Positions 1 to 64,000 of a DNA stretch of 64,000 nt are shown piece by piece. Position numbers and translations under genes: made by a program. A model generated the notes under the pieces. The model ran no database searches. It was not told where the DNA came from and worked only from the letters and a program-made list of their open reading frames with translations. The DNA comes from an uncultured Armatimonadota bacterium (GTDB lineage Bacteria > Armatimonadota > Fimbriimonadia > Fimbriimonadales > Fimbriimonadaceae): assembly GCA_903833215.1 (NCBI GenBank), contig CAILEM010000009.1:124001-188000 (forward strand), written 5' to 3'. How positions within the stretch are numbered: the first letter of the stretch is position 1; every line of letters begins with the position of its first letter.

Positions 1-1236
1 GAGGTTCTTCCTTTGCCTTACGAGAAGGTCAAATTCCTAGAAAATGCGCCGTACCACTATCGACTCAAGCCAAACGGTGCAACCACGCTGATCGACTGGA
101 ATTGGAACGGGGTGTTTGGCGAACACCACATCAAGGCGGATATCAACTACGCATACTCAACGACGGGTGGTCGCCGTGACGTTGTCGATAAGACGGAGTG
201 TGCTCCTTGGCTAGTTGCACATAACGGTAAGGCTTACCTGTTGTATTCCAAGAGTGATGCGCCCTTGGATCCCAAATCAGACCCTTCGGTGAGCACGGCT
301 CGCCCGGGGACGCTCTACATTAAGCGCCTGATCAAACCCTACGAGTGGGAGCCATCCAACTCGATAAACATCAGTGTGGTTAGTGGAGACCCTACAGCGG
401 TCAGTTTCGATGGCAAGATCGTTGTTGCCTATCCGTCAACGGGTGGAATTTTGGTCCAAGACGTCGAAGATCTTGGGAAAGGGATTAGCGTCAGCGCGCC
501 GACAGTTGTGAATTCGGACGGCTCGCTTGTTCCTGCTATGTGTGCGTTCAACGGCAAGCTGTGGTTGTTCCTTTGGGATCCGAAGACTCAGACGACGACG
601 TATCAGATCGTTCGAGGTGGCAAATCCGAACCTCAAGTCCTTCCTGACAAGAGCACGGGTCCGATCGGCCCAGCGGTAGACACGTTGAAACACCAACTCA
701 TTCTTGGGATGTCTCAGGATGAGGATGCCGCTCACCCTGCTCATTGGCAGATCCGTCGGTATGCGTTCAAGGATTCGAAATTCATCAATGCGACCATGGA
801 TTGGATCGAGGGTCCAAAAGGCGGTACTCGCGGTCGCTCCCGTCCGGTAGTGCTGTTCGATCCAAGTAAAGTCAACGGTCCTGAAGGGAAGATCTACTAC
901 TTCACGCTCGGCGATCACGGCAAAGAGAACCCCTGGAATTGTTGCTATGTCTCCGAGAGCATCGGCGATAAAACGGTTCGAAGCGGATGGCGAACGAAGC
1001 GATTCTACGACGAGTGGACCCAGTCGCGATCCGCTCCGGCAGCAGCTTTCTTCGGGGGCGACATCATCTATTCGTACCGGTGGATCGATGGTGGCCGTGG
1101 CCCTACCGACAACCAACTTCAGGTTTCCTATCGAGCGACCGGCGTTGAGATCGAGCCGATGGGAGATTTCGACGACCTAACCTATCTCCACGATTTCGGG
1201 ATCGCACACTGCATTTTGTATTTGAATAAGCAGTAG
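1..1236 (+). CDS. C-terminal part of a large beta-propeller-like protein (5' partial)
   Basis: The frame is open to the left edge: codons before the TTG at 13 read through without a stop, so this is the 3' end of a longer gene. The visible part has recurring 'NGK + hydrophobic strand' units (NGKAYLLYS, DGKIVVAYP, NGKLWLFLW), spaced like blades of a beta-propeller. A DWNWNG motif near the start resembles Ca-binding or linker motifs seen in secreted proteins. No catalytic motif is visible. I infer an extracellular binding or structural repeat region, possibly the C-terminal part of a secreted peptidase or lectin. The family is not recognised with certainty. The stop lies 25 nt before hicA. Confidence 0.6.
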   Translation, partial: EVLPLPYEKVKFLENAPYHYRLKPNGATTLIDWNWNGVFGEHHIKADINYAYSTTGGRRDVVDKTECAPWLVAHNGKAYLLYSKSDAPLDPKSDPSVSTARPGTLYIKRLIKPYEWEPSNSINISVVSGDPTAVSFDGKIVVAYPSTGGILVQDVEDLGKGISVSAPTVVNSDGSLVPAMCAFNGKLWLFLWDPKTQTTTYQIVRGGKSEPQVLPDKSTGPIGPAVDTLKHQLILGMSQDEDAAHPAHWQIRRYAFKDSKFINATMDWIEGPKGGTRGRSRPVVLFDPSKVNGPEGKIYYFTLGDHGKENPWNCCYVSESIGDKTVRSGWRTKRFYDEWTQSRSAPAAAFFGGDIIYSYRWIDGGRGPTDNQLQVSYRATGVEIEPMGDFDDLTYLHDFGIAHCILYLNKQ

Positions 1237-1261
1237 AGGGAATGAGGCGTACAATAACCTG

Positions 1262-1447
1262 GTGACCGTTCGCGAAGTCATAAATCGAATCGAATCCGAC
1301 GGATGGAGGCAGGTCAGGCAGACAGGTAGCCATAGGCACTATCGACACCTAACTAAGCAAGGAACAGTGACAGTACCTGGCCATCCCTCGCATGATCTCC
1401 ATCCAAAAACGCTAGCAAGTATTCTGAAGCAAGCAGGCCTGAAATGA
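1262..1447 (+). CDS. hicA: HicA-family mRNA interferase toxin
   Basis: A 61-residue protein with the HicA dsRBD-like fold signature: an N-terminal helix (REVINRIESDGW), then RQTGSHRHYRH with the catalytic His region, and a C-terminal VPGHPSHDLHPKT segment. HicA toxins cleave mRNA in a ribosome-independent way until neutralised by HicB. It starts at GTG 1262 and overlaps the next gene by 4 nt (ATGA at 1444-1447), the usual toxin-first arrangement of hicAB. Length and motifs are complete, so the toxin looks intact. Confidence 0.93.
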   Translation: MTVREVINRIESDGWRQVRQTGSHRHYRHLTKQGTVTVPGHPSHDLHPKTLASILKQAGLK

Positions 1448-1665
1448 GCTTAATGAGATTCTCAGTCGTATACGAAATTGAACCGGGATCAAACTGGAGT
1501 GCCTATGTCCCTGATCTGCCCGGATGTGTGTCAACTGGACAAACGCTGGACGACGTGAAGCTCAGCATCAGAGAAGCCATTGAAGGCCATGTACAAGTTA
1601 TGCGAGAATTTGGCGATCCCATTCCAGAGCCGACAACTTTTGTCGAAGTTGTTGAGTTGGCCTAG
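1444..1665 (+). CDS. hicB: HicB-family antitoxin (short form)
   Basis: A 73-residue partner of the HicA toxin. It shows the HicB partial RNase H-like fold: FSVVYEIEPGSNWSAYVPDLPGCVSTGQT followed by the helix DDVKLSIREAIEGHVQ (positions 4-50). This is the short form: after the fold it ends with PEPTTFVEVVEL and carries no helix-turn-helix or ribbon-helix-helix DNA-binding tail. Autoregulation by this protein alone is therefore not evident. Translation is coupled to hicA by the ATGA overlap. Confidence 0.92.
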   Translation: MSLMRFSVVYEIEPGSNWSAYVPDLPGCVSTGQTLDDVKLSIREAIEGHVQVMREFGDPIPEPTTFVEVVELA

Positions 1666-1894
1666 CGCTGAAGAGGAGGCATGCCACTTGAAGGGAACCT
1701 AGGGAATTTGGGACAATCCGCCCCACAAATCGCGAACCGTCCGGTTTGCCCAAGGCAGTCCTCTAACTAGCGAAGTATGGCCCGTCGACTGACCTTTCCT
1801 GGAATATTGGAATCGGGTCGATTCCTATGCCAAAGGCGTTGCGTCACCGGCCATGGGGCATCTCCAGATTTGCGTCTTCCACGGATACTCGGCC

Positions 1895-2506
1895 TCAGTG
1901 ACTACGTTTCGCCTTGATGAACTTCAATTTGAAAGGAACACTTTGGCCAGCAAGGAGTTGTTCGTCCCTGTATTCGTTAGGCACGCTCCACGCAGACCAT
2001 TCCTCGTGAAGCAAATAGCCAGTGACGCGCCGTCCATTTTCAAGATATTGGATGGGAGCGTATTTGAGGTCGGCTAGTGCAGCATCGTTTTGAACAAGGT
2101 TTCTGAGCCACTTAAGGACCTGTGGTGGAAGCTTGTGTCCGGGCGAATCTTGATGATATGCATTCAATGTTGGCAGAACTTGAATCCACTTCCGCTGGAT
2201 CGGCGGTCGCATTGCTTCCTTGCCAATCGCGTATTGAAAGGTCGATCTTGGAGCCTCCCGCTCAAGGATCAGCCTCACTTCAGGTTCGGATGCCGACACG
2301 TGGAAATATAGGACAAGAGATTGATTTGCAAATAGGACTTTCCAATGGTGCTTTCGGAAGACGCTGGAAAGGTGGGCTTGGCAGATCGCATCATCAGCGG
2401 CAACACTCACCGAGGTTTCGTTTGCCGAGGGAGTGTGGAAGAATTTGGGGTGAACGGCTTGGGATACCGTGCAGTTCAAGAGTAGGGAGATGGGCAAGAT
2501 CATCAT
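1895..2506 (-). CDS. secreted hypothetical protein
   Basis: 203 residues. The N-terminus (MMILPISLLLNCTVSQA) looks like a signal peptide, with a Cys at 12 that could be lipidated, although the lipobox is poor. The mature part is mixed alpha/beta with no recognised motif. It lies alone between hicAB and the pentose-phosphate operon, with no clear Shine-Dalgarno site before ATG 2506. Opposite-strand frames over the same bases look like non-coding shadows (rich in Arg, Ser, Trp). Coding is likely but the function is unknown. Confidence 0.6.
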   Translation of the reverse strand: MMILPISLLLNCTVSQAVHPKFFHTPSANETSVSVAADDAICQAHLSSVFRKHHWKVLFANQSLVLYFHVSASEPEVRLILEREAPRSTFQYAIGKEAMRPPIQRKWIQVLPTLNAYHQDSPGHKLPPQVLKWLRNLVQNDAALADLKYAPIQYLENGRRVTGYLLHEEWSAWSVPNEYRDEQLLAGQSVPFKLKFIKAKRSH

Positions 2507-2791
2507 TGGTGGATGTTAAGGCAGGACTTCACGCGAAATGGAATCCAATCGTAATACATGGTTTTTCCCTTTTCTGTTGCGGATATCTTTAGCCTCACAT
2601 TCGAGCGTCGGGGATAATTGTGGCAGCAAGCAATAATCGGAGGATTCCAGACGCAACGCCTTCAGCGTTGGGTTCGTGTTGGCCCAGGCACCAGGGTAGG
2701 TTCGTTAGCGCCCCAACCCTTCGCTTTTTGGAGAAGAATGGCTTTGCCATACCGGAGGGGAGGATGGGCACCTCTCGTTGGGCTGGAGTCC

Positions 2792-3517
2792 CTAAAGCGT
2801 GGTCGAATTCAGGTCGGCGACCGCGAGGTTGTCTACGAGCCAGATGATGTTCGGGGCGTGACGGGCGATGGCCTGGGAGGGGGTTTTGGCCCAATCCTCA
2901 GGACCTTCGAGGACGCGTTTAAGGGGGGCTGCTTTGTCAGCGCCAGCGACCATGAACAGAACGGTTCGAGAGCGATTCAGCAGCGGTGGAGTCATCGTGA
3001 TCCGCTCGGAAATCCCAGCGTGGCCGATGCCAGCGACGACTAGCTTTACCTTTTCGTTGACAGCCGGCTCGTCTGGAAATAGGGAAGCAGTGTGCCCATC
3101 AGGCCCCATTCCAAGCAGAGTCAGGTCGAGCGATAGCTCAGGTCCGAGCTGCTTGATGACAAGCTCTTCGTACGCTTCAGCGGCAGCGTCAAAGCCCCCC
3201 TCCACATACATGCCGTGAATGTTCGCCTCAGGGATCGGCACCGACGAAAGCAGAGCGACGCGGGCAATGTGCTCGTTACTTAGTTCGTGGGTGGGTGGGA
3301 CATACCGTTCGTCTCCCCAGAAGGTGTGCACCAAGGACCAATCTATTTTGCCGCGATACTCCTCGGTGGCAAGAAGCTCAAACATCTTCTTTGGAGTGCT
3401 CCCCCCGCTCAGGGCAACATCGAACCGTGCATGTCGCGCAATCGCCTCATTGCCGATCTGGATGAACAGATCGGCGGCGGCTCGGCTCAACGATTCGAGG
3501 TCGGGAAATACCGTCAT
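2792..3517 (-). CDS. pgl: 6-phosphogluconolactonase
   Basis: Hydrolyses 6-phosphogluconolactone to 6-phosphogluconate, the second step of the oxidative pentose-phosphate pathway. Family motifs are present: the LSGGSTPKKMFELL phosphate-binding loop, FWGDERYVP with ELSNEH, and the LLGMGPDGHTASLFP signature. The longer open frame begins at 3607, inside zwf. I place the start at ATG 3517, which leaves 8 nt after the zwf stop and gives 241 residues beginning MTVFPDL, the usual family length. It is the last gene of the minus-strand operon and follows the two dehydrogenase genes. Confidence 0.95.
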   Translation of the reverse strand: MTVFPDLESLSRAAADLFIQIGNEAIARHARFDVALSGGSTPKKMFELLATEEYRGKIDWSLVHTFWGDERYVPPTHELSNEHIARVALLSSVPIPEANIHGMYVEGGFDAAAEAYEELVIKQLGPELSLDLTLLGMGPDGHTASLFPDEPAVNEKVKLVVAGIGHAGISERITMTPPLLNRSRTVLFMVAGADKAAPLKRVLEGPEDWAKTPSQAIARHAPNIIWLVDNLAVADLNSTTL

Positions 3518-3525
3518 GGCGTAAC

Positions 3526-5034
3526 TCAAGCGTGAGGGATGTACATGGGGTTTGCCCAAGACCGACCGTCTCGAGCTAGCAGCATATCGGCAGCCTCTGG
3601 GCCCCATGAACCGGCCGAGTAGTTAGGGAAGGTATTTGATGGACGGGACTGCCAAGCTTTGAGTAGCGGCTCGACGATATTCCAGGCCACACGCTCTTGG
3701 TCATCGCGCATGAACAGGGTGGTGTCGCCAGAGATGACTTCTTGGAGAAGTGTTTCGTAGGCTTCACGGCTTGAGGCCTGGAACGTCTTGTTGTAGTCAA
3801 ATCCCATCGAAACCGTGCTGAGGTTCATTCCCGTACCTGGCTCTTTCGCCTGGAATTTGAGAATGATCCCCTCGTCTGGCTGGATGTTAATGACAAGACG
3901 ATTCGGTTCAAAGCTCTCTGTCGCATCGGCGGCAAACATCAAGTGTGGGACGGGACGGAAAACGATCACGATCTGTGACATCTTGCGCATCATCCGCTTG
4001 CCGGTTCGAAGGTAGAAGGGCACGTCCTGCCATCGCCAGTTATCCAGATAGAGGCGAAGGGCAACGTAGGTCTCGGTTGTCGAAAGTGGGTCGACACCGG
4101 GCTCTTGCCGATAGCCGGGCACAAACTGTCCATCCTTGACGCCGGGACCATACTGACCTCGAACCGCGTAGTCGTGAGGGTTGGCGTTGGTCAAGGGCCG
4201 AACGGCCTTGAGGACGTCGACCTTTTTGTTGCGAACCTCATCGGCGTCGAAGGACACCAACGGTTCCATCGCAACCATGCACATGAGCTGAAGCATGTGG
4301 TTTTGAACCATGTCCCGCAGGGCACCGGAAGTTTCGTAATATCCACCACGCTTTTCTACACCCACGTCTTCTCCCACGGTGATTTGAACGTGGTCGACAT
4401 ATCGGCGATTCCAAACTGGCTCGAAGAGAGCATTGGCAAACCGGAAAGCCAAGATGTTTTGGACTGTCTCTTTGCCAAGGTAGTGGTCGATTCGGTAGAT
4501 CTGCTTTTCTTCGAAGGATCTCAACAGTTGATTGTTTAAAGCTTCGGAGGACTCAAGGTCGCGTCCGAAGGGTTTCTCAATCACGATGCGCGCGTTTTCC
4601 CGATCCGCAGCAAGGCCAGAAGCCCCCAAGCCGTCGGCAATAAGGCCAAAGATCATGGGTGGTGTCGACAGATAGAAAACGTGGGCGGCTTTGAAGCCAA
4701 AGCTCGTCTCTGCCTCTTTGATTTTTACACCAAGCTGATTGTAGGTTTCTGGGTCGTTGTATTCGCCCACGACCAAGGTCACGTTCTGCGCAAACTCGGC
4801 CCATTTCTCGGGATCGGCGGCACCTCGGCGAGAAAACTCCGCCAACCCGTGCTGCATGTAAGTGCGAAAACTCTCTTCGTCGCCTTGTCGCGAAACTCCA
4901 ATCACCAAGAACTTGCTTGGCAACTGCTTATCAAGGAACAGATTGTACAGCGCTGGCATGAGCTTGCGCTTGGTGAGGTCTCCGGCGGCGCCGAAGATCG
5001 TGACGATGGCAGGTTGGGTGAGGGGAGGGGTCAT
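3526..5034 (-). CDS. zwf: glucose-6-phosphate 1-dehydrogenase
   Basis: Oxidises glucose-6-phosphate to the lactone with NAD(P)+. The Rossmann motif [18 protein letters not shown] is at the N-terminus and the active-site signature RIDHYLGKE lies around residue 180; the length (502 aa) is normal. ATG 5034 is chosen because it overlaps the gnd stop as ATGA (5031-5034), giving translational coupling. A start four codons earlier (5046) is possible but would overlap gnd more. Order on the minus strand is gnd > zwf > pgl. Confidence 0.97.
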
Positions 5035-6446
5035 AATTTTTCCCAATGGGTGTGGAAGCTGCCTTCGATATCCAGTCGCTCATAGGTGTGAGCGCCGAAT
5101 AGATCACGTTGGCCCTGAATCAGGTTTGCAGGAAGTCGCTCGCTTCGGTATCCGTCGAGATAGGCGATGCTCGCACTCAAACTTGGAGCAGGAATCGATG
5201 CTTGAATCGCGCCGATCACAACCCGGCGAAGAGCGTCTTCGTTGTGCAGGATGTCAGCCGCAATGGTGGGATCGACGAGCAGATTGGCCAGATCTGGGTT
5301 GGCAGTGTAGGCGGCTCGAATCGTTTCCAACGATCGAGATCGAATGATGCAGCCTGCGCGCCATATTTTGGCTACCGTCTCCAAGTTCGTCCCGTAGCCA
5401 TATTCCTTGGATGCTTCCTTGAGAAGCGCCAATCCCTGAGCATAGGAGATCAGCAGAGCGGTGTGGAGTGCGGCACGAAGGTCGGCGACTGCAGCGGCCT
5501 TTTGGTACGGGTAGCTCGTCGTGGTGTTGTGAAGGATTTTGGAAGCCTCGACCCGCTCGTCCTTAAGGCCAGACATTTCCCGGGCAGCAACGGCAACGTC
5601 GATTGTTGGAATCGGTGTGCCCAAATCCATCGCGTCCTGAGACGTCCACTTTCCGGTTCCTTTCTGCTTCGCTTTGTCGGAGATCAGGTCGACAAGGTCC
5701 TTGCCCGTACGCTCATCCTGGAATCGTAAAACGGTCGTCGTGATCTGAACCAGGAATCCTTGAAGCTCGGCCGCGTTCCACTGGTCAAAAACGTCGGCGA
5801 TCTCAGCGTTGGTCATGTCAAGACCCCGCCGCATGATGTCGTAGACCTCGGAGATGAGTTGCATAACGGCGTACTCGATTCCGTTATGCACTGTCTTGAC
5901 GTAATGACCGGCAGACCCTGAACCGACGAGTGCTACGCAGGGCTCGCCCTCATACTTAGCCGCAATCGCTTCAACAATGGGTCGAATCCGCTCGTAGTTC
6001 TCGACAGTGCCGCCTGGCATCATGCTCGGCCCATGTCGGGCTCCGCTTTCGCCGCCAGAGACGCCCATTCCGATGAAGCCTAGTCCCAGGGCAGTGAGTT
6101 CTTTCGCACGTCGATCGGTATCCTTGAAATAGCTGTTGCCGCCATCAATGAGGAAGTCGCCTTCCTCAAGATGGGGCGTCAGGCTATGGATGACCGAGTC
6201 AACCGGCCCCCCAGCAGGGACCAGCATCATGATCGCGCATGGCTTTCGAATGGATGCTACAAACTCATCGGCATCGAGAAACCCCTTGACCGGCTTACCG
6301 GCCCCTTCGCTGTGAAGGGCATCCACTTTGCCAAGATCCGTATCAAGGCCAGCTACAGCAAAGCCGTGATCTGCCATGTTGAGCAAAAGCGCTCTGCCCA
6401 TGGTCCCGAGACCAACCATGCCGAAGTCATATTGAATTTCTGCCAT
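5031..6446 (-). CDS. gnd: 6-phosphogluconate dehydrogenase, decarboxylating
   Basis: Converts 6-phosphogluconate to ribulose-5-phosphate, CO2 and NADPH. The protein (471 aa, full length of the homodimeric long type) has the nucleotide fold [12 protein letters not shown], the substrate loop [13 protein letters not shown], the [19 protein letters not shown] signature and the [10 protein letters not shown] catalytic region. Its stop overlaps the zwf start by 4 nt. The upstream rpiB-pgi gene is 35 nt away, so all four genes are probably one transcript. Confidence 0.97.
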
Positions 6447-6481
6447 TTGATAGACCTATTGGAGAGGAGCCGATTCGTTAC

Positions 6482-8734
6482 TTAGGCCCTGTGAGCAAAC
6501 GCCTCGCACACAGATTTTGTCAACTGGTCGATCGCGGCGATGCGGTCGGAGCCGAGGTGGATGCGGAGAGTTCTTCTGCCATGAGCTTTGAGCGTCTCAA
6601 GATCGCCGCTGGCTTGGGCATCGATGAATACTCCCCAAGTGGCAACTTGCTCAGGAATCGCGGCATCCTGGAGGTGATCGCCTGTCAATTGAAGGAAGAA
6701 CCCAGTGTTGGGTCCGCCTTTGTGGAATTGACCGGTTGAGTGAAGGAATCGAGGGCCATATCCGTTCGCGGTGGCGATCTTCAGGCTGTCTCGAATCGAC
6801 GCTTGCAGGTGATGGAGTTTTTCGCTCAGCGCCACTGTTTCAGGCAAGTAGGCCTGAATGACGGCGAAACTACCGGCTCCCGCTTCGGCGAAGAATGCTT
6901 TGAGGGTTGCTTCGATGCTGCCATTCGCGGAATCACCGAAAGCGGAGAGGTGTCCTTCAACGAAAGCAGGAGTTTCACCTGTCAGCGATCCGTTCTCTGT
7001 CACTTCGTGCAGCAACCGTTTGGTGACGTCTTTGCTTTCTTGTACGTTTGGCTGGTCAAAGGGGTTGATCCCGAGCACTGCGCCAGCAACCGCAGTAGCA
7101 ATCTCGAACCGCATGAACTCTTGGGCGATCTCATATGGGTCGTTGATGTTGATCGTCGCAATGGGATGACCGGAATCTCTAAGTGCAAACGATCTCACGT
7201 CGAGGAATGAACAGTCGTGTCCGCAATCTCGGATGACGACGAAGAAACGATCTTGACCGTAAACCGACGGTGGACCACTTTCTTCATCGGCGACAGGAAG
7301 AATGCCCTTCTGTTCCTTACCTGTGCTCTCCGCCACCAATTGTTCAAGCCAAAGTCCGAGAGGAACAAGATGGTTTGGAGTGAGGAATGTTAGCTTGTTC
7401 ACGCCAGCAACGCCAAGCGTTCCCATGGCAGCGCCAAGGACGACAGCGGGAGCCTGATCGGCAGGAACGGTTGGCCCATTGGCATCAATTACGGCTTGGG
7501 CGGTTGCGAGGATCTTGTTGAGATCCAGATCCATGAGGGCGGCTGGAACCAATCCAAAATAGCTGAGAGCGGAGAAGCGTCCACCAATATCAGAGAAATT
7601 CAGGAAGATCTTTCTGAAGTTTCGGGCCTCTGCCGACTTGGCGAATGGGGAGCCTGGGTCGGTGATCGCGACGAAGTTGGCAGGGTTGCCAACTCGATCG
7701 AAGAAGTAGGCATCAAATGCTGTCGGCTCAGCCGTTCCACCGGATTTGCTGGCAACAACGAACAGCGTTTTGTCGAGGGGGCCATCTTTCTCGATCTGAA
7801 GGACGGTTTCCGGATCGGTGGAGTCGAGGACGGTAACGGGTAGTCCCTTGGGACCGGCGGGAATGCACGTTGCTAACACGAGCGGAGCGAGGCTGCTTCC
7901 ACCCATTCCAGCAAGGACGACTCGCTCAAATCCGGCATCTCGAATCTCAGCGGCAAAGGCTTCAAGCTCAGCAACCCGCGACTTCATCTTGCCAACGACG
8001 CCGGTCCAGCCTAGGGAGTTTTGAATGTTCGCTGTGCGGTCTCCGCCGCCCCAGAGCTCGGGGTCCTTCTTCCAGAATCGCGCAACGAAATCTTGCTCAA
8101 CGAGTTTTTGGACTTGGGCATTAACGTCGGATTCAAATCGTTCGAGTATTAACAGCTGAGGATCGGATTGTGCGCTCATGGGTTTCGTTTGCGTTACCGG
8201 CTTTCCGTTCAGGGAATGCCTTTCGATGTCTAGGACTTTTTCGAGACGTCGACGGTGACGCTCTTCGCCAGTGAACTTGGCGTTGAGAAAACTTGCGAGA
8301 ATTTCGTTGACTACTTCTACGCCTGTTATGCGGGCGCCGACAACCAGAATGTTCATGTCGTCGTGCTCTACACCTTGGTGAGCAGAATAAGTATCGGTGC
8401 AGACGCCAGCACGGACTCCGACGACTTTGTTGGCTGCGATGGAAGCACCTAGGCCACTGCCACAAACGAGGACTCCCCGCTCAACTTCTCCGTTGGCTAC
8501 GGCATGGGCAACCTTTGCCGCAAAATCGGGATAGTCGTCGAGGGCGTCATATTCATGGGCACCTAAATCGACGACCTGATGCCCCAGGGCCGTGATCCTA
8601 TCCGCCAAAAACTTCTTTAACTCATATCCGGCGTGATCTGCGCCAAGTCCAATAGTCATCTGAATGAACATACCATGCGAGACCCGGTCTGGAACGCCGG
8701 GACGAACAGGATTAGGTTCAAGGTCGGTTAACAA
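6482..8734 (-). CDS. fused ribose-5-phosphate isomerase B / glucose-6-phosphate isomerase
   Basis: One 750-residue frame holds two enzymes. Residues about 26-172 are RpiB: MTIGLGADHAGYELKK, then CGSGLGASIAANK with the catalytic Cys91, then YSAHQGVEHDDMNIL. After a short polar linker (about 173-185), residues 186-750 are a phosphoglucose isomerase of the type found in bifunctional transaldolase-Pgi proteins: GMGGSSLAP, SKSGGTAEP and the C-terminal FLHSTGQFHKGG. It would interconvert ribose-5-P/ribulose-5-P and glucose-6-P/fructose-6-P, bracketing the oxidative branch encoded by the next three genes. The start is uncertain: TTG 8734 has a GAGGAG only 2 nt away; ATG 8671 or ATG 8659 would give a normal RpiB N-terminus. 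An internal ATG at 8179 begins the Pgi part but has no obvious ribosome site. Confidence 0.92.
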   Translation of the reverse strand: MLTDLEPNPVRPGVPDRVSHGMFIQMTIGLGADHAGYELKKFLADRITALGHQVVDLGAHEYDALDDYPDFAAKVAHAVANGEVERGVLVCGSGLGASIAANKVVGVRAGVCTDTYSAHQGVEHDDMNILVVGARITGVEVVNEILASFLNAKFTGEERHRRRLEKVLDIERHSLNGKPVTQTKPMSAQSDPQLLILERFESDVNAQVQKLVEQDFVARFWKKDPELWGGGDRTANIQNSLGWTGVVGKMKSRVAELEAFAAEIRDAGFERVVLAGMGGSSLAPLVLATCIPAGPKGLPVTVLDSTDPETVLQIEKDGPLDKTLFVVASKSGGTAEPTAFDAYFFDRVGNPANFVAITDPGSPFAKSAEARNFRKIFLNFSDIGGRFSALSYFGLVPAALMDLDLNKILATAQAVIDANGPTVPADQAPAVVLGAAMGTLGVAGVNKLTFLTPNHLVPLGLWLEQLVAESTGKEQKGILPVADEESGPPSVYGQDRFFVVIRDCGHDCSFLDVRSFALRDSGHPIATININDPYEIAQEFMRFEIATAVAGAVLGINPFDQPNVQESKDVTKRLLHEVTENGSLTGETPAFVEGHLSAFGDSANGSIEATLKAFFAEAGAGSFAVIQAYLPETVALSEKLHHLQASIRDSLKIATANGYGPRFLHSTGQFHKGGPNTGFFLQLTGDHLQDAAIPEQVATWGVFIDAQASGDLETLKAHGRRTLRIHLGSDRIAAIDQLTKSVCEAFAHRA

Positions 8735-8822
8735 TGCTCCTCGACGGTGACTTTTCCGAAAGAAATTGAAAGAATTTTGTCGTGCCAGACAACCCGAGAA
8801 TTTGGCAAGCTAACATTGGAAT

Positions 8823-10352
8823 ATGGCGATCAAAATTGCGGTCATCGGAGCGGGCAGTGTTGGTTTTACGCGGGGGATCAGTCGAGACATCTTAACGGTG
8901 CCTGAGCTGCAGGACACGCACTTTGCCTACCACGACATCAACGAACATAACCTCGACATGGTTGCGCAATTGATGAAGCGTGACATCGCTGCAAACGGTA
9001 TTCCTGCAACCATCCAAACGACTCTTAGTCGGCGCGAGGCGCTTGAGGGCGCCAACTATGTATTGTCGTTTGTCCGAGTTGGTGGACTCCAAGCGTTCGC
9101 CACCGACGTCGATATTCCGCTCAAGTACGGAGTCGATCAGTGCGTCGGAGATACGATTGCGCCCGGCGGCTTAATGTATGCCCAACGCGGGATTCCGGCT
9201 CTTCTGGGGTTCTGCAAGGACATTCGAGAGGTCGCCGATCCGAAGTGTTTGTTCCTTAACTATTCGAATCCTATGGCCATGCTCACGTGGGCTTGCAATA
9301 AGTACGGCGGCGTGAATACGGTCGGTTTGTGCCACGGAGTGCAAGGTGGGCATTGGCAGATTGCCTCATGTATCGAAGGATGGGCACGCAAACATGGTCA
9401 CATCGGACCGGAAGACAAGGTCGCCAAGAAGGATGTCGACATTATCTGTGCCGGTATCAACCACCAGACTTGGTACGTGCAAATCAAGTGGCGCAACATC
9501 GACATGATTCCTCATCTTCTTGAGGCATTCGAGATGCATCCCGAATACTCGAGGACCGAGAAGGTGCGCATCGACATGCTGAAGCGCTTTGGCTACTACT
9601 CGACAGAGTCAAACGGACACTTGAGTGAGTATGTGCCCTGGTATCGAAAGCGACCAAGTGAGATCATGGATTGGATCGACATGGGCACATGGATTAACGG
9701 TGAGACCGGCGGTTACCTGAGGGTCTGTACCGAAGGCCGATGCTGGTTCGAGCATGATTTTCCGAACTGGATGGAAGCCCCCGCCAATGAATTCACGCCT
9801 GAGAAGCGAGGCGAGGAGCACGGCAGCTACATCATCGAGTCGCTTGAAACCGGACGTGTGTACCGCGGACACTTCAACGTCGTCAACAACGGTGTGATCA
9901 CCAATTTGCCGGATGACGCCATCATCGAAGCTCCTGGCTATGTCGACCGAAACGGCATTTCAATGCCCATCGTCGGCGACCTCCCGCTGGGCTGTGCAGC
10001 CGTCTGCAACGTTTCGGTATCCGTCCAGCGACTTGGTGTTGAGGCAGCGGTCCATGGAAATGCGAAACTCCTCAAGCAAGCAATGATGATGGATCCGCTC
10101 ACTGGCGCAGTCTGCAACCCTCCCGAAATTTGGCAGATGGCAGACGAAATGCTCGTCGCAGGCGAAGAGTGGTTGCCGCAATACGGCGATGCGATCGCTG
10201 CCGCCAAGAAGACGCTCGCAGAAGGTCCGCTTGTACCGACGCACGACTACGCTGGGGCAGCAAGGCTCCCGGTCAAGTCGCTTGAAGAGATGGAGGCCAA
10301 AGCCGAAGAGAACCGCAAACGCGGTTCGGAGTCGGACAAAGCGAAAGCGTAA
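8823..10352 (+). CDS. melA: GH4 family glycosidase, probable alpha-galactosidase
   Basis: 509 residues of the NAD+- and Mn2+-dependent glycoside hydrolase family 4. Visible are the dinucleotide fold IGAGSVGFTRGISRDIL, the LNYSNPMAML segment, the metal-binding GLCHGVQGG and GINHQTW, and SNGHLSEYVPWYRK. The CHGV form of the metal motif is that of alpha-galactosidases/alpha-glucuronidases rather than 6-phospho-glucosidases, so MelA-type alpha-galactosidase is the best guess. There is no signal peptide, so it acts in the cytoplasm on imported oligosaccharide. It is divergent from the rpiB-pgi operon across 88 nt. The last 20 residues are Lys/Glu/Arg rich. Confidence 0.88.
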   Translation: MAIKIAVIGAGSVGFTRGISRDILTVPELQDTHFAYHDINEHNLDMVAQLMKRDIAANGIPATIQTTLSRREALEGANYVLSFVRVGGLQAFATDVDIPLKYGVDQCVGDTIAPGGLMYAQRGIPALLGFCKDIREVADPKCLFLNYSNPMAMLTWACNKYGGVNTVGLCHGVQGGHWQIASCIEGWARKHGHIGPEDKVAKKDVDIICAGINHQTWYVQIKWRNIDMIPHLLEAFEMHPEYSRTEKVRIDMLKRFGYYSTESNGHLSEYVPWYRKRPSEIMDWIDMGTWINGETGGYLRVCTEGRCWFEHDFPNWMEAPANEFTPEKRGEEHGSYIIESLETGRVYRGHFNVVNNGVITNLPDDAIIEAPGYVDRNGISMPIVGDLPLGCAAVCNVSVSVQRLGVEAAVHGNAKLLKQAMMMDPLTGAVCNPPEIWQMADEMLVAGEEWLPQYGDAIAAAKKTLAEGPLVPTHDYAGAARLPVKSLEEMEAKAEENRKRGSESDKAKA

Positions 10353-10674
10353 AGGCGTTTTCGTGCCGTCTTCGAACTTCGGTTCCACTGGAGCCGAGTG
10401 CCACTGATGCCCTCTCCTTTTTTCAAAAAGGTGGAGGGTCGGGAGGGGATTATGCCCGCACTGTGTCCCGGCGAAGCCGGGACTCCTTATCTCCGGAAAC
10501 TCTCGTCGTTACCGGAGATGTGGAGTCACGACTTCGTGGCGACGCATGAGCTGACCGCATTTCCCTCTCCTGACCTCTTGTACCCGCTTTGACGCGTGGG
10601 AGGAACCGGCTTACTATTCCCAGCGTTTTCCGATAGGTCGTCTACTGATGAATCGAGCCTCGAGTCGCGAAAAC
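10353..10674. other. intergenic region carrying dispersed repeat copy A
   Basis: 322 nt between the GH4 gene and a convergent small secreted-protein gene. Most of it (10400-10609) is the dispersed repeat listed separately. A 64-codon frame inside it is repeat-derived. The remaining flanks show no gene. Confidence 0.7.
10400..10609 (+). repeat. dispersed repeat, copy A (about 210 bp)
   Basis: Aligns along its length with the reverse complement of 62699-62900. Shared blocks include GCCACTGATGCCCTCTCC, a TTTTTTCAAAAA core with GTGGAGGGTCGGGAGGGG, a small hairpin (TCCCGGCGAAGCCGGGA), GTGGAGTCACGACT and a GAGGAA..CGG end. The copies have many substitutions yet keep the hairpin (arms conserved, loop changed), so the structure may be under selection or is part of a mobile repeat. 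Confidence 0.85.
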
Positions 10675-11058
10675 CTAGACGATATTCGCCCCGCCCCAGA
10701 TGAAGATGTTATCGGCATCGACTTCGGGGTGGGACTTGATGTATTTCTCACGAAGTGATCGGATGTACTTCCGGTACGTCGATCTCTGCTTTAGGTCAAG
10801 GCATCCCGTGAACTCGCGGGTGTAAAGCTCATTCAACCCATCCCGCTGGATGAGGTAGTCCTTCGGTTTACTGATCCTCAGCTTCTCAAGGTATTTGCCG
10901 TATTTGTCGTCCAGCTTGTGGAGCTTATCCAATTGAGCCTTTAACGCATGAAGGGGTTTGTAGGTGTCTTCACGTGAACGAAGCACTTCGTTTGGGTCTG
11001 AGGCTAACACGAGAGTCGAACCCATGAGCGCGATAGCAAGGCTAGCAGCACGAAGCAT
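10675..11058 (-). CDS. small secreted hypothetical protein
   Basis: 127 residues with a clear signal peptide (MLRAASLAIALMGSTLVLAS, cleavage before DPNE). The mature part is charged and helical (about 40% Lys, Arg, Asp and Glu by eye), with one Cys and a C-terminal FIWGGANIV. It is divergent from the BNR-repeat gene, sharing the 95-nt upstream region. The family is not recognised. Confidence 0.7.
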   Translation of the reverse strand: MLRAASLAIALMGSTLVLASDPNEVLRSREDTYKPLHALKAQLDKLHKLDDKYGKYLEKLRISKPKDYLIQRDGLNELYTREFTGCLDLKQRSTYRKYIRSLREKYIKSHPEVDADNIFIWGGANIV

Positions 11059-11171
11059 TTGGCAAAGTTACCTGGTTGAATCAGCACTAAGGACCTATTC
11101 TTTGGGGAATACAAGCTTGTGAAGGTTGATAACCTGATTTCCCAGATCGAAAGGTGAGACCATGTCAGCTG

Positions 11172-13430
11172 ATGTCGAAAGCTTTGTTTCGCCGTGCCTC
11201 GTGGCACCTTCTCTCCGCTGTTGTAGGGATGTTCGCTCTATCCGTTGCTGGTGTGAATGCACAGACCCCAACTTCGTGGAAGAGCGTGGGAGTTGGTGGT
11301 GGCGGAGCATTCTTTGCACCCACGTTCAATCCATTCAGCTCTAACGAGATGTGGCTGGCATGCGACATGAGCGGCCAGTACCACTCCACCAATTCCGGTG
11401 CATCCTGGTCGGTGACACCGTTTTCAAACATTGAAAATGGTCCGAACTCGCCTCACGTGCAGTACACGAGCGATCCAAAGATCCTCTACATGGTGGACGC
11501 AAGCAACGACAGCATGACCCCCGTCAAGAGCACCGACGGTGGGGCCACATGGAGCAAACTACCGTCAGATCCATCTGGACAAGGAGCCTTCTATATGGCT
11601 GCAGACTGGACGACGACGACGCGGCTGTTCGTTACGAGCTATTCAACACTTTACTTTTCAGCCAACGCCGGAAAGACTTGGAGTACCGTCGTTGCGGGCA
11701 ACAACAGCGCTGGGGTTGTTCTTGGTGGCACCCAATTTGACGGACAGAACATCACCGTTGCTACCAGTCTTGGCGTTTATGTTTCAAAAAACGGCGGAAC
11801 ATCGTTTAGCAAGCTTGCGACACCAGGGATTCCTGCAACCGAACAGATCGTCAGTTTTGCGGCGGGCAAGGTCGGTACGACCACCCGTTTCTTTGCAGTG
11901 ACTCTGAAGTCTGGGAATATCTGGGGAGGCATTGGCGGAGATAACTACAACGCGTATTCGGGCGTCTATAGCCTCGATTACGGAACCTCGACTTCCTGGA
12001 CAAAGCGAGTTTCCGGAATTCCGACCGGCGAGTATCCGTTCTTCGTCCGCATGGCTCGAAACGATATCAACACGGTTTATTTGGCAGGCAGTTGTGACGC
12101 AAGCACGCCAGTCATTCTCAAATCCACAAACGGAGGGCAGAGCTGGGCGGATGCGTTCTTTCCCGCCAATAACAAGAACGTGATTACCGGTTGGCAAGGG
12201 GCCGGCGGTGACCGTCAGTGGTCCTACGACCAACTTTGCTTTGGATTCACGGTTTGCCCAACCGACTCGAATCGAGCTGCCTTTACTGGCTTCGGTTTCT
12301 GCCATATCACGACGAACGGCGGTAAGACCTGGCAACAGACCTATGTGAATCCAGCTAGTCAGAACCCCGCGAATGCGGCGACACCAAAAGGCAAGTCGTA
12401 TGTGGGTAACGGATTGGAGAACACGTCTTGTTGGTGGTTGACATGGCTGGATGCGTCGAACGTCTGGGCATCTTTCTCTGATATCCAAGGCATTCGTAGC
12501 ACCGATGCTGGCGTATCGTGGAGCTTCAACTACACGGGTCAATCGCTTAACTCCTCGTACCAGGTCGCCAAGAACGCGGCCGGAGCGATGTTCATGGCGA
12601 CGTCCTCAATCCACGATATGTATCAGAGCACGCACTTGACAGATGCACGTATCGACAGTGGAAGTGGAAACGTGCTGACCTCGACCGACAAAGGGAAGAC
12701 TTGGACCAAGATTGGTTCGATTGGTCACGTTGTGATGGGTGTCGCGGTTGACCCCACAAATGCGAAGAGACTTTATGCAACCGTAGCCCACAGCACGCTC
12801 GGGGGAGTGTACGTCTGTGCGGATATCACGAAGGGTGCCTCGGCGACCTGGACGAAGCTTGCGGCGCCACCGCGCACCAAGGGCCACGCGTTCAATATAG
12901 TCGTACTCAACGACGGCACCCTCGTCTCCACATTCAGTGGTCGTATGGCACCAAGCTTCACCGACTCCTCTGGCGTCTTTGTCAGCACGAACGGTGGGAC
13001 GACATGGACCGATCGATCGGCGGCGAATATGCATTGGTGGATGATGGACATCACCATTGATCCCGGTGACTCCAAGCAGAACACCTGGTACGGCTCCGTT
13101 TTCAGCGGATGGGGTGGCACCGCCAACAATCGAGGTGGTCTGTACAAAACGACCAATCGTGGTGTTACTTGGACGCAGGTATGGGCCTCCGATCGGGTTG
13201 GCTCATGCAGCATCGACCCCAAGAATCCGAAGATCATGTACATTACGACCGAGACTCAAGGGCTCTGGGCGAGCGTCAACGCCAACGCCGCGACTCCAAC
13301 CTTCACTCAGGTGACGTCGTATCCGTTCCGCCAGCCCGAGCGAGTGTTCTTCAACCCGAACAAGGCAGGCGAGGTTTGGGTGACCAGCTTTGGGAACGGG
13401 ATCAAGATTGGGACGCAGTCTGTGCCTTAG
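11172..13430 (+). CDS. secreted BNR/Asp-box repeat protein, GH74-like (xyloglucanase/sialidase fold)
   Basis: About 752 residues from ATG 11172; a GTG at 11154 in the same frame adds six. A signal peptide (LLSAVVGMFALSVAGVNAQ) is followed by tandem propeller blades with Asp-box motifs such as STNSGASW, STDGGATW, SANAGKTW, STNGGQSW, TTNGGKTW, STNGGTTW and TTNRGVTW. The opening VGVGGGGAF resembles the first blade of GH74 endo-xyloglucanases. The catalytic Asp pair cannot be assigned by eye, so hydrolytic activity is inference; a non-enzymatic glycan-binding propeller is the alternative. Exported, probably periplasmic or extracellular. It faces the GH38 gene tail to tail. Confidence 0.8.
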   Translation: MSKALFRRASWHLLSAVVGMFALSVAGVNAQTPTSWKSVGVGGGGAFFAPTFNPFSSNEMWLACDMSGQYHSTNSGASWSVTPFSNIENGPNSPHVQYTSDPKILYMVDASNDSMTPVKSTDGGATWSKLPSDPSGQGAFYMAADWTTTTRLFVTSYSTLYFSANAGKTWSTVVAGNNSAGVVLGGTQFDGQNITVATSLGVYVSKNGGTSFSKLATPGIPATEQIVSFAAGKVGTTTRFFAVTLKSGNIWGGIGGDNYNAYSGVYSLDYGTSTSWTKRVSGIPTGEYPFFVRMARNDINTVYLAGSCDASTPVILKSTNGGQSWADAFFPANNKNVITGWQGAGGDRQWSYDQLCFGFTVCPTDSNRAAFTGFGFCHITTNGGKTWQQTYVNPASQNPANAATPKGKSYVGNGLENTSCWWLTWLDASNVWASFSDIQGIRSTDAGVSWSFNYTGQSLNSSYQVAKNAAGAMFMATSSIHDMYQSTHLTDARIDSGSGNVLTSTDKGKTWTKIGSIGHVVMGVAVDPTNAKRLYATVAHSTLGGVYVCADITKGASATWTKLAAPPRTKGHAFNIVVLNDGTLVSTFSGRMAPSFTDSSGVFVSTNGGTTWTDRSAANMHWWMMDITIDPGDSKQNTWYGSVFSGWGGTANNRGGLYKTTNRGVTWTQVWASDRVGSCSIDPKNPKIMYITTETQGLWASVNANAATPTFTQVTSYPFRQPERVFFNPNKAGEVWVTSFGNGIKIGTQSVP

Positions 13431-13468
13431 GCTCATTCAGGCACTCCGCCTGTCGAACCTAGCCATCG

Positions 13469-13607
13469 ATGATGCCTCCAGCCGGAGCCGTTAGGCGGAG
13501 CCTGGAGGCTAACCATTGAGTACTTGGTAGGCAAACGGCGTGTTCACCTTCGAAAGCAGTCCGTTCTAGCCTCCAGGCTCCGCTTTCGCTTCGGCTGGAG
13601 GCATCAT
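13469..13607. repeat. long inverted repeat between convergent genes
   Basis: The arm at 13469-13511 and the arm at 13567-13607 are near-perfect reverse complements of about 42 nt (outer ATGATGCCTCCAGCC; inner GGAGCCTGGAGGCTA), mismatched only in a short central stretch. Each arm also contains a smaller inverted repeat. The 55-nt spacer shows no gene. It may serve as a two-way terminator for the BNR and GH38 genes, or be a repeat element. Confidence 0.8.
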
Positions 13608-13657
13608 CCTCAGGTTGAGCCCGCAAAACTCACCGTCCGGAGAAAGTAGACAATGGC

Positions 13658-16600
13658 TTAGCTAAGCTTGACCTTCAACGTCTTAATCTCAAACGGCTTG
13701 AAGAACAACTCGACCTCTCCAAACTCTTGAGCGATAGGCTCTGGGGATTCTTCTAGGAGGTTGACTTCGCTGACCGACTCGATCGGGATGTTGAACTTCA
13801 CACGGACGTATCCCGCCGCCTTGCCTGCTTCGTAGAGTCGGACGATGAGGTCATCATCATCTTCCGCCTTCTTTACGGCGGCAACGATCACATTGGGTTG
13901 GTCAACAGAGAGGAGGCTGAAGCTCGAAGGATTGGCCGATGCCGGGCGAACGGTTGGGCTGACGTTGAACTCGAATGCGGGTCGGACTATCGACTCGACG
14001 CTGAATCCTCCCTGGTGGGGGAGCATCGCATAGGCGAAGCGGTGCTGACCTTCGTCTCCGCGTGGATCCGGGTGTCGACCGGATTTAATGAGACTCAATC
14101 GGTAGTCGCCATCCTTGATCGTGCATGCGTACTTGCAGTCATTTAGGAATGCTATGCCAAACCCGTTCTCCGAGATGTCAGTCCACTTGTGGGCGCACAC
14201 GTCGAACTGAGCGCGATCTTGGCTCGTATTGTCGTGCGAATTGCGTTGCACATGCCCGAACTGGATTTCGTGAAGTGCAGTCTCGGCAAGCACGTCGGGT
14301 GAGAATCCGACCTTAAGAAATTGGTATTTCTCGTGCCAATAGACAACCGTGTCGAAATCAACCCGCGGCGTCGTCGCATGGAAAACGATGTCTTGAATGA
14401 GGCGGGAAGAACGACCAATCTCGAACTCTTGGCGAATTCGCAGTTGGAGAGGGCCATCACTGACAACCTCGCGCTTGACGGGTGCACCGACCTCGGCCAT
14501 CTTGTGCCGTTGATCTCGGTCGATATCCCAGTTATCCCAGGCAGCGGGCACATCTTCTCCGAGGAGAAGGTGGTTGAACGAGCACTCTGGTCGGACTAAC
14601 TCGCGCCGGGATGCCCGGTCGAAGAACGAGGTGATATGGCCAGCGTCGTCAAACCACGCGATTGCGAACGGTGTTTCAACGGCATTGTCCGTGTAGCGAA
14701 ACGGTGATGGCTCGTCTGTGATGTCCTCCATAGGAACTGTCACAAATCCGAGAGCGGGGACTTCAATGCCTTTTACCGCTAGCAACATTTCGCCCGTTAC
14801 ATTCACGATGGCTTGCGCCGTGGAACCCACCGGCTTTTTGCCTTCTGGAATTCCAGAAAGTGTGATCTCATCGCTGAGATCCCAACTTAAGGAGTTGGCG
14901 ATTAACACACCATCTGAACTTGGGCTGCCTGCAAGGGAATCGAGCCCAGCATCACGAAGAGCCAAGGTCGACTCAAGGCAGGTTGCGTAGGCGGCAATCG
15001 CTTCATCATTTACTTCGGCAATGGCAGAGCCTGGCAGGATGTCGTGGAAGTGATTAAGCATCACGATCTTCCAGGCATCGTCAAAGCTGGACGTTGGGTA
15101 CGCGACACCCTTGATCACTTTTGCCAATGTTGCCGCGAACTCGGCTTGGTTAAGTGCGAACTCGCACTGCCGGTTGCCACGCTTGATGGCTGCGATCGAC
15201 GTCAATGTGCCCCGATGCAGTTCGAGATAAAGCTCTCCAACCCACTTTGGCAGTTCCAAGAGGTCATCGCGAATGCCGCACATGAACTCGCTGATGGAGG
15301 AGTACTCGGTCTTGGGACAGCCTTCCAGATCACCGGTGTAACGCATGATCTCGATCATCTCTGACATGGGACCACCGCCTCCGTCGCCGTGTCCAAAGCC
15401 GACCATGCGTCGATCCTGAACGTCAGGATGCTGAACTTGCTTCCACAGGTGAATCAATCGCTCGGGATCAGCCCAGCCCTGCATCTCGTTAAAGTGAGCG
15501 AGAACGGAGGTTCCGTCGATGCCCTGCCAATGGAACGTGTCGTAGGGGAAGTGGTTGGTATCGTTCCAACTCAGCTTGGTCGTGCAGAAGAATTCGACGC
15601 CACTCTTGCGAAGGATCTGGGGGAGGGCGGCACTGTAACCGAAGACGTCGGGTTGCCAAAGGGTATCCGCCGTAATGCCGAACATTTCGCGAATTCCGCG
15701 CTGACCGTAAAGGCACTGCCGAACGAAAGATTCGCCGCTTGGGATGTTGCAGTCAGGTTCGATCCACATGCAGCCGTTGATCTCAAACCGGCCCTCTTTG
15801 ACCTTCTCTTGCACTCGGGCAAAGATGTCTGGATACAGCTTCCGCAGCATGTCGAAGTGAAGCGCTGCACTTTGTGAGAAGCGGAACTCCGGGTACTGGT
15901 CCATCAGACTCAGCACCGAAGAGAAAGTGCGAGCACACTTGCGCCATGTCTCAGCGACCGGCCATAGCCAGGCGGTGTCGATGTGAGAGTGACCAAAGAC
16001 GCCCATCGTGGGAGTCGTGGGTCCGTTTCGCTGCTCTAGGAGTGGCCGCATGACTTCGGTCGCGGCGATAAGCGCCTCGCGCCATTCGATCTCGTCAACC
16101 TCTGCCGGCACTTGTGGGACGAGATTGAAGATTTCTCCCATCGCCGATACGATCTTTGCTCGACGCAAGCTGCTTGGGTCCTGTCCAGCCGCGACCTGCA
16201 TAAGTGTGTGGAGCGAGAAGACAAATTCGCTGACCTCAGGGCGCTCCACCACCAACTCAACCGACCCGTAGGTCAGGCCATCGGCTGTGATTGCAACGGG
16301 ACCGTCAGCGCTTCGTGTTTCCGAAAATGGTTGTGTTCCAGGGAAAGTGTGACCGGCATAGGACTCTAGATGGATCTGATAGTCCCTTAATGTGTCGGCT
16401 TCTAAAGCGAGCAGACGGACCGGATGATTGACATCGAAAACGCCTTGTGCGGAGCTGTCGACGATGAACATCGTCTCGGGGCCGCCGGTATTGGCGCGGA
16501 TGTATACCGTCTCGCCGTCAAATTCGGCAGGAACGCGTACGGTACCGCGAAACCACCCGGTGAGCCAGTTATCACCCCAGCGTCGTCCACTTTCGATCGG

Positions 16601-16756
16601 TCGCCACTGAAGAACATCTTCCGAAGGCACAGTGCGAAAGTGCTCTCGTGTTTGGGCAAACTCCATATCAAGGGTTGCGACGGAAAAGAAGCGGAGCGGT
16701 GAATAGGTCGATTCGAGACGAGCAACCTTGGGCAGAATCTTCGGGTCTTGCAGCAT
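13658..16756 (-). CDS. GH38 alpha-mannosidase
   Basis: 1032 residues, full length for bacterial family 38. An N-terminal beta domain (1-210) precedes the catalytic barrel with the zinc motif GHSHIDTAWLWP (His258, Asp260) and the nucleophile motif WQPDVFGYS (Asp370), followed by the C-terminal beta domains typical of the family. There is no signal peptide, so it should act in the cytoplasm on alpha-mannosides. With the GH4 enzyme it suggests oligosaccharide breakdown, although no transporter is in the window. Upstream 16757-16894 is AT-rich and probably holds the promoter for both this and the divergent secreted gene. Confidence 0.95.
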   Translation of the reverse strand: MLQDPKILPKVARLESTYSPLRFFSVATLDMEFAQTREHFRTVPSEDVLQWRPIESGRRWGDNWLTGWFRGTVRVPAEFDGETVYIRANTGGPETMFIVDSSAQGVFDVNHPVRLLALEADTLRDYQIHLESYAGHTFPGTQPFSETRSADGPVAITADGLTYGSVELVVERPEVSEFVFSLHTLMQVAAGQDPSSLRRAKIVSAMGEIFNLVPQVPAEVDEIEWREALIAATEVMRPLLEQRNGPTTPTMGVFGHSHIDTAWLWPVAETWRKCARTFSSVLSLMDQYPEFRFSQSAALHFDMLRKLYPDIFARVQEKVKEGRFEINGCMWIEPDCNIPSGESFVRQCLYGQRGIREMFGITADTLWQPDVFGYSAALPQILRKSGVEFFCTTKLSWNDTNHFPYDTFHWQGIDGTSVLAHFNEMQGWADPERLIHLWKQVQHPDVQDRRMVGFGHGDGGGGPMSEMIEIMRYTGDLEGCPKTEYSSISEFMCGIRDDLLELPKWVGELYLELHRGTLTSIAAIKRGNRQCEFALNQAEFAATLAKVIKGVAYPTSSFDDAWKIVMLNHFHDILPGSAIAEVNDEAIAAYATCLESTLALRDAGLDSLAGSPSSDGVLIANSLSWDLSDEITLSGIPEGKKPVGSTAQAIVNVTGEMLLAVKGIEVPALGFVTVPMEDITDEPSPFRYTDNAVETPFAIAWFDDAGHITSFFDRASRRELVRPECSFNHLLLGEDVPAAWDNWDIDRDQRHKMAEVGAPVKREVVSDGPLQLRIRQEFEIGRSSRLIQDIVFHATTPRVDFDTVVYWHEKYQFLKVGFSPDVLAETALHEIQFGHVQRNSHDNTSQDRAQFDVCAHKWTDISENGFGIAFLNDCKYACTIKDGDYRLSLIKSGRHPDPRGDEGQHRFAYAMLPHQGGFSVESIVRPAFEFNVSPTVRPASANPSSFSLLSVDQPNVIVAAVKKAEDDDDLIVRLYEAGKAAGYVRVKFNIPIESVSEVNLLEESPEPIAQEFGEVELFFKPFEIKTLKVKLS

Positions 16757-16894
16757 GAAAAATTTGGAACAGGTCCGAAGAGATTATGGCGGCTTGGGGT
16801 TGTGCCTTACCTTTCCTGTGGTTAATATAAACTTCTAACGAAAAATATATCAGTGAACGCTGATGTTTTTTGAGTCGTCTTCGTAGATTAAGCC

Positions 16895-17422
16895 ATGCCG
16901 TTTTTCAGCTTGCTCACAATGACGTCGTTGGCTCTGCAACAGATCACTCCCGCCCATGCCCCGGATGCAAAAGTGGAACTCCTCAAAGATGGATTCGTGA
17001 AGGTGAAGACCTCCGGCTACACCGTTGAAGTTCCGAAAGAGTGGACCGTTGGAAGTCAGACCCCATGGGGTGCAAGAAGCATTACTCCCAAGGATGAGCA
17101 CAAAACAGAGCTTGGTGTGATGACCGCTGGGGTGACCACGAGTACGTGGGACGAGCTGTACAAGACATCCCTCTTCTTCATCCTTAACCAAGAAAAGGGT
17201 AAGGCGACGCCGTTCAAGCTCTCCAAAACCGCAACCGGATACGACGCCTGCTCTTTCCAGGTTCTTGATGCGTCCGGCTTTGCGAAGCGCCGATACGTCC
17301 TCCTCAAGAGCCCCAAAGGTGAAGCCATCGCCCTAAGCGTGATCATCGCCGACCCGAAGCAAGAAAAGCAGATCGCTGGTTACTTCGATCGGATGGTTAA
17401 AACCGCCCACATCGGTGTTTAA
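16895..17422 (+). CDS. secreted hypothetical protein, PsbP/DUF1795-like
   Basis: 175 residues with an N-terminal signal peptide (SLLTMTSLALQQITPAHA). The mature part has a YTVEVPKEWTVG start and an alternating strand pattern like small PsbP/Mog1-fold lipoproteins of the DUF1795 group. This is fold-level resemblance only. It is divergent from the GH38 gene and convergent with 17435-18454, with a 12-nt gap. No catalytic residues seen. Confidence 0.65.
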   Translation: MPFFSLLTMTSLALQQITPAHAPDAKVELLKDGFVKVKTSGYTVEVPKEWTVGSQTPWGARSITPKDEHKTELGVMTAGVTTSTWDELYKTSLFFILNQEKGKATPFKLSKTATGYDACSFQVLDASGFAKRRYVLLKSPKGEAIALSVIIADPKQEKQIAGYFDRMVKTAHIGV

Positions 17423-17434
17423 GGGCTGAGAAAC

Positions 17435-18454
17435 CTACGGTCTTCGGATGGTCGGAGCGAGAGGGCGTCGGGGTTTGCCTCCCCCGCCTATTGATTTCTC
17501 TGAATTGTTGTCCACGATGCAGAGCCCTTCGATGATTTTCATGAGGTCATCGAAGTAAGGGCCATTGTTGGTTGCGAGTTGGATGCCGAAGGTTTTGGAA
17601 ACCTCGTCCTCAACTCCGAGTTCCGCGCAGAGATCGTAGTCATCCCATCCCGAGTCGTCGGTGATATATGCGCCGTAGTCTTGAAACGCTTGAAAAAGCT
17701 TCTTGCCGACCTCCGTCGTGAGGCCGAGTTTTTGAGACGTCAGCCCGCCGGGCAATGCTAATAACGTTCCCATTTGAAGTTTCGGATTCTTGCCGTGATA
17801 GGATTGGGCAGCGGCGGAATCATGTCGATCGGCGGGCCACCGATACCCCTTGGCGTCCTTCGAGTAGAAAAGTCGCTCTCCCCAAACGTTCAGCTTGATG
17901 GCGTGATGAATTGGCTCGCGGCTTGTGAGTTCCCCTAGCCGGATGGAGCCACCGAGCGTAGAAAGTCCAGATCCCCAGTGTGTGCCAAAGATTCCGGTTC
18001 CAAACAGGTCTTGCGGCTCACGAGGATATCCAACAATTGCTCCGCCTTTTTCCACACGGCATGTTGGTTCTAGCTGAAGCAACGTGTGCCCGTCGGGCAT
18101 GAGGAAGGCGCAGCACTCATTTGGAGTGTAGCCTTGCCGGGCATCCGGCACGACAAATGTATCTGGGACTGGCATGGAACCTAAAGATCTGGTTCGATCT
18201 CCTGGCCATCGCGTTTGCCATCCGGATGGCGCATAAATCTGGCGGACCGAGTCCTGCTTACCAAGCTTTACGAATCTCTCGTGATCGATTCCAACTTGCT
18301 TGCTGCGCGTCAGGCCGGCTGGTATGAAGACTGCCTTGCTACCAATCGGCATGTTCCATATCGAGTCCGTGGAGAAGGGCCAAAACCATGGATCTCGGGA
18401 CTCTGTGGCACCCGATAGTCGAACAAGAGCGATCGTTGCGGCAATTAGCAGCAC
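17435..18454 (-). CDS. secreted hypothetical protein with WPF..SIWN..IG motif
   Basis: 339 residues. A hydrophobic N-terminus (MLLIAATIALVRLSGA) suggests a signal peptide. The mature part starts PWFWPFSTDSIWNMPIGS, a motif I have seen in uncharacterised exported proteins, and is rich in Gly, Trp and Tyr with a Cys pair (NECC). The C-terminus is Pro/Arg rich. No enzyme family is recognised; an all-beta carbohydrate-active fold is possible but unsupported. Divergent from the halogenase-like gene across 38 nt. Confidence 0.7.
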   Translation of the reverse strand: MLLIAATIALVRLSGATESRDPWFWPFSTDSIWNMPIGSKAVFIPAGLTRSKQVGIDHERFVKLGKQDSVRQIYAPSGWQTRWPGDRTRSLGSMPVPDTFVVPDARQGYTPNECCAFLMPDGHTLLQLEPTCRVEKGGAIVGYPREPQDLFGTGIFGTHWGSGLSTLGGSIRLGELTSREPIHHAIKLNVWGERLFYSKDAKGYRWPADRHDSAAAQSYHGKNPKLQMGTLLALPGGLTSQKLGLTTEVGKKLFQAFQDYGAYITDDSGWDDYDLCAELGVEDEVSKTFGIQLATNNGPYFDDLMKIIEGLCIVDNNSEKSIGGGGKPRRPLAPTIRRP

Positions 18455-18492
18455 AGGTTCATTTAACCTTGTCGGGAGGTTAGAATTCGCCT

Positions 18493-20196
18493 ATGAAATG
18501 CGATGTAGCTATCATCGGCGGCGGCCCCGCTGGTTCCACGGTTGGAGCACTATTGCGGAAGTATCATCCGTCGCTTGATGTGGTGATTTTGGAGCGTGAG
18601 ACGTTTCCTCGCGACCATGTTGGAGAGAGCATGCTCCCGGTAATCCCGCACATCCTGCATGAGATGGGAGCGTGGGACAAGGTTGAGGCAGCCAATTTCC
18701 CGATCAAGGTCGGGGCGACCTACCGATGGGGACAGCCGACGGACACCGACCTTTGGTATTTCTATTTTCTTCCCCAAGGCAACCTCAAGCCGGAACCCAG
18801 GCCAGCAAAGTTTAGCGGACAGCGGATGATGACGGCATTTCAAGTGGACCGTGCGGTTTACGACAAGATCCTCCTTGACCACGCCAAGGAACTTGGATGC
18901 CGTGTGTTTGAGAACACGAAGGTTTCCAAGGTTGCCCGTGCTGGTGATCGAATCGATCATCTCGATATCCTGGCGACGGGTGATGCTGCGGAGGAACTTG
19001 GCGAAGACACCGAGATTGAGGCACGCTACTATGTCGACGCTTCGGGTGGAAACAGCATCGTCCGGTCCACGATGGATGTGCCGGTACATTCGCCGACCTC
19101 GCTGCGCAATATCGCAATTTGGGATTATTGGATAAACGCCGAGTGGGCAGAGTCGGTTGGTGTGGGGGGAACCTACGTTCAGGTGATGAGTATCGACTGG
19201 GGGTGGCTGTGGTTCATTCCTCTCTCGGCAACCCGAACTTCTCTTGGATTGGTGACCTCGGCTGAGTATTACAAGGCATCTGGCGAATCGACGGAGGCTC
19301 TGTATAAGCGCGCTATTAGCGAGGAGCCACGCATTCGTGCGTTGGTCGAGAATGCAACCAATGAGAATCAACTTCAGGCCACAAAGGATTGGAGCTATAT
19401 TGCCGACCGCTTGGTTGGCGAAAATTGGTTTTTGGCGGGTGATGCTTGTGGGTTCGCCGACCCTATCTTGGCGGCGGGGATGAGCCTCGCCCAAATGGGG
19501 GCGCGTCGCGTTGCCTTCTCGATTCTTGAGCTGGTCCAGGGCTCCGTCGATGAGGATTGGATCAAAGGGCAGTACGAGAAAATCCAGCGAAAGAATATCG
19601 GCAACCACATTCGCTTTGCTGACTACTGGTATTCCGCGAATGGCCGATTCACCGACCTCAAGGAGTACTGCACCCAAATTGCCAAGGATGCGGGACTAAC
19701 GCTTGATGCCAATGCGGCATTTCAGTGGCTCGGGACAGGCGGCTTTTCGGATGAGATCAGCGGAATGCCGTTTGTGGGGAGCTATCGTCTGACGACGATT
19801 AAGGAGTTTACGTCGAAGTTTGCAGGAGAAACCACCGATTGGTCAGTACTCGATAACAACGTTTTCGAGCTTGATCTAGCTGGGGCGCACGAAGAGCAGT
19901 TAGCCGTCTATGAAAATGGCCACGTCGTCCGTGTGCCGTGCCTCGTGCGAGGAGACAAGGTCCTGCCCATCTACAAGATCTACGGGATCGTGTACAAGTC
20001 GCTTCAAAAGGAAAGCGAGATACAACTCCTCGCAGAGCGCTTTATGTATCAAGCGAGTCTGGACCGAATGCCGCCGTCGCCCGAGCTTGGTCAGTTCTGT
20101 ACCGAGACCTTGGAAGCAATGGTGACGGAGGGGTGGGTCAAGGCGTCGTACGATGCGACGTTACCGACATTGCGAGGGTATCCGACGGGAGGATAA
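18493..20196 (+). CDS. flavin-dependent halogenase-like oxidoreductase
   Basis: 567 residues of the tryptophan-halogenase/geranylgeranyl-reductase flavoprotein clan. FAD binding: GGGPAG (9-14), the conserved HVGESMLP (42-49) and the GDACGFADPILAAGM motif. Two hallmarks of halogenases over monooxygenases are present: Lys72 in the IKVGATYRWG segment (the catalytic-lysine position) and WLWFIP at 238-243, which fits the WxWxIP signature. It would use FADH2, O2 and halide on an unknown, perhaps carrier-bound or phenolic, substrate. No biosynthetic cluster, carrier protein or flavin reductase is next to it, so an oxygenase or reductase role cannot be excluded. The start is ATG 18493. Confidence 0.8.
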   Translation: MKCDVAIIGGGPAGSTVGALLRKYHPSLDVVILERETFPRDHVGESMLPVIPHILHEMGAWDKVEAANFPIKVGATYRWGQPTDTDLWYFYFLPQGNLKPEPRPAKFSGQRMMTAFQVDRAVYDKILLDHAKELGCRVFENTKVSKVARAGDRIDHLDILATGDAAEELGEDTEIEARYYVDASGGNSIVRSTMDVPVHSPTSLRNIAIWDYWINAEWAESVGVGGTYVQVMSIDWGWLWFIPLSATRTSLGLVTSAEYYKASGESTEALYKRAISEEPRIRALVENATNENQLQATKDWSYIADRLVGENWFLAGDACGFADPILAAGMSLAQMGARRVAFSILELVQGSVDEDWIKGQYEKIQRKNIGNHIRFADYWYSANGRFTDLKEYCTQIAKDAGLTLDANAAFQWLGTGGFSDEISGMPFVGSYRLTTIKEFTSKFAGETTDWSVLDNNVFELDLAGAHEEQLAVYENGHVVRVPCLVRGDKVLPIYKIYGIVYKSLQKESEIQLLAERFMYQASLDRMPPSPELGQFCTETLEAMVTEGWVKASYDATLPTLRGYPTGG

Positions 20197-20605
20197 ACAG
20201 GGCATGCCGTTCGGCTTGGGTATGAGATGGACATAAAACTTCGGTTGTAATCGGCAAAACGGCGGCTAGGGTTCCTTCTACCCTCACAGGGGAGAAGGTA
20301 AGGATGAGGGGTTGGCCATTCAAACGGTTCCGACGAAGTCGGGGCAATCCTTATCGAATTTAGCCGCGCAAGAAGTGCCTGATTCTCGGCGGAAAGCTAG
20401 GTCATAGAGGCCATTTAGAACACAAATTTGACCGCACGAAGCCAAGCATCTACGCAGCAATTCTCAACGAATGACTGTCTGCGAAAGCTCTGGATTCCGA
20501 GCCGCCAATCGTGCAAAGAACGCCTGGGATGTTGATTCTCGTCAGTGGCGGCATGCAGCGCCGATGTTTCCCAACCAAAAACAATTAGGCCCGATCGAGC
20601 AAGCA
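20197..20605. other. gene-free intergenic region with a hairpin
   Basis: 409 nt without a supportable gene. A hairpin at 20274-20298 (CCTTCTACCCT / AGGGGAGAAGG, 3-nt loop) lies about 80 nt after the halogenase stop and lacks a T-run; it resembles short intergenic palindromic repeats elsewhere in the window. Open frames here are short, Arg/Ser-rich and without ribosome sites. Confidence 0.6.
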
Positions 20606-20830
20606 TCAAACACGCTTTCGGTACCAGACATGTTCGCTGTTTTGCACTGTGGTCACAGCCAAGGGTTCCCACCCGTCTAGTGGTAGATGCTTTTCTAGCT
20701 CGTCCTCCTGAAGGAACTTTACTTCCCAATGGGTCGCACGAGGCGGTGCCTTATGTTGAGCTAGAACAGCCATGGACGAAGCGCACAGAACGCCCACAAC
20801 GAACGCAGAGAATATTCCGATGGACTTCAT
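20606..20830 (-). CDS. small secreted DUF4177-like protein
   Basis: 74 residues. A signal peptide (IGIFSAFVVGVLCASSMAVLAQ) is followed by a domain with WEVKFL, a Leu-rich helix, DGWEPLAV and a final VWYRKRV. This layout (W..K.., then L..GWE.V.., then aromatic-Lys-Arg end) matches the small DUF4177 fold. Function is unknown. It is a stand-alone gene between gene-free stretches; the AT-rich bases above 20835 may hold its promoter. Confidence 0.7.
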   Translation of the reverse strand: MKSIGIFSAFVVGVLCASSMAVLAQHKAPPRATHWEVKFLQEDELEKHLPLDGWEPLAVTTVQNSEHVWYRKRV

Positions 20831-21233
20831 ATCTTGTGTATTCTAAGCTGGCAATTAATAAGTTATTGCTAAAGCCCGACAATTCGTTTGAATTCGGACA
20901 CGGAGGTTTGAAATCACTTTCCACAGGTGGTTTTTGTCGAACATCGCAAGCATGGATTTGGCGGCACGCTTGGGTAGAAGTACATGTATTGACAAGGTTC
21001 GGGCGCAAAATTTCAGCCAGCCGTTTCGACCGCCAATGGTGAGTGATTAGGAGATCTCAAGGCTGGCACTAACCACGGTTTCCTGAAAAATGGTGCCAGG
21101 GGCACGCAGAACGGAGGCCATCCTCACCCTTCCCTCTCCTTCCGCGAGCGGAAAGAGAGGGGCCTGTTTACTAGTTTCTGCATTAATCCAACGGGCCGAT
21201 TTTGTGCACGGCTTCGTCCTTAAACTGTGGCAA
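20831..21233. other. gene-free intergenic region with a hairpin
   Basis: 403 nt without a gene I can support. An imperfect hairpin at 21132-21162 (CCCTCTCCTTCCGC / GGAAAGAGAGGG) lies about 70 nt beyond the stop of the carboxylase gene and could end its transcript, but no T-run follows on the minus strand. AT-rich sequence at 20835-20895 may be the promoter of the small secreted protein. Confidence 0.55.
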
Positions 21234-22856
21234 CTACATCCTGAATAAGCTAAATCCAGCAGGCTGGGTAGGTGCGTTCATCGATGCTTCAATACCCAGT
21301 GCCAAGACTCGCCGGGTGTCGACGGGGTCGATGATGCCGTCGTCCCATAGGCGTGCGGTGCTGAAGTAGGCGCTGGATTCGTCGGCGTATTTCTTGAGGG
21401 TCGGAGCCTTGAACGCTTCTTGCTCTTCGGGAGACAGTACGCCGCCTTTAAGTGCGAGCTGGTCCATCTTTACGGTAAGTAGCACATTCGCGGCTTGCTC
21501 GCCGCCCATCACGCTAATTCTGGCGTTTGGCCACATCCACAGCTGGCGTGGTCCGAAGGCACGTCCGCACATGCCGTAGTTTCCGGCACCGAAGCTGCCT
21601 CCGACGATCACTGTGAACTTGGGAACGTTGGCGGTGCTTACGGCGGTGACGAGCTTGGCGCCTTGCTTGGCGATGCCTTCATTTTCGTACTTGCGGCCCA
21701 CCATGAAGCCGGTGATGTTTTGCAGAAATACGATCGGAATTCCGCGCTGGCAACACAGTTCGATGAAGTGAGCCCCTTTGAGGGCGGACTCAGAGAAGAG
21801 AATGCCATCGTTCGCGATCACCCCAGCCATATGTCCGTAGAACCGGGCGAAGCCGCAAATGAGGGTGGTGCCGTATCTTGGTTTGAATTCGTGGAAGCGG
21901 CTTCCATCGACGACTCTGGCCAGGACTTCGCGCATCTTCATGGGCTGCTTGGCGTCGTGTGGCACGAGCGAATAGAGATCCTCTACGTTTTCGAGTGGTT
22001 CTTCAGCTTCTTCAGGTTGCTGTCGATTCCGAACTGCTTTTGCGTATTCTGCGCCCTTGGTTGCCTCGACGATGTTGCGGACGGTGTCGAGCGCGTGAGC
22101 GTCATCATCGGCCATGTGGTCGGCGACGCCACTGATGCGGGTGTGGACGTCGGCCCCTCCCAAGTCTTCCGAAGTGGTTTCTTCGCCGGTTGCCGCCTTC
22201 ACCAGAGGAGGTCCCCCTAAGAAGATCGTGCCTTGTCCCTTTACGATGACGGTTTCGTCACTCATAGCGGGGACGTAAGCGCCGCCTGCCGTACAGGAAC
22301 CCATAACGCAAGCAATCTGGGGGATGCCCTTTGCCGACATTTGAGCCTGGTTATAGAAAATGCGTCCGAAGTGCTCGCGATCTGGAAAGACTTCGCTCTG
22401 GAGGGGAAGAAATGCTCCGCCTGAATCCACGAGATAGATGCACGGAAGGTTATTCTCCAGCGCGATCTCTTGTGCGCGCAGGTGCTTCTTAACCGTGATG
22501 GGGAAGTAAGTGCCGCCCTTCACTGTGGCATCGTTGGCGATGACCACGCATTCACGCCCATGAACTCGTCCGATTCCGGTGACGATGCCAGCACCGGGAG
22601 CATCATCGTTGTACATCCCGTTTGCGGCGAGGGTGCTGAACTCTAGGAACGCTGAGCCTTGGTCGAGTAGAGCATCAATTCGCTCCCGGGCAAGGAGCTT
22701 TCCGCGTGCTTTGTGTTTCGCGAGGGCATCCGGGCCGCCGCCCTCCATCGTTTTGGCCGTTCGTTCGCGGTATTCGGCCATGATGGCGTCCATCACGGCT
22801 CGGTTGGCACGATACTCGTCGTCGTCGACGTTGACTTGCGAGATCAGGGGATCCAT
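21234..22856 (-). CDS. mccB: acyl-CoA carboxylase carboxyltransferase (beta) subunit, methylcrotonyl-CoA type
   Basis: 540 residues of the biotin-dependent carboxyltransferase family with both crotonase-like halves. The N half has [15 protein letters not shown] and the [24 protein letters not shown] region; the C half has [15 protein letters not shown] and [15 protein letters not shown]. These segments are typical of 3-methylcrotonyl-CoA carboxylase beta subunits (leucine breakdown); propionyl- or geranyl-CoA carboxylase is the alternative. The biotin carboxylase subunit is not in this window. The start at ATG 22856 has no clear Shine-Dalgarno. Divergent from the beta-propeller gene. Confidence 0.9.
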
Positions 22857-22933
22857 GTTGCGGGATTGTACCGGTGAGAATGTCCGCGAAATTCTGTGTT
22901 AACAGAACGTTTCCTCGGAGTACGCTTGCATGC

Positions 22934-25498
22934 ATGAGGGTTGGCAGGATTTCGATGGGACTGGGGTTGGTCGTCGTGGCTGGAATCGCTTGTACGGTGG
23001 TGAAGCAAGGGGACGATTCGACGCGGATCGTGACCGGGAAGTTCATTTCACCGACCGGGGAGCAGGTTGAGGTCGGCAGTTCGCCAGTCAACATGAAGAT
23101 GAGCCCTGACGGGCGGTTCATTGCTGTTACGGACTGTGGGTTTCGCGAGCAGTTGACGATTCTTGACGCAAACAATGGGCACGTTCTTAGCAAACGAACC
23201 TTTGCTGGTGTTCGAAGCGAACCCAGCGGATTGTATTACGGCTTAGCCTTCACTCAGGTGGCCGGCAAGACCCTGCTTTACGTGTCTCGCGGCGCTCAAG
23301 ACTTGATTTCCATTTACGAAGTTGCGCCCGATGGCACAACAAGCGCGTCAGGCGAAATCAGTAACCCAGCACCCGAGACTGCGGCTCGATTGCCACATCA
23401 CATTGCCGGAATCGCTGCCAGCGCAGATGGCAGTCGGATTTATGCTGTGAACAACCAGACCCACGCCTATAACGGAATGCACGGCTCAGTAACGGCTTTC
23501 AGTCGCGATGGCAAGCTTCTCAAGGAATACGCGACCGGTGGATATCCGATGGACGTTGCGTATGCAGCGTCGCCATCCCACATGAGCAAGCTGTTTGTGA
23601 GCAACGAACGCGACGGGAATATCACTGCGGTTGACCTCGCATCTGGAACCACGGAAACGATCAAGACCGGTGCAAACCCGGTATCGCTACTGCTAAACAA
23701 GGATCAGACGAAGCTGTATGTAAGCAACTCCTGTGGAGACACTGTGAGCGTGGTGGACACCGCAAGCAACCGAGTCACTCAAACGATCCTTATTCGAATC
23801 GGTGATCTGAAAGGGTTGCCGGGGGCAACTCCCCTTGGCTCTTCACTCTCAGCAGATGAATCAACCCTTTACGTGGCACTCGCCGATGCAAATGCGGTTG
23901 CAGTCGTGGACTTGAAGGCGAACAAACTTAGTGGATTCATTCCGGCGGGATGGGGGCCGACCGCGGCCATCGTGAGTCCAAACGGATCACATCTGTTCGT
24001 GTCGAACGCAAAGGGAGTCGCTACAAGAAACCCCAATAACAAGCGAGTTCGAAACTGGGATCAGTACCCGCCGAACATTCTTGAGGGAACGGTTTCGTTC
24101 ATTGATCTGCCTTATGCCCTCAAAGACCTAGCGGCATCGACTTCGACGGTTTTGGCAAACAACATGGCGGTGGGAGGAGTCGAGCGAAAGAATCAAAAGG
24201 CTTTCGTCAATCCCGGTATCGACCATGTGGTTTATATCATCAAAGAGAACCGAACCTACGATCAGGTTCTCGGCGACGATAAGCGTGGGAATGGCGACCC
24301 AAGCATCTGTCTGTTTCCGAAAGAGGTGACTCCGAACCAGCATGCTCTTGCTGAGCGGTTCGTATTGCTCGATAACTTCTATGTTTGCGCAGAAGTCTCG
24401 TTTGATGGCTGGTCATGGTCCACGCAGGGAATTGCGAACCCTTACATCGAGCGGAACGTTCCGTACAACTACAGTGGACGCGGACGCACCTACGACTCCG
24501 AGGGTGAGAACAGCAACGTACCGATTGACTTGCTCGGAATCCATGATGTGTCTGCCGGTCCCAACGGATTCATCTGGGATCAATGTGCCAAACAGAATGT
24601 TTCCTATCGAAACTACGGGTTCTTCTTGGCAAACAAGAGCACGGTGAAGGACCCTAAGACAGGGAAGCCTTTAACGGAAAACAATACGCCTTCCAAGAAG
24701 AACTTGCTTGGGCATAGCAACACTGACTTTCTCCAGTTCGACACGGCCTTCGCCGACAGTGACGCATGGACCAAATATGGACTTCCCAAGGCACCGCGTC
24801 AGATGGCGACCTACGGCACGCACAAGGATTCAAGCCGAGTTTCGGTATGGAAGCGAGACTTCGACGAATTCGTTAAGAACAACAACATGCCTCGGTTCTC
24901 GATGCTTCGGCTGATGAGGGATCACACGGCGGGAACTGGCGCTGGGCAAACCTCTCCAAGAGGCATGGTCGCCGATAACGACTATGCAGTGGGGCAAGTC
25001 GTCGATGCGATCAGCCACAGCCAGTATTGGAAGAACACCGTCATTTGTGTGTTGGAGGACGATGCACAAGCTGGGTTCGATCACGTGGACTGCCATCGGT
25101 CGATCGCATTTGTCATCAGCCCTTGGATTGAGAAAGGCACCCTCGACAGCCACTTCTATAACACCGACAGCATGCTTCGAACCATGGAGTTAGTCTTGGG
25201 ACTCAAGCCGTTGAGCCAATACGATGCTGTTGCGAGCCCGATTAATGTGTTTGCGAAAGGGGTTAAGAACTCAGAACCCTATAACGCGATTCTGCCTGCA
25301 AAGGAGATTATTGGCGAGGTCAACAAGAGAACCGCCTACCGATCAAAGGATAGTGACAAGTTGATCGCTCGGTTCAAGGAAGACTCGGCACCGGATATCG
25401 AGTTGAACGACATTCTTTGGGGTGCTGTCAAGGGAGCGAATGCTCCGAGGCCAGTTCTGCGAGGAGCCCAGTGGAAAGCGGCAGTGGATCGCGACTAA
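22934..25498 (+). CDS. exported YncE-like beta-propeller / phosphoesterase protein
   Basis: About 854 residues from ATG 22934 (the frame opens at 22874). An N-terminal hydrophobic segment with GIAC could be a lipoprotein or Sec signal. Residues about 40-400 are a seven-bladed YVTN/YncE-type propeller (repeats such as SPDGRFIAVTD, KLYVSNSCGDTVSVVDTASN, TLYVALADANAVAVVD). The rest is a phosphoesterase/alkaline-phosphatase-superfamily domain: HVVYIIKENRTYDQVLGD, with Thr in ENRTYD at the nucleophile position, then FVLLDNFY, VLEDDAQAG.DHVDCHR and FVISPW. Such two-domain proteins are common exported phosphatases of unknown substrate. Confidence 0.85.
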   Translation: MRVGRISMGLGLVVVAGIACTVVKQGDDSTRIVTGKFISPTGEQVEVGSSPVNMKMSPDGRFIAVTDCGFREQLTILDANNGHVLSKRTFAGVRSEPSGLYYGLAFTQVAGKTLLYVSRGAQDLISIYEVAPDGTTSASGEISNPAPETAARLPHHIAGIAASADGSRIYAVNNQTHAYNGMHGSVTAFSRDGKLLKEYATGGYPMDVAYAASPSHMSKLFVSNERDGNITAVDLASGTTETIKTGANPVSLLLNKDQTKLYVSNSCGDTVSVVDTASNRVTQTILIRIGDLKGLPGATPLGSSLSADESTLYVALADANAVAVVDLKANKLSGFIPAGWGPTAAIVSPNGSHLFVSNAKGVATRNPNNKRVRNWDQYPPNILEGTVSFIDLPYALKDLAASTSTVLANNMAVGGVERKNQKAFVNPGIDHVVYIIKENRTYDQVLGDDKRGNGDPSICLFPKEVTPNQHALAERFVLLDNFYVCAEVSFDGWSWSTQGIANPYIERNVPYNYSGRGRTYDSEGENSNVPIDLLGIHDVSAGPNGFIWDQCAKQNVSYRNYGFFLANKSTVKDPKTGKPLTENNTPSKKNLLGHSNTDFLQFDTAFADSDAWTKYGLPKAPRQMATYGTHKDSSRVSVWKRDFDEFVKNNNMPRFSMLRLMRDHTAGTGAGQTSPRGMVADNDYAVGQVVDAISHSQYWKNTVICVLEDDAQAGFDHVDCHRSIAFVISPWIEKGTLDSHFYNTDSMLRTMELVLGLKPLSQYDAVASPINVFAKGVKNSEPYNAILPAKEIIGEVNKRTAYRSKDSDKLIARFKEDSAPDIELNDILWGAVKGANAPRPVLRGAQWKAAVDRD

Positions 25499-25553
25499 AT
25501 TCGATTTTGGCTGGTTGGAATCCGTGTGATTTCAGGCAGTCAAATGAGATCGG

Positions 25554-25781
25554 TTACCGGGGTTGGAGGACTGGACTCTTGGTGATTCGGTTCAGGAAGG
25601 CAGCGCGGACACGCACTCGATCTTTATCAATCGTAGATGCATAGGTGGCACCTTCTTGGGCAAGCCGAGCGTGTCTCAGCAGAGACTCGGCGTGCTGAAC
25701 GATGTAGTCCAGGTCGAGCTCAGGTTCGCGCAGATTTCGCTGAATAGCGATGCACTCTTCGAGCATATGTTGTAGGGGCAT
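25554..25781 (-). CDS. small hypothetical protein next to the sigma-CHAT operon
   Basis: 75 residues from ATG 25781, helical, with LEECIAIQRNLREPELDLDYIVQHAESLLRHA; it reads like a short helical-bundle or adaptor protein. The open frame continues upstream to 25952 but that part overlaps the divergent sigma-like gene and is unlikely to be translated. No strong ribosome site. It is divergent from the sigma-CHAT operon and may share its control region; a functional link is only positional. Confidence 0.5.
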   Translation of the reverse strand: MPLQHMLEECIAIQRNLREPELDLDYIVQHAESLLRHARLAQEGATYASTIDKDRVRVRAAFLNRITKSPVLQPR

Positions 25782-25831
25782 GTCATAAATTATTGGTTGA
25801 AGGGGGGCACCTTGCCAGTCCCACCTTTGGG

Positions 25832-25850
25832 TTACCCGCAACCAGGGTAA
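25832..25850. promoter_or_regulatory. possible operator: TTACCC-N7-GGGTAA inverted repeat
   Basis: A perfect 6-bp inverted repeat with a 7-nt spacer in the 137-nt gap between the divergent small ORF and the sigma-like gene, about 69 nt before the latter's start. It could be a dimer-binding site; chance occurrence is possible. Confidence 0.3.
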
Positions 25851-25918
25851 ATCTGCCCAACAATGCTCTTGATTTGGAGCCAAAGTAGCGATAACGTGGC
25901 GTACACTTCGAAGCGAGA

Positions 25919-27046
25919 ATGAGTACGCCTTCAGACAGATTGATCGCGGCACTTGAGTTGTTTTCGAGCAAAGTAGATTCCACGCGTGAAGAGGGATTTT
26001 CCAGGCTTGTGGCTCGGAGTCGTCCGTTCCTCAATTCTCTGCTCGCGAACTCGCTAAGGTCCGAGTCGGATCGAGAAGACATCATTCAGCAAATCTTCCA
26101 GCGTGTGTGGAAATCCCGCGAACGATTTGAATTCACGACAGTTGGTGCATGGTGGCGATTTCTGCGAACGATGACGCGCAATTGCTTGATTGACCACGTC
26201 AGATCTCAATCCGAGACTGCCAGCCTAGAGGACCTAGAACTCCAGGATATTCCACCTGCCGAAATCGAAATGGTCGATGCCGTAGTTGAGGCGATGGAGG
26301 ACCGTCGCCTTTTGTATCGCCTGGCAGATGAGCTATTTCTTGACCTGCCACAGGGCATATCTGATTCGTTGCGGACGCACCATTTGCTCGCAGCCAAACT
26401 TTTCCTGATTGATCGAATGCCATGGCAAACCGTGTGTCGAATCATGAATTCGCAGACAAACGAATTTGAACTCATGGGGAGGAGCGACCTAGACCGAATC
26501 GTGTCGGATCCATCGCTGATACGTCATTTGGCTTTCACAGAGCTGCATTGGGAAAACGAACAACTCTGTGCTTACCTTCTTGAGATCGGTAGTGATCCAG
26601 GTAAAGACAGCCTGGGGCTAGAGAATCCATGGTCAGAGGAGCAGAAAGAGGCGATTCAACTGCGATTTCAGTACGCCCTGCTGCTTGATCAAATATTGAG
26701 TCGTTTAGGTACTTCTGTAAATAAATCAGAATTAGTTGCAATTTTTGATAGGTGCGTGCAACTTTTTCCGTTTGTAGAGATCATGTATCGCCTTCGCCAA
26801 AACGTTGGGCCGGTTAAGGGGGGCCTTGACCAGTTGGCCTCACCTGGACTCTGGCACCGCATGGTGTTCCAGTATCATTGCCACAACGCTCTACCCCAAA
26901 AGGATATCCTCGATCGAACTGCTGGCGCCGCACAAGCTGCTGGTACCGATGTTACACCTGGCAAATTAAACGTTGGCCTTAGCAATGGCCGATTGTTTAA
27001 GAAGTTAGCAGACTACTATCTTCAGAGAGGTTCTGATGGTTATTAG
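25919..27046 (+). CDS. sigma-70-like regulator with atypical C-terminal region
   Basis: 375 residues. Residues about 25-96 are a sigma-70 region 2 of the ECF kind (SDREDIIQQIFQRVWKSRE, then GAWWRFLRTMTRNCLIDHVR). A weak region-4-like stretch may lie at 143-178 (LPQGISDSLR then FLIDRMPWQTVCRIMN), but the usual helix-turn-helix is not convincing. About 190 further residues follow, far longer than normal ECF factors (about 180-200 aa), ending with LNVGLSNGRLFKKLADYYL, which may be a second DNA-binding or docking helix pair. It overlaps the next gene by 11 nt, and the CHAT gene follows. I infer a dedicated transcription regulator of this operon; direct promoter recognition is unproven. Confidence 0.75.
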   Translation: MSTPSDRLIAALELFSSKVDSTREEGFSRLVARSRPFLNSLLANSLRSESDREDIIQQIFQRVWKSRERFEFTTVGAWWRFLRTMTRNCLIDHVRSQSETASLEDLELQDIPPAEIEMVDAVVEAMEDRRLLYRLADELFLDLPQGISDSLRTHHLLAAKLFLIDRMPWQTVCRIMNSQTNEFELMGRSDLDRIVSDPSLIRHLAFTELHWENEQLCAYLLEIGSDPGKDSLGLENPWSEEQKEAIQLRFQYALLLDQILSRLGTSVNKSELVAIFDRCVQLFPFVEIMYRLRQNVGPVKGGLDQLASPGLWHRMVFQYHCHNALPQKDILDRTAGAAQAAGTDVTPGKLNVGLSNGRLFKKLADYYLQRGSDGY

Positions 27047-28127
27047 CGAATCCGAAGAGGGGCTGTCTGCAGCCTCGGTGAGCCTGTTGTGTGCGGTAGC
27101 TGCGACACGAATCGCACCTGACTCGGCGGGCAGTGTTCCCAAGCGTGAACTCGTCCGCTACATAGCAGGAGTGCTTTCGAGCCAGGAAGCTCAGAAGATC
27201 GAAGAGGGCGCGGTGGCCAGACCAACCACACGCTATGAACTGTCGAAAACTCTTGCGCTGGTCGAAAGCTATTGCAATACGCCCTATTCGGCCTTGGGTC
27301 TGGGGCCCGTCGGAGTCAGTGAGGATTTTGAATCCATCCTAGAGTGGAATGCAGTAGTCGAAAATCATGTTCGTGTTATAAGCCACGAACTCCAAGGAGC
27401 GACTCCCACCACTTGGGCAGCACTGTCAAAACTTTCGAAGCAAGGGGCAGACGGCTATCTTGCCGCCAAAACCATTTGGGGTGCATTCTTTTCGACGTTA
27501 AGCATGACTTCGGGTCCACTGAAACTTGGATTTGGATATCGGCGTGGGGCAACTGGTTCGATCGAGCCACTTAAGCTCTTCACCAGGCTTGAAGCAAGCG
27601 TCCTTGATTCTGGTGACTTGGAGATCTTTGCGGAAGCAAAGCCTGGGACAACTGACCGTGCCGTGTATTTTGGTTTCTCACACCAAAGGAGAGCATTGCC
27701 CCTGGTGGAAGGGATGCTACTTAACGGTCAAGTCAAATTGACCATTGATGGCTTTGGTGGATTTCTTCGGTTGCCTGTTGGGCCAGTATCCAGAAACTCC
27801 CTCACCGCCCGATTTGAGGATTGGCCCGATGAATGCAAGTTTGGGCAAATTCTTGTTCAACCTTGGGGTGGAACAAGCCCATCTGTTGAGCTTCCGATCA
27901 TCAGTGACGGGAAGTTACTGCTCCCAAGTCGTTTTGAAGATCCGCAACTGGAGGGACAATGGGAGCTACTTTTGGCGGTGACGCCGAATTGCTGGCAAAT
28001 GTTGGCCCATTTTGATATAAAGTGTGAGTTCGGAAGGCGGCAAGTACTATCGGCAGATTTGCCGGGGACTGTCAGGGAGGGCCCTTTCGGAGGCGCACTT
28101 TGGTTACGACGGCAATTGCCTCGGTGA
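27036..28127 (+). CDS. unrecognised protein between sigma-like and CHAT genes
   Basis: 363 residues with no family I recognise and no signal peptide or membrane span. The N-terminal third is helical, with VPKRELVRYIAGVLSSQEAQ and then KIEEGAVARPTTRYELSK. That layout loosely recalls the N-terminal helices of anti-sigma factors (LVRYI.G.LS..E...IE), but the zinc-binding His/Cys residues are absent. The C-terminal 190 residues look all-beta. ATG 27036 has an AGAGAGG at a good distance and overlaps the end of the sigma-like gene, so translation is probably coupled. A sensor or anti-sigma role is inference from position and weak pattern only. Confidence 0.7.
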   Translation: MVISESEEGLSAASVSLLCAVAATRIAPDSAGSVPKRELVRYIAGVLSSQEAQKIEEGAVARPTTRYELSKTLALVESYCNTPYSALGLGPVGVSEDFESILEWNAVVENHVRVISHELQGATPTTWAALSKLSKQGADGYLAAKTIWGAFFSTLSMTSGPLKLGFGYRRGATGSIEPLKLFTRLEASVLDSGDLEIFAEAKPGTTDRAVYFGFSHQRRALPLVEGMLLNGQVKLTIDGFGGFLRLPVGPVSRNSLTARFEDWPDECKFGQILVQPWGGTSPSVELPIISDGKLLLPSRFEDPQLEGQWELLLAVTPNCWQMLAHFDIKCEFGRRQVLSADLPGTVREGPFGGALWLRRQLPR

Positions 28128-28151
28128 CAACCACGTGCGCCGATCTATGGC

Positions 28152-31100
28152 ATGGGCGCACATCGTATCGGTCAACGCGGCGGTTACTCTGACCTAAAAC
28201 TAAGGTTGGAGCAAGTGGGCAACCGCGTCGTAGCCGAGCTTTCAAGTTATGACGATCTAAATGGTCCCTGCTTGGCGCGACATGAAAGTGAACCCAATTG
28301 GGAGGCGATCCGACATGGCGTCGACGTGCTTCAGAACCCTGAACTAAATCCTGGGCGGCTCATTACGTCTCTTGGCGAGGAGTTGGGGCGCATTGGCTTC
28401 GGTTTCCCGATCCAGTCCGTGCTTGCTGCACATCTTGAGAATAGAATTGTACGGCTCTGGCTCAATGCATTTGGAGCGTTGGCCAGCCTTCCGTGGGAGG
28501 CGTCTACATTTCCTGAGGAAAGTGGTCCGCTCGTCGGCACACTGAGTATCCATCCGGGGCTGAGCCTCATTCGCGAAGTGGACGGTCGCAAAAACCTCCT
28601 CCCGAGAACGTCATCCACTCCCCGCGTGCTCGTGGTCTGGGCGGACCCTGCTTCCCACGAGTATCGACGACTTGCTGGCATCGACAAGGAGGTGCGCAGC
28701 ATTACTCGCGCCCTTTCTGTGCCCGAGTGTCGGCGATTTGTGGTGCAGGAGATTGGATTTGCGACTCGGTCGTCGCTTATCCGGTCACTGGAGTCATTCA
28801 AACCTGACATTCTCCACTTTGTTGGTCATGGCGATATCCTTCCAACTGGGGGAGTCCTGATCCTGGAAAGTGGCCGCCCGAATGAGGCTGCACAAATTCA
28901 TGCTGATGAACTGGCGGAGTTGCTAGTTGAGGCAAACGTTCAACTTGCTGTTTTGTCAGGGTGTATGACGGGTGAATCCGTCTCTGGCATTGGTGCGGGT
29001 TTGGTAAGAAGCGGAATTGCTGCTGTCGTAGGCATGCAGGCACCCATTAGCGATTTATCGGCTGGTCTATTTGCCCGAGCCTTCTACAGTAGCCTTGGCG
29101 TAGGCGAATCCGTCGATGACGCCGTTATACAGGCGAGAGGAGCCATTCGAGGTGCCTACAACGATTGGGCGATACCGGTAGTCTTCCGAACCGCGTTTGA
29201 AGGACCGTGTTTTGATGACAAGCCCAGTGGTGATGTGGTACCCGAGCCAGCGAAGAAGACTCATAACCTGACTTACGATGATCGTCCCTTCATCGGACGT
29301 CAAAAGGAACGAGTTGAGATTCGAGATCGTATCTGTGTCAAAAAGCAACGATTACTTACCATCACGGGGATGGGTGGTATGGGCAAGACCCGATTGGGAA
29401 AACAAGTCGCTGCCGAATTGATCGATGACTTTCCGGATGGCGTTTGGATGGTGGAGTGTGACGCCATCGAAGGGCGTGAGCAGTTGGTCGGATCGATTGC
29501 TGAAGCCATTGGTTTGAGTAACTCAAGCTCAAGCATCGAATCTGAATTGATTGAGCACCTATCCACGCGAAAACTCCTTCTACTGCTCGACTGCTTCGAA
29601 AAACACGTTTCTCTCGCTGACTTCATCGATTCAGTCCTGAAACAGTCCCCAGATTGCCAAGTGCTTGTTACGAGCCGGATTCTGCTCGGACTATCCCGAG
29701 AGTTTGAGTACCGTCTCAACCCCATGACATGGCGGAAGAAGGCGGGTGAACCTATGAGTGACAGCATCTCACTCTTCACAGAAGCCGCCAGTCATGCGGT
29801 TAACGAGTTTCAAGTGACCGCCAAGAGCAGGGCACTGATTCAAGAGCTATGTCAATTGCTTGAAGGAGTGCCTCTCGCACTGGTACTTGCGGCAGGCCGC
29901 CTTCGGCATTTGAGTCTAGTGGAGTTAGTGGAGCAGATCCGACTCCACCCACTTGAGGTCTTAAAACGGAGAGGAGGGCCCAAGGATCGCCAGGCCGACC
30001 TCTATCGGGTTGTCGCGACTTCATTCTTACTGTTGGGCCAACGGGAATGCGGCCTTCTCGATAAACTCAGCCTGTTCGTTGGGAGCTTTAATGTCGAAGA
30101 CGCAGCGAAGGTCATCGGATGGTCGAAGATTGAAATCCTTCACGGGCTCTCAACATTGCGAGATCACTCGTTGATCCAAGTCCACGTCGTTGACGATCGA
30201 ACCCGCTATAAGCTCCTCGACACTGTTCGCGAGTTTTTGGAGCAGCTTCCGCGGGAAGATTCCGAATTGCAGGAACGACAGGCGTGTGCGGAGAGACATG
30301 CAAGGCTCTACGGTGGAACTGCCGAAGAGATCGGAAATCTCATGCTCGAGGGCCGTTGGAAAGATGGAACCACTCGCCTTTGGGCTGAAATTGGGAATCT
30401 GCGGGCCGCCTGTAAATTCGCCGAAAGCTCCGGCATGCATGAGTCGGCGCGTACTCTTGCTGGCGGACTTTGCCGAGCCTATTTCGATATGGCTTTGACC
30501 ACCGACTTCGACCAGGTCATTCGGATGGGGTTTGCTGCAGCCAGGGCCCTTAACGATCGCGAACTGGAAATTAAGCTTCTTGGGCTCTCCGGCGCAGATG
30601 CTGCGGTCAGAAAAGATGAGGCAGGGTGGCGATCCCGGTGGGGACGCCGTCTGGAGTTGTGCAATTTGATCGGTGATCTTCCTGGCGCTATGGATTGTCT
30701 TTTCGACATGGCTTGGGAGTGCGTCGTTCTATCAGACAATACGACGGCAGAGGAGTACCTCGCTCGGGCCGAAAAAATCGCGGCGGAGGCTTCGAACCAT
30801 GGATATATCGCAAGCTGCTACGTTGTAAGAGCACAGATCGAAATACGGGCAGGAAGGTTTTCTGAAGCTAAAGTCTGGGTTGCACAAGCCAAGGATGCGT
30901 TACGACAGTGTGAAGATAAATCGAAGCTCGTCTATGTGAACCAGCACCTATGCTACTTGAATGAGCAACTTGGGGACCTCCCGAATGCGATATCTGCTGC
31001 ACTCACGATGATTAGACTATCTATGGAATCACACCGCCATCGGAACATAGCATGGGGGCTGCTGCGTCTCGCGGATTTCCATGAGCGAAGTCATCGTGTG

Positions 31101-31292
31101 AGGGAGAGCGTACTATGCCACTTGGCGGCCCTGAAGCTACAGACTGAATTTCCGACCCGACAAGGTGAGAAGGCTCGGCAAATCTACAATCAGTTCCTGA
31201 AGAAGCACGAAGAGGCAGAGCCTCTGGCCTTGGGTTACAAAAAAAGTGGGTGGCCAATCCTAGTGAAGGAAATCCTCGGAACGGCCACCTAG
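28152..31292 (+). CDS. CHAT protease - NB-ARC NTPase - TPR protein
   Basis: 1046 residues in three parts. (1) CHAT caspase-like protease, about 90-350: the His motif LHFVGHGD (His226) and the Cys motif LAVLSGCMTGES (Cys271) are both intact, so it should be catalytically competent. (2) NB-ARC/STAND NTPase, about 378-600: FIGRQKER, Walker A GMGGMGKT (406-413), Walker B LLLLLD (Asp480), a TSR sensor at 507-509 and GVPLAL (574-579), followed by a winged-helix stretch. (3) Tetratricopeptide-like helical repeats from about 700 to the end. This is the architecture of a ligand-sensing STAND switch holding a protease. It lies 24 nt after the unrecognised gene, same strand, apparently one operon with the sigma-like regulator. 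The substrate is unknown. Confidence 0.93.
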   Translation: MGAHRIGQRGGYSDLKLRLEQVGNRVVAELSSYDDLNGPCLARHESEPNWEAIRHGVDVLQNPELNPGRLITSLGEELGRIGFGFPIQSVLAAHLENRIVRLWLNAFGALASLPWEASTFPEESGPLVGTLSIHPGLSLIREVDGRKNLLPRTSSTPRVLVVWADPASHEYRRLAGIDKEVRSITRALSVPECRRFVVQEIGFATRSSLIRSLESFKPDILHFVGHGDILPTGGVLILESGRPNEAAQIHADELAELLVEANVQLAVLSGCMTGESVSGIGAGLVRSGIAAVVGMQAPISDLSAGLFARAFYSSLGVGESVDDAVIQARGAIRGAYNDWAIPVVFRTAFEGPCFDDKPSGDVVPEPAKKTHNLTYDDRPFIGRQKERVEIRDRICVKKQRLLTITGMGGMGKTRLGKQVAAELIDDFPDGVWMVECDAIEGREQLVGSIAEAIGLSNSSSSIESELIEHLSTRKLLLLLDCFEKHVSLADFIDSVLKQSPDCQVLVTSRILLGLSREFEYRLNPMTWRKKAGEPMSDSISLFTEAASHAVNEFQVTAKSRALIQELCQLLEGVPLALVLAAGRLRHLSLVELVEQIRLHPLEVLKRRGGPKDRQADLYRVVATSFLLLGQRECGLLDKLSLFVGSFNVEDAAKVIGWSKIEILHGLSTLRDHSLIQVHVVDDRTRYKLLDTVREFLEQLPREDSELQERQACAERHARLYGGTAEEIGNLMLEGRWKDGTTRLWAEIGNLRAACKFAESSGMHESARTLAGGLCRAYFDMALTTDFDQVIRMGFAAARALNDRELEIKLLGLSGADAAVRKDEAGWRSRWGRRLELCNLIGDLPGAMDCLFDMAWECVVLSDNTTAEEYLARAEKIAAEASNHGYIASCYVVRAQIEIRAGRFSEAKVWVAQAKDALRQCEDKSKLVYVNQHLCYLNEQLGDLPNAISAALTMIRLSMESHRHRNIAWGLLRLADFHERSHRVRESVLCHLAALKLQTEFPTRQGEKARQIYNQFLKKHEEAEPLALGYKKSGWPILVKEILGTAT

Positions 31293-31305
31293 ATCGACTC
31301 CGACT

Positions 31306-32046
31306 CTAAATCGTATAAGTTTTAATGATGACGCCGTATACGATGACTTGCCCGAGTTCATTGGCGTCCCCCATGACCATGGCGCAGTTTTGAACCGGTT
31401 GAGGGGATGCCGGATCATGAGCCGAATCCACTGCTTTCGCAGTTGGTATCTCGCCTTGATACACCACGTTGGGTGGTAAGGCGGGATCCAGCACAAATAG
31501 GAGCTTCTTGTCGTCTGGTACAGGCGAGCCGCTTATTGTCTGGGGGAGCGAGTTCATGGCGTCAATGAATACGGATGGGGAAGAGACGCTCGTGAAAATG
31601 GTATTCGCAACCTGCAGCGGCGTGAAGTTGGTGAAGTGGAGATGGGTATGAATGACATTTCCAACACGCAATACTTCGAGAGGTTCTCCCTCAGGAAAGA
31701 GGGCACCCTGCGACGGTGGCGCTTCAGCAAGGGTGCTGTATCGCACACGGATTACCGGCGTCTTGTGAATGCCTTGCACGTGGATGTATGGCTTTGCCGT
31801 TCCTCCGGTGGCATCGGAAGCGGGAAGTACACTGCCAGGCACTTCATGAAACACGACCACAAATGGCTGGATCACAATCGCGGGTTCGTCTCCGAACTTA
31901 ACGTATTGGCTAACCCATCCTGCAGGGTCCGCCAAGACGTCCAATAGCTCGGCATGATCTGTCTCCAACACCCAAAGGGCATCGTCGGCAGCTACATTAT
32001 AAAGATTGATTTTCGGAGAAGGATTAGACAGGGATTCGTCGGACAT
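31306..32046 (-). CDS. hypothetical protein convergent with the CHAT gene
   Basis: 246 residues, no signal peptide, rich in Pro, Val and Thr with predicted strands (KPYIHVQGIHKTPVIRVRYS, VIHTHLHFTNFTP). No family is recognised. Its stop is 13 nt from the CHAT gene's stop (convergent), so it is not in the same transcript. Its start region faces rpsU. An exported or structural beta protein is possible but not supported by any motif. Confidence 0.65.
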   Translation of the reverse strand: MSDESLSNPSPKINLYNVAADDALWVLETDHAELLDVLADPAGWVSQYVKFGDEPAIVIQPFVVVFHEVPGSVLPASDATGGTAKPYIHVQGIHKTPVIRVRYSTLAEAPPSQGALFPEGEPLEVLRVGNVIHTHLHFTNFTPLQVANTIFTSVSSPSVFIDAMNSLPQTISGSPVPDDKKLLFVLDPALPPNVVYQGEIPTAKAVDSAHDPASPQPVQNCAMVMGDANELGQVIVYGVIIKTYTI

Positions 32047-32204
32047 GAATGCTCCTCGTTCGTTTATGGATGAACGCTACATTCAACGGATTGATAAGAA
32101 TCGATCTATCGTTCACGTGTATAACCTGGTAAACACACGGGTAGGTCGTCATTTTCCGACGAAATCTGTGTCATACTATGTGCCTTGCGGAGGCATTTGA
32201 GTTC

Positions 32205-32375
32205 TTGATTTACGTTACCGTCCAGTCTAATGAGTCCATCGACAGCGCCCTGAAACGCTTCAACATGAAGCTTCAGCAGAGCGGCCTTCTGCGCGAACTA
32301 AAGGAGCATTCTCACTACGAGAAGCCAAGTGAAAAGCGACGCCGCTTGAAGCGACGCCGACAGTCTCGCCAGTAG
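32205..32375 (+). CDS. rpsU: 30S ribosomal protein S21
   Basis: 56 residues: VTVQSNESIDSALKRF, then a helix, then HSHYEKPSEKRRRLKRRR, the standard S21 pattern with a basic tail. I choose the TTG at 32205 (M-IYVTVQSNE), since S21 normally starts three to five residues before this segment and a GGAGG lies 11 nt upstream (32189-32193) inside the longer frame that opens at 32178. A component of the small ribosomal subunit used in translation initiation. A weak hairpin follows the stop. Confidence 0.93.
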   Translation: MIYVTVQSNESIDSALKRFNMKLQQSGLLRELKEHSHYEKPSEKRRRLKRRRQSRQ

Positions 32376-32377
32376 AT

Positions 32378-32402
32378 TCGCACCTTTTAAGCCTTGGTGC
32401 GA
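32378..32402 (+). terminator. weak hairpin after rpsU
   Basis: Stem TCGCACC / GGTGCGA with an 11-nt loop, directly after the rpsU stop. Only a short T-rich stretch (GTCTCTTATT) follows, so termination may be partial, letting transcription continue into ybeY. Confidence 0.4.
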
Positions 32403-32449
32403 GTCTCTTATTGGTAGATGGACGTGGCGTAAGAACCTTCCATCCTGGT

Positions 32450-32929
32450 ATGGAACCTCCCAGTAGCCGCAACATCACCGTTCTTAATGAATCCGGACGC
32501 ATCATTCGGAAGTCATGCCTCGTGCGTGCCATGAATGATGCGTTCCGTCTTCATGACAAGGTCGATGCCCACGCATGTCTTCTCTTGACGACCGATGAGA
32601 AGATTCGTGAGCTCAACCGCACTTTCCGAGGCATCGACGAAGCCACGGACGTGCTTACTTTTCCTGCCGGCGATTACGCGGGTGACCAGCTTGGCGATGT
32701 TGCCATCGCTGTTCCGTATGCGGAACGTCAAGCGAACCTGAGAAAAGTGAGTCTTGCGCAGGAATTGGGTTACCTCGCGATCCATGGTGCACTCCACCTC
32801 GTTGGATTTGATGACCAAACGGAACCTGATCGTGCTGAAATGGTACGCCAAATGAATTTGGTTGCGGTCGAGTCTGGCTTGAAACCCGATGAGGCTTGGG
32901 CATCTTTACTGCATGGTGATGCCTCATGA
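32450..32929 (+). CDS. ybeY: endoribonuclease YbeY
   Basis: 159 residues from ATG 32450 (the frame opens at a TTG, 32411). YbeY is a zinc-dependent RNase in 16S rRNA 3'-end maturation and ribosome quality control. Family motifs are RGIDEATDVLTFP and the zinc site HGALHLVGFDD (112-122). The third ligand, normally His in HGxLHLxGYDH, is Asp122 here, while the first two (His112, His116) are conserved. Asp can bind zinc, so the enzyme may still work. The stop overlaps the dgkA start as ATGA, and a third coupled gene follows. Confidence 0.93.
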   Translation: MEPPSSRNITVLNESGRIIRKSCLVRAMNDAFRLHDKVDAHACLLLTTDEKIRELNRTFRGIDEATDVLTFPAGDYAGDQLGDVAIAVPYAERQANLRKVSLAQELGYLAIHGALHLVGFDDQTEPDRAEMVRQMNLVAVESGLKPDEAWASLLHGDAS

Positions 32930-33645
32930 GCGGTGGCAAAAAGTGGGATTTTATAAGCCCATTTCGGGTTGCGCTCAATGGGATCGTCTACACGTTCCGA
33001 ACCCAGCGGCACATGCGTTTTCACCTGTTCGTGGTGATCGTTGTCATCCTGCTTAGCATCCTCGTGAATCTTGGCTTGCGAGAAACCCTCGTGCTTTTGT
33101 TCACGATCTCCTTGGTTTTGGTTGCGGAAATGTTTAATTCCGCTATTGAAGCCACCGTCGATTTGATATCTCCCAACTACAATCCGCTCGCCAAATTTGC
33201 GAAAGACATCGCTGCCGGTGCGGTTCTTATCGCAACCATGATTGCGCTCGTTGTTGGTGCGCTTTTGTTTGTCGGCGAGAGTCGATGGGAAGTTATCAAG
33301 ATCAACGTATCGGGCGAAGGATTTCGTCTCCCAGCAATGCTCCGGTTGCTTTTAGGAGCGGTCGTACTGTTCTTTATTGTGCTGGTAGGTAAGGGGCTTG
33401 GACAGCGCGGTCGCGTACTACAAGGTGGCTTGGTCAGTGGGCATGCTGCCTTTGGATTCTTTCTGGCCACGTCTGCAGCAATTCTTGCCGACAATCCTGT
33501 GACAGCGGGAATCGCGCTACTTCTCGCTGCGATCATTGCGCAAAGTCGATTTGAGGCGAAATTTCACTCGATCTTCGAATTGAGCCTGGGTGCCTTGGTT
33601 GGTGTGCTGTTGTCACTACTGATCTTTGGATTGGTTCCGCGATGA
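32926..33645 (+). CDS. dgkA: diacylglycerol/undecaprenol kinase - PAP2 phosphatase fusion
   Basis: 239 residues, integral membrane. Residues 1-125 are a DgkA-type kinase: FRTQRHMRFH, then AEMFNSAIEATVDLIS (the catalytic E..N.AIE motif). Residues about 140-239 are a PAP2-type phosphatase segment with SGHAAFGF and SRFEAKFHSIFEL, matching the PSGH and SR..xxxH..D/E motifs; Glu replaces the usual Asp after the His. A kinase and phosphatase for lipid carriers such as undecaprenol phosphate in one chain would act on bactoprenol recycling. Coupled by 4-nt overlaps to both ybeY and the CorC-family gene. Confidence 0.88.
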   Translation: MSGGKKWDFISPFRVALNGIVYTFRTQRHMRFHLFVVIVVILLSILVNLGLRETLVLLFTISLVLVAEMFNSAIEATVDLISPNYNPLAKFAKDIAAGAVLIATMIALVVGALLFVGESRWEVIKINVSGEGFRLPAMLRLLLGAVVLFFIVLVGKGLGQRGRVLQGGLVSGHAAFGFFLATSAAILADNPVTAGIALLLAAIIAQSRFEAKFHSIFELSLGALVGVLLSLLIFGLVPR

Positions 33646-35111
33646 AAAAAGACCGTCCTTTTCACCCAATCGTCGCGAGAATCGAACAGCATCTCGTGGT
33701 CGGTTTTGGGGCGGCAATGGCTGCCCTTTGGGTGCTTGGCGAACACGCCCCTAATCTTCAGCAGAGGGCCGATGCGATGAAGTCACCGATTATCGGAGGC
33801 ACACCGATAATCGCGCTGATCATCGTCGTTATCGTGCTGAACGCTTGGTTCGTTTCGGCGGAAACGGCTCTCAATTTGTTGAAGCTTGGCCACGCAAAGT
33901 CCGTGAAGGATGATCAGCAAGAAAAAGCCAAGCAGTTCCAAGTTCTGGTTGAGTCGAAGCAGAAGTATGTTGCGGCGTGCACGTTGGGAAGCCAAACCTC
34001 GCGGCTTGCGTTGGCGCTCATCAGTTTTCTTTTGGCACAACCTTTGGCGCTGTTTCTGGAGCAGAACGCGCACTGGGAGTTTAGTTTTCCGACAGTCTTG
34101 TTGTCGGCGGCGATGATAGCTGTGCCGGTCGCACTCGTCAACGTCATCGTTGGTGAGGTGGTGCCAAAGAGCTATGCGACCTTGCATCCCCTGCAAGTTG
34201 CTTTGGCGTCTTTTCGGTTCATCACGATCACTTCGGTTATTTTCTCGGTTCCCGCGAATGCCGTAGTCGGACTAGCTGGAGTATTTACGGCTCGGTTTGG
34301 CGGGCGTGCCAGCCTCGCCAATTCGAACCAAGCCGAAGAAGAGATCAAGATTTTGGTGCAGTCCGCCGAGGCGACTGGCGAAATCGAGCAGGATGAGAAA
34401 GAACTCCTTCACTCCGTGTTTTCTTTCACCGATAAGGTAGCCCGGGAAGCGATGACTCCTCGGGTTGATATGGATGCTCTCCCGATTGCCTCAGACCCTT
34501 CAGTCATCGTGCGCCTTATTGAGGAATCGGGACATTCTCGCATACCACTCTACGAAGAAACCGATGACCAAATCGTTGGCATCGTTCACGCCAAAGACCT
34601 TCTGATGGCGCTTGTGAGTAAGCGAGGAAAGGTTGATGTTCGTCAACTCATGCGGCCCGCGCTCTTTGTTCCTGAGAACAAGGACTTGCACGACCTATTG
34701 AAAGAGATGCGGAATGGCCGGGTTCAAATGGCAGTTGTGCAGGACGAATTCGGGGGGACCGCCGGAATCGTGACGGTTGAGGACATCGTTGAGGAACTCG
34801 TCGGCGACATCACCGATGAATATGACTTTGAAACTCAGGAAGTAGTCGAGGCAGAAGATGGGTACTACATTCAAGGAAAGACTCATCTCGATTCCGTCAA
34901 TCAGCACGTTGGGTCCAACTTTGATAGCGACGAGTTCGACACGATCGGGGGTTATGTATTCGGATTGATGGGTCGTCAGCCCAAGACGTCCGAGTCCATT
35001 GTCAGTGAGGGTTATCGCTTTACGGTGGCTGAGAGTGATGGACGGCGCATCGTACGAGTCAAGCTCGAGAAATGTGACGAAGAACCCGAGCCCGACGAAG
35101 ATCAAGACTGA
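33642..35111 (+). CDS. CNNM/CorC (HlyC)-family transporter with CBS pair
   Basis: 489 residues. A DUF21/CNNM membrane domain (about 55-230; ALIIVVIVLNAWFVSAETAL, VNVIVGEVVPKSYA) is followed by a tandem CBS pair (REAMTPRVDMDALP; VRQLMRPALFVPE; FGGTAGIVTVEDIVEELVGDI) and a CorC_HlyC C-terminal domain (about 410-475), then an acidic tail. Such proteins are linked to Mg2+ homeostasis or efflux. An extra hydrophobic segment (about 17-33) precedes the usual domain. Placement behind ybeY is a common conserved arrangement. Starts at ATG 33642 overlapping dgkA. Confidence 0.93.
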   Translation: MKKDRPFHPIVARIEQHLVVGFGAAMAALWVLGEHAPNLQQRADAMKSPIIGGTPIIALIIVVIVLNAWFVSAETALNLLKLGHAKSVKDDQQEKAKQFQVLVESKQKYVAACTLGSQTSRLALALISFLLAQPLALFLEQNAHWEFSFPTVLLSAAMIAVPVALVNVIVGEVVPKSYATLHPLQVALASFRFITITSVIFSVPANAVVGLAGVFTARFGGRASLANSNQAEEEIKILVQSAEATGEIEQDEKELLHSVFSFTDKVAREAMTPRVDMDALPIASDPSVIVRLIEESGHSRIPLYEETDDQIVGIVHAKDLLMALVSKRGKVDVRQLMRPALFVPENKDLHDLLKEMRNGRVQMAVVQDEFGGTAGIVTVEDIVEELVGDITDEYDFETQEVVEAEDGYYIQGKTHLDSVNQHVGSNFDSDEFDTIGGYVFGLMGRQPKTSESIVSEGYRFTVAESDGRRIVRVKLEKCDEEPEPDEDQD

Positions 35112-35132
35112 TCCGGCATTTTTGTAGGGGCG

Positions 35133-35239
35133 AGGCGTGCCCTAATGTCAAACAGTTTTGGTATTTCAACACCCGCTGTAGCCGCCGGATGGCTTGTGCC
35201 GGCGTTCGGACCGTTGGCTGTTTGACATTAAGGCGTGCC
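35133..35239. mobile_element. MITE-like element with 13-bp TIRs and 9-bp flanking duplication
   Basis: Perfect 13-bp terminal inverted repeats, TAATGTCAAACAG (35143-35155) and CTGTTTGACATTA (35218-35230), bound an 88-bp segment that encodes nothing. A 9-bp direct repeat, AGGCGTGCC, flanks it at 35133-35141 and 35231-35239 (one extra C lies between the left repeat and the TIR). Removing one duplicate and the element restores a palindromic GCGAGGCGTGCCTCGC sequence. This is what a transposase-dependent miniature element leaves. Confidence 0.75.
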
Positions 35240-35299
35240 TCGCTAACTTGCCACCGCTGTGCCCTTCCACCGGAGGGGCACAGTTCCTTATGGCTTTGA

Positions 35300-36034
35300 C
35301 TACTTCCCGAGGGCTTTGTGTAGTCGGGCGTTGACTGCGTTCCAGTCGATGACAGTGAAGAACGCATCGATGTACTTGGCTCGAGCTGTCTGGAAATCTA
35401 GGAAGTAAGCATGCTCGTAAACATCAAGGGCGAGGATCAGGGAGTTGTTCCAGGCAGGATAGGTGTCTTGCCCATCACCGATATAGTTGAACACTCTTTG
35501 CTCTTCGTGATCGTAGCCAAGGTAAGCCCAGCCACGTCCTGAGATGCCTGTCATTTTGAGGTCAGCCGCCCACTTCTCAAAAGAACCGTACGCCTCATTG
35601 ATGAGGGTTGCGACATCGCCAGTCGCAGGTCCACCCTCTCCACCGATGGTGTCGAAGTACACATTGTGGTTGAGATATCCGCCGTAGGCAAAGCCGTAGT
35701 TGACTTTGAGAGCACGTGTCTGGCTGTAGATCTGATTCGCCTTCGCGGGATCAGTGTCTAGCTCTGCAAGAGCTTTGCGAATCTCATTGGTCTTGTTTGC
35801 ATATCCTTGCCACAAACCCAAATGGGCCTTGTGAGTGGCTTCGCTGATACCTTTGCTGGCTGTGCCAAGCGCTTTCTGAATGTCTGCCTCTGTCGGCACC
35901 TTAACGAGTTTTGGTTCCATCTTCTTTCGTACCTCTGGTGAAAAAGCCATGGCGACAGTCGGTAACCCGGCCGCTGCCGAAGCTCCGATCGCCGCCCCGG
36001 CGATAATGAGTTGTCTTCTGCTGAGTTCGCTCAT
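35300..36034 (-). CDS. Tat-exported Fe/Mn superoxide dismutase
   Basis: 244 residues. The N-terminus SRRQLIIAGAAIGASAAAG has a twin-arginine signal, so the enzyme is exported folded. The SOD fold follows: metal ligands His71 (KAHLGLW), His123 (YLNHNVYF), Asp204 and His208 (LDVYEHAYFLD) are all present. The usual HH.. after the first ligand is replaced by LW. Iron or manganese cannot be told apart by eye. It is divergent from the trigger-factor gene and stands alone. Confidence 0.9.
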   Translation of the reverse strand: MSELSRRQLIIAGAAIGASAAAGLPTVAMAFSPEVRKKMEPKLVKVPTEADIQKALGTASKGISEATHKAHLGLWQGYANKTNEIRKALAELDTDPAKANQIYSQTRALKVNYGFAYGGYLNHNVYFDTIGGEGGPATGDVATLINEAYGSFEKWAADLKMTGISGRGWAYLGYDHEEQRVFNYIGDGQDTYPAWNNSLILALDVYEHAYFLDFQTARAKYIDAFFTVIDWNAVNARLHKALGK

Positions 36035-36275
36035 GCCTTTGTAGTAATGCTACGAGCCGCCCTGCATGACAGTCAGCGAAGACTACCCTCAGGCTGGTTC
36101 GTGATGAGTAAGTATAGGGTGACCCGTACTTAACAGCAATGGTTCCGTTTCGAAACCACTTGCATCTCGGAAGATTCTTCTGGGTTTGATTCCTCACGCC
36201 AAAGCCTATTCCGGTTCATCTGATGCAATGCCGGAGGTAAACTTCGAAGTCGCGCCACTTGGCGTGTATACCGCC

Positions 36276-37562
36276 ATGCAAGTTACACGAGAAGATTTAA
36301 ACCCCTGCACTGTTTTGCTAAATATCGTCTGTGATGCAGACGAAGTAAAGGAGGGGTTCGACAAGGCTTTCAAGCAGATTGCCAAGAAGATCAAACTGCC
36401 CGGGTTCCGACCTGGACACGCCCCCAAAGCCATGCTTGAAGGCTTGATCTCGAAGGAAGAACTGTACGAAAGCGCAACGGAGAATATCGTTCGCGTCGGA
36501 TACAGGAAAGCTCTTGAAGAGACTACACTTGAAATCGACCAAACAACTCGACCGACCGTTGAACTGAAGTTGTTGGATCAAGAAACAAGTGCGGCAGAGT
36601 TTTCCCTGAAGGTGCCGCTTCCTCCACAGATTACTCTTGGCGATTACAAGGGACTGCCGGTTCAGAAGCCCGCGATTGAGGTCACCGAAGAGGAAGTCGA
36701 CAAGCAGATTGAAGAATTTCGAAAGCGACGCCAACTTCGAGAGGCAGTTACGGATCGTGGAGTTCAAGAGGGCGATGTCGCAGTTGTCAATGTAAAGCTT
36801 GAGGGCGAAGAGGGCGACGGTCGAAATTTCATGACCATCGCTGGTCAGACTTTCGAGCAGCTTGACCAGGCACTGATGGGCATGCAAGTTGAAGAGATCA
36901 AGAATCTTGAGGTCACGTTCCCGGAGAACTTCCAAGAGAAAGATTGGGCGGGCCAGACTCACAAAATTCAAGTCGCCGTCAATTCACTCAGTGGAGTGAA
37001 GCTGCCGGACCTAGACGATTCATTCGCACAGAGCTTGAAGACGGAAAGTGTGGAAGATCTTCGCGAGCGAGTACGTGCAGGACTTGGTCGAGCAAAGGCC
37101 GAAATGCTTCGAGAACTTGTTACCGAACAACTGATGGAGCGCCTTCAGGAGCGATCTCAAGTATTCGTGAGTGACAATATGTGGGAGTCTCTCGCCGAGA
37201 GACGTCTGCGAGAAACCGCAGAAGAGCAACGCAAAGAAGGGAAGTCCCTTGAAAGTTACGCCGCTGAGAAAGGCATGACGATGGAGCAACTCCATGATGC
37301 CTGGAAGAAGAATGCGAAGCTTCAGGTCGAGCGAGCGCTGATGATCAAGGAAGTGTTCGTCAAGGAAGAGATGCAGTTGGCCAACGCTGAGTTGAATGCC
37401 GAACTCTTCGAGATGGCCCAAGAGTACAACGTCGAAGTCGATGAGATGCTCAAGATGCTGCAGCGAAACGAAGCGGTCGACGAACTTCATTTCCGAGCAA
37501 TCAGCCGTAAAGTCACGGATTTCTTGCAGTCGCAAGCTGAAGTCTCAGAAGTCGCACTTTAA
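36276..37562 (+). CDS. tig: trigger factor (ribosome-associated chaperone and peptidyl-prolyl isomerase)
   Basis: 428 residues from ATG 36276, normal for the family; the frame opens at 36186 but the extra 30 residues have no family match. The ribosome-binding signature is IKLPGFRPGHAPKAM. The middle FKBP-type domain (about 165-250; EGDVAVVNVKLEGEEG) and the long helical C-terminal arms are present. It precedes clpP and clpX in the common tig-clpP-clpX order but is separated from them by a strong terminator. Confidence 0.96.
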   Translation: MQVTREDLNPCTVLLNIVCDADEVKEGFDKAFKQIAKKIKLPGFRPGHAPKAMLEGLISKEELYESATENIVRVGYRKALEETTLEIDQTTRPTVELKLLDQETSAAEFSLKVPLPPQITLGDYKGLPVQKPAIEVTEEEVDKQIEEFRKRRQLREAVTDRGVQEGDVAVVNVKLEGEEGDGRNFMTIAGQTFEQLDQALMGMQVEEIKNLEVTFPENFQEKDWAGQTHKIQVAVNSLSGVKLPDLDDSFAQSLKTESVEDLRERVRAGLGRAKAEMLRELVTEQLMERLQERSQVFVSDNMWESLAERRLRETAEEQRKEGKSLESYAAEKGMTMEQLHDAWKKNAKLQVERALMIKEVFVKEEMQLANAELNAELFEMAQEYNVEVDEMLKMLQRNEAVDELHFRAISRKVTDFLQSQAEVSEVAL

Positions 37563-37567
37563 GAGGC

Positions 37568-37605
37568 CACAGTATCGTGCCGCCGCAAGACGGCACGATA
37601 CTGTG
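37568..37605 (+). terminator. rho-independent terminator after tig
   Basis: A perfect 15-bp stem (CACAGTATCGTGCCG / CGGCACGATACTGTG) with an 8-nt loop, followed after 8 nt by TTTTT. Begins 6 nt after the tig stop. Confidence 0.85.
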
Positions 37606-37730
37606 AGTCGCGTTTTTGTGTGTCCCAACCACGAGTCCACTATTTGCGTAGTAGGGTGTAAGCTATCCTAAGTTGAGTGGGACGCGCGCTCGATCCACTC
37701 CAACGAAGATCGGCTTATAGGAGAACACAC

Positions 37731-38315
37731 ATGGGTATTCCCTACGTTATTGAACAAACCGCACGCGGCGAGCGCAGCTATGACCTTTGGTCACGGCTCC
37801 TCAAAGACCGGATCGTATTCCTCGGTACTCCGGTAGACGACTACGTTGCCAACCTCATTGTCGCTCAGTTATTGTTCCTCGAAAAGGAAGATCCTGATAA
37901 GGACATTGATTTCTACATCAACTCACCCGGTGGCTCGGTGAGTGCTGGTCTGGCGATCTACGACTGTATGCAGATCGTAAAGCCGAACATCGCGACCATT
38001 TGCATTGGACAAGCCGCTTCAATGGGAGCTGTCCTTTTGGCTGGCGGTGCTGCCGGAAAGAGATACTGCCTTAAGCACGCTCGAGTGATGATTCACCAGG
38101 TGAGTGCAGGATTCCAGGGCACGACTGCCGATATCAATGTTCAAGCTGCGGAAATTAACCGCTACATGGACATCCTTATGGATATTCTCGGCAATCACAC
38201 CGGTAAGGATCCAGAAAAGGTACGCAAGGATTGCGATCGAGACTACTTTATGTCCGGTGAAGAAGCAAAAACCTATGGGATCATAGATAATGTTTTAGAG
38301 AGCGGAGTCCGTTAA
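37731..38315 (+). CDS. clpP: ATP-dependent Clp protease proteolytic subunit
   Basis: 194 residues from ATG 37731, chosen because AGGAGA lies 8 nt upstream and the family start ([10 protein letters not shown], then [17 protein letters not shown]) fits; the frame opens earlier at 37677. The serine-protease triad is Ser98 (GQAASMGA), His122 (MIHQ) and Asp171 (DRDYFMS). It forms the proteolytic barrel used by ClpX, encoded 14 nt downstream. Confidence 0.98.
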
Positions 38316-38329
38316 GGAGCAAGCATTCG

Positions 38330-39640
38330 ATGGCAGTAACGGGTAACGATTTGCGGGGACACTGTTGTCTCTGTGGCAAACCTAAAGAGCAGGTCAAAAA
38401 GCTTATCGTCGGTTTACATGGGGCTGTTTGCTCCGAGTGTATCGACCTATGCAATTACACGCTCTATGGTGATGGGGATAAGGCTGGCGCAGTCGCGTCA
38501 CAAATTGGCCCCGCAATCGCCCGTGCCAAAGCTCTGGCCCATTCGGCAGCCCGTCGCGGTGTGCCGAAGCCCAAAGAGATCGTACAGTTCCTAGACCAGT
38601 ATGTGGTTGGGCAGAAGCAGACAAAGCGTGCACTTGCGGTAGCTGTCTATAACCACTACAAGCGGATTGGCGAGTCTTCGGATGATGGTGTGGAACTTCA
38701 GAAGAGCAACATCCTTATGGTCGGGCCGACCGGATGTGGAAAGACCCTTCTCGCGCAAACATTGGCGCGGATGCTCAATGTTCCTTTCGCCATTGCTGAT
38801 GCCACTGCGCTCACCGAGGCAGGATATGTGGGTGAGGACGTCGAGAACATCCTCCTCAAGCTTTACCAATCGGCGGAGAGCATTGATCACCACAATTCCA
38901 AATCCCTTTGCGAGCGGGGAATTATCTATGTCGATGAGATCGACAAGATTGCACGGAAGAGCGACAACCCTTCGATCACGCGAGATGTGAGTGGGGAAGG
39001 CGTCCAGCAGGCGCTACTTAAGATTTTAGAAGGGACCATCGCCAACGTACCCCCACAGGGCGGGCGCAAGCATCCTCAGCAAGAGTATTTGCAGATTGAT
39101 ACGACGAACATTCTGTTTATCTGTGCGGGTGCGTTTGAAGGAATTGAAGGGATCATTCGCCAGCGCATGAAAGAGAGTGTTATCGGCTTCAGGTCAACAC
39201 CTGAATCGAAAGCCGATAGGGATGCCAACCTGCTGAAGGGGCTACTTCCAGAGGATCTCCTGCACTTTGGCTTGATCCCAGAATTCGTTGGCAGACTTCC
39301 GATCGTGGCGACCTTAGAAGCGCTCGACGAAGAAACACTGGTCAGGATACTTACAGAGCCCAGAAACGCGATTCTGAAGCAGTACGCGCGCCTTTTCGAG
39401 ATGGATGGCGTGGAATTGGTTGTGGAACCGCGTGTCCTTGGAGAAGTTGCCCGAGAGGCGATGAAGCGTAAGTCGGGTGCTCGCGCCCTCCGGGCCATCA
39501 TTGAGCACGTGATCATGGACGTGATGTACGAGGTTCCTAGCTCCGAACTCATCAAGCGAGTCATTCTTCCCAATGGCCTGATTGAGGAAGGGAAGGATCC
39601 GATTCTTCTTACTGACGATCAAATTCGTCAAGCCAGCTAG
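38330..39640 (+). CDS. clpX: ATP-dependent Clp protease ATP-binding subunit
   Basis: 436 residues. An N-terminal C4 zinc finger (CCLCGK ... CSECIDLC), then AAA+ unfoldase motifs: Walker A GPTGCGKT (about 129-136), Walker [12 protein letters not shown], sensor and pore-loop segments including GYVGEDVE, and the IGF-type ClpP-docking loop near VIGFRS. Good Shine-Dalgarno AAGGAG before ATG 38330. It unfolds substrates into ClpP. Confidence 0.98.
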
Positions 39641-39660
39641 AACAACTCAGAGCAAGCCGC

Positions 39661-39834
39661 TCAGTCGTGCTTGTCGGTAGTCTTCTTCTTGTCACCCGCC
39701 CGTCTTGTGCGGAATCGCTTGGCCCTTTCTTCTTCTCGGTTAAGGAAGCTCGAGAAGACGAGAAATCCCGAAACCGTGACCACGAGGATCATGATGGTGA
39801 CAACAATGGTAAAGATTTTGAGTTCGGTGCTCAC
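39661..39834 (-). CDS. small single-pass membrane protein (57 aa)
   Basis: A short gene read from GTG 39834: an N-terminal hydrophobic helix (FTIVVTIMILVVTVSGFLVF, residues 8-27) and then a highly basic tail (REEERAKRFRTRRAGDKKK). This topology is typical of real small membrane proteins, and the opposite strand offers only a low-complexity frame. No clear ribosome site. It is convergent with clpX and followed by nothing else on its strand. Function unknown. Confidence 0.5.
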   Translation of the reverse strand: MSTELKIFTIVVTIMILVVTVSGFLVFSSFLNREEERAKRFRTRRAGDKKKTTDKHD

Positions 39835-39898
39835 GATTAACTTGGGTTGGATTCCATCGAGCGGAACCCCTGATCTGATTATTGCTTAACATCAAGGC

Positions 39899-39937
39899 AA
39901 AAAAAGGACCGGCTCACAGATTGCTGTGAGCCGGTCC
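39899..39937 (-). terminator. rho-independent terminator for the Gly/Met-rich protein gene
   Basis: A perfect 14-bp stem (GGACCGGCTCACAG / CTGTGAGCCGGTCC, 4-nt loop) at 39906-39937; in the minus direction it is followed by seven T. It sits about 20 nt after the stop of the gene at 39959-40651. Confidence 0.9.
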
Positions 39938-39958
39938 TTTGATTTTGGTTAGGTCAGA

Positions 39959-40651
39959 CTACATGCCGCCCATGCCGCCGCGTCCGCCGCCGCCCATGCC
40001 GCCGCCGCTACCGCCGCCCATGCCGCCGCCCATACCGCCGCCGCCCATGCCGCCGCCCATACCGCCGCCCATGCCGCCGCCCATACCGCCGCCGCCCATG
40101 CCGCCGCCCATGCCGCCACCCATACCGCCGCCACCGCCACCGGAGCTACCTTGCTTTGACAAGGTGCTGATCTCAGGTGGGATCTGGTACGACTGGTTGC
40201 CAGACTTGGCACCGAGCATTGCTGCGATGAATGCAGGGTCGGCCGATCGAATCTTGATTCTTCGAATGATGGTCGTCTTGACGGGGCCAACGTTCTCTGA
40301 GCTACCCGCAGTTGGAGCGGTTGTTTCAGCTCTCTTGACGATTTCGAATACGCCACCCTCAACACGATAGGTTGAGTCGACTTGTCGAAGGACATTCTGA
40401 AGAGCCGTCTCGAACGTAACGTTCTTGAGGCTAACCGTTACGACGCCCTGGACCTCAGGTGCAATCGAATACGATACGCTGACGTTCTTGAACAGTGCTC
40501 GAAGAGCTTCGCGAACGTCGGCTTGGTCGAGTTCCAGTGAAGGAATCGTTTTTTGGGAAATGTCTTCCTGAGCTGCGGCCATTCGTGGCATGCCGCCTAT
40601 CAAAAAGACACCTAGGACAGTAGCAAGTACTGCCTTGAACAATGATCTCAT
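39959..40651 (-). CDS. exported STN/secretin-N domain protein with Gly/Met-rich tail
   Basis: 230 residues. A signal peptide (VLATVLGVFLIGGMPRMAAAQ) is followed by an STN-like domain at about 36-108 (LELDQADVREALRALFKNV, then YSIAPEVQGVVTVSLKNV, FETALQNVLRQV), the fold at the start of secretins and TonB-type proteins. No secretin pore domain follows. The last 60 residues are almost only Gly and Met, in GGGM repeats with 12 Met. AGGAGG at 40659-40664 gives a perfect ribosome site 7 nt before ATG 40651. It could bind a secretin or outer-membrane partner; the tail could be a flexible, possibly metal-binding or adhesive region. Both roles are inference. Confidence 0.85.
   Translation of the reverse strand: MRSLFKAVLATVLGVFLIGGMPRMAAAQEDISQKTIPSLELDQADVREALRALFKNVSVSYSIAPEVQGVVTVSLKNVTFETALQNVLRQVDSTYRVEGGVFEIVKRAETTAPTAGSSENVGPVKTTIIRRIKIRSADPAFIAAMLGAKSGNQSYQIPPEISTLSKQGSSGGGGGGMGGGMGGGMGGGGMGGGMGGGMGGGMGGGGMGGGMGGGSGGGMGGGGRGGMGGM
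39962..40147. repeat. coding low-complexity repeat (Gly/Met tract)
   Basis: About 185 nt built of CCGCC/CAT units on the plus strand, i.e. GGC-GGC-GGC-ATG codons on the coding minus strand. Units of 12 and 15 nt alternate. Such a tract can change length by slippage, so tail length may vary between strains. Confidence 0.85.
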
Positions 40652-40975
40652 CCGTAAACCTCCTGACCCTCAGAAGGTTTGGACCCTCCAATGTGGGATA
40701 CAGTATGGACTACCGAGTCGGGACAGCGTTACGGCTTTCTAGCTAAATGGCTGAAATTGCCGAAAATGGCCCATTGAACCTGGTCGAAATGGCATGGTTA
40801 GCTCCCCCGACCAGCGGAAAGTAACCTGCCACCATCAATAACACCTATTAGTGTATATAACTCAGTAAAGGCAATAACGACCGGGGTATTCCAGCTTCCA
40901 GAAGGGTTGTAAAGGAATGTGGCCCCGCAACCAAAAGGTCGCGGGGCCACACTCACACCAACTTACTTGGCTCGA
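40652..40975. other. intergenic region upstream of the STN gene, with gyrA terminator
   Basis: 324 nt without a gene. It holds the ribosome site and presumably the promoter of the STN gene at its left end, an AT-rich stretch at about 40840-40880, and the hairpin ending gyrA at its right end. Confidence 0.6.
40919..40950 (-). terminator. strong hairpin after gyrA
   Basis: Stem GTGGCCCCGC with GCGGGGCCAC, extended inward by GACC/GGTT around a TTTT loop (14 bp in all). It lies 26 nt after the gyrA stop. No clear T-run follows on the minus strand, so termination may rely on the stem or on Rho. Confidence 0.6.
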
Positions 40976-43486
40976 CTATTCTGTCGCGTCTGGTGTTGCG
41001 TCTTCGTAATCGTCTTCACCGGTTAGGTCACCGCCATCGGTGTCTTGGACGATCCTAGCAATGCTTCGAACCTGGTCTCCGCTAGCAAGATTGATGAGTC
41101 GAACACCTTGAGCAACACGGCCCGTCGTTCGGATCTCTTTAATCTTGACCCGGATTCCTTTGCCCTTGGTCGTCATGACTAAGAGTCGGTCAGAATCTTC
41201 AACCACCTCGGCTCCAACAATTTTTCCAGTCTTGTCGGTGCAGTTCATCGTCAGGATGCCGCTTCCACCTCTACCTTGAACTCGGTAGTCCTCAAGAGGA
41301 GTGCGCTTTCCATAGCCGTTCTCGCTTACAACGAGTAGGCTGGCATCTGCCTTCACGACATCGGCGCTGACAACGGCATCGTCAGGGCTGCCGTCCTTAA
41401 ACACGATTGCCCTAACTCCGCCTGCAGCACGCGATCTCGAGGTTGCATCCTTCTCGTTGAATCGAATGCTCTGGCCCTCTCTTGTGATGAGCATAACATC
41501 GTCGTTGCCGCGAGTCTTGAGTGCCCACCCAAGCTCATCTCCTTCTTCGATGTCGAAGGCAATGAGTCCGTTGTTACGGATATTCGAGAATGCGGAAAGA
41601 TTGGTTCGCTTGATTTCAGCTTGACGCTTCGGACCTGTTCCACGGGTAACCATGGTGAGGAAGCCGTCGGTCGTCATGTCTTTGACACTGACCGTTGCTG
41701 TAACTCGTTCGCCACCCACAATCTGGATGTAATTGATGACAGGCATGCCCTTGGCGTATCGACCGCTCTCAGGGATTTCGTAGCCCTTTAGCCGATAAAC
41801 CCGTCCGCGATCCGTGAAGAACAGGATTGTGTGGTGGGTGCTGACCTGGAACAGGTGCGCCGGTTCGTCATCCGCCTTCAACGTATTATTGACGCCCTTG
41901 CCGCCGCGCTTCTGCTGACGATAGGCATCGATGGATACGCGCTTGATGTAGCCATCACGTGAGATGGAAATGATCGCTTCTTCGTCTGGAATCAGGTCTT
42001 CAGCGCTGAAATCACCGACTTCACGGGCCTGAATCTTGGAGCGTCGCTCGTCACCAAACTTGTCGCGAAGATACTGAACTTCTTCTCTAAGAACTTTCTT
42101 GAGTCGCTCAGCATCGTTGAGGATGTCCATCAAGTTCTGAACCTTGAGGGCTGCGTTCTTGAAGTCTTTTTCTAGATCTTGTTGATCGAGTTGAGTCAAG
42201 CGACGAAGCGGCATGTTCAAGACGGCTTGCGCTTGAACGACCGACATTTCAAACCTTCGAACCATTTCGGCGCGAGCGGTGGGAGTATCCGCACTCGCTC
42301 GAATGAGAGCGATAATTTCGTCGAGGAACCTTCGCGCGATCTGGAAACCTTCGGCGTGGTGTAGTTCTTCGAGGGCTCGATAAAGCTCGTATCGCGTTCT
42401 GCGTTCAATTACGATTCTTCGGTGTCGAAGATACTCGTCGAGCATGACGAGCAACGGACAAGTGCGCGGTGCCAAGTCGACCAGTCCGAGCATGATCGCG
42501 CCGAACGTGGTTCTCAAGTTCGTGTGCTTCAACAAGTAGTTGAGAGCCTTGTTCGGATTCACGTCGCGTCGAACTTCAACTTCGATTCGCATTCCGCGCT
42601 TGTCCGAGTAGTCCTGAACGCTGAGAATGCCGTCAAACTTTCTTTCTTTGGCAATTGCGGCGATTGACTTGACCAAGTTCTCTTTGTTGACCTGGTATGG
42701 AATCTCGGTGACTACGATGACGGACTTGCCGGCATCGCCCTGTTCGATCATCGTCTTGGCCTGAATGACGATCGATCCGCGGCCAGTTTCATAGGCGCTA
42801 CGGATTCCCTTGGTCCCCATGATGATTCCATAGGTGGGGAAATCGGGGCCCTGAATGTGCTCCATAACCTGATCCAACGTGCAGTCGGGTTGGTCAATTC
42901 GGAGCATGAGTGCGTTACACACTTCAGTCAAGTTATGAGGGGGCAGGTTCGTGGCCATGCCAACCGCGATGCCTTGGCTACCGTTGCAGATAAGGTTCGG
43001 GAATTTGCCGGGGAGGACACGTGGTTCAAGAAGCGTTTGGGAGTAGTTGGTATCCCATTCAACGGTCTCGCGATCCAAGTCTTCCATGAGTTCCATGGCG
43101 AGCGGCATCAATCGCGCTTCGGTATATCGCATGGCAGCGGGGGAGTCGCCATCAATACTTCCGAAGTTTCCTTGGCCGTCAATGAGTGGATACCGGAGGG
43201 ACCATGGTTGGGCCATACGAACGAGAGTCGGGTAGATGACGGCCTCGCCGTGAGGGTGGTAATCACCACTCGTCGTTCCGCAGATCTTTGCGCACTTTAC
43301 GTGTCCGCCGTCTGGCGTCACGTTGAGTGTGCGCATCGCGTACAGAATTCGCCTTTGAACAGGCTTAAGTCCGTCACGCACGTCAGGAAGAGCGCGCGCG
43401 ATAATGACGGACATCGCGTAGTTAACATAAGAGCGTCCTAGCTCTTCATCGACGTTAACGATCGAAAAATTTGGGTTCTCTGCCAC
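40976..43486 (-). CDS. gyrA: DNA gyrase subunit A
   Basis: 836 residues from GTG 43486, chosen because AGGA lies 9 nt upstream and the protein then starts [16 protein letters not shown] like other GyrA; the frame is open to 43627. Catalytic tyrosine is Tyr121 ([10 protein letters not shown]). The C-terminal domain carries a GyrA-box-like QKRGGKG, which separates gyrase from topoisomerase IV. The quinolone-pocket segment reads [12 protein letters not shown]: Ala and Pro stand where E. coli has Ser83 and Asp87. The acidic C-terminal tail is typical. gyrB is not in the window. Confidence 0.97.
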
Positions 43487-43703
43487 TGGTAGATTTCCTG
43501 ACGAACCAGGCAGCACGGAAGGCGCGCCAAATAGGTTCGAAGTGAAGTTAATTCTACCTGTTTTGAGGTCCTCAATGCCGATTTGCGAAGGATCACCCCT
43601 CGCTGCTGACCCCCCATACAGGAACAAGGGTATCGGAAGCTCAATTGGTCACGGGTGCAGTTCCTGCTGAGACATGCTCGTCAATCGCGTAGACTCACAG
43701 TTG

Positions 43704-44297
43704 ATGGCCACCGGAAAATTGGTAGTAGGCATCACTGGCGCAAGCGGTGCAATTTACGCTCAGAGGCTTTTGATCCAAGCTTCAAGTCATTTTTCAGAGA
43801 TTTTCCTGATGATGAGCCGTCAAGCGCTACAGGTCGCTTCGACCGAACTTGGAGTGGCTCCGGACCTTGATAACTGGTCGACCAAGGCTTGGCTCGGCCA
43901 GGAATATCCCAACATCAAACTGCTCGATTCGAAGAACTATTTCACCCCTCCGGCAAGCGGTTCCTTCCGCCACGACGGCATGGTGATCGTTCCGTGTTCG
44001 ATGGGATCGGCCGGGCGGATCGCAAACGGAATCTCCGACGATCTTCTTACCAGGTCGGCCGATGTTTGCTTGAAGGAGGGCAGGAAATTGATTCTGGTTC
44101 CCCGAGAGATGCCTTGGAACTTGATCATGCTTCGGAATCTCACTCAGCTTGCCGAAGCGGGAGCAACGATCTTGCCCGCTTGTCCTGCTTGGTACTACCA
44201 ACCCACAACCCTTGAGGACCTGGCTGATACCGTTGTCGCCCGTATTCTTCAGGCACTTGGGGTTGAACAGAAGATCGTCCCAGAGTGGATGCACTGA
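43704..44297 (+). CDS. ubiX: UbiX-family flavin prenyltransferase
   Basis: 197 residues from ATG 43704 (ATGGCCACCGG); the frame opens at 43674. It makes prenylated FMN for UbiD-type decarboxylases. Motifs: GITGASGAIYAQRLL, the VPCSMGSAGRIANGISDDLL segment, LVPREMPWN and the final LPACPAWYYQP. No ubiD partner is visible nearby. Divergent from gyrA across about 215 nt. Confidence 0.94.
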   Translation: MATGKLVVGITGASGAIYAQRLLIQASSHFSEIFLMMSRQALQVASTELGVAPDLDNWSTKAWLGQEYPNIKLLDSKNYFTPPASGSFRHDGMVIVPCSMGSAGRIANGISDDLLTRSADVCLKEGRKLILVPREMPWNLIMLRNLTQLAEAGATILPACPAWYYQPTTLEDLADTVVARILQALGVEQKIVPEWMH

Positions 44298-44340
44298 TTT
44301 CTGGTCTTCGGCGGAGTCCACAAGCGGCTAACATTATTAG

Positions 44341-45468
44341 GTGATCCAAGAAGATCGTCTTGTAAAGTTGTTTCTCGATTTGATCCATATTAACGCGCCT
44401 GCGCTTGCTGAGCGTGAAGTTGTTGAATGGACAAAGGCGTATTTGGAGCGTATTGGGCTAGAGGTTCACGAGGACAACGCTGGTGCCAAGATCGGCGGTA
44501 ATTCCAATAACCTTATTGCTTGGTTGCGTGGTTCGATTCCGACGGCACCGAAGATATTCCTTTCGGCGCATTTCGATACGGTTGAGCCGACGGCGGGACT
44601 TGTCGTCGAAGAGCGGGACGGAGTCTTCTACAGCGCATCCGACACGATTCTTGGGGCAGATGACAAAGGCGGCATGGCTCCGGCCATAGAAGCTATCCAA
44701 GCATTGATAGAGTCTGGAGAGCCCCACGGAGATATCTGCTTGTTATTTTCGTGTGCAGAGGAGATCGGGCTCCTTGGGGCAGATGCGGTCGATCTTAAAG
44801 ACTTGGGACTGGATTTCGGCTACGTGCTTGATACCGGTCCTCCCGTCGGAAGCTTCGTGACTCGAACAGCAACCCACGATAACCTCGAAATTCTCATCCA
44901 CGGCCGTCCAGCCCATGCCGGCAAGGACCCTGAGAACGGCATCAACGCGATGCAGGTGGCGGCAAGCGCAATCCAAGGAATGTGTCTTGGCCGAATTGGG
45001 CCAGAAACAACTGCCAATCTTGGCATTATCGAAGGTGGAACAGCTGTAAACGTTGTTTGTCCATTCGTGAAGATTCGTGCCGAAGCTCGAAGCACGAGCG
45101 TTGCCGAACTGGACGCACAAGTGGCACACATGATTCAGAAATTCGAATCAGCCGCGCAAGAGTGGAACACGACGGTTGAGATCTCTCACCACCGCCACTA
45201 CAACGCATATGAAGTTGATAAGGAAACTTCGGTTGTCCAAGTTGCCGTAAAGGCAGCGAAAAAATTGGGACTGTCTGGCACCCTCAGGACAACTTTAGGC
45301 GGCAGCGACGCAAACATTTACAATGCGAAGGGGTTGCCTTGTATCGTGATGGCAACGGGAATGGATAAGATACATACCCATGAGGAGTGCATTTCGCGCG
45401 AATCATTGGTCGATACGGCCCGTCTTACCTATGAAATATTGCTCAGTGCGGCAACTGTAACGCTTTAG
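44341..45468 (+). CDS. M20-family metallopeptidase, peptidase T-like
   Basis: 375 residues, cytoplasmic. Two-zinc site residues: SAHFDTV (His), GADDKGG (bridging Asp), CAEEIG (catalytic Glu and ligand Glu), LDTG (Asp) and HTHEE (His). A lid domain (about 180-290) is inserted as in dimeric M20 enzymes. It resembles PepT-like tri- and dipeptidases (YqjE group) more than ArgE or DapE. Starts at GTG 44341. An imperfect hairpin (AACTGTA / TACAGTT, 45453-45477) overlaps the stop. Confidence 0.9.
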   Translation: MIQEDRLVKLFLDLIHINAPALAEREVVEWTKAYLERIGLEVHEDNAGAKIGGNSNNLIAWLRGSIPTAPKIFLSAHFDTVEPTAGLVVEERDGVFYSASDTILGADDKGGMAPAIEAIQALIESGEPHGDICLLFSCAEEIGLLGADAVDLKDLGLDFGYVLDTGPPVGSFVTRTATHDNLEILIHGRPAHAGKDPENGINAMQVAASAIQGMCLGRIGPETTANLGIIEGGTAVNVVCPFVKIRAEARSTSVAELDAQVAHMIQKFESAAQEWNTTVEISHHRHYNAYEVDKETSVVQVAVKAAKKLGLSGTLRTTLGGSDANIYNAKGLPCIVMATGMDKIHTHEECISRESLVDTARLTYEILLSAATVTL

Positions 45469-45553
45469 GCTACAGTTACCGGGATTTGCAAGAATTCATC
45501 GGGGTGCTATGCTTGGTGTAGGACCCGGTCCAATTGATCACGGAGGATAAAAT

Positions 45554-46075
45554 ATGAAGAAGTTATTGGTATCATTCGCGGCCTTGACGGTCGTTGGTGC
45601 ATGTGCGACAGCTCCAGCTTTCGCTGACGACTACGTAGCACCGCCTGTCGGCGTATCGCTTAGATTAGGTGGATTTGCCCCGTCTGCCACAGACACCACG
45701 CATAACAGCGGCACCTCTTGGCTTGCTGCAGGTTTCGACTACAAAATGGCGGGCCTCCATTATTCGAAACTGCCAAAGGGATATTTCTCCGTTTCGATCG
45801 ATTACGCCGGCAAAGGTCAGTACCGATCTGCTCCTCTGCTGTTGAACTACACCATGGGCAAGACCGTTTATTTGAGTCTTGGCGGTGGCGTAAATTTCGC
45901 TCGATTCCCACAGGATGATGGCGTCGTAAACGACAAGATTCGATTCGCCTACAGCGGCGCACTCGGAGTGAACTTCGCAAATGGCCAGATTCCTCTGTTC
46001 TGTGAAGTCCGATACTTCGGCTGCGAGAACAATCGAGTTGGCGGCACTGCCGTGTACGTCGGCGGACGTTTCTAA
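45554..46075 (+). CDS. outer-membrane beta-barrel protein
   Basis: 173 residues. A signal peptide (KKLLVSFAALTVVGACATAPAFA) is followed by an alternating strand pattern (VSLRLGGFAP, LAAGFDYKMA, YFSVSIDYAG, LLLNYTMGKTVYLSLGGGVNFA) and a C-terminal VYVGGRF ending in Phe, the outer-membrane insertion signal. This is direct support for a diderm envelope. GGAGG lies 7-8 nt before ATG 45554. Eight strands are likely; function unknown. Confidence 0.85.
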   Translation: MKKLLVSFAALTVVGACATAPAFADDYVAPPVGVSLRLGGFAPSATDTTHNSGTSWLAAGFDYKMAGLHYSKLPKGYFSVSIDYAGKGQYRSAPLLLNYTMGKTVYLSLGGGVNFARFPQDDGVVNDKIRFAYSGALGVNFANGQIPLFCEVRYFGCENNRVGGTAVYVGGRF

Positions 46076-46208
46076 ATATTAAGGATTCAAAAGATGGGCC
46101 AAGGAGAGATTCTTGGCCCGTCTTCGTATTAGGTTACTGAACATTGAGAGGCTATCGGCGTCCTTACCCACAATCATGGAATTGTGCATTGGCGTCGCAA
46201 GGGTTAGA

Positions 46209-46796
46209 GTGAGGGAAATCCGTGATCAAGCCTCGGAACAAGCTCTTGTAGACCGCTGTCGCAAACAGGATTTTGAGGCGTTTGGCAAACTGGTCGATGC
46301 TTACCAAAATCGTGTTTTTGGATTTGTTCGACGAATGTTGCCGAACGCAGAAGAAGCCTCAGACGTCACACAAGAAGTATTTATCAAAGCCTTTCAGAAC
46401 TTTGCCCGTTTTGACGGACGCAGTTCGGTAAGGACTTGGCTATTTCGGATCGCCTACAATCTTTGTGTTGATCGATCTCGGAAAAATGATCGAAGCTTGT
46501 CAGAAGTAGGACTCGTCGATTCTTCTGACGGTGAGGAGTTTGATGTTGCCGACAGCCGGTGGCAGCCAGACCAGCTCATGATCGATTCAGAATTGATGAC
46601 CGTCATTGAAAGCGGAATTGCGTCCATGAGCGAGAAGCTACGAAGCGTCCTCATCCTCCACGATCAAGAGGATATGACCTACGAAGAGGTCGCTCAGATG
46701 CTTGATGTGCCAATCGGCACGGTCAAGAGTCGATTGTTTTTGGCCAGAGCCCATCTTCAGGATGTCTTGAAACGATATACGGAAGCTGGTGTATAG
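46209..46796 (+). CDS. ECF sigma factor (RpoE/SigW-like)
   Basis: 195 residues from GTG 46209 (AAGGG 5 nt upstream); the frame opens at 46113, and ATG 46176 is an alternative. Region 2: DVTQEVFIKAFQNFARFDG and WLFRIAYNLCVDRSRK; region 4: MSEKLRSVLILHDQEDMTYEEVAQMLDVPIGTVKSRL. A full-length stress-type ECF factor. It is followed by a membrane anti-sigma candidate and an RseB-like protein, so it probably responds to envelope stress and controls cell-wall genes such as the PBPs downstream. Confidence 0.94.
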   Translation: MREIRDQASEQALVDRCRKQDFEAFGKLVDAYQNRVFGFVRRMLPNAEEASDVTQEVFIKAFQNFARFDGRSSVRTWLFRIAYNLCVDRSRKNDRSLSEVGLVDSSDGEEFDVADSRWQPDQLMIDSELMTVIESGIASMSEKLRSVLILHDQEDMTYEEVAQMLDVPIGTVKSRLFLARAHLQDVLKRYTEAGV

Positions 46797-46800
46797 AAGA

Positions 46801-47247
46801 ATGAAAAGCAGAATGAAGCCTGTTGACAACGAAGTCGAAGATGCCAAGTTGAATAGCGCCGGTCAGATGGCGATCCGCTCAATGATCCAAGCATTGCCCG
46901 AGGAGCCGGTGAGCATGGCTTGGCGAAGCGCTTTGAATGAGCAATTGTTAGCGTCTGCTGCAAAGCAACGCAAGAAGCGCCGCCTTCTTTGGTTCGCGAG
47001 TCCTGCGGCAGGACTAACCCTCGTAACGGCTCTAGCATTTGTCGTCATGTTCCAGCCAGCCAAGCATATCGCTGCGAATGTATCAGATCACGGTGTTGAG
47101 TCGGCCATTCTAAGCGACCACCATTCGGCAACACTGACAAGCGAAGTAAGCACTGCGGGGCTTAATTTGAACGAGGTGACCAATGATGCGAATGAGTCTG
47201 ATCCGGTGGATGGCGTGTGGAGCGAGTCAGACGTAGAGAGTTTATGA
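46801..47247 (+). CDS. putative membrane anti-sigma factor
   Basis: 148 residues from ATG 46801. An N-terminal cytoplasmic helical part (about 1-60; IRSMIQALPEEPVSMAWRSALNEQLL), one transmembrane helix (LLWFASPAAGLTLVTALAFVVMF, about 65-88) and an exported acidic tail. There is no zinc motif. Position between an ECF sigma gene and an RseB-like gene gives the assignment. The stop overlaps the next start as ATGA. Confidence 0.75.
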   Translation: MKSRMKPVDNEVEDAKLNSAGQMAIRSMIQALPEEPVSMAWRSALNEQLLASAAKQRKKRRLLWFASPAAGLTLVTALAFVVMFQPAKHIAANVSDHGVESAILSDHHSATLTSEVSTAGLNLNEVTNDANESDPVDGVWSESDVESL

Positions 47248-48242
47248 GTTTGCGAGCGTTATCTGGGACCCTTTGCCTCGTTTTCGCAGCCTCAGTTGGC
47301 GCTCAAGGCAATGGGAGAGGTGCTCCACCGCGACTGAGAGGAGATGTTCCTCTGTTGCTGTTTAGGGCCATTCGGGCACAGCCGACACTCAAATACACTG
47401 GCACTTACATCGTCGAGTTCCGGCAAAGTAGTCCGCCAGTTCGACATCAGGAACTGATTACGCGCGATGGATCCCAGTATCGAATCGATTTTCCGACCGA
47501 CTCACAATTTGCGGGCCAAGTGATCGTCGAAGATAGCCACGTCCGATTGCACTATCACCCTATCGCGAACGAGATTATTCAGCAACCACCACGTCACGGT
47601 GAATCGTGGGAAAAGGTCGCGAATCTAGCGACCGATCCTAAGTTTCACCTGAGTACGGCAGAAGGTCAGGTTGTCGCCGGGTTGAAGACTGAGCAGTTGG
47701 TGGTTTCGGACAAGTTCGGAAATATCATTCAGCGCTTATTTATTGAGCCTAATTCTGGGGTGATCCTCAAACGGCAGATATTTGACCTGGTGGGAACTCA
47801 GGCAGGTTTCTTTGAGTTCACTCAGATCGACCTAGCACCCAAGATTGACCCGACTGCATTTGTGATCAAGAGAAAGAATGCAGCCGTGATCACGCCGGAA
47901 ACGCAGCTCCAAAGGGTCTGTAAACGTCAAGGTTTTGTCTACCGGGTTATTAATCCTTCATCGGGCTTTTTGCTTGAGTCGGCGATTGGAAGAAAGTTCG
48001 CGGGCATTCAAGGCATCGTTGAGACGTATGTTAACGGTCGCATTCGGCTATGGGTCTACATTCTGAAGTCACCGGTGGACCCGATGCGTTTACGACAGCA
48101 GGCTCGCAAGAGCGAGCACTTTTACTCATGGCATTCAGGAGAGGAAACGATCGTTCTCATTGGTAATCTGCCGGAAAAGAGCCTTGAGAATCTCGCTGGA
48201 GCGATGTCGGTTGGAACCCCACCGCCTCCTGCTAAGTTATAA
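47244..48242 (+). CDS. MucB/RseB-like sigma regulatory protein
   Basis: 332 residues from ATG 47244, overlapping the anti-sigma stop by 4 nt. A signal peptide (LRALSGTLCLVFAASVGAQ) is followed by a LolA/RseB-type beta domain (YTGTYIVEFRQ, ITRDGSQYRIDFP, VIVEDSHVRLHYHP, FIEPNSGVILKRQIFD) and a second domain after about residue 220 (VINPSSGFLLESAIG, WVYILKSP). RseB binds the anti-sigma factor in the periplasm and senses envelope damage. Third gene of the sigma operon. Confidence 0.8.
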   Translation: MSLRALSGTLCLVFAASVGAQGNGRGAPPRLRGDVPLLLFRAIRAQPTLKYTGTYIVEFRQSSPPVRHQELITRDGSQYRIDFPTDSQFAGQVIVEDSHVRLHYHPIANEIIQQPPRHGESWEKVANLATDPKFHLSTAEGQVVAGLKTEQLVVSDKFGNIIQRLFIEPNSGVILKRQIFDLVGTQAGFFEFTQIDLAPKIDPTAFVIKRKNAAVITPETQLQRVCKRQGFVYRVINPSSGFLLESAIGRKFAGIQGIVETYVNGRIRLWVYILKSPVDPMRLRQQARKSEHFYSWHSGEETIVLIGNLPEKSLENLAGAMSVGTPPPPAKL

Positions 48243-48248
48243 TTCGTT

Positions 48249-50585
48249 GTGGCTTCAACGACTCTGCCGCGTTCCAGCAAGAAGCGAAAGTCGCCTTGGG
48301 TACGCCTGCTGAAACAGGCGTTGGTTCTCTTTGCCACAATCCTCCTTATTGGTGCCTCTGTTCTCGGCTTCTTCTACTTCAATGCGAAGAAAGATGCCGA
48401 AGACAAGATGAACGATTTGCAGGCGCGAATCGACAGCGTCAACAAACCCACAACCAAGATTCTGAGCCGGGATGGAGTCGTGCTCTACAGCGTGAGTACC
48501 GAGAACAGGATTCCTCTCAAGCTGGACCAGATTCCCAAGTTCGTGCAAAACGCGGTCCTTGCCGCAGAAGATCACCGTTTCTACCAACACACTGGGGTCG
48601 ATATGACTTCGATGATGCGTGTTCTCATGGTGGATCTGAAAGGGCGCAAGCTTGCTCAGGGTGGCAGCACGATCACGATGCAACTTGTGAAGCTGCTCTT
48701 CAACGGTAGCTCCAAGACTTTGGGGCGCAAAATGAACGATATCGCCTATGCCCAGGTCATGGAGCAGAGGCTGCCTAAAGAGCGCATTCTTGAGCTGTAC
48801 CTGAACAAGGTCTACTTTGGTGAAGGAGCCTTTGGCATTGGCGAGGCCGCTAGGACGTACTTTGACAAGAGTATTGAAAAGCTGACGATCGGCGAGGCTG
48901 CCATGCTCGCTCGCTGTATTCGTCGGCCCAGCTACGAAAATCCGATCCGAGATATTGATGCCGCATTAGCCAACCGAGATGTCGTGCTCGGCATCATGCG
49001 TACGGACGGAACAATCAGCGATGACCAATACGACAAGGCGGTCGCCGAGAAGCCGAAGATCAGTGCGAAGTCGCGCAATGGCGGCGAATTCTACAAGCCT
49101 GGCACGGAGTATTTCGTCAACCATGTGAAGTCCTTCCTGGATAAGGATCTGGGCCTTGACCTGATCAATGGCGGCTATACCATCGAGACATCACTCGACT
49201 ATGGGCTTCAGAAACTTACGATGCATTCAGTCCGCGAGGTCGTCGATGACAACCCCAAAGTGAACCAGGGCGCATTCATGTCAATGGATAGCGATGGCTA
49301 CATCCTGTCTGAGGTGGGTGGGCTGAACTATAAAGACCATCAACAGAATCTGATCACGCAAGGTGGCCTTCAGCCCGGTTCCGGATTTAAGCCAATTGTC
49401 TATGCTACAGCCCTCAAAGCTGGTGTTATCACCATGGACAGCATGATCTCGAACGCGCCGATTCATGAAGTCGATCCCGTAACAGGTCGGAAATGGGATC
49501 CAGGTAACTCAAGTAGGAAGGAAAACCACTCCAGCTATGGGCTAAGGACAGCACTGGCTATGTCGGTGAATCTTTGCGCTATTCATACAATTCAAGAAGT
49601 CAGTCCATCCCTTGTTGTGCAAACTGCCTACGATAACTTCGGCTTCCGTTCGAAGCTGGCTCCCTATGCACCATTAGCCCTTGGTTCCAGTGCTGTGACA
49701 CCGATCGAGATGGCGGAAGCCTATTCTGTCTTCATGCTCCATGGAGATCGCGTTCGCCCACAACCGGTTATGAGGGTAACGGATTCTGACGGAAAGATCG
49801 TCAAGCAGTACGAGGCGCAAAAATTTGTGGGTGCTTTCGATCCAGTTGTATCTGACGAAGTTGATGAGCTGTTGAGAGGTGTCGTTGAGTACGGGACCGG
49901 TACCGCAGCGAATGTTGTGCCAAATGCCAGAGGCAAAACAGGGACTTCGAATGAAGGCAAAGACCTTTGGTTTACTGGCTACGCAGACGGTGTTTTAGGC
50001 GTCGGCTGGACCGGGCGTGAGAGAAAGATCAAAGGAGTCTGGGCTCCACAGAAAACGGGTGACGAAGAGTTTGGTGGAACCGTCACCGCGAAGATTTGGG
50101 CCAAGGTGATGAAAGTTGCTTGCGAGCGCTACGGCAAAGTCCAGGCTGGAAAGCCAATCGACGCGCCAAAGCCAAAGGATATCTCTCAGGAACCTAGTGC
50201 CGATGTAGATCCCGATTTGGCAGCCCCAGCGGGAGATACCAAAGCAGGGAGTACTGTGGATGAGGCTGGGAACCCAATCCCGGAGGGAGCAGAGATTAAA
50301 CCCGGAGAGACCGTCCCTCCCATAAAGCCGGAAGCTGGCGATGGCAAGGTGAAACCTGGCGTAGATAAGGGCCAGGGCCCAACTGCACCGCCTACGGCAA
50401 AGCCGCCTAAAACGAAGCGCCCGGCAAAGCGGGAAGATGAACCATTACCGGATACGATCATCGTAGATATTTGCCAAGACTCGGGCTTGATTGCGAACCC
50501 GTATTGTAACGAAACGGTAACTCGCACGTTTAGGCGTGGAAAAGAGCCCAAGCGCAAGTGCCAGATTCATGGGCCAGGCGGATAG
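48249..50585 (+). CDS. class A penicillin-binding protein (PBP1A-type)
   Basis: 778 residues from GTG 48249. One N-terminal membrane helix (about 24-45). The GT51 glycosyltransferase domain has the catalytic Glu in AAEDHRFYQHTG and GGSTITMQLVKLLF. The transpeptidase domain has SxxK (GSGFK), SxN (MSVNLCA) and KTG (RGKTGTSNEGKD). The C-terminal 130 residues are a Pro/Lys-rich linker and a Cys pair region (ICQDSGLIANPYCNETV). It builds and cross-links peptidoglycan. It lies 6 nt after the RseB-like gene and 4 nt before the PBP2 gene, so probably in the sigma operon. Confidence 0.95.
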   Translation: MASTTLPRSSKKRKSPWVRLLKQALVLFATILLIGASVLGFFYFNAKKDAEDKMNDLQARIDSVNKPTTKILSRDGVVLYSVSTENRIPLKLDQIPKFVQNAVLAAEDHRFYQHTGVDMTSMMRVLMVDLKGRKLAQGGSTITMQLVKLLFNGSSKTLGRKMNDIAYAQVMEQRLPKERILELYLNKVYFGEGAFGIGEAARTYFDKSIEKLTIGEAAMLARCIRRPSYENPIRDIDAALANRDVVLGIMRTDGTISDDQYDKAVAEKPKISAKSRNGGEFYKPGTEYFVNHVKSFLDKDLGLDLINGGYTIETSLDYGLQKLTMHSVREVVDDNPKVNQGAFMSMDSDGYILSEVGGLNYKDHQQNLITQGGLQPGSGFKPIVYATALKAGVITMDSMISNAPIHEVDPVTGRKWDPGNSSRKENHSSYGLRTALAMSVNLCAIHTIQEVSPSLVVQTAYDNFGFRSKLAPYAPLALGSSAVTPIEMAEAYSVFMLHGDRVRPQPVMRVTDSDGKIVKQYEAQKFVGAFDPVVSDEVDELLRGVVEYGTGTAANVVPNARGKTGTSNEGKDLWFTGYADGVLGVGWTGRERKIKGVWAPQKTGDEEFGGTVTAKIWAKVMKVACERYGKVQAGKPIDAPKPKDISQEPSADVDPDLAAPAGDTKAGSTVDEAGNPIPEGAEIKPGETVPPIKPEAGDGKVKPGVDKGQGPTAPPTAKPPKTKRPAKREDEPLPDTIIVDICQDSGLIANPYCNETVTRTFRRGKEPKRKCQIHGPGG

Positions 50586-50589
50586 CTAA

Positions 50590-52494
50590 ATGTCGGTCAT
50601 TCATACACCTCGAAAACCGGATCTCGATTTCCGGATGCTCGTTTTTCCTGGCGTAATGTTGTGTGCCTTTTCGGTGCTGTTCATGCGCCTTTGGTATTTC
50701 CAAGTAGTCAAGGCGCAGGAGTTGGTAGAAAAGGCCGATGCTTCTCGGACAATCGAAGTCACGCAACCGGCACCAAGGGGACTGATCTACGACCGAAACG
50801 GCGAACTGATCGCCGGTGTCAAGCCAGAATTCGTCGTAACGGCAATGCCGACGGTTTTAAAGAAGCATCCAGAGGTTCTCGACAAGGTCGCGGCAATACT
50901 GGGCGTGAGTGTCGATAAGTTCGATATGAAGTTGAAAGAGGCGGAGACGCGTCCCGATCTCTTCTCACCCATTTACGTGGGCGCGGATATGCAGGCGGGA
51001 ATCAAGATCGGTGAAACGCGAGACGACCTGCCAGGAATTGGGGTTCAGCTTCAACCGATGCGCTATTACCCCGACACCAAGAGCTTTACGCACCTTCTCG
51101 GCTACGTCTGGACACCTAACGACAAAGACATTAAGCGCATCGAAGACCAGAACCGAAAACCTGCCGATTACGTTGGTAAAGCTGGCATTGAAAGGGCCTT
51201 TGAAACGACCCTTATGGGTGACCCCGGACGTGAGCAACGTGAGATTGATGCCAAACGGCGATCCGTTCGCTCTATGGGCGGAGATGCCCCCAATCCAGGA
51301 GATCAGCTTATTCTGAGTATCGACTCCAAACTCCAAAAGTTCGCCACTGAATTCATGGCGAAGAATCGCTACGTTGGCGGAGTGGTCGCCCTTGATCCGA
51401 AAACTGGCGAAGTTCTTTGCTTGGTAAGCAGTCCAACTTTTGATCAGAATTTGTTTACGCGGGGGATTTCCGCCACTGATTGGAAAGGTCTCTCCGACCC
51501 CGAGCATAACCAGCCGCTACTGAATCGCGCTATCGGATCGAGTTATGCCCCAGGATCTACATTTAAGATTGTGACGAGCATCGCGGCATATGAATCCGGG
51601 AAGTTTGATTCCGGGACCCACTTCAAATGTGATGGCGGAATAAAGGTCGGCAATAAGTTCTTCAAGTGCTTGGGCTATCACGGCTCGATTGGCTACAACG
51701 ACGCGATGGCTAAGTCGTGCAACAGCTACTTCTACCAACTGGGAAGAAATGTTGGACCCGATGCGCTTCGACAGGCTTGTTACGACGTTGGGCTTGGCCA
51801 GAAGCAGGGAATCGAAATCGGTGAATCCTCCAAGGGGGTAATTCCTACCGAAGAATATCTGGAACGGTATTACCGCAGAACCCGGAACATCTGGCACACC
51901 GGTGACATGATGAATTTCTCCATCGGGCAAGGCTTCGTCTCAGCAACACCGCTTCAGCTTGCGAATCTGGCAGCTTTGGTTGCCAACAATGGCACCAACT
52001 ACAAGCCCCATCTGGTCAGGGAGATCCGCGCGGCGAATGGAAAAGGGCCGGTGCAGGAAATAAAGCCGGAAGTGCTTCATCACGTTCAGGCATCGTCGGA
52101 ATTCTGGTCCGAATTACAAGGCGCTCTCGTCGGGGTCGTCGACCACGGTACTGCGACGAAGGCGAAAATCCCTGGCGTCATTTGGGGCGGAAAAACGGGA
52201 AGTGCAGAGCACGGTACCGACAAGTCCGGCAAAACAAAGACTCACGCCATATTTGTAGGTTTTGCGCCGGCGAAAGATCCCAAGATCGCCCTATGTATTC
52301 TCATTGAAGGAGTCGGCCACGGAGGAGACTTCGCAGCAGAACCCGCTAAAGATATTGTTGAGGCCTACTTGGCCGAAGGCAAATCCAAGGATTTAGCGGC
52401 ACCAGGTTCGGCAGGTAGGGCGATCGGCTTGGCAAATTCGGCACCAGCGGCATCAGCCTCTCCTGCTTTGACTCGATCTCCAACCGCACGGTAA
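50590..52494 (+). CDS. mrdA: penicillin-binding protein 2
   Basis: 634 residues. An N-terminal membrane anchor (LVFPGVMLCAFSVLFMRLWYF), the PBP dimerisation domain (PRGLIYDRNGELIA) and the transpeptidase domain with SxxK (APGSTFKI), SxN (AKSCNSYF) and KTG (GGKTGSAEH). PBP2 is the elongation-specific transpeptidase of the rod complex; no rodA or mreB is in view. The last 43 codons, an Ala/Ser/Pro-rich tail, overlap the convergent O-antigen-ligase gene by 130 nt on the other strand. Confidence 0.95.
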   Translation: MSVIHTPRKPDLDFRMLVFPGVMLCAFSVLFMRLWYFQVVKAQELVEKADASRTIEVTQPAPRGLIYDRNGELIAGVKPEFVVTAMPTVLKKHPEVLDKVAAILGVSVDKFDMKLKEAETRPDLFSPIYVGADMQAGIKIGETRDDLPGIGVQLQPMRYYPDTKSFTHLLGYVWTPNDKDIKRIEDQNRKPADYVGKAGIERAFETTLMGDPGREQREIDAKRRSVRSMGGDAPNPGDQLILSIDSKLQKFATEFMAKNRYVGGVVALDPKTGEVLCLVSSPTFDQNLFTRGISATDWKGLSDPEHNQPLLNRAIGSSYAPGSTFKIVTSIAAYESGKFDSGTHFKCDGGIKVGNKFFKCLGYHGSIGYNDAMAKSCNSYFYQLGRNVGPDALRQACYDVGLGQKQGIEIGESSKGVIPTEEYLERYYRRTRNIWHTGDMMNFSIGQGFVSATPLQLANLAALVANNGTNYKPHLVREIRAANGKGPVQEIKPEVLHHVQASSEFWSELQGALVGVVDHGTATKAKIPGVIWGGKTGSAEHGTDKSGKTKTHAIFVGFAPAKDPKIALCILIEGVGHGGDFAAEPAKDIVEAYLAEGKSKDLAAPGSAGRAIGLANSAPAASASPALTRSPTAR

Positions 52495-54539
52495 GCGTCC
52501 GACAGGGATTTTGCGGCGACGAGTGCTTCTGCCATCTTCTTTTCTGCGGCCTTGATATCCTCACCACCGTACGCCATCGGGCCATCAGCATTGTTCGCAA
52601 AGCGAAGGATCTGCGGCACGGTTACAGCGAGGTACTGCTTGAAACCGTCGATAGCTGGCTGAAGGAGGGCGGCCTTCTTAGCAGGGTCGCTCTCTTTGAT
52701 CGCCAATCGGCACCGTGCCGAATAGGTAGCGGTTTCGACAAGCTCAGGAAGACTCCTGACCTTGAAGTAGTCGGTCTGCTCAACCTTAACCAAGACCTTT
52801 AGGGTTTCGGTGGCTTTGTCAAACTCGCCCATCGTTTCCTGCAACTCAGCGAGCTGGGTAAGAGTGTTGAGGTTATTGGGGTCCGTTTGAGCCGCCCGCT
52901 GCAACGCACTTAGGGCGTCACTAAATCGTCCGGCCCCTGCCTCCAGACGTGCAAGAAATCGCAGGTTGCGGGTGCTTGGTGCCAGTTCTACAGCCTTCAC
53001 TGCGTATGCGAGGCGCACGTTTGCCTCTTGGGTGACAAGCGCCGACATGTACCAAATGTCTCCATCCCAAGGCGCAGATGATCTCAGCGACTCCAGTCGA
53101 CTCCGCGCATCGTTTCCGGCACCCGTGGTCATCAAGCCGCGTGCCTGTCCCCTTGAAGCTTCCGTAATCCCAAGAAACAGAAGGAACAGCGTTACGCTGC
53201 TGACTCCGAAGGCAGCGATCCTGCGCAGGGCAGATGGGAGAAATTCGGGTGCAACTGCATCAGAACTAAGGAGTAGTCCCAATCCGATGAGCATAAACAC
53301 AATCAGACCAACACCGTAGTAGGAAAAATCACTGTCGATGAGGCTGTGCATGGCAACAGATGCGACCGCGGCAAACACGCTGGCGCGCATCACGTTCTGC
53401 GGTGACTGCAACTTCCGACCGCCTCGTAGGAGCAGCAGACCCCAGAAGCCCAAGGCACTGATCAAGAGCAATGGGGCTATGACACTCGCTTCTGCGCCGA
53501 GTTGCAGATACGCTTGGTGAGCGAAGTGCGTCTGGGTCGTCAGACCAGGCCGGGCGGATTCAAATTGAAACGTTCCGATCCCAACCCCTGTTGGGCTCTG
53601 TTGCATCAGTTTCAGAGAGCTCTTCCAGAGCAATTTTCGAAAACCGACAGATTGATCGGCAGTGGCGCCCGCATTCAGGAACCTGGCTCCAGGGCTATTG
53701 TTCGTCGCCTGGGTCGCTGCCTTTGGCTGGGCAGAAAGGGCGATTGCGAGGAGCGCGACAACACCAATCGTGCCGCCTACCATCGCGACGGCTCTGCCAA
53801 TTTCCTTTTTAGGTAGCCACAGAACCAGCAACAAGGCAAAGATGAAGAGTGAGCCGAGAAGGGCGACCAAGGCACCTTTGCTCTGAGATAAGAAAATCGC
53901 AAGACCAATCGCCACGCACCCGATGCTAACGCCGAGCGAGGCAAGCTTCTTTGCGTTGAGTGCTTGTCCTAACCCAAGAAAGATCCCCACCGTGAGGATC
54001 GCCGCCATCGCATTCGGACCAACCCATTGGGGGAAGATGCGCCAGGTGGGATCAATCGCCTTCATGTTCCCATATTCACGAATCCCGAGCCAAGCGAGAA
54101 CGACGCATCCGGCAAAGATGGAGCTTAGCAACAGCATCGGACCCCGCTGTCGCCCCCCTGCGGCAACGACCGCAAATAGAGTGATTCCGTAAGTCAACCA
54201 CTCCATGGCGGCAGGTATCGAAGCACCTCGAAAACTTGAGATACTCACCGTCGTAAGGATCAGACCCAGGAGTGCCATCAGGAGCCCGCTGACAGTGTTG
54301 TTAGGTACCTGGAGTATCTTTCGCTGCAGAAGCATGACGGCGAGCGCACTCGTACATAGCAGCGCTAGAATCGCATGCGAAAGCGTCGGTGTTTCCGATG
54401 CCCCCATCAGGGCACTTATCCAAGGATCAGACCCAGGTGTCATCGCAAGGGAGTCGACCGCGACCTGGCCTCCAATGAGTGGAGCTAGGAATCCAGCGAT
54501 GGCCAGCAATACGAGAGGTATGTCGAGTTTCTTGATCAC
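52365..54539 (-). CDS. O-antigen ligase/polymerase-like membrane protein with TPR domain
   Basis: 724 residues. About ten transmembrane helices in residues 1-440, with the Wzy_C/WaaL-type loop around GVGIGTFQFESARPG and THFAHQAYLQLGAE (conserved His). A C-terminal soluble region (about 475-690) carries TPR-like repeats (ALSALQRAAQTDPNNLNTLTQLAEL). It would ligate or polymerise a lipid-linked glycan at the outer face of the inner membrane. The start overlaps the GT2 gene stop (54536-54539). Confidence 0.88.
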   Translation of the reverse strand: MIKKLDIPLVLLAIAGFLAPLIGGQVAVDSLAMTPGSDPWISALMGASETPTLSHAILALLCTSALAVMLLQRKILQVPNNTVSGLLMALLGLILTTVSISSFRGASIPAAMEWLTYGITLFAVVAAGGRQRGPMLLLSSIFAGCVVLAWLGIREYGNMKAIDPTWRIFPQWVGPNAMAAILTVGIFLGLGQALNAKKLASLGVSIGCVAIGLAIFLSQSKGALVALLGSLFIFALLLVLWLPKKEIGRAVAMVGGTIGVVALLAIALSAQPKAATQATNNSPGARFLNAGATADQSVGFRKLLWKSSLKLMQQSPTGVGIGTFQFESARPGLTTQTHFAHQAYLQLGAEASVIAPLLLISALGFWGLLLLRGGRKLQSPQNVMRASVFAAVASVAMHSLIDSDFSYYGVGLIVFMLIGLGLLLSSDAVAPEFLPSALRRIAAFGVSSVTLFLLFLGITEASRGQARGLMTTGAGNDARSRLESLRSSAPWDGDIWYMSALVTQEANVRLAYAVKAVELAPSTRNLRFLARLEAGAGRFSDALSALQRAAQTDPNNLNTLTQLAELQETMGEFDKATETLKVLVKVEQTDYFKVRSLPELVETATYSARCRLAIKESDPAKKAALLQPAIDGFKQYLAVTVPQILRFANNADGPMAYGGEDIKAAEKKMAEALVAAKSLSDAYRAVGDRVKAGEADAAGAEFAKPIALPAEPGAAKSLDLPSAK

Positions 54540-55435
54540 TTTTGTCGGTTCCGCTTGATTTTGTCCAGTTTGTTTTGGGTGATGAAAAGACCAGCTCGGA
54601 TCCCTAGCATTACGGCCGCACCGGCGAGGGCAAACGGCCTCAGCGGAGCTGAGATCTCGGGAACCATGTTCTTTTTGTAGAACCGAAACATCGAACGGTG
54701 GAAGCGTCCAATCATTCGATTTGGAGCCTTATCCGTACTGCGTCCGATTGCATGTGTCACCACCGCATCCGGCACGTACATCACCTTAAAGCCAGCCTTC
54801 CATGTCCGGAAGCACCAGTCAACGTCTTCGCAATACATAAAGTATTCCGGGTCAAAGGCACCGATCTTCTCAATCACTTCGGCTCGGGCTAGAAACGCAC
54901 ATCCACTGACCCAGTCCACTTCCCGTGGACCGTCGTGGGTCCAATCGAGCATAAGATACTCTCGCGTGAACTTGTTCTTGGGGAACAGGCGGCCGAGCAC
55001 GGTGTTGCGAAAGAGCGCGGCGATAGGATTAGGGAATCGACGGCAACTGAGTTGAAGCGACCCATCCGGGTTCAAAACCTTGGGGCCGATGATTCCGGCC
55101 TGAGGATTCGCGGCAATGTAATCCAGAAGCCTTCGAATGGCACCTGGATGAACTGTTGCATCGGAGTTTAGGAGGAAGACATGTGGAGCCTCTCTGCGTT
55201 CGATGGCGAAGTTGTGTCCACCCGTAAATCCAAGATTGGAGGTCATCCTAAACAACCGGACCCATGGGAACGACTGTTCAACCATGTCGGGGGAACCGTC
55301 TTCGCTGTTATTGTCGACGACAATGACTTCAAATCGCGCTTCAGCCTGGGCTGCTTCCAAGCTTGAAAGGCAATCCCTCAGGTCCTGCGTGGTATTCCAA
55401 CTGCAAATCGTAACGCTAAGCTCTAAATCCGGCAT
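54536..55435 (-). CDS. GT2 glycosyltransferase (rhamnosyltransferase-like)
   Basis: 299 residues with the GT-A fold: SVTICSWNTTQDLRDCLSSL, VDNNSEDGSPDMV, the nucleotide-sugar motif LLNSDATVHPG and the YCEDVDWCFRTWKAGFK segment (conserved acidic pair). A hydrophobic or basic C-terminal helix probably docks on the membrane. The family adds rhamnose or similar sugars to polysaccharide. It overlaps the O-antigen-ligase gene by 4 nt and the second GT2 gene by 20 nt. Confidence 0.92.
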   Translation of the reverse strand: MPDLELSVTICSWNTTQDLRDCLSSLEAAQAEARFEVIVVDNNSEDGSPDMVEQSFPWVRLFRMTSNLGFTGGHNFAIERREAPHVFLLNSDATVHPGAIRRLLDYIAANPQAGIIGPKVLNPDGSLQLSCRRFPNPIAALFRNTVLGRLFPKNKFTREYLMLDWTHDGPREVDWVSGCAFLARAEVIEKIGAFDPEYFMYCEDVDWCFRTWKAGFKVMYVPDAVVTHAIGRSTDKAPNRMIGRFHRSMFRFYKKNMVPEISAPLRPFALAGAAVMLGIRAGLFITQNKLDKIKRNRQK

Positions 55436-56282
55436 CGTAGCCTTTTGCGCGTATAAACGCGGCGGCGAAAATCAAACAAGAAACGAACGGTAACCCTACC
55501 ACGTGAAAGCTCTTTCCGTAGTGCTTCCACAAGTAACGACTGAGACTCTTGTGAGATTCCCAAATCATGCTCCTTCGCACTTGTTTCGTGCTTTCGCCGC
55601 CATGATGTCGAATTTGCGCCTTCGGAGTATACAAACAGTCCCATCCCGCCCTCTTAAGTCTGAACAGAAGGTCGACCTCATTGAAGAAGATTGGGAACGA
55701 TTCATCGAATGGGGCATCTGTCGAGCCAATCGTGGCAAGGGCCTCGCGCCGGAACAGCAAGAAGGTTCCCATCGGCTGCGGCGCAATCTGCTCCGCCTCG
55801 TAGTCGAAGCGAGATAGGCGGTAGGAGTCTAGGATGCCCCCGACTCTGCGTCCAAGGCCAGAAATATCTCCGAGAATCCCCAGCAAGGTTGGAAAACCAC
55901 GAACAGATTTCTGAGTGTTCCCATCCAATCCAACTTGGCGTACGCCGAGGCAACCTGCAGTTGGAGTGCTTTGCAGATGGTCGATAGCGAAATCCAATGA
56001 GTTATCCGTTAGCTCAGTATCGGGATTGAGAGTCAAGAGCCAATTGCCGGTCGCGTTCGCGAACGCCAAGTTGTTCCCCTTGGCGTAACCGGTGTTCTTC
56101 TGGCTTGCAATCAGCTTGACTTCTGGAAACTCTGCGGCCACCATCGCGGCGCTACCGTCCGACGAAAGGTTGTCCACGACTATCACTTCAAAGGGACCTG
56201 AGGGGGGATGAAGTTGGATCGAACCAAGACAGACGCGTAGCAATTCCTTCGTGTTCCAATTCACGATGAGGATGCTGAGCAT
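55416..56282 (-). CDS. GT2 glycosyltransferase
   Basis: 288 residues, same family as the neighbour downstream: LSILIVNWNTKELLRVCLGS, VDNLSSDGSAAMV, LTLNPDTELTDN (metal site) and FFNEVDLLFRLKRAGWD. It ends with a hydrophobic helix (VVGLPFVSCLIFAAAFI). It is first of a three-gene minus-strand operon making a cell-surface glycan. ATG 56282 has no evident Shine-Dalgarno. Confidence 0.92.
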   Translation of the reverse strand: MLSILIVNWNTKELLRVCLGSIQLHPPSGPFEVIVVDNLSSDGSAAMVAAEFPEVKLIASQKNTGYAKGNNLAFANATGNWLLTLNPDTELTDNSLDFAIDHLQSTPTAGCLGVRQVGLDGNTQKSVRGFPTLLGILGDISGLGRRVGGILDSYRLSRFDYEAEQIAPQPMGTFLLFRREALATIGSTDAPFDESFPIFFNEVDLLFRLKRAGWDCLYTPKAQIRHHGGESTKQVRRSMIWESHKSLSRYLWKHYGKSFHVVGLPFVSCLIFAAAFIRAKGYDAGFRA

Positions 56283-56324
56283 GGTTGACCAGTTTACACG
56301 AACGATCTATTGCTCAAAATTTCA

Positions 56325-56460
56325 TCAATTCCGGGTGAGAGTTTCTTAACCTGCAGTCCTATTTTGAACCTGAATGAGTTCAAAACCACATAGTGTAGGG
56401 AACCCTGTTATGGGTTGACACGGTAAAGCCTGGGCAGGTAAGTTTCCTTCGATTGCCGGG
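56325..56460 (+). promoter_or_regulatory. candidate c-di-AMP (ydaO/yuaA) riboswitch leader
   Basis: The 5' leader of the NlpC/P60 gene has features like the ydaO motif: GAACCTGAATGAGTTC, then a GGGAACCC-TGTTAT-GGGTTGACAC hairpin (compare GGGGAACC..loop..GGGGUGAA), and near the 3' end CAGGTAAGTTTCC..GCC, similar in layout to the conserved CAGCUAACCUC..GGC. The downstream gene type (LysM/SH3/NlpC-P60 cell-wall hydrolase) is a classic target. The match is by eye and the core is more compact than usual, so this is tentative. Confidence 0.4.
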
Positions 56461-56517
56461 GTGCCCAATTTATTGGGAGGGGCAGTGCGGTGGAACGACC
56501 ATCGCAAAGGAGGGAGC

Positions 56518-57939
56518 TTGCAAATCAAGAATCTGACCTTAGGCCTGAGCCTTTTACTATCTGGAACCGCCCTTGCCCAGCATCAGACCCACACGGTCAA
56601 GCCAGGCGAAACCCTTTCAGGCATTGCAGGCATTTTCAATGCACGCGCCCAATCAATCCTCAAAGCCAACGGTCTTACCAAAACCGCTTCACTAACCGTC
56701 GGCCAAAAGCTTCGAATCCCGAATGCCACCGTATTTGACAAGTACAAGGTGCGCAACGGTGATTGCGACTGGACGATTGCTCGAAAGTTCAATACCTCCT
56801 TACACAAATTACATTTGGCGAATCCTGGAGTCGAGAACTGGGATGCACTTCAAAATGGCTATGCCCTGACGATTCCCGGGACATCTGTTGCTGTCGCCAC
56901 ATCGACGCCTACACACACAGACCATCAGGCGAAGAAGAAATCAAGCAAGGTAGCGACACGCCAATTCATCGTTTCTGAAGACGATAACGACTGGGTGATT
57001 GCACACCATCTTGGTGTTTCACTCAAGCTGATCCACCAACTCAATCCAGACGTCAATTGGAGTCGCTTGCGCGCTGGAAAGAGGATCATCGTTCCTGGCA
57101 ACGATCATTCCGCTGGAACACGTGTTGCTCAGTCAAGTAGCAAGACCAAACTCAAGATTAATCGAATCCGAACGCGATATGCGGTCGTGAATGCTGATGC
57201 GGTCACGATTCGCCGAGACGCAGGATCTCATGCCCGCAAGATCACAACGGTCGATACCGGCACAAAAGTTGTCGTCCTCGATCGAGATGGGGCATGGTAT
57301 AAGCTCAGATTTCCTCGTGGCACCGAAGGATGGGTCCGTGGGGACTTCCTCAACTCGTCCCACGCGCCAGTCGTTGAACGTCGAAGACGTCACAGCACTT
57401 CTGAGACCAGAGTCGCTAGCCGAAGGGGACGCCGTGGACGATCAAGTGAGTCCGCAGTGTTCCTGGACAACGATGCCAAAGCAAATCCGTTGTTGAAGCG
57501 AGCGGTAGCGATGCGTGGCGTGCCTTACAGCTACGGATCCAGTTCCAGGTCGGGGACGGACTGCAGTGGCTTTACGTGGCAGATCTATAAGACACAAGGC
57601 ATTCACCTTCCGAGAACCAGCCGAGAGCAATCTCATGTAGGTCAGGCGATCAAGTCCAACGACTTGAAGCCAGGAGACCTGGTGTTCTTTGGCTCTCGAA
57701 ATCATCGTGGCGTTGGCCATGTCGGAATCTATACCGGTAACGGCAAGTTCATCCATGCAAGTAGCGGTGGCGGTAAGGTCCAGTTCAATAGCTTGAGCGA
57801 CAACTACTATCAGAACCATTACAAGGGTGCCAGAAGGGTCATTAAAGCCTCTAAGGCCAAGCATGTGGCTCCGAAGGCGACACACGAGTCCAAGTCTGCG
57901 GAAAGCGTGGATACTAACCCAACTCCGCTCGGCAAGTAG
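56518..57939 (+). CDS. secreted LysM-SH3-NlpC/P60 peptidoglycan hydrolase
   Basis: 473 residues from TTG 56518, chosen because AAAGGAGG (56506-56513) lies 4 nt upstream and the product then starts with a signal peptide (IKNLTLGLSLLLSGTALAQ). Three LysM domains (HTVKPGETLSGIAG; YKVRNGDCDWTIARKF; FIVSEDDNDWVIAHHL), a bacterial SH3 domain (VNADAVTIRRDAGS ... GWVRGDFL), then NlpC/P60 with Cys in GTDCSGF, His in GVGHVGIYTG and IHASS. It cleaves peptide stems in the wall. The C-terminal 40 residues are Lys/Ser rich. Probably controlled by the leader upstream and ended by a strong terminator. Confidence 0.93.
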   Translation: MQIKNLTLGLSLLLSGTALAQHQTHTVKPGETLSGIAGIFNARAQSILKANGLTKTASLTVGQKLRIPNATVFDKYKVRNGDCDWTIARKFNTSLHKLHLANPGVENWDALQNGYALTIPGTSVAVATSTPTHTDHQAKKKSSKVATRQFIVSEDDNDWVIAHHLGVSLKLIHQLNPDVNWSRLRAGKRIIVPGNDHSAGTRVAQSSSKTKLKINRIRTRYAVVNADAVTIRRDAGSHARKITTVDTGTKVVVLDRDGAWYKLRFPRGTEGWVRGDFLNSSHAPVVERRRRHSTSETRVASRRGRRGRSSESAVFLDNDAKANPLLKRAVAMRGVPYSYGSSSRSGTDCSGFTWQIYKTQGIHLPRTSREQSHVGQAIKSNDLKPGDLVFFGSRNHRGVGHVGIYTGNGKFIHASSGGGKVQFNSLSDNYYQNHYKGARRVIKASKAKHVAPKATHESKSAESVDTNPTPLGK

Positions 57940-57960
57940 TCGATTCGGTGATTGTGAAGA

Positions 57961-57991
57961 AAAGCGAGACCTGCCAAGGTCTCGCTTTTTT
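57961..57991 (+). terminator. rho-independent terminator after the NlpC/P60 gene
   Basis: Stem AGCGAGACC / GGTCTCGCT with a 6-nt loop, followed by TTTTTTG. About 20 nt after the stop. Confidence 0.9.
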
Positions 57992-58130
57992 GTTGATAGC
58001 TTATGTCGTTCAAAAAGCCGACGATGTTTGTATATCCGGTTGTCATGGACAATCTGAGCGCACAAATAATGCTTTAAGGCTTCAGCCCTTGTCTTTTGGA
58101 GGTGATTTCTTCCACACTATCAACTCCTTT

Positions 58131-58207
58131 GGCCCGGTCGTCTAGTGGTTTAGGACATCGCCCTTTCACGGCGAAGATCGCGGGTTCGAGTCCCGTCCGG
58201 GCTACCA
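58131..58207 (+). tRNA. tRNA-Glu (anticodon UUC)
   Basis: Acceptor GGCCCGG pairs with CCGGGCT (one G-U); anticodon arm CGCC-CTTTCAC-GGCG with anticodon TTC; T arm GCGGG-TTCGAGT-CCCGT; discriminator A and an encoded CCA at 58205-58207. Stand-alone gene after the terminator. Confidence 0.95.
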
Positions 58208-58747
58208 CTTACTTCAGGCTTCTTCCTTGAAGTTTTCTGACGACCCAATTTACGGTTCTTCGGGTTACTTGCTGCCTGCGGGTTTTGCTCCCGTCCAAGT
58301 CCATCCTGCGCACTGCTCGTATCTTCTTTCTTCCTTCTGATCTGGTCGGTAGCTGGTTCGGCGCTCACACCACTTGGTGCTGTCTCCCCCCGCCGTCCCG
58401 AACCGTCGCTTAATCGTCCGTCATCGCTGGGCGCACGATCAACTCGCCCCTTCGGGCTCAAACAGTGGCGCACTGACCGCCCAAAGCCAAGCGACCGGCG
58501 ACGACTATGGACGTCGGGGGGCCTGTCCGCCGTAGCTCTGCGAAGGAGGGAGACGAGTTGGACTTTCCCTTTCCGGAACCCTGCGGGTGATAGGGCACCA
58601 GTCTTCAAAACGACCTCCCTCTTCATCCGAGAGGACCAAAGGTGCGCCCAATAATAGCGAAGGGGGAAACCCTGGAAATCTCTAGGCGCGATCCATCTTG
58701 TCAGGGGGCATCGCCCCCTGACCTAAACGAAACGCACAATTCCCCAC
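58208..58747. other. gene-free region after tRNA-Glu
   Basis: 540 nt, GC-rich, with no supportable protein gene; the one long frame (minus, 58150-58626) is the known false ORF that crosses a tRNA. I looked for RNase P RNA, tmRNA, SRP RNA and 6S signatures and saw none. A perfect hairpin lies at 58700-58722. Confidence 0.6.
58700..58722 (-). terminator. hairpin downstream of the NIF3 gene
   Basis: GTCAGGGGGC / GCCCCCTGAC, 3-nt loop, about 25 nt beyond the stop of the minus-strand NIF3 gene. No T-run, so only a weak terminator call. Confidence 0.45.
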
Positions 58748-59848
58748 CTAAAAACTTCTGCCATGCCTTCCTGGCTCGGGTGTATAGAGGTTCCACGTGA
58801 TCTCTGGCATTGACTGTGCCATCCGCTTACACAATTCTGCTGACCCTGGGTGCTCGGTTTGGTAATGGCCAGCGGCAATCAGCGCCATTCCTGATTCGCT
58901 GGCTTCCAGTCCGATGTGCTGCTTCACCTCGCCGGTGACGAGGACATCGGCGCCAGCGCGTTGGGCGTCGATCCAGGCGGAGTCGGCGGCTCCACCCATT
59001 ACGGCGACCTTCTTGATTTTCTCGGTAGGGTCGCCCCAGGTCCAACTGTGAACATCGAGCACGCTATCAACGTGTTTGGCAAACTCGGCGAGTGACATTG
59101 GGGTCGGAAGGGATCCGACTCTTCCCAACGGCTGCTCGGCCAATGGTTTCAACGTGAAGAAATCAATTGCTGGCATTTCGTAAGGATGTGCTGCGCGAAT
59201 GGCCCTGCCCACGGCCCTGGCTTGGGATTCACGGAGGACCATCTCGATCCGGACCTCATCCACCTCAGCACGGACCCCTACTTCGCCAATCGTAGGATTT
59301 GTGCCCGGTTCGGCCAGAAAGGTACCGGTCCCAGCGTTGCTGAAGGCACACCTTGAATAAGCGCCAATGACGCCTGCTCCGGCTCCGGAGGCGGCATCGA
59401 TCAATTTATCGGACGCAGAGGCAGGACATGTGAAGACGACTTTGAGTTGAGGCACATCGGAACCCATGCCAAAAGAGCTGACTTTGGTGAGACCCATTAG
59501 ACCTGCAAGCGTGTCGTTAATCCCGCCTTGCGCAGCATCCCAGTTTGTGTGGGCAGCAATGAAACTCGTGCCTTGGCGGATGAGCTTTAACACCGTCCGC
59601 CCCTCATGGGTTCGGTTGTCGACCGAAGCCAAAGGTGTGAAAATCAGTGGGTGGTGTGTGAGCAGCAGTTCAGCCTGAAGATCAGCGGCCCGCTGTACGG
59701 CTCCCAGTGACCTGTCCAAGGCGACAACCGCAGTGGTGACCTTCTGGTCCTGATCACCGACTTGAAGCCCTACACGGTCCGAAGATAGCGTGAATCGTTG
59801 GGGTGCAATGCCCTCAAGAACTGTAAGGACGTCTCGGACGGTTGCCAT
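58748..59848 (-). CDS. NIF3/YqfO-family metal-binding protein
   Basis: 366 residues. Metal-site motifs of the family: LLTHHPLIF, AAHTNWDAAQGGINDTLA and the C-terminal DVLVTGEVKQH plus AAGHYQTEHPG. The central 100-residue insert (about 130-235) is the PII/CutA-like domain found in the longer bacterial form. Often labelled GTP cyclohydrolase 1 type 2 homologue; the true reaction is unsettled. Stand-alone gene. Confidence 0.92.
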   Translation of the reverse strand: MATVRDVLTVLEGIAPQRFTLSSDRVGLQVGDQDQKVTTAVVALDRSLGAVQRAADLQAELLLTHHPLIFTPLASVDNRTHEGRTVLKLIRQGTSFIAAHTNWDAAQGGINDTLAGLMGLTKVSSFGMGSDVPQLKVVFTCPASASDKLIDAASGAGAGVIGAYSRCAFSNAGTGTFLAEPGTNPTIGEVGVRAEVDEVRIEMVLRESQARAVGRAIRAAHPYEMPAIDFFTLKPLAEQPLGRVGSLPTPMSLAEFAKHVDSVLDVHSWTWGDPTEKIKKVAVMGGAADSAWIDAQRAGADVLVTGEVKQHIGLEASESGMALIAAGHYQTEHPGSAELCKRMAQSMPEITWNLYTPEPGRHGRSF

Positions 59849-59929
59849 GTCGCGATTTTGGCAGGTTCAGGTCCTGCTGAGAAAAGGATGGGATGGGAAA
59901 CCCGTTTGATGGACCAAGACAAATAAAGA

Positions 59930-59951
59930 ACGGGGGCTCAAAGGCCCCCGT
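59930..59951 (-). terminator. terminator after the small 71-aa gene
   Basis: Stem ACGGGGGC / GCCCCCGT with a 6-nt loop just past the TAA at 59953; in the minus direction TCTTTATTTG follows. Confidence 0.7.
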
Positions 59952-59952
59952 C

Positions 59953-60168
59953 TTATATGGCTCGTGCATTGTCGGCTAGCTGCTCGTACTCTTGATTTAT
60001 ATGATTTTCTAATGGATTGCTACGTTTCGTACAATACTCAGCTAGTTTTCGCAACGCCCGTTCTGAGGTCAGATCTAACCTGTTTGGGCTTGTGAGACAC
60101 AAGCTTAACAGCGAAAAGGCCTCTTCTTCGGTGAGCCGAAGTCCATCTGGATTTTGTCCAGCTATCAT
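59953..60168 (-). CDS. small hypothetical protein
   Basis: 71 residues, soluble and helical (LTEEEAFSLLSLCLTSPNRLD, then ERALRKLAEYC). A perfect AGGAGG 7 nt before ATG 60168 and an immediate terminator show it is a real one-gene transcript. The family is not recognised. Confidence 0.75.
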   Translation of the reverse strand: MIAGQNPDGLRLTEEEAFSLLSLCLTSPNRLDLTSERALRKLAEYCTKRSNPLENHINQEYEQLADNARAI

Positions 60169-60286
60169 CGAGCCCTCCTATCGCGGATCGCGCTTACAAA
60201 TTTTAGACGCTTAAACTAGTTAAATCAGCGGTCTACGTAGGTGTTTTCGGCACTATTCGCATATTCCTTAACACTTTGTAGGCCAA

Positions 60287-61375
60287 ATGGCCTACATCTC
60301 GCCAAAGCGGTATCCTTTGCGAATGCCTCGTGGCGAATATTTGCAGTACGGTGGGCAAGCCGTTGTTGAAGGTGTGATGATGCGGTCTCCGAGATTCTTC
60401 TCGGTGGCATGCCGTGCTCCCAATGGACAGATCGTCGTCCAAACGGAAGCGATCGAGAAGACTTGGATTGGCAAGCTGAAATGGCTCAAATATCCGTTTC
60501 TTCGGGGAAGTTTGGCGCTGATCGACTCCATGGCGTTAGGTTCAAGAGCCCTAAAGTTCGCTTCGAACATCCAGCTTGATCCGGCCTATGAAAAGAAGCT
60601 TGAAGTGACCGGTGAAGTAAATGCTTCGGATGCCGCCGTTTCGACGGAACCAGTCGCTCCTAGCCAACCGATTCAGTCGGGCGCGATTGCCCTCACCCTT
60701 GCCGTCAGTTTCGTTATTGGCATGGGAATTTTCGTATACCTGCCGAATTTGATCGCGGAATGGACCCAAAGAGCGGGCAAACACACGAATGGAATACGGA
60801 TCAATTTGATCTCCGAAGTCATTAAGGTGTTCATATTTTTCGGGTACATCGCACTATTGGGCACGATGAAAGATATCCGTGAAATCTTCAAGTATCACGG
60901 CGCAGAGCATAAGGCCATCAACACCCTTGAGGCTGAGCAGCCACTTGAACTGGACTACTGCTTTAAACAAACCCGCCTGCACCCGCGGTGCGGCACCAGC
61001 TTTGCGATTATCGTTTTGATCATCGGCCTCATCACGTTCACCTTCGTCCCCAGATATCCCGTCACAGGGCACCAAGGGACAATGTTCGTCGACCTGGGTG
61101 TTCGAGTTCTGCTGGAAATCATGATCTTGCCGGTCATTGCAGGCATCTCCTACGAGTTACTTCGGATCGCGGGCAAGTTCCGAAATCAATCGATCATCAA
61201 TTTCTTCTTCAAGCCGGGTCTATGGAGTCAGTTGCTCACGACTCGCGAGCCAGACGAGCATCAGATCGAGGTGTCCCTCGAAGCCCTTAAGGCAGTCATG
61301 AAAGCCGAAGAATCGGGCCATGTTGACCCAGTTCAGCCAACGATCATTGAGCCCACTATTGCCGTCCCCGCCTAG
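60287..61375 (+). CDS. DUF1385 (YqhQ-like) membrane protein
   Basis: Up to 362 residues; ATG 60323 (MPRGEYLQYGGQ) is an equally likely start. Family segments: YGGQAVVEGVMMRSP, KYHGAEHKAINTLE (HxxEH, a possible metal site) and LHPRCGTSFAI. Four to five membrane helices lie in residues about 135-310. Function is unknown across the family. The stop overlaps the convergent carboxypeptidase gene by 4 nt. Confidence 0.9.
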   Translation: MAYISPKRYPLRMPRGEYLQYGGQAVVEGVMMRSPRFFSVACRAPNGQIVVQTEAIEKTWIGKLKWLKYPFLRGSLALIDSMALGSRALKFASNIQLDPAYEKKLEVTGEVNASDAAVSTEPVAPSQPIQSGAIALTLAVSFVIGMGIFVYLPNLIAEWTQRAGKHTNGIRINLISEVIKVFIFFGYIALLGTMKDIREIFKYHGAEHKAINTLEAEQPLELDYCFKQTRLHPRCGTSFAIIVLIIGLITFTFVPRYPVTGHQGTMFVDLGVRVLLEIMILPVIAGISYELLRIAGKFRNQSIINFFFKPGLWSQLLTTREPDEHQIEVSLEALKAVMKAEESGHVDPVQPTIIEPTIAVPA

Positions 61376-62610
61376 TTGGCGGCGACGGCCTTGATGAGTT
61401 CATCAGCGACTCCACGTGCTTCTGAAGCCGAGCAGCTATATTCGTTTAGGATAATGCTCACCACCACGGTCTTGCCCGAGTTTGTCGTGAGGTAGCCGGA
61501 GAGGGAAGCGACCATATCGAGACTCCCTGTCTTGGCTTGAAAAGCGACGCCCTTCAACCGATTCGAAAGAGTGCCTTTTCCAGGTTGCGCAAGTGCCGCG
61601 CGCCAAGCAGGGCCTGTTGGCTGGCGATTCGCCCATGTGAGTAGCTTCGCAAGGGCATGGGTTGTGACGTAGTTATGGCGGCTGAGTCCGCTCCCGTCGA
61701 AGACGTGGATTTCATTTGGTGGGGTACCTACGACGTGGCTCATAAAGTCTTCGAGCCGCTTTCGCGCCGTCACATAGGGTGCGCTCCCGAGTTCGCCTAG
61801 TTTTCGAGCCCCCATCAGCAATAGGTTCTCGGCGATATTGTTGTCACTGGGCGGTAGGCAGGCAACAACCATGTCCAAAGTTGTCCCACCGGTCAACACG
61901 AGATCTGGCGGTGATTGGGGCAATTCCTCCGTTTGGGCGAACGACTTTCCGAATATAGAAGCAGCAGCCTCGTCCGGCTTGGGAAGGGCAAGGGTATCAA
62001 GTTCTCGAAACGTGGTTGGGAGGGTGCCAGTCACGCGGATGTGCCTCGCGAACGTATCGTATTTGATCTGGGGTTCACCCTTGGATGGACTGAAGTCAAC
62101 ACGAACCCCGAATGCTTGGGGGAGCAGAACGGGTTTCGAATCCTTGGACCACAACTTGAATGCCCCTTGGTCGAATGTGAATGCGCAAACCGGTGCCGAG
62201 TAGCGATTTGGCAAGTCATCAAACTCCCAGCTGTCGGGAATCTGGGGAGCATAGGATTCTTTCACGAACACAGGGAGGTTTCCGCCAAGCCTAAGATCTG
62301 ACCTCGCTTGTTTTAGTTGGGCATACGTCATGAGTGGGTCTCCGGTCGAGTCGATCACCACACGGTTCGGGAGTTTCCAAATGCTGGTCTTTGGCCGGTA
62401 GTCAGGTCCCAGCTCCCAAAGCGCAAAGGCGTTGCTCAGTAGCTTCTGATTGCTTGCTGGCACCACATGGAGGTTGCTGTTGTGTTCGTAAAGCGTCTTG
62501 CCGTCGAGATCTGTCACGATCGCAGAAACAATCGCGCCTTCCAGCTTCGGGTTTGCAAGGATGCGGTCATAGTCAGCCGGTCCAGAGATCACGAGGTAGG
62601 GAAGGAACAT
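61372..62610 (-). CDS. dacB: D-alanyl-D-alanine carboxypeptidase/endopeptidase, PBP4 (S13) type
   Basis: 412 residues, shorter than E. coli PBP4 (about 477). Active-site motifs: SxxK in PASNQKLL, SxN as PPSDNN and KTG in QAKTGSLDMV. It trims cross-links in peptidoglycan and should be periplasmic, but the N-terminus (MFLPYLVISGP) is too short for a clear signal peptide; the true start may lie upstream, or an uncleaved anchor may be missing. Convergent with DUF1385. Confidence 0.88.
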   Translation of the reverse strand: MFLPYLVISGPADYDRILANPKLEGAIVSAIVTDLDGKTLYEHNSNLHVVPASNQKLLSNAFALWELGPDYRPKTSIWKLPNRVVIDSTGDPLMTYAQLKQARSDLRLGGNLPVFVKESYAPQIPDSWEFDDLPNRYSAPVCAFTFDQGAFKLWSKDSKPVLLPQAFGVRVDFSPSKGEPQIKYDTFARHIRVTGTLPTTFRELDTLALPKPDEAAASIFGKSFAQTEELPQSPPDLVLTGGTTLDMVVACLPPSDNNIAENLLLMGARKLGELGSAPYVTARKRLEDFMSHVVGTPPNEIHVFDGSGLSRHNYVTTHALAKLLTWANRQPTGPAWRAALAQPGKGTLSNRLKGVAFQAKTGSLDMVASLSGYLTTNSGKTVVVSIILNEYSCSASEARGVADELIKAVAAN

Positions 62611-63048
62611 TTCCGGATTCTATCTTGAACGTGGCGGAGTGATGCTTAGTGGAAAGTCCAGGGCTGAATATTCTTAATTCGAAGAGAGCACAGGGATCCC
62701 GATTCCTCTCAAGCGTCAGAGCGGAGGATAAGGAGGGGGAAATCCGGTCCAAATGTGTCGCGATGTAGTCGTGACTCCACGTTTCCGGTAATGACGATAG
62801 TTTCCAGAGATTAGGAGTCCCGGTTTTACCGGGACACAGCGATGGCATAATCCCCTCCCGACCCTCCACCTTTTTGAAAAAAGGAGAGGGCATCAGTGGC
62901 GAAATTCTCCTGTGGATTCGACATTCGCAAGTGGCGGTCAGAGGTGCCGCAGCCTGAATTCGGAAGTTGAAGACCTCGAACTTGGGGGTATCGCTCCGAA
63001 GATCGTCTCCTTCTACCGCACGCCTTTGAAAGGCTCCAGATACCTTGC
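62611..63048. other. intergenic region carrying dispersed repeat copy B
   Basis: 438 nt without a gene. 62699-62900 is the repeat listed separately; the open frames crossing it are repeat-derived or shadows of the HEAT-like gene. About 150 nt from 62901 to the next stop show nothing recognisable. Confidence 0.6.
62699..62900 (-). repeat. dispersed repeat, copy B (about 200 bp)
   Basis: Reverse-complement copy of 10400-10609 with roughly one change every six bases by eye. The inner hairpin is kept as TCCCGGTTTTACCGGGA (arms conserved, loop different from copy A), and CCCTCTCCTTTTTTCAAAAA is identical. Confidence 0.85.
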
Positions 63049-63987
63049 CTAAGGCTCGTCGGGAAACATGGGCTCTTGGATATGGTCGGCTGCGCCGAAG
63101 GCGATATCGTCGGCCATGCGGGAGGCAAATTCTTGGAGTTGCTGGTCGGTGTCGACTTTTGCTGCTTCTCGGAGTGCGTTTGCGACGACCTCACGCATCT
63201 GCGGATTCCACTCAACCACGTGGAAAAGTCCGTGGATGGCACTTCGCCGACCAATCTTGCTTGGCGCGTGAAGGCACTCAAGGAGCGTCGGACCCCCGTA
63301 TTGATCCGGGATATGGCCTCCGAGAACCACCCCAGCCTTGTAGATGGTGCGGGCGAAATCATCTTCCGCATCCCAAATCAGCCTCTTCATTGTGTCGACG
63401 GCTTCTTCTTCGTCGTCTGGAGTTGTTGCAAAGCTCGGAAGGTCTTCAAAGAGGTCTAAGACGCACCACTGCGCGGATCGGCGATTTGGATGTCTGCGGT
63501 CGTTGAGAATTTCGATCAGAGCATTTAAAAACACTCGACTACTGGCATGCTTCTCGATTTCTGTTTTGGCTTCATTGGCAATGTCGCGATCGTCGCTGTA
63601 GAGCAGCTTGATCAGGTCCAACGGCCGCAATGAGCGCAGATGACCTTTAAAGCGGCCAGGTTCTTCTAGCGTCCTATTGATTTCAATTTGGCGTGCCAGA
63701 ACAGGCTCGGAGCTTTCCCGTAGACGATGGAGCATTTGCCCTAGTGTCTCGCCGCGATCTTCGTGCCAAAGTTCATTGCAGCGACCAAAGACACCGTGGG
63801 GGGTCTTGGCGACCTCGACTTCAAAGGTATCCCCGTAAGCTTCGAAAGATGCCTTGCCTTTCCAATCAGAAGCAAGGACGTGATAGCTGTAGCTGATCGG
63901 ATGAGGCGGCCAGTGAAATTTGATTCGATGCGAGGGCTTCTTGGCAACGGTCGAACCACCGTTCCTCTCGACAGCACGATCCACCAT
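63049..63987 (-). CDS. HEAT-repeat-like hypothetical protein (may continue past the edge)
   Basis: 312 residues from ATG 63987; the frame is open to the right edge, so the true start may lie outside. The middle and C-terminal parts are helical pairs of HEAT/Armadillo type (RPLDLIKLLYSDDRDIANEAK, RRSAIHGLFHVVEWNPQMREVVANAL). The N-terminal part has a strand-rich segment (YSYHVLASDWKG). No catalytic motif. Function unknown; a scaffold or binding role is likely from the fold. Confidence 0.75.
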   Translation of the reverse strand: MVDRAVERNGGSTVAKKPSHRIKFHWPPHPISYSYHVLASDWKGKASFEAYGDTFEVEVAKTPHGVFGRCNELWHEDRGETLGQMLHRLRESSEPVLARQIEINRTLEEPGRFKGHLRSLRPLDLIKLLYSDDRDIANEAKTEIEKHASSRVFLNALIEILNDRRHPNRRSAQWCVLDLFEDLPSFATTPDDEEEAVDTMKRLIWDAEDDFARTIYKAGVVLGGHIPDQYGGPTLLECLHAPSKIGRRSAIHGLFHVVEWNPQMREVVANALREAAKVDTDQQLQEFASRMADDIAFGAADHIQEPMFPDEP

Positions 63988-64000
63988 GGCCCGAAGTTCT

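Follow-up and report, generated by a model that had tools for sequence, protein, structure and literature searches.

A four-gene cassette in an Armatimonadota genome probably encodes a cytoplasmic, CRISPR-free regulated-proteolysis switch, in which a STAND-TPR module would sense, a CHAT protease would cleave an anti-sigma factor and the freed sigma factor would transcribe the fourth gene. All positions refer to the window, i.e., the whole stretch of 64,000 nucleotides analyzed. Sequence, structure prediction or gene context supported the association of the four genes, the promoter, the anti-sigma identity and the intactness of the protease and NTPase motifs; we infer binding, cleavage, trigger and direction of regulation. 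The host genome is Fimbriimonas-like, and the cassette, which has the look of a stress switch, is conserved in soil bacteria.

The initial annotation had described three open reading frames at 25919-31292, and all three were recovered at exactly these positions; they encode an ECF-type sigma factor, a middle protein whose gene overlaps that of sigma, and a protein of CHAT-NB-ARC-TPR architecture (Table 1). The triad thus stood, but not as the complete unit, since a fourth gene on the minus strand (31306-32046) and its promoter had been missed. Judged by its conservation beside the triad, this fourth gene is part of the system.

Table 1 Features of the cassette, in window coordinates.
Feature	Position	Strand	Evidence
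ECF-type sigma gene, 375 aa	25919..27046	+	ORF; Pfam Sigma70_r2; AlphaFold2 model; structural match to sigmaE region 2
Sigma region 2, residues 30-98	26006..26212	+	Pfam; structural match
Sigma4-like four-helix unit, residues ~149-209	26363..26545	+	Profile-profile; model helices; structural alignments
Conserved C-terminal extension, two more four-helix units (residues 240-296, 309-372)	26636..27034	+	Model helices; profiles
Anti-sigma (middle) gene, 363 aa, 11-nt overlap with sigma gene	27036..28127	+	ORF; NCBIfam; blind matches
Zinc-less anti-sigma domain, residues 12-80, four helices	27069..27275	+	hhalign; model helices
C-terminal beta region, about residues 180-360	27573..28115	+	Model pLDDT 81
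CHAT protease - NB-ARC STAND NTPase - TPR gene, 1046 aa	28152..31292	+	ORF; Pfam; relatives
CHAT protease domain; His226 codon 28827-28829, Cys271 codon 28962-28964	28410..29156	+	Pfam; dyad conserved
NB-ARC (STAND) NTPase, Walker A (GMGGMGKT) and Walker B	29346..29936	+	Pfam; conserved P-loop
TPR-like sensor region	29982..31274	+	Weak TPR_12; TPRc profile
Fourth gene, convergent, 246 aa	31306..32046	-	Conserved beside triad; family alignment, 17 members
Predicted sigma promoter CGATAGATCGATTCTTATCAATCCGTTGAA, upstream of fourth gene	32082..32111	-	Conserved dyad GWTAGAT-N15-CGTT

The first protein matched Sigma70_r2 in Pfam at 5e-11, and structure comparison of its AlphaFold2 model (pLDDT 86) aligned region 2 with that of E. 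coli sigmaE (Z 11.8, 2.0 Å rmsd, 94 residues). Profile-profile comparison matched the four-helix unit at residues ~149-209 to a sigma4 profile of local ECFs (P 4e-5), and structural alignments to AlgU and sigmaH span residues 5 to 209 and hence take in this unit. With a sigma region 2 and a putative -35-reading region 4, as predicted from sequence and model, gene 1 is an ECF sigma factor. Region 2 had been recognized in the initial annotation together with a long non-standard C-terminus; region 2 was confirmed, but it is not the only sigma-like part, being followed by the sigma4-like unit and two further four-helix units. The latter are weakly similar to sigma4 (P 4e-3 and 1.5e-3), and the C-terminal extension is captured by a family-specific profile (A5).

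The middle protein had been regarded as belonging to no recognized family. This holds for Pfam, where no family was found, but not at profile level, where the protein is recognizable as an anti-sigma factor with predicted sigma-inhibiting function. Anti-sigma families were the best NCBIfam matches of its homologues, and the NCBIfam matches comprised anti-sigma models, one DnaJ-type match and nothing else. A blind profile search returned seven weak matches, all of them anti-sigma-like proteins or domains, most of which adjoin or are fused to an ECF sigma factor. By hhalign, the anti-sigma domain matched the zf-HC2 anti-sigma profile at P 4e-4, with controls at 0.0046 or above; its modeled helices cover residues 12-23, 36-44, 49-61 and 63-80. 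Zinc ligands of the form HxxxCxxC are absent from the family alignment, so we consider the protein a zinc-less relative rather than a ZAS member. Within the C-terminal beta region, residues 180-264 are Fn3/Ig-like, with Fn3-like matches of Z up to 5.8 to what is a generic fold. A fold search with the whole model listed Fn3-like matches to the beta region only and no anti-sigma structure, and a profile search of PDB sequences with the middle and fourth proteins gave nothing useful. Given its anti-sigma signature, the middle protein is what a protease that frees the sigma factor would naturally be expected to cut.

In the third protein, Pfam identified CHAT (5e-30), NB-ARC (2e-11) and weak TPR matches. 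Going by these motifs, it has a CHAT domain with a His/Cys dyad, for which proteolysis is predicted, and a STAND NTPase whose NB-ARC part carries Walker A and B. His226/Cys271 and the STAND motifs had been called intact, and comparison with relatives bore this out: the dyad is kept in 20/20 of the related CHAT proteins, 19/20 have the P-loop, and these motifs are hence under selection. The TPRc profile is conserved also in fused relatives without CHAT.

Conservation was assessed in uncut sigma loci of Armatimonadota. In 27/27 of these, sigma is followed by the gene for either a middle protein or a fusion with STAND. The initial annotation had treated the three genes as belonging together, and they do co-occur in the same order in distant relatives; a pattern of CHAT homologues never adjoining the other two, which would have refuted the interpretation, was not seen. 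CHAT-STAND is collinear in 16 of the 20 loci with a separate middle gene, adjacent in 2 and located elsewhere in 2. Across 8 genomes, the copy number of full-length CHAT-STAND equals the number of pairs of sigma and separate middle genes, even in a genome in which the two parts lie 1.26 Mb apart. In a set of 81 family genomes, the sigma factor is present in every genome that has a strong CHAT-domain homologue (E <= 5e-21 or so). The system seems to occur in split form in Fimbriimonas ginsengisoli, a cultured soil bacterium: in an F. ginsengisoli-like genome (G007), the CHAT gene lies apart from those for sigma and anti-sigma, an observation that counts against the switch model.

One sublineage (seven loci: L062, L066, L069, L070, L072-L074) instead carries an anti-sigma-like N-terminus fused to STAND-TPR, without CHAT. 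The idea of middle-CHAT fusions in relatives was therefore wrong. These fusions tie the sensor to the inhibitor, and the absence of CHAT indicates that the protease is not indispensable and that STAND may act by conformation alone. STAND-TPR might thus free sigma by an NTP-dependent conformational change, with CHAT acting on other proteins or only trimming the complex. As a short N-terminal part is joined straight to STAND-TPR in all seven loci, sigma can apparently be released with no protease involved. However, where the anti-sigma factor is a separate protein, the accompanying CHAT proteins retain an intact dyad throughout (20/20) and their copy number follows that of the anti-sigma factor, and we consider this explanation unlikely.

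The fourth protein belongs to a family without assigned function, whose 17-member alignment shows an invariant C-terminal Cys and K-x-Y. Its gene is almost always near the system, with one copy beside each half of the split system in G007. It is also present in loci lacking CHAT; the idea that it accompanies CHAT was rejected on these grounds. A GWTAGAT-N15-CGTT dyad lies upstream of the fourth gene in 5/5 close loci, and the high-scoring sites of held-out loci are concentrated at sigma genes, genes divergent from sigma and fourth genes; promoter sites numbered 25, versus 0 in reversed sequence. Genome-wide in four genomes, the strict pattern matched 24 times, compared with 10 times in the reversed control. 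Of the 24, four lie upstream of fourth genes, and another four are a coding coincidence (DRC...FPF within the sigma gene). We therefore claim no large regulon. Since the fourth gene carries the conserved promoter, it is probably the output of the sigma factor.

CHAT could, on the other hand, have a substrate other than the anti-sigma factor, e.g., the fourth protein, which would weaken the switch model. A feedback role of the fourth protein as CHAT substrate or TPR ligand, rather than output effector, would suit its constant proximity to the system, its invariant motif and its presence at both halves in G007. We hold this to be rather doubtful, as its occurrence without CHAT means that being a CHAT substrate is not its specific role, and it is the fourth gene that carries the promoter.

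CHAT and STAND proteins are common in conflict systems, the PADLOC model SAVED_CHAT matches the CHAT part only (4e-12; Pfam finds no SAVED domain in gene 3), and ECF sigma and DUF1822 genes adjoin caspase systems (PMC8195603). These points would fit an abortive infection system in which STAND would sense an invader and CHAT would kill the cell, with the expression of the system under the control of sigma and anti-sigma. Against this, the loci occupy syntenic, vertically inherited chromosomal positions beside nuoFED or rsgA/surE, which argues against a mobile defense island; plasmid searches returned no triad, and neither the middle protein nor the family-specific part of sigma had a match on plasmids. 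The predicted promoter, moreover, is found chiefly ahead of the fourth gene, and a defined promoter for the sigma output is in keeping with gene regulation rather than cell suicide or phage defense. We regard such a conflict role as improbable, and the cell-suicide alternative raised in the initial annotation found no support, given the conserved chromosomal positions.

In the regulated-proteolysis switch that we favor, the anti-sigma factor would keep the ECF-type sigma inactive, while the TPR part of the third protein would bind a signal or partner. NTP-dependent STAND switching would then turn on the CHAT cysteine protease, which would cut the anti-sigma factor, perhaps between its anti-sigma domain and beta region, and free sigma would transcribe the convergent fourth gene from the GWTAGAT-N15-CGTT promoter. 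The initial annotation had already suggested that the NTPase-TPR part unleashes the protease, possibly on the middle protein, and our results bear this reading out in part. Whether this represents a previously undescribed class of CRISPR-free signaling, with an NLR-like STAND sensor and a caspase-fold CHAT protease controlling transcription by cleavage of a cytoplasmic anti-sigma factor, we judge to be an even call. If so, NLR-like STAND sensing and caspase-fold proteolysis would be linked to transcription via an ordinary anti-sigma factor. The predicted promoter and a reporter gene make the switch directly testable, possibly in a cultured soil bacterium.

Several known systems resemble the cassette in part. 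ZAS/zf-HC2 proteins share with the middle protein the pattern L..YL.G.LS..E...VE..L....R..L and the position directly downstream of an ECF sigma gene, but the middle protein lacks the zinc ligands and continues with further helices and the Fn3-like beta region. ECF sigma and DUF1822 genes have been described beside caspase/EACC2 (PMC8195603), and in these loci, too, a caspase-fold/CHAT protease is found together with a (putative) sigma and a middle protein. That the middle protein of the cassette is a DUF1822 homologue was not supported: PF08852 matched none of 19 members at E <= 10, and hhalign against two DUF1822 proteins gave P 0.39. In Tolypothrix loci, ordered hypothetical - DUF1822 - TPR-CHAT, the first gene has no sigma Pfam match and TPR-CHAT no STAND domain among the matches listed, unlike in the cassette. 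DegS/RseP-RseA-sigmaE and other cases of regulated anti-sigma proteolysis share the protease-controlled release of an ECF sigma predicted here; in the cassette, however, neither an envelope protease nor a membrane-bound anti-sigma factor is evident, and the CHAT cysteine protease is predicted to be cytoplasmic and to carry a STAND sensor.

Craspase (type III-E CRISPR) comprises Cas7-11/Csx29 TPR-CHAT, Csx30 and CASP-sigma (PMC10028731). Both systems combine a CHAT protease, a sigma inhibitor (predicted here) and an ECF sigma in one locus, share a model of cleavage-triggered sigma release and have sigma motifs within their own locus. Unlike for Craspase, no RAMP (Cas7-11; PF03787) match was found in the whole host genome, and no CRISPR-like repeats occur near the cassette. 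As to Csx30, the middle protein had only the anti-sigma and DnaJ-type NCBIfam matches and no PDB chain of note. The protease order is CHAT-NB-ARC-TPR rather than TPR-CHAT as in Csx29, a STAND NTPase takes the place of the RNA-guided trigger, and the cassette, unlike Craspase, has an inhibitor with a recognizable anti-sigma domain and a fourth, predicted output gene. If the switch operates as proposed, it suggests a CRISPR-free parallel for the puzzling sigma arm of Craspase. Craspase itself would in that case be one RNA-guided example of a broader CHAT / sigma-inhibitor / sigma architecture.

The three open reading frames of the cassette were confirmed in place, and the domains assigned to them in the initial annotation were largely borne out: Pfam matched sigma region 2 in the first protein, and CHAT and NB-ARC domains, with TPR repeats weakly, in the third. 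The middle protein had been described as belonging to no recognised family; Pfam indeed gives none, yet profile comparison points to an anti-sigma factor.

Loci were gathered by searching with the middle protein and the family-specific C-terminal part of sigma, and their neighbourhoods were annotated with purpose-built profiles. Beyond Armatimonadota, the analysis covered two peptide-pattern searches, about 100 other genomes and plasmids. The named homologues come from Fimbriimonas and Armatimonadetes MAGs, and the 6.2 Mb host genome belongs to the same genus-level group. Thirty sigma loci were obtained, three of which end at a contig boundary, leaving 27 to be counted. The gene after sigma encodes a separate middle protein in 20 of these (broken in locus L059) and a fusion of a short N-terminal part with STAND-TPR in the other seven, so that all 27 uncut loci carry one or the other. 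The anti-sigma-like domain was recognised by profile in two fusions (L062, 2e-3; L069, 2e-4); the remaining five were placed by position, and a few middle proteins (L075, L067) by position and alignment.

Co-occurrence of the three genes in the same order was checked in these relatives, and sigma, separate middle protein and CHAT-STAND(-TPR) follow each other on the same strand in 16 of the 20 loci with a separate middle protein. The CHAT-STAND gene adjoins on the opposite strand in two (L056, L067) and lies elsewhere in the genome in two: at 3.97 Mb against 2.71 Mb for sigma-middle in genome G007, and in G025 at the start of one contig, with sigma-middle close to the end of another. Full-length CHAT-STAND proteins equal pairs of sigma and separate middle protein in number in eight genomes. 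Among 81 family genomes, strong CHAT-domain homologues are confined to sigma-positive ones; the weaker matches look like other CHAT proteins. His226 and Cys271, reported as intact in the window protein, are invariant in 20/20 CHAT proteins, and the Walker A motif, likewise reported as intact, is so in 19/20. The L008 CHAT-STAND gene, otherwise full length, is interrupted in frame by TGA codons at residues 598 and 704 and represents either a decaying copy or an assembly error. ECF sigma factors are abundant in the window's own genome (36 Sigma70_r4_2 matches), as are NB-ARC relatives of the STAND-TPR part. Full-length middle-protein homologues were also seen in two genomes (L177, L178) with sigma, CHAT and fourth gene absent from the stretch examined; both share adjoining aminotransferase-like and folC-like genes, as read by eye.

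A second copy of the cassette (L006) is present in the window's own genome. It shares 54, 41, 61 and 47% identity over the four proteins with its relative L009, and both share 35, 25, 40 and about 31% (the last over a short stretch) with the window copy. For each of the four proteins, L006 and L009 are thus nearer one another than either is to the window copy, which indicates that all four genes diverged together. L006 and L009 have a nuoFED neighbourhood in common, L007 and L008 have rsgA/surE (gene names read from the sequences), and L055 and L058 have many flanking genes in common; these shared flanks argue for stable chromosomal loci.

Profile comparison identifies the middle protein as a predicted anti-sigma factor. 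The pattern at its N-terminus fits that of zinc-finger anti-sigma domains, except that the zinc ligands are missing (hhalign P 4e-4). Controls gave 0.013 at best among 23 unrelated windows, 0.0046 at best among 40 column shuffles, and 0.24 on reversal. When 19 middle homologues were compared with NCBIfam, PRK13920 'putative anti-sigmaE' matched three members (best 0.0047), alongside 'antisigma' (0.13) and one DnaJ-type match, each E-value being weak taken singly. As an independent line of evidence, the 19-protein profile yielded seven weak matches in further families among 397 genomes, in the N-terminal domain only. Read individually, all are anti-sigma proteins, either zinc-finger or zinc-less: five have an ECF-like sigma gene next to them or close by, a sixth is joined to an ECF sigma in a single protein, and the seventh (L183) has no sigma within the short stretch examined. 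An eighth weak match is the fused form in L069 (G036:C2). The AlphaFold2 model of the middle protein (pLDDT 81, pTM 0.79) comprises four N-terminal helices, further helices and a C-terminal beta region, the first part of which resembles Fn3, a generic fold.

The AlphaFold2 model of sigma (pLDDT 86, pTM 0.69) superimposes on region 2 of E. coli sigmaE (Z 11.8, 2.0 A, 94 residues) and is alignable with AlgU and others up to residue 209. By profile comparison, residues ~150-200 resemble sigma4 (P 4e-5), and two stretches further on do so more weakly. The predicted helices form repeated four-helix units (149-209, 240-296 and 309-372), the last two of which might be extra sigma4-like modules.

In all five close loci, a convergent fourth gene follows the CHAT gene. 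Among 17 aligned family members, most carry a [DE]D..W-like N-terminal motif, and every one a C-terminal Cys and K-x-Y; that C-terminal motif and the context were the basis for assigning those of L063, L065 and L140, which score weakly or not at all against the profile. The member in L067, the 18th, is divergent from sigma and was assigned by motif. The fourth gene also adjoins fused forms that lack CHAT, and each half of the split system in G007 has one beside it. Within the stretch examined, a family member in L079 has neither sigma nor CHAT next to it. In Armatimonadota of other families, CHAT is followed instead by a gene for a protein of ~410-500 aa that, judged by eye, has an apparent signal peptide and a beta-barrel-like C-terminus; Pfam gave no family for it. 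Apparently related small proteins are encoded divergently from sigma in four loci, with a predicted sigma promoter upstream in L054, L055 and L058.

Coordinates of the cassette and of features in related loci
Locus	Position	Feature
Window	25919-27046 (+)	sigma, 375 aa
Window	27036-28127 (+)	middle protein, 363 aa
Window	28152-31292 (+)	CHAT-STAND, 1046 aa
Window	31306-32046 (-)	fourth gene, 246 aa
Window	32082-32111 (-)	predicted promoter GWTAGAT-N15-CGTT
Window	39950-40159	GCCGCCCAT-type repeats, steps of 12-15 bases
Window	60080 (-)	promoter-like site GGTTAGATCTGACCTCAGAACGGGCGTT
L008	8379-11513	CHAT-STAND gene with in-frame TGA codons
L079	7951-8727	fourth-family gene
L177	7419-8492 (+)	middle-protein homologue
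L178	1628-2746 (-)	middle-protein homologue
L055	6300-7805	apparently exported post-CHAT protein, non-Fimbriimonadaceae
L057	5193-6617	same
L058	5730-7145	same
L060	1440-2780	same
L064	3275-4495	same
L071	5867-7135	same
L076	5773-7098	same
L054	1445-2044	small sigma-divergent protein
L055	about 13200-13688	same
L058	13098-13571	same
L060	8050-8526	same
L145	1361-9036	Tolypothrix plasmid locus
L146	6491-12627	Tolypothrix plasmid locus

Ten upstream regions were searched for dyads. Four loci carry TAGAT-N15-CGTT upstream of the fourth gene, and the fifth carries a variant that differs by one base; shuffled controls reached at most 3/10. A matrix built from these five sites detected, in loci kept out of its construction, further sites upstream of the L066, L072, L073, L074 and L078 fourth genes with scores of 13.7-16.8, which ~1% of 310-bp pieces reach, a rate that counts true sites too. 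Finding 5/12 at this rate has a probability of about 1e-7 if relatedness is ignored. The sites of L066, L073 and L078 lie at or just inside the annotated start of the fourth gene, whose true start codon is likely further downstream. When loci were scanned for sites scoring at least 15 within 150 nt upstream of any ORF, these preceded fourth genes, sigma genes (L059, L063) and sigma-divergent genes (L054, L058, L067), with one stray (L056). Whole-locus scans of 381 kb of held-out loci gave 25 sites scoring at least 15 and nine at least 17, and none in reversed sequence. Strict whole-genome promoter patterns did not show a large regulon. A further high-scoring promoter-like site in the window, with a spacer one base longer, is distant from the cassette. 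Elsewhere in the window is an array of short repeats whose minus strand probably encodes, as judged by eye, a segment rich in Gly and Met.

The simplest account of the cassette is regulated release of sigma. The anti-sigma factor would hold sigma, STAND-TPR would sense a trigger, CHAT would cut, and the freed sigma would transcribe the fourth gene; the cleavage step carries the greatest uncertainty. The existence of fused forms points to sensor and inhibitor belonging together and, as these forms lack CHAT, to a protease being dispensable in some cases.

A literature search, mostly outside subscription journals, found no description of the STAND-CHAT/anti-sigma/fourth-gene form. In Craspase, the type III-E CRISPR protease system, Csx30 binds and inhibits CASP-sigma, and relief by Csx29 cleavage has been proposed (PMC10028731). 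The same three roles appear in the Armatimonadota cassette, which differs in its STAND switch and domain order; no RAMP effector was found in its own genome and no CRISPR-like repeats near it. Work on prokaryotic conflict systems has noted ECF sigma factors with DUF1822 adjoining caspase genes (PMC8195603). On Tolypothrix plasmids there are hypothetical-DUF1822-TPR-CHAT genes; in L145 and L146 the hypothetical protein, by eye perhaps a diverged sigma, and DUF1822 lie beside TPR-CHAT and CHASE2 genes or a short distance from them. This kind of system is thus already known in outline.
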